A stretch of 11,140 bases of DNA, taken from Gallionellaceae bacterium. Lineage in GTDB: Bacteria > Pseudomonadota > Gammaproteobacteria > Burkholderiales > Gallionellaceae. The stretch is taken from NCBI GenBank assembly GCA_030646595.1, contig JAUSKS010000114.1:1-11140 (forward strand), given 5' to 3'. Position numbers and translations under genes: made by a program. This document shows positions 1 through 11,140 of the stretch, piece after piece. Within the stretch, counting starts at the first letter, position 1. Every line of letters begins with the position of its first letter. Below the pieces are notes generated by a model that saw only the letters and a program-made list of their open reading frames with translations, made no database searches and was not told where the DNA came from.

Positions 1-3000
1 CACTTCTTCGGCAACGAAGAAAAAATAATTTACGACATGTTCAGGCTGACCGGTAAATTTTTTGCGCAGTTCCGGGTCTTGCGTAGCCACGCCCACCGGG
101 CAAGTGTTGAGATGGCATTTGCGCATCATGATGCAGCCTTCAACCACCAGTGGTGCAGTAGCAAAACCGAATTCATCTGCGCCGAGAAGTGCGCCTATCA
201 ACACATCGCGACCCGTTTTGAGCTGGCCATCTACCTGCAAAGTAATGCGTCCGCGCAAACGGTTCAGCACCAGGGTTTGCTGGGTCTCGGACAGGCCCAG
301 CTCCCACGGCGTACCCGCGTGTTTGATGGAGGAAATAGGCGAGGCACCCGTGCCGCCATCATGTCCAGAAATGGTGATATGGTCAGACTTGGCCTTGGCC
401 ACCCCAGCAGCTACCGTGCCTACACCGACTTCGGAAACCAGCTTGACGGAAATAGAAGCGCGCGGATTGGCGTTTTTCAAATCGTGTATGAGCTGCGCCA
501 AATCTTCTATGGAATAAATATCGTGATGCGGCGGCGGCGAAATCAGCCCCACGCCAGGCACCGCAAAACGTAGTTGGGCAATGTACTCGGATACCTTGTG
601 GCCGGGTAACTGGCCGCCTTCGCCGGGCTTGGCCCCTTGCGCCATTTTGATTTGTATCTGGTCAGCGCTATTCAGATATTCTGCGGTCACACCAAAACGG
701 CCAGAGGCCACTTGCTTGATTTTGGAACGCAAGGAATCGCCTTGCTGCAATATCTGGTCAGCTTCGATGCGGCCCTTGCCGATGATTTCGGACAGCTTGT
801 CGCCGTCTTTTACCACCTTGAAGCGCGCCGGGTCTTCGCCACCTTCGCCGGTATTGGATTTACCGCCGATGCGGTTCATGGCGATGGCCAAAGTAGTATG
901 CGCTTCGGTGGAGATAGACCCCAGCGACATGGCACCGGTGGCAAAACGCTTGACGATTTCTTTGGCTGATTCCACTTCGTCCAGTGGCACAGGCGCGCCT
1001 GCTGGCTTGAGTTCAAATAAGCCACGCAATGTTTTCAGATGGTGGCTCTGGTCATTGATGAGCTTGGCGTATTCCTTGAAGGTCTGGCCATTGTTGGTGC
1101 GCGTAGCATGTTGCAATTTGGCGATGACATCAGGTGTCCACATATGCTCTTCGCCGCGCACGCGGTAAGCATATTCACCGCCCGCTTCCAGCGCATTGGA
1201 TAACACCGGGTCATTACCATAAGCAGCCAGATGAATACGCATGGCTTCTTCTGCGACTTCTGCCAGGCCGATGCCTTCAATCTGCGTGGCCGTGCCGGTA
1301 AAATATTTTTTCACAAAACTGGCATTGAGGCCGATGGCCTCAAAAATCTGCGCGCCACAATAAGACTGGTAAGTGGAAATACCCATCTTGGACATGACTT
1401 TGAGCAAGCCTTTATTGACGCCTTTGATAAGGCGCTTGCCCGCATCCTTGCTGGACAAACCGGCGGGCAAATAATCTGTCATGGCGGCCAGGGTTTCATA
1501 AGCCAACCACGGACACACGGCCTCGGCACCATAACCCGCCAGCAAAGCAAAATGATGCACCTCGCGTGCCGAGCCAGTATCCACCACCAACCCGGTGCTG
1601 GTGCGCAAGCCGACACTGACCAGATGATGATGCACTCCTGCGCAAGCGAGCAAGGCCGGGATAGCCACGCGCTCACGCGCCACTGCGCGGTCGGACAAAA
1701 TCAGCACGTTGTAACCATCCGCCACCGCTTTATCAGCCGCAGCGCATAAAGTTTGGATAGCCCGCTCACAACCTGCCGCGCCCTGTGCAGCAGGGTAAGT
1801 CATGTCCAGCACCAACGATTTATAACGGCCTTCCGTCAACGCGCTGATGTCGCGCAGCTTGGCCAGGTCTTCATTGGAAAGCACGGGTTGATGCACTTCT
1901 AATCGCAGCGGCGGGTTAGTTTCATCTATGCCGAGCAGATTGGGCTTGGGGCCGATAAAGGAAGTCAGCGACATCACAATTTCTTCGCGTATCGGATCAA
2001 TCGGCGGATTGGTCACCTGCGCGAACAACTGCTTGAAATAGTTGTACAGCGGTTTGTTTTTATCCGACAACACCGGCAACGCGGCATCGTTACCCATGGA
2101 GCCGGTGGCCTCTTCTCCGGCAGCAGCCATGGGTGCCAGAATAAATTTGATGTCTTCTTGCGTGTAGCCGAATGCTTGTTGCGTATCCAGCAAATTTGCG
2201 CCATTCAATTTTTCTGTGGCGTCAGTACCGGGCAGATCATCCAGAAAGTAACGTGATTTTTCTATCCACTGGCGATAAGGTTTTGCCGTCGCGAGTTGAT
2301 GCTTCAGTTCGGCATCATCCACAATGCGACCTGCTTGCAAATCTATCAGGAACATCTTGCCTGGCTGCAAACGCCATTTCTTGATGATTTTATGCTGCGG
2401 AATATCCAGCACGCCCATCTCGGAGGCCATCAATACCAAGTCATCATCGGTAATCAGATAACGCGCCGGACGCAGACCGTTACGATCCAGCGTCGCACCT
2501 ATCATGCACCCATCGGTAAACGCTACGGCAGCAGGGCCGTCCCACGGCTCCATCAGTGCAGCATGATATTCATAAAAAGCACGGCGTTCTTCATCCATCA
2601 AAGGATTGCCTGCCCAGGCTTCGGGAATCAACAACATCATCGCGTGTGGCAAGGAATAACCACCCGCCACCAGCAATTCCAGCGCATTATCAAAACAGGC
2701 GGAATCGGATTGGTCTTCCACGATCAGCGGCCACAACTTCTCCAGGTCTGCGCCCAATAACTTGGACGACATTGCAGCATGACGCGCGGCCATCCAGTTG
2801 ACATTGCCGCGCAGGGTATTAATTTCGCCGTTGTGCGCAATCATGCGATAGGGATGCGCACGATCCCAAGTGGGGAAAGTATTAGTAGAAAAGCGTTGAT
2901 GTACCAGCGCCAATGCACTGACCATGCGCTCATCCTGCAAATCGAGATAATATTTACCGACCTGATTGGCCAGCAGCATGCCTTTGTAAACCAGTGTACG

Positions 3001-3615
3001 TGCGGAAAATGAAGGGATATAAAAACCCTGGCCTTGCTCTTGCGGCAGGCTGCGCACCGCATGTTCAACCGTCTTGCGTATGACAAATAATTTACGCTCG
3101 AAACTATCTACGTCCGAACAATTTGCGCCGCGCCCGATCAACACCTGACGCACACAAGGCTCTACCGCCTTGACGCTCTCTCCCAAGCTGGCGTTATCCA
3201 CCGGCACATCGCGCCAGCCCAGTAAAATTTGGCCTTCCGCAGCAATTTTTTCAGCGATTACCCGCTCACAAGCAGCGCGGGCAGCCGCAGCGCGTGGCAG
3301 GAACAACATGCCCACCCCATATTCCCCAACTGCGGGCAGCGACACGCCAAGTGTTGCGCAAGACTGGCGCAAAAACGCATCGGGAATCTGAATCAAAATA
3401 CCTGCGCCATCCCCTGCCAAAGGGTCAGCGCCGACCGCGCCGCGATGGGTGAGATTCTCCAGAATCTGCAAACCCTGGCGCAGCATGGCATGGCTTTGCT
3501 TACCCTTGATATGCGCAACGAAGCCCACTCCGCAGGCATCGTGTTCATGGCGCGGGTCATACAGCCCCTGCCGGGCTGGCAACCCCATCTGCATGGGTAA
3601 CGAAGAATGACTCAC
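1..3615 (-). CDS. gltB: Glutamate synthase (NADPH-type) large subunit GltB, 3' end cut by window edge
   Basis: This is the large subunit of glutamate synthase. It releases ammonia from glutamine and adds it to 2-oxoglutarate to make glutamate, with electrons supplied by the GltD subunit, which is not in the window. I read 1205 codons with no in-frame stop; family members have about 1500 residues, so roughly 300 are missing. The N-terminal class-II amidotransferase domain has its probable nucleophile at Cys28 ([10 protein letters not shown]), exposed after propeptide removal, and the motif [11 protein letters not shown] near residues 261-271. The FMN synthase domain shows [14 protein letters not shown] from about 1026 and [11 protein letters not shown] from 1083. 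A CX5CX4C motif (Cys1161, 1167, 1172) should bind the 3Fe-4S cluster. GTG 3615 is the first possible start after an in-frame TGA and has AAGGAA six bases upstream; ATG 3594 lacks a ribosome site. The identification is secure. Confidence 0.97.
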
Positions 3616-3621
3616 AAACTG

Positions 3622-3627
3622 TTCCTT
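3622..3627 (-). promoter_or_regulatory. Ribosome binding site deciding the gltB GTG start
   Basis: AAGGAA on the minus strand lies six bases before GTG 3615. The in-frame ATG seven codons later has no comparable site, so the GTG is preferred. This gives a 27-residue propeptide before the predicted catalytic Cys28. Confidence 0.7.
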
Positions 3628-3707
3628 AGTCCATCAAAAAAAGTGGCAACACGAATCGCCACAGCGCGCTATGCCCGCAAAACAAAAACACGGGCGAAAG
3701 GGCGGAA

Positions 3708-3736
3708 ATATTACCTTGTCTGAGGTCGGACAGCAA
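3708..3736 (-). promoter_or_regulatory. Possible sigma-70 promoter for gltB
   Basis: On the minus strand TTGCTG (3736-3731) and TAATAT (3713-3708) are separated by 17 bases. They lie in the 141-base gap between the GT41-like gene and gltB and would give a leader of about 85 bases. The -10 matches four of six consensus positions and the -35 only three, so this is a candidate only. The gap also holds a weak GCCCG/CGGGC inverted repeat (around 3673-3695) with no T tract. Confidence 0.35.
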
Positions 3737-3756
3737 GCTGAATGGAGGAATTCCCT

Positions 3757-5691
3757 TCAGTAAGGGATGGCGGCGAGGGCTGCGGTGAAGAGGTTTTCTA
3801 ACTCGTGCGTATAGCGCACTCCATCCGCCAGCGGTGAGGATTCAATATTTTGACGCAAATTAGTGCGTATGGTTACCAGTGCATCTTTATTGTTTGCTAA
3901 GGTCACCGCCAGATCGATATATTCCTCGATCGAATTAGCAATCAGTTGTTTTAGTCCAGCCGCTACCAGTATGCTTGCCCCCCCATTACCGCCTGGGGTC
4001 GGTGCGGCATAGGTTATGAAAGGGACACCCATCCACAGCGACTCACATGACACAGTCCCGCCTGCATAGGGAAATGTATCCAATGTTAAGTCTGCTAATT
4101 GGTAGTAACAGAGATATTGTGTATATGGTTTTGGTTCAAGAATGACCAAGCGATTATCCAAGATCCCGGCATCCACCAAATAAGTTTTCAAGCGTTGCCC
4201 GGCTTCCTTCCCCCAAGCGACCGTTAATAGTTTCCCTTGCGGTACGCGGCGGAGTATCTCGCACCAAGCAGCAAGGAGGGTGTCATTCATTTTGGCGGTG
4301 TTGTGAAAAGCGCCAAAAATAAATTCATTGCTGCTAATGCATGGAGCAGGAACGCAATCCGGTATGTTCTCGTCTGGCATATAGCACCATTGGCTATTGG
4401 GCATACGCAAAATTTTTTCGGAAAAAAATGCCTCCATGTTGGGCGGGCAGGCGATACTATCAGAGACCCGATAACCGATAGCTTTCATTCCGCTCGTGTT
4501 CATATAACCCAGCATGGTGACTTGAACGGGTGCCGGCTTGTAGGCCAAGGCCAGCAGCTTGTTCCCAGCCGTGTGTCCAGCCAAGTCGACTAAGACATCA
4601 ATACCATCATCCCGGATGTGCTGGGCTAGCGCACGATCATCTAAAGAAGCACAGGGCAACCAATGGTCCGCAAGTGCTTTTAAACGTACGCTCTCGTCAT
4701 CTTCGCGTCCAGCCAGAGAATAACAGAAGACCTCAAAACGATTTCGGTCGTGGTACTTAAAAATATGGCGCACGAAGAAACGCATCGCATGTCGGCGAAA
4801 ATCCGGCGATAGGTAGCCAATTTTGATGCGCTGCGTGGTAGGCTTTGTCAGGCTAGGTGGACGCTCCGGTAGAGGTTCTATGCGACTAAGAAATTGAGCC
4901 GCCCAATTTTGGTGGGCTTGTAATACATCCTCGTTAGGGAAAAAATCATAGTTCAGCGCTGCCAGATAGCTTTGGTAGGCATATAAGTTATTTGGATTTA
5001 TACGCAAAGCTTCTTGGAGATGTTGAATGGCGTCCCGACAATCGCCAAAGCGTATCAAGATGTTAGCGAGATTGATCTGCGCATCAGTGAAATCAGCATT
5101 AAGCGCCACCGCTTGGCGGTAGCATTGTGCAGCGCTGTCAATGTTTTCTTCCTCGTACCACGCTTGGCCTAACGCGTACCAAGCGAAGGCGTGGTTGGGG
5201 TCGATCTTGACAGCTTTTAATAAAAGGTCGATAGCTTCGTGGGAGCGCCGTTCCGAGAGCAAGAAACTACCGAAGTTGACGAGGCCTAAGGTGAGGTTTG
5301 GATCCAAGCGCAACGCTTTGCGATAAGCTGCCTCAGCTTTGTTTTTCTGACCTAGCTGTTTGAGGCTATTCCCCAAATTGCAATGAAAATGGGCAACCGA
5401 AGGTTTGCTGGTGATGGCCAGCGAGATATGACGTACCGATGCGGCGAAATCTCCGTGGCGAAACTCGATCAGTCCTAGGTAATGCAACGCGTCGGGATTG
5501 CTGGGAACGTCAGTGAGAATGCTGCGGTAGATTTTTTCCGCAGCTTCGAATTGCTCGGCTTCGTAGAGTTGAAGCGCCTGCATTAAACGCGGCGATGTGC
5601 CTGTCAAGTTTTGCTGCTCAAGCAATAGACAGCAGCGTTTGTATTTTTTTCCACTGCCGCAGGGGCAGGGATCGTTGCGTGATAACTCCAT
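3757..5691 (-). CDS. SEC-C / TPR / GT41 (O-GlcNAc transferase-like) protein
   Basis: This 644-residue, probably cytoplasmic protein has three parts. Residues 6-21 form a SEC-C zinc motif (NDPCPCGSGKKYKRCC; ligands Cys9, 11, 20, 21). Residues about 36-245 hold roughly six TPR repeats. Residues about 285-640 match the GT41 glycosyltransferase family (OGT/SPINDLY): YLSPDFRRH (293-301), DLAGHTAGN (369-377), LGYMNTSGM (394-402), FGAFHNTAKMN (459-469) and DTFPYAGGT (538-546) followed by SCESLWMGVP. It would be expected to transfer a sugar from a nucleotide sugar to protein Ser/Thr, with the TPRs binding the target; donor and targets are unknown. The stretch PTPGGNGGASIL (565-575) lacks the SRVGASLL pattern I expect there, so activity is not assured. 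ATG 5691 is chosen over the adjacent TTG 5694 because GAGGA lies six bases before it. No sugar-pathway genes adjoin. Confidence 0.9.
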   Translation of the reverse strand: MELSRNDPCPCGSGKKYKRCCLLLEQQNLTGTSPRLMQALQLYEAEQFEAAEKIYRSILTDVPSNPDALHYLGLIEFRHGDFAASVRHISLAITSKPSVAHFHCNLGNSLKQLGQKNKAEAAYRKALRLDPNLTLGLVNFGSFLLSERRSHEAIDLLLKAVKIDPNHAFAWYALGQAWYEEENIDSAAQCYRQAVALNADFTDAQINLANILIRFGDCRDAIQHLQEALRINPNNLYAYQSYLAALNYDFFPNEDVLQAHQNWAAQFLSRIEPLPERPPSLTKPTTQRIKIGYLSPDFRRHAMRFFVRHIFKYHDRNRFEVFCYSLAGREDDESVRLKALADHWLPCASLDDRALAQHIRDDGIDVLVDLAGHTAGNKLLALAYKPAPVQVTMLGYMNTSGMKAIGYRVSDSIACPPNMEAFFSEKILRMPNSQWCYMPDENIPDCVPAPCISSNEFIFGAFHNTAKMNDTLLAAWCEILRRVPQGKLLTVAWGKEAGQRLKTYLVDAGILDNRLVILEPKPYTQYLCYYQLADLTLDTFPYAGGTVSCESLWMGVPFITYAAPTPGGNGGASILVAAGLKQLIANSIEEYIDLAVTLANNKDALVTIRTNLRQNIESSPLADGVRYTHELENLFTAALAAIPY

Positions 5692-5697
5692 CAAGCA

Positions 5698-5702
5698 TCC
5701 TC
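5698..5702 (-). promoter_or_regulatory. Ribosome binding site for the GT41-like gene
   Basis: GAGGA lies six bases before ATG 5691 on the minus strand. The in-frame TTG at 5694 would be only three bases away, which favours the ATG. No clear promoter was seen just upstream. Confidence 0.6.
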
Positions 5703-6003
5703 TAGCTTTTCTCGCTGTGCGGTCGATGTGCTCTTTCCAACATAATTTGGGTGATCTTCAGGTCGTAGCTCAATTGAGGTTCAGCCACAGCTACGTTCCG
5801 GGGTCCAGCATTCCTTGACAATCTGGTGCAGCTCGGTAGCACAGTAATAGCAGGTAAATGTTCATCTGGGTGGTGTAAACACTCGTGCAAAATTTTTCCA
5901 TCTGTACCGGGGGCATTTTCCAGCATGTTCTGTGGATAGGTAGCGCGTGAATTTACTACTTATCCGTTGGCTTGCACCTTATCAATCCGTGAGATGCTAG
6001 TCA

Positions 6004-6025
6004 AGTAAGCAAGACAGTAAGCAAG
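6004..6025. repeat. Two direct copies of AGTAAGCAAG
   Basis: The ten-base unit AGTAAGCAAG occurs at 6004-6013 and again at 6016-6025, a period of twelve bases. It lies just downstream of the hairpin that follows the NHL lipoprotein gene. No function is evident; it may be a small slippage duplication. Confidence 0.5.
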
Positions 6026-6039
6026 GCAAAGCTGAAGGC

Positions 6040-6065
6040 GGAGTTAGTCCAAATCAACTAACTCC
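6040..6065 (-). terminator. Hairpin after the NHL lipoprotein gene, terminator-like
   Basis: A perfect nine-base inverted repeat (GGAGTTAGT / ACTAACTCC) with an eight-base loop starts about eight bases after the TGA at 6074-6076. Its place fits the end of the cytochrome operon. No continuous U tract follows (only GCCTTCAGCTTTGCC), so it may be an imperfect intrinsic terminator or an mRNA 3'-end stabiliser. Confidence 0.5.
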
Positions 6066-6073
6066 TGAGGAAA

Positions 6074-7222
6074 TCAAGGGAGGGTGTTAGGTAACGCCTT
6101 ACTCAGGTATTGGAGTAAGACTACGCGGCTATTAAACATATCAGCTACAAAAATTCTATTGCTGCTATCTGCCCACACGCTGGTTGGTAAATAAAATTGG
6201 CCTATGCCGTCTCCTGTCCCCCCCACGGGCATTAAAAACTCGCCCTTGCGGTTGTATACCAACAGATAGTCATGATAAGACTCTATGATATAAATATTGC
6301 CTTCCATATCTACTGCTACCCCCTTGGGGCGCACCAGGTTACCAATGTTTAGCCCGCGTTCTCCTATGGTCAGCTTGGCTTCACCGCTTATCCCATCCAG
6401 TATTTGTATACGGGCATTCATGGTATCGGTCACATATAATTCCCCATGTGCCCAGGCCAGGTAGGTAGGGAAATTAAATTCCCCGCGCTCTTCACCACGC
6501 TTGCCCAGTGTGCGCAACAATTTGCCTTGTACATCGAATACCTTGATGTCATGAGCATAGGTATCAGCGACGTAGAGTTGCTGGGCGTCAGGATCAAATG
6601 CCACCCCTACCGGGCGTTTCAATATATCCTGGCCAATGTTGCCCAAACTCTTTCCTTGGGAATCCAGCCGCGCCACATAACCCAGTTCGGCATCGGCCAC
6701 ATAAACATCGCTTGCCGCGCCAATGGCGATTCCGGTTGGGCCAATAAAATGATCTAATTTTGAAGCATTTTCCCAGACATCTAAACGGCCTTCCTTCTGG
6801 TTAAACACATAGACTGCCTGGCGGCTGGTATCAGAAATTAAAATACGCTGGCCAACCCAATCCACTGCACCAGATTGCGGTCGCTGTAAGGCAACAGGCT
6901 GAGCATCACTCCCCACCAATCCTACCAGCCAACGAAAAGCAGCGGTAATCTTTTCACCAAAAGTTTTACGGGCTCCTTTAGGGGGGTGAAAATTCTCTTC
7001 GCCTACAAGTTCACCGGCGTAAAGATAGCGCGGTGGTTCACCGCTTTCTTTTTCGGGCCATATTACTTGCGGCAGGTCGCGCTGACCATCGGCATTGATG
7101 GGGCCAGTACCAAAATCCAGCACATCTGGTGTTTTATTTGAAGCGCAGCCCACCATCAGAACGGCAAACGCTATCCCAAAAAACCGTGCCAGACTTACTG
7201 TGAAATTATTATGCACTTTCAT
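6074..7222 (-). CDS. NHL-repeat beta-propeller lipoprotein of the cytochrome cluster
   Basis: This 382-residue protein begins with a signal peptide and lipobox (VLMVGC, lipidated Cys26), so it should be membrane-anchored and exposed to the periplasm or outer surface. Residues about 115-375 form a repetitive NHL-type propeller, seen as recurring VYVADAELGY, LYVADTYAHD, LYVTDTMNAR, IYIIESYHDY and IFVADMFNSR segments about 45-50 residues apart. Residues 50-110 form a leading segment with RYLYAGELVGEENF. There is no CxxCH, so it is not itself a cytochrome. NHL propellers usually bind proteins or ligands; here a scaffold or assembly role for the neighbouring cytochromes is inferred. ATG 7222 has a strong GGAGGA site five bases upstream. 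It is the last gene of the cluster, 184 bases after the last cytochrome and followed by a hairpin. Confidence 0.9.
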   Translation of the reverse strand: MKVHNNFTVSLARFFGIAFAVLMVGCASNKTPDVLDFGTGPINADGQRDLPQVIWPEKESGEPPRYLYAGELVGEENFHPPKGARKTFGEKITAAFRWLVGLVGSDAQPVALQRPQSGAVDWVGQRILISDTSRQAVYVFNQKEGRLDVWENASKLDHFIGPTGIAIGAASDVYVADAELGYVARLDSQGKSLGNIGQDILKRPVGVAFDPDAQQLYVADTYAHDIKVFDVQGKLLRTLGKRGEERGEFNFPTYLAWAHGELYVTDTMNARIQILDGISGEAKLTIGERGLNIGNLVRPKGVAVDMEGNIYIIESYHDYLLVYNRKGEFLMPVGGTGDGIGQFYLPTSVWADSSNRIFVADMFNSRVVLLQYLSKALPNTLP

Positions 7223-7406
7223 TGCAATCCTCCGGCAACTTCATCAAGTTGGATTATGCACACACACCATGGCTGTGCTTTGATTCACGGAATGATATTT
7301 TTTACAGAGACAAGCAATAGCATACACTGTACCTTCAATGCTCGCCAACATCCTGATAATTATTGCGTGTCCGTAACAGAGCTAGGCTGGAATCCAGGAA
7401 AATTTA
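7223..7406 (-). other. 184-base spacer between the cytochromes and the NHL gene
   Basis: This is the only long gap inside the cluster. On the minus strand TTGGCG and TATGCT, 18 bases apart (about 7347-7318), make a weak promoter candidate, so the NHL gene may have its own transcript. There is no clear terminator after the double stop TAATAA of the preceding gene; the CTGGAATCCAG palindrome at 7387-7397 is too tight to form a useful stem-loop. Confidence 0.3.
7228..7233 (-). promoter_or_regulatory. Strong ribosome binding site of the NHL lipoprotein gene
   Basis: GGAGGA lies five bases before ATG 7222. It is stronger than the sites of most cytochrome genes upstream and allows translation independent of them. 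Confidence 0.7.
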
Positions 7407-7799
7407 TTATTTATAGCCAGGCCCGCGGGTCGGATCACCCCGCTGTATGCCGGAAGAGAGGCCGGGCAAGCCTGAATGACACATATCGCAACGGTCCAGA
7501 CTCCAGGCAATTTTATTTTCATTGTTGTGGCACATACCGCAAAACTTACCATCCACAAGTTCTGCCATGGTTATGTTGTTAGCCCCTACCTTCATTTTAA
7601 AGCCTTCGTCGTTGTGACATACATTGCAGGTAAACCGGATACGATGAAACCAATGGGGGAAAATAACGGGGCGCATCCCTGCTTGTTCTGCCCGCTTGTT
7701 AATAACCACATCGGCGTATTCTGCCCATGCTGGTGTTATCAACGTCGTACTTAATATTAATATCGCCATCCATGATGGCAGAGGTACCTTATCTATCAT
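7407..7799 (-). CDS. Secreted triheme c7-type cytochrome (short type, copy 2)
   Basis: This is a 130-residue periplasmic or exported electron carrier. Residues 1-26 look like a Sec signal peptide cut after AWA. The mature part is one triheme module with CNVCH (58-62), CGMCH (87-91) and CDMCH (104-108). FPHWFH supplies His49 and His52 as likely distal haem ligands, followed by the GANNITM stretch typical of c7 / 'nanowire 3-heme' domains. Only two spare histidines serve three haems; conserved Met78 is a candidate ligand for the third. It closely resembles the product of 9304-9816 (shared EYxDVVIN and AGMRPVIFPHWFHR). Its ATG overlaps the stop of the upstream gene (ATGA), and GGAGG lies six bases before it (7806-7810), which points to coupled translation. 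It ends in TAATAA. The haem-protein call is secure; its redox partner is inferred. Confidence 0.95.
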   Translation of the reverse strand: MIDKVPLPSWMAILILSTTLITPAWAEYADVVINKRAEQAGMRPVIFPHWFHRIRFTCNVCHNDEGFKMKVGANNITMAELVDGKFCGMCHNNENKIAWSLDRCDMCHSGLPGLSSGIQRGDPTRGPGYK

Positions 7800-8506
7800 G
7801 GTATGCCTCCGCCTTTATTAGCTGATGGATTAACAAGGGACGACGGTATACGTTGTACGCTGTGACAACGGCTGCATTCGGTAAGGGAAAATGCGACTGC
7901 GCTATGACAAATACCACATTGTTCCCCTTCCAGAATTTTATACATTCTGATGGGATTAGCCCCTTTTTGTGGAATAAAAATCGCCGGGTGACAATTAGCA
8001 CAAGCCAACCACATGGTATGTGCGCGGTGCGGAAACCGAACGGGAGGCATGCTGCCATTTGGATTGAGCAGAATATCCATATCCATCACCGGCGGTTCAA
8101 CTTCTATCCCCGTTCCAGTAGCGATATTTCGGCGGGGTCTAATAGCACCACTGGTGATTGCCTGCACCCAGTCGACCAAGTTATCTGCCTTGCTGACCAT
8201 TAATCCGGGGCTACCTCCAAATGCATTGATAACAGGACGGGCCTTGTTGGCAGGGAGCTTGGATAGTTCTTCACGCGGTTCCTGATGCAATTGAAAACCC
8301 GGATTTCCAGGATCGCGCAAGCCGTCTACATCATGTAGTTTATCCTTAGCCAGTGGTAGCCATTTGTCATCTACTGAGGCAGTTTGTGCTGGGACCACGC
8401 TGGGCTTCTCCACCGTAGTAACAGGCTCAGTATTTACACAGGCAACCTGTATTACCCCCAGCCCCAATACTAATGGAGCAAGTATCCAAAAATCGGCTTG
8501 CTTCAT
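7796..8506 (-). CDS. Secreted triheme c7-type cytochrome with N-terminal extension (long type, copy 2)
   Basis: This is a 236-residue exported cytochrome. The first 23 residues form a hydrophobic signal. VAC at 21-23 resembles a lipobox, but Gln at -3 is unfavourable, so lipidation is doubtful. Residues about 45-155 form a haem-free region. The triheme module follows: FPHRAH (His160, His163), CANCH (169-173), CGICH (197-201) and CSRCH (211-215), with QKGANPIRM between the first two sites. The whole protein past the signal aligns with the product of 8503-9303, sharing DPxNxG, VxWVxA, IxPR, MDMxI and WLACxNCHPAIF, so the pair are paralogues. Its start overlaps the upstream stop (ATGA) and has only a weak ribosome site, suggesting translational coupling. 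It probably passes electrons between the barrel-associated cytochromes and the periplasm; this is inferred from context. Confidence 0.94.
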   Translation of the reverse strand: MKQADFWILAPLVLGLGVIQVACVNTEPVTTVEKPSVVPAQTASVDDKWLPLAKDKLHDVDGLRDPGNPGFQLHQEPREELSKLPANKARPVINAFGGSPGLMVSKADNLVDWVQAITSGAIRPRRNIATGTGIEVEPPVMDMDILLNPNGSMPPVRFPHRAHTMWLACANCHPAIFIPQKGANPIRMYKILEGEQCGICHSAVAFSLTECSRCHSVQRIPSSLVNPSANKGGGIP

Positions 8507-9303
8507 GGTACGTCCATCTCATTCTTGGACAATTCCTTTTTTTGCGAATGGCACAGGCGACATTCAGAAGGTGGAAATGCAACTTTACCGTGACACACTC
8601 CGCATTTTTCTCCACTCAAAATTAAACGCATATTGATTTGGTTGGCTCCCTTCTGCGGCACGAAAATAGCTGGATGGCAATTGGAGCAAGCTAACCATTC
8701 AGTATGCTGTTTATGCGGAAAAACCACATTGGGTATGGATCCTCGCGGGGTGCGTATGATATTCATATCCATTACCAGTCCTTCAGCTTGGGCATCTGCA
8801 ATATCCCAGCGGGGAATAATTTTTTTCTCCCCCAACGCAGCAACCCAGTTCACACGGTTGCCAGCCTGATTGCGCGGTAAATCAGCGTAAGCCTCCAGGG
8901 GCACATGTAACATATTAATGCCTTCGTTGGCAGGGTCATGTATGCCATCCTGGGTCGGCGGTAAATTATAGGTTTGCAACAAGCGCATCGTGCGATTAAA
9001 AGGTATCGCAATATTAGCCTGAACCTGCTCCTGAGCCGCAGCTTCGGCATCTGCCTGGGCTTTAGCAGCTGCCAAGGCAGATGCTCGGGCTGTGGCACGA
9101 ATACTTGCAATCGGAGAACCCGAAGGTGTTCGGGCTGGTATCTCCGGGGTTGGTAGAGCTGTTTTTTGCGTGGGCACAGCTTGTTGCTTTTTAGACTTGT
9201 TTGACTGTGTGGCTGCATTGGCTACCTGCAAAAGCCCTACTACAAACAGCAAGACAAGGGTCAGCTTTGCAACTCCGTCCTTTATCTGCATGATCCTGAC
9301 CAT
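8503..9303 (-). CDS. Secreted triheme c7-type cytochrome with Ala-rich stalk (long type, copy 1)
   Basis: This is a 266-residue exported cytochrome. A signal peptide ends near residue 30 (VANA). Residues 31-62 are Pro/Lys/Gln-rich and about 64-97 are strongly Ala-rich and helical-looking, a likely stalk. A haem-free region (about 100-193) shared with the 7796-8506 product comes next, then the triheme module: FPHKQH (His197, His200), CSNCH (206-210), CGVCH (234-238) and CRLCH (248-252), with QKGANQINM in between. ATG 9303 directly follows the upstream TAA; ATG 9291 (Met5) is also possible, since it leaves a compact signal peptide, but its AGGA site is only two bases away. The stop overlaps the next start (ATGA). 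The stalk, absent from the paralogue, may hold the haem module away from a membrane or span part of the periplasm; that is inference. Confidence 0.94.
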   Translation of the reverse strand: MVRIMQIKDGVAKLTLVLLFVVGLLQVANAATQSNKSKKQQAVPTQKTALPTPEIPARTPSGSPIASIRATARASALAAAKAQADAEAAAQEQVQANIAIPFNRTMRLLQTYNLPPTQDGIHDPANEGINMLHVPLEAYADLPRNQAGNRVNWVAALGEKKIIPRWDIADAQAEGLVMDMNIIRTPRGSIPNVVFPHKQHTEWLACSNCHPAIFVPQKGANQINMRLILSGEKCGVCHGKVAFPPSECRLCHSQKKELSKNEMDVP

Positions 9304-9816
9304 TTATTGAGGTGCCTGTTCAGGGCGTAGTAATTTATGGATAGCGCCTTTATGTTCGTAGGTGGGCATATCCCAAGAGACGAGGGGCAAGGGTGCAATA
9401 AATTTCTGTACCGTATTTTCATGCACTTGGGTAGGCGTACCTGGTTTGCCCGAATGGCAGGTATTGCAGTTTTCTACATTCCACGCAATCTCACCATTGT
9501 GGCAGGCACCGCAAAACTTCCCATCGAGAATTTGGGACATTGTTATCTGGTTGGCACCTGCTTTTAATTTGAAACCCAGATCAGCATGACAAACCTTGCA
9601 AGTGAAACGCATGCGATGAAACCAATGCGGAAAAATAACTGGGCGCATACCTGCTGCATCTGCATAGTTATTAATCACTACATCGCCATATTCTGCCCGT
9701 GCATAGGGAGTACTGCTTAACAGCCCCATTGCTATGGCATACAATATATAATTTGGCGATATAAAATAACCTTCTGTTTTCAGTTTCCCTTGTTTCATGA
9801 TGGCAATTTTCATCAT
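9304..9816 (-). CDS. Secreted triheme c7-type cytochrome with C-terminal tail (short type, copy 1)
   Basis: This is a 170-residue exported cytochrome and the first of four in the cluster. The signal peptide is long, cut near residue 41 (YARA before EYGDVV). The triheme module has FPHWFH (His64, His67), CKVCH (73-77), CGACH (102-106) and CNTCH (117-121), with GANQITM between the first two sites. It is the near twin of the 7407-7799 product, but after the third haem it carries a tail of about 50 residues with three extra histidines (132, 155, 160) and WDMPTYEHKG. It starts 40 bases after the beta-barrel gene and ends in TAA directly abutting the next ATG. The true start is uncertain: ATGs at 9816, 9813 and 9798 are in frame and none has a good ribosome site. 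Electron transfer alongside the barrel is inferred. Confidence 0.94.
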   Translation of the reverse strand: MMKIAIMKQGKLKTEGYFISPNYILYAIAMGLLSSTPYARAEYGDVVINNYADAAGMRPVIFPHWFHRMRFTCKVCHADLGFKLKAGANQITMSQILDGKFCGACHNGEIAWNVENCNTCHSGKPGTPTQVHENTVQKFIAPLPLVSWDMPTYEHKGAIHKLLRPEQAPQ

Positions 9817-9856
9817 CTTTATTTTTTACAATGTACTGTTGATACGCATCAGAAAG

Positions 9857-11140
9857 TTATAAATTTCCAAAACTGCGCCCGAGATGCAACATAATCGAAT
9901 TGCTGGTCGCTTGGCCATATTGGGCAATAGCTACCGTTAGCCTTACATTAGCGCGCCCTATGCGGTAATCCAGCGACTGATCAAGCGCAGAGCTGGAAAC
10001 GGCCGGTTGTATAGACTGCCAGTTGGGATTCCTTGATTGCGTTCTGTTCATCATATAGGTTAATGCATAACGTAAATTTTGCACATCAAAAGCGCGGGTA
10101 TGCTGATAAGTAAGGTTGGCATAAGCACTGGTTGAAACCTGCCCTGTCTCATTTTTAGACCATTGTTGCGTGGCATTAGCTCTCATATTGGCATTAGCAG
10201 AAATACGGTTTACTGCCTCAGCCCCTAAGGAGGCAGCTTGATTATGCATTGGAGTAGCCCCCCCTATAGTGCGCACATCAGATACTGATCCAGATACAGA
10301 CCCTGATAACGTTCCTCGGGAGGCTGGCCTCCAAGTTAGCCCACCCGTATGGCTAAGCGTACGATTTTGGCCAGCCAGCCGATCGTTCTCAGCCAAGAAA
10401 TCCTGACTGACTGAAAGATTCAATGATGCTCCGCCACCAAGCGCATAAGGGGTGCTTAATCTATGCCCCGCCCCCCCAGTAATAGCTTGATTGGAAGGGG
10501 AGGTAGTATTGGATTGGTGGCGCATCCCGCCATTCGCACCCCAATTATAGGAAGAGTCTCCAAATTTAATAGTATCTGATTGGTAGTTGGATCGGAAATT
10601 TTCCGTTAGTGTTCGGTTCGGAATGCCATCATTTTTACTATTGGTTAACGTCCCATCTAGGTAAAAACGTAGGTTACGTGTGTGGTCGTAGCTCACTCCA
10701 GCATTCAAATTTTGACTTTGTGAAGTACTCGATATGCCATTTGCATCAGATACAGAATCATTGATGCGCACACCACTATTTACAAAAAAAGGTAATTCTG
10801 GATCAGGTTGCCAATTAGCATTAGTGTTGGCCTGTAAATAGCGATTATGAAACTCGCTACTATTAATTGTATTATTCCCTGAACGAATATTCGATTGCTC
10901 TATACTCGCGGAAGATGCTGCCGAGAACAGGGGATCTGGTCGGTAAGTATGCCGTCCCGTAATATTGTTGGATCGCAAATCTGAGCTTCCCAATGCCCAA
11001 ACCGCTTCGGTGCGGCGCGCGTCTAAACCAAAAGTCTGTTTATCAAACGTGGTTGAGTAATTACCTTGCAACCCTGAATTAGCGTTACCAGCCCCCTCTG
11101 TTGTGTTCCATGTATTGCGATCATAACCTACACCATAGCG
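9857..11140 (-). CDS. Putative outer-membrane beta-barrel protein, 5' end beyond the window
   Basis: The reading frame is open to the right edge, so only the C-terminal 427 residues are visible. The sequence is rich in Asn, Ser, Thr and Gly and made of alternating short stretches typical of amphipathic beta-strands separated by polar turns, for example NLRFYLDGTL, ASLNLSVSQDF, TLSGSVSGSV and NVRLTVAIAQYG. It ends in SIMLHLGRSFGNL, close to a barrel C-terminal signal with the aromatic residue three places before the last residue. No CxxCH and no membrane helix are seen. Lying first of the visible genes before four triheme cytochromes, it resembles the barrel partner of porin-cytochrome complexes (Mtr/Pio-like in concept); I see no specific family motif. 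A TTG at 11071 could be mistaken for a start, but coding continues above it (RYGVGYDRNTW). Barrel identity is inferred from composition and context. Confidence 0.75.
   Translation of the reverse strand, partial: RYGVGYDRNTWNTTEGAGNANSGLQGNYSTTFDKQTFGLDARRTEAVWALGSSDLRSNNITGRHTYRPDPLFSAASSASIEQSNIRSGNNTINSSEFHNRYLQANTNANWQPDPELPFFVNSGVRINDSVSDANGISSTSQSQNLNAGVSYDHTRNLRFYLDGTLTNSKNDGIPNRTLTENFRSNYQSDTIKFGDSSYNWGANGGMRHQSNTTSPSNQAITGGAGHRLSTPYALGGGASLNLSVSQDFLAENDRLAGQNRTLSHTGGLTWRPASRGTLSGSVSGSVSDVRTIGGATPMHNQAASLGAEAVNRISANANMRANATQQWSKNETGQVSTSAYANLTYQHTRAFDVQNLRYALTYMMNRTQSRNPNWQSIQPAVSSSALDQSLDYRIGRANVRLTVAIAQYGQATSNSIMLHLGRSFGNL

Follow-up and report, generated by a model that had tools for sequence, protein, structure and literature searches.

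The 11,140-bp window analysed here, one entire contig (G000:C294) of a Gallionellaceae genome, very probably carries the greater part of a Uet-type outer-membrane conduit, in which a UetC barrel, a periplasmic triheme relay and an NHL scaffold or assembly factor would work with UetA on the outside and, in relatives, with UetJ. We regard the locus as a real, open-frame, partly assembled and rearranged cluster of a design that is already known. The accessible text of PMC10734462, citing Eddie et al. 2022, places the Uet (undecaheme electron transfer) pathway in Tenderiales and some Gallionella, and lists, with predicted functions, the undecaheme UetJ, the extracellular tetraheme UetA, the triheme UetDEG, the isomerase UetB, the NHL proteins UetHI and the barrel UetC. 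An earlier, sequence-only reading of the window was right to see a porin-cytochrome cluster with four small triheme proteins; the novelty that it proposed for the design falls away against the Uet cluster described in that text.

Gene content of the window

Read on the minus strand in the order of transcription, the barrel frame is followed by four cytochrome genes, the NHL gene, a glycosyltransferase gene and gltB (Table 1). The window ends within the barrel gene and, because it is a whole contig, what lies to its right is unreadable; the source genome comprises 2.31 Mb in 333 contigs and is 83.85% complete. Successive cytochrome genes overlap by 4, 4 and 0 bp (in genomic order), with 40 bp between the barrel gene and the first of them and 184 bp ahead of the NHL gene, in keeping with the earlier description of these genes as lying mostly end to end. 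All five complete operon genes are open, with every haem motif and the conserved methionine kept, and the truncated barrel frame contains no internal stop. The SEC-C/TPR glycosyltransferase gene is a neighbour that stands outside the conduit.

Table 1. Features of the window, listed from the barrel gene to gltB
Feature	Position	Strand	Evidence
UetC-type outer-membrane beta-barrel, C-terminal 427 residues, start cut by contig end	9857..11140	-	same-genus UetC match
UetD-like triheme c7-type cytochrome, 170 aa, three CxxCH	9304..9816	-	PF14522 E=7e-16; TIGR04257 E=2e-19; signal peptide by eye
UetE-like triheme c7-type cytochrome, 266 aa, N-terminal extension and C-terminal triheme domain	8503..9303	-	Cytochrome_C7, TIGR04257, alignment with relatives
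E2, second UetE-like triheme cytochrome, 236 aa	7796..8506	-	Cytochrome_C7, TIGR04257; equivalent position in relatives
UetG-like triheme c7-type cytochrome, 130 aa, paralog of the UetD-like protein	7407..7799	-	Cytochrome_C7, TIGR04257
UetI-like NHL propeller lipoprotein, 382 aa	6074..7222	-	NHL E=2e-20
379-bp stretch at the uetJ position of relatives	5695..6073		tblastn: no uetJ trace
SEC-C/TPR protein with family 41 glycosyltransferase domain	3757..5694	-	Pfam domain search
gltB, glutamate synthase large subunit, first 1205 residues	1..3615	-	NF008730 above cut-off

The NHL protein passes the Pfam NHL cut-off and is 59% identical to the NHL protein that precedes UetJ at locus L029, and 68% identical to that of the same-genus locus L128. 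Its lipobox, like the signal peptides of the cytochromes, was judged by eye from the translation, and on that footing it is the propeller lipoprotein it had been taken for.

Four separate triheme cytochromes

Each of the four cytochromes contains three CxxCH motifs, 12 in total, and when the residues of each protein were shuffled 20,000 times, no shuffle yielded three or more. Each scores above the curated thresholds of both Pfam Cytochrome_C7 (PF14522) and NCBIfam TIGR04257. The claim of four exported triheme proteins with twelve haems on one strand is thereby upheld, with export itself resting on the visual reading of the signal peptides. The UetG-like protein shares 72% identity with its counterpart at L029. 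UetF is missing from the operon, where the 4-bp overlap of the E and E2 genes leaves no room for it between them.

The sequence of the 170-aa protein finds a match in each of the four domains of PDB 3ov0, which we take to be the GSU1996 dodecaheme cytochrome of Geobacter, and the D/G profile likewise matches it in four stretches. The methionine of the ITM motif of the window protein aligns with residues 209 and 287 of the 3ov0 chain, and this methionine is invariant in both the D/G-type and the E-type alignments with relatives. In the available part of PMC10138318, Met209 and Met287 of GSU1996 are axial haem ligands and each domain holds one His–Met haem. The 130-aa protein has just two histidines outside its CxxCH motifs, which, with the methionine, is consistent with bis-His ligation of two haems and His–Met ligation of the third. 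Judged by sequence, then, the window cytochromes have the GSU1996-type c7 domain with three CxxCH and one predicted His–Met haem. Given this kinship and the shared methionine, the operon reads like an unfused GSU1996: the triheme domain is alike by sequence in all four domains, whereas GSU1996 carries its four domains in one chain and the window distributes them over four separate proteins, two of which bear long N-terminal extensions.

A predicted 28-stranded barrel

No Pfam family scores above cut-off in the barrel frame. It does, however, share 39% identity (E=4e-70) with residues 272-708 of its positional counterpart, a protein of 709 residues, in the same-genus genome G016. The AlphaFold2 model of the latter, computed from an alignment of 67 sequences, has a mean pLDDT of 84.9, a pTM of 0.71 and 28 long strands as counted from the listed elements; mapped onto it, the window part of the barrel corresponds to roughly the last 21 of the 28. 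The barrel-like character ascribed to this frame is thus sustained by its resemblance to a modelled relative. The N-terminus of the barrel was not found in the source genome assembly.

Foldseek returns MtrB of the Mtr complex as the third match to the G016 model (E=7e-9), at a TM-score of 0.35-0.37 and an rmsd of 12, with many other barrels equally good; TonB-dependent transporters, LptD and ushers are also matched. Since MtrB fits no better than other barrels, the model does not show a cytochrome inside the barrel. Moreover, none of 67 proteins chosen for their position at the barrel site of the loci matches the Pfam MtrB_PioB family (PF11854), and neither does the window frame. As modelled, the same-genus UetC has 28 barrel strands and lies outside the MtrB family.

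The cluster therefore shares with MtrAB, MtoAB and PioAB a large outer-membrane barrel within a cytochrome cluster, but its barrel falls outside MtrB_PioB and the window has no decaheme gene; indeed, no window frame, in a stretch that ends within the barrel gene, has more than three CxxCH. A separate decaheme and MtrB/PioB-type (MtoAB-like) pair lies on another contig of the same genome, C197, so Uet need not be the main conduit of this organism. PCC3 and PCC4 of iron oxidisers likewise combine a barrel with several c-type cytochromes. In the accessible text of PMC5566968, most cytochromes of PCC3 carry tens of haems and those of PCC4 have 4, 5 and 10, both accompanied by an inner-membrane protein; many-haem cytochromes and inner-membrane protein alike are absent from the window.

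A cluster split by gltB and its neighbours

UetA is absent beside the barrel gene in the window, and the operon lacks a second NHL gene. A profile search of the source genome finds a UetA-like gene elsewhere (C26:6468-7361, E=7e-86), on a contig that also carries an NHL gene beside UetA, then beta-helix and Kelch proteins, then hemE and gltD on the opposite strand. At its right end this contig encodes a GltB-like C-terminus with a GltD-like gene after it, and the window breaks off inside GltB, which makes it evident that the two contigs adjoin. If GltB has a full length near the 1490 residues of the NF008730 model, the gap between them would be about 1 kb, and UetA would lie some 13 kb from the NHL gene of the window and 17 kb away from the gene for the barrel. 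In this arrangement the Uet cluster falls into two convergent halves, with hemE, gltD, gltB and the glycosyltransferase gene between them.

Set against the published Uet content, the likeness lies in a barrel beside triheme genes, at least three triheme c7 cytochromes and an NHL protein in the window, with a second NHL gene and UetA on C26. The differences are four trihemes where the accessible text of PMC10734462 names three, an operon without UetF or the second NHL gene, the splitting off of UetA, and UetB and UetJ, which were not found in the assembly. For UetB, the peptidylprolyl isomerase of the pathway, the best profile matches in this incomplete assembly (E=1e-20) are PpiD-like and SurA-like isomerases.

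Recurrence of the gene order in relatives

A scan with the 170-aa cytochrome turned up 216 relatives, and gene order was compared in their best 80 loci; the record titles of these span Beta-, Gamma- and Alphaproteobacteria, Magnetococcales and one Planctomycetota. The gene order recurs across these best 80 of 216 loci. At its fullest, the order there runs cytochromes–NHL–UetA(4 haem)–UetB–UetC–D–E–F–E2–G–NHL–UetJ(11 haem)–ResB-like. UetF is an optional member of this order. Around the UetD-like gene, the best 80 of 216 loci hold an E-type gene in at least 77, a D/G-type gene in at least 75, UetB in at least 68, UetA in at least 61, UetC in at least 59 and UetJ in at least 58 (three of these UetJ partial). 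These counts are lower bounds, because loci at contig ends are included and overlapping frames were resolved by score. UetA itself was matched by profile in all 50 genomes tried from the best 80 loci, each with a best E of 2.2e-54 or lower.

A second set of 100 genomes, overlapping in part with the 80 loci and including that of the window, yields 13 matches to the D/G profile at E<=0.001, of which 11 are strong (<1e-50). All 10 strong genomes other than the source have UetJ near the cluster. Such wide presence of UetJ contradicts, for the family, the proposal that small cytochromes stand in for a large one. By its own terms the sequence-only reading was to give way to a large multihaem protein upstream in an already characterised cluster of identical order; such a protein exists in substance as UetJ, although it lies downstream and the characterisation in print is a predicted one.

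A candidate electron path and its alternatives

The path that we favour is drawn from the genes, domains and haem motifs, the conserved order, the barrel model of the relative, and the kinship of UetA and the start of UetJ to OmcE described below. The UetC barrel would cross the outer membrane, and the four exported trihemes would relay electrons across the periplasm between the barrel and carriers in the inner membrane, with the NHL lipoprotein as a putative scaffold or assembly factor. Tetraheme UetA may act on the outer face. In relatives, undecaheme UetJ probably passes through or caps the barrel, and UetJ together with the OmcE-like UetA would take over electrons at and beyond it. Our guess for the family is that flow is inward, from iron or another outside donor. 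In Ca. Tenderia electrophaga, according to the available part of PMC5371394, three triheme genes are among the most highly expressed on the cathode, appear cotranscribed with a TPR gene, and show no significant change between two electrode potentials.

The alternative that survives best is a true UetJ-less conduit, with four trihemes inside and tetraheme UetA outside, the undecaheme having been lost when the cluster split and turned round. In the same-genus genome G011, UetJ (12 CxxCH) follows about 100 bp past the NHL gene; in the source genome, 379 bp past the NHL gene are followed by the glycosyltransferase gene and gltB in its place. With three UetJ proteins as queries, tblastn finds nothing in the window better than E=1, and profile and protein searches of the 84%-complete, 2.31-Mb assembly return no UetJ; what they do find is its relative UetA and a single weak match (E=0.014). 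The rearrangement into convergent halves is consistent with such a loss. Same-genus G004 and G016, whose UetD and UetE look decayed while UetJ is kept, suggest that parts of the system are dispensable within the genus, and partial sets without an adjoining UetJ do exist (e.g. L012, L049, L052, L074, L081). Hence the part of the earlier proposal that foresaw a conduit of another build, lacking a large cytochrome, though unsupported for the family, retains a place in the source species, where UetJ is missing from its usual position and was not found in the assembly.

Absence of UetJ from the source genome nevertheless fits loss and missing assembly alike: in an assembly of 333 contigs, the barrel N-terminus and UetB are missing too. 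Nor does a cluster without an adjoining UetJ imply a genome without one, an idea that we rejected when nine of nine genomes tested proved to hold UetJ or a piece of it elsewhere. These nine were picked from 24 loci lacking an in-locus protein of at least 8 haems, the other 15 lying outside the count. Among those 15 loci, two have a UetJ piece at a contig end, and L049 comes from the same assembly as L029. G105 (L031) was considered as a UetJ-less chromosome and set aside, its UetJ piece stopping just before a 100-N gap. At L074, L081 and L028, UetJ lies about 20 to 50 kb away on the same contig, which demonstrates that split clusters can keep it. Taking both sides together, we consider a UetJ-less conduit in the source species unlikely, with a chance large enough to keep in view.

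Less credit still is due to the idea that the locus is a decaying remnant, stripped of UetJ, UetB and UetF and defunct as a conduit. Its partners are indeed missing, UetD and UetE look decayed in G004 and G016, and 15 of 18 other same-genus genomes searched, some of them incomplete, lack a strong match. Against this stand five complete open genes with intact haem motifs and methionine, signal-like starts (by eye) and a truncated barrel frame free of stops, which together make decay improbable. Lastly, a large import or export pore whose periplasmic cytochromes do some other job, such as electron storage or detoxification, could draw on the resemblance of the barrel model to TonB-dependent transporters, LptD and ushers and on one same-genus triheme of the cluster that is fused to a TonB C-terminal domain, but the frequent company of UetA and UetJ and the strong cathode expression of the Tenderia triheme genes (PMC5371394, as available) leave it barely credible.

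UetA, UetJ and OmcE

The Uet-type conduit that we favour acquires a further dimension from the cytochromes that accompany it. The UetA profile matches PDB 7tfs at E=3e-38 and the UetA of the source genome itself does so at E=1.8e-23, while the match of the UetJ profile to it spans positions 28-254 (E=3e-27). The accessible text of PMC12954529 identifies 7TFS as OmcE and states that there one haem takes a ligand from the next subunit. Examined by eye, the profile alignment of UetA and OmcE brings into register all four CxxCH and four more histidines (TKH, TPH, NDH and the last CHxxH); in the single-sequence alignment of the source UetA, three of the four extra histidines align and the fourth stands beside a gap. 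By sequence kinship, UetA and the start of UetJ belong to the OmcE nanowire family. The likeness to the OmcE tetraheme nanowire pertains to the UetA sequence of the source genome, whose gene lies outside the window, and its polymerisation is putative. The accessible portions of the literature searched, a search outside of which Baquero et al. 2023 falls, contain no statement tying Uet to OmcE.

One could imagine that a Uet cluster gives an OmcE-type nanowire its port in the outer membrane. UetA would polymerise outside, UetJ, whose first four haems are OmcE-like, would dock the filament to the 28-stranded barrel, and the GSU1996-type trihemes would charge it from the periplasm, with the source lineage making do without the adaptor, by small cytochromes alone. 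We hold this fuller scheme to be a long shot. To our knowledge, it is not settled how a cytochrome nanowire connects through the outer membrane with the periplasm. Charging of OmcS by periplasmic PpcABCDE has been proposed (PMC10954620, in its available part).

Taken alone, the window is of modest value, as one additional rearranged Uet locus. What it adds are the GSU1996-like nature of the trihemes, the UetA contig adjoining via gltB, the 28-stranded UetC model and the kinship to OmcE, the last being the point most worth testing. According to record titles, carriers of Uet clusters include isolates of Aromatoleum, Ramlibacter, Dechloromonas and Sphaerotilus. Should UetA prove to form filaments of the OmcE type, a widespread gene cluster would pair a filament with a dedicated barrel and a triheme relay.

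Cytochrome variation among related Uet clusters

In two genomes of the window's genus, G004 and G016, UetD and UetE of the Uet (undecaheme electron transfer) cluster appear to have decayed: pieces of both genes can still be recognised, but their frames are broken and their haem motifs are gone. UetJ, E2 (the second UetE-like gene), G and the two NHL genes have open frames in these genomes. Across a wider set, the best 80 of 216 related loci, 48 of the 85 E-type proteins counted have a fourth haem motif; in the copies that were aligned, this motif falls within additional N-terminal sequence, absent from the window's E-type copy.

In a third same-genus genome, G011, a Uet-cluster triheme cytochrome is fused, by way of a low-complexity linker, with the C-terminal domain of TonB (PF03544, E=4e-17), and the only other TonB-domain matches among 167 sequences are overlapping loci of that genome. 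The same-family genome G023, with tandem UetJ, has D, E and F again at another locus, L130, as an incomplete set that lacks UetJ.

Coordinates of features in related loci and in the window's genome
Feature	Locus	Coordinates	Genome	Strand
UetD + UetE, apparently decayed	L126	8950-9800	G004	
UetD + UetE, apparently decayed	L127	7340-8100	G016	
TonB-triheme cytochrome fusion	L128	348-1976	G011	+
Two UetJ copies, tandem	L129	1530-7304	G023	-
NosD-like right-handed beta-helix + Kelch propeller genes	L125 (C26)	7470-9662	G000 (window's own)	+
Decaheme cytochrome + porin + tetraheme gene set	L139 (C197)	8428-12308	G000	-

UetA and an MtoAB-like conduit in the window's genome

The UetA profile has a second solved match, PDB 9yuq (chain N, E=4e-34), a 16-chain "putative multiheme cytochrome c" that is perhaps another filament. 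On contig C26 of the window's genome, the beta-helix and Kelch genes lie 3' of UetA, where UetB and UetC would be expected. Contig C197 of this genome encodes a DmsE/MtrA-family decaheme cytochrome, an MtrB/PioB-family porin and a c554-type tetraheme protein; together they are an MtoAB-like conduit of the conventional kind.
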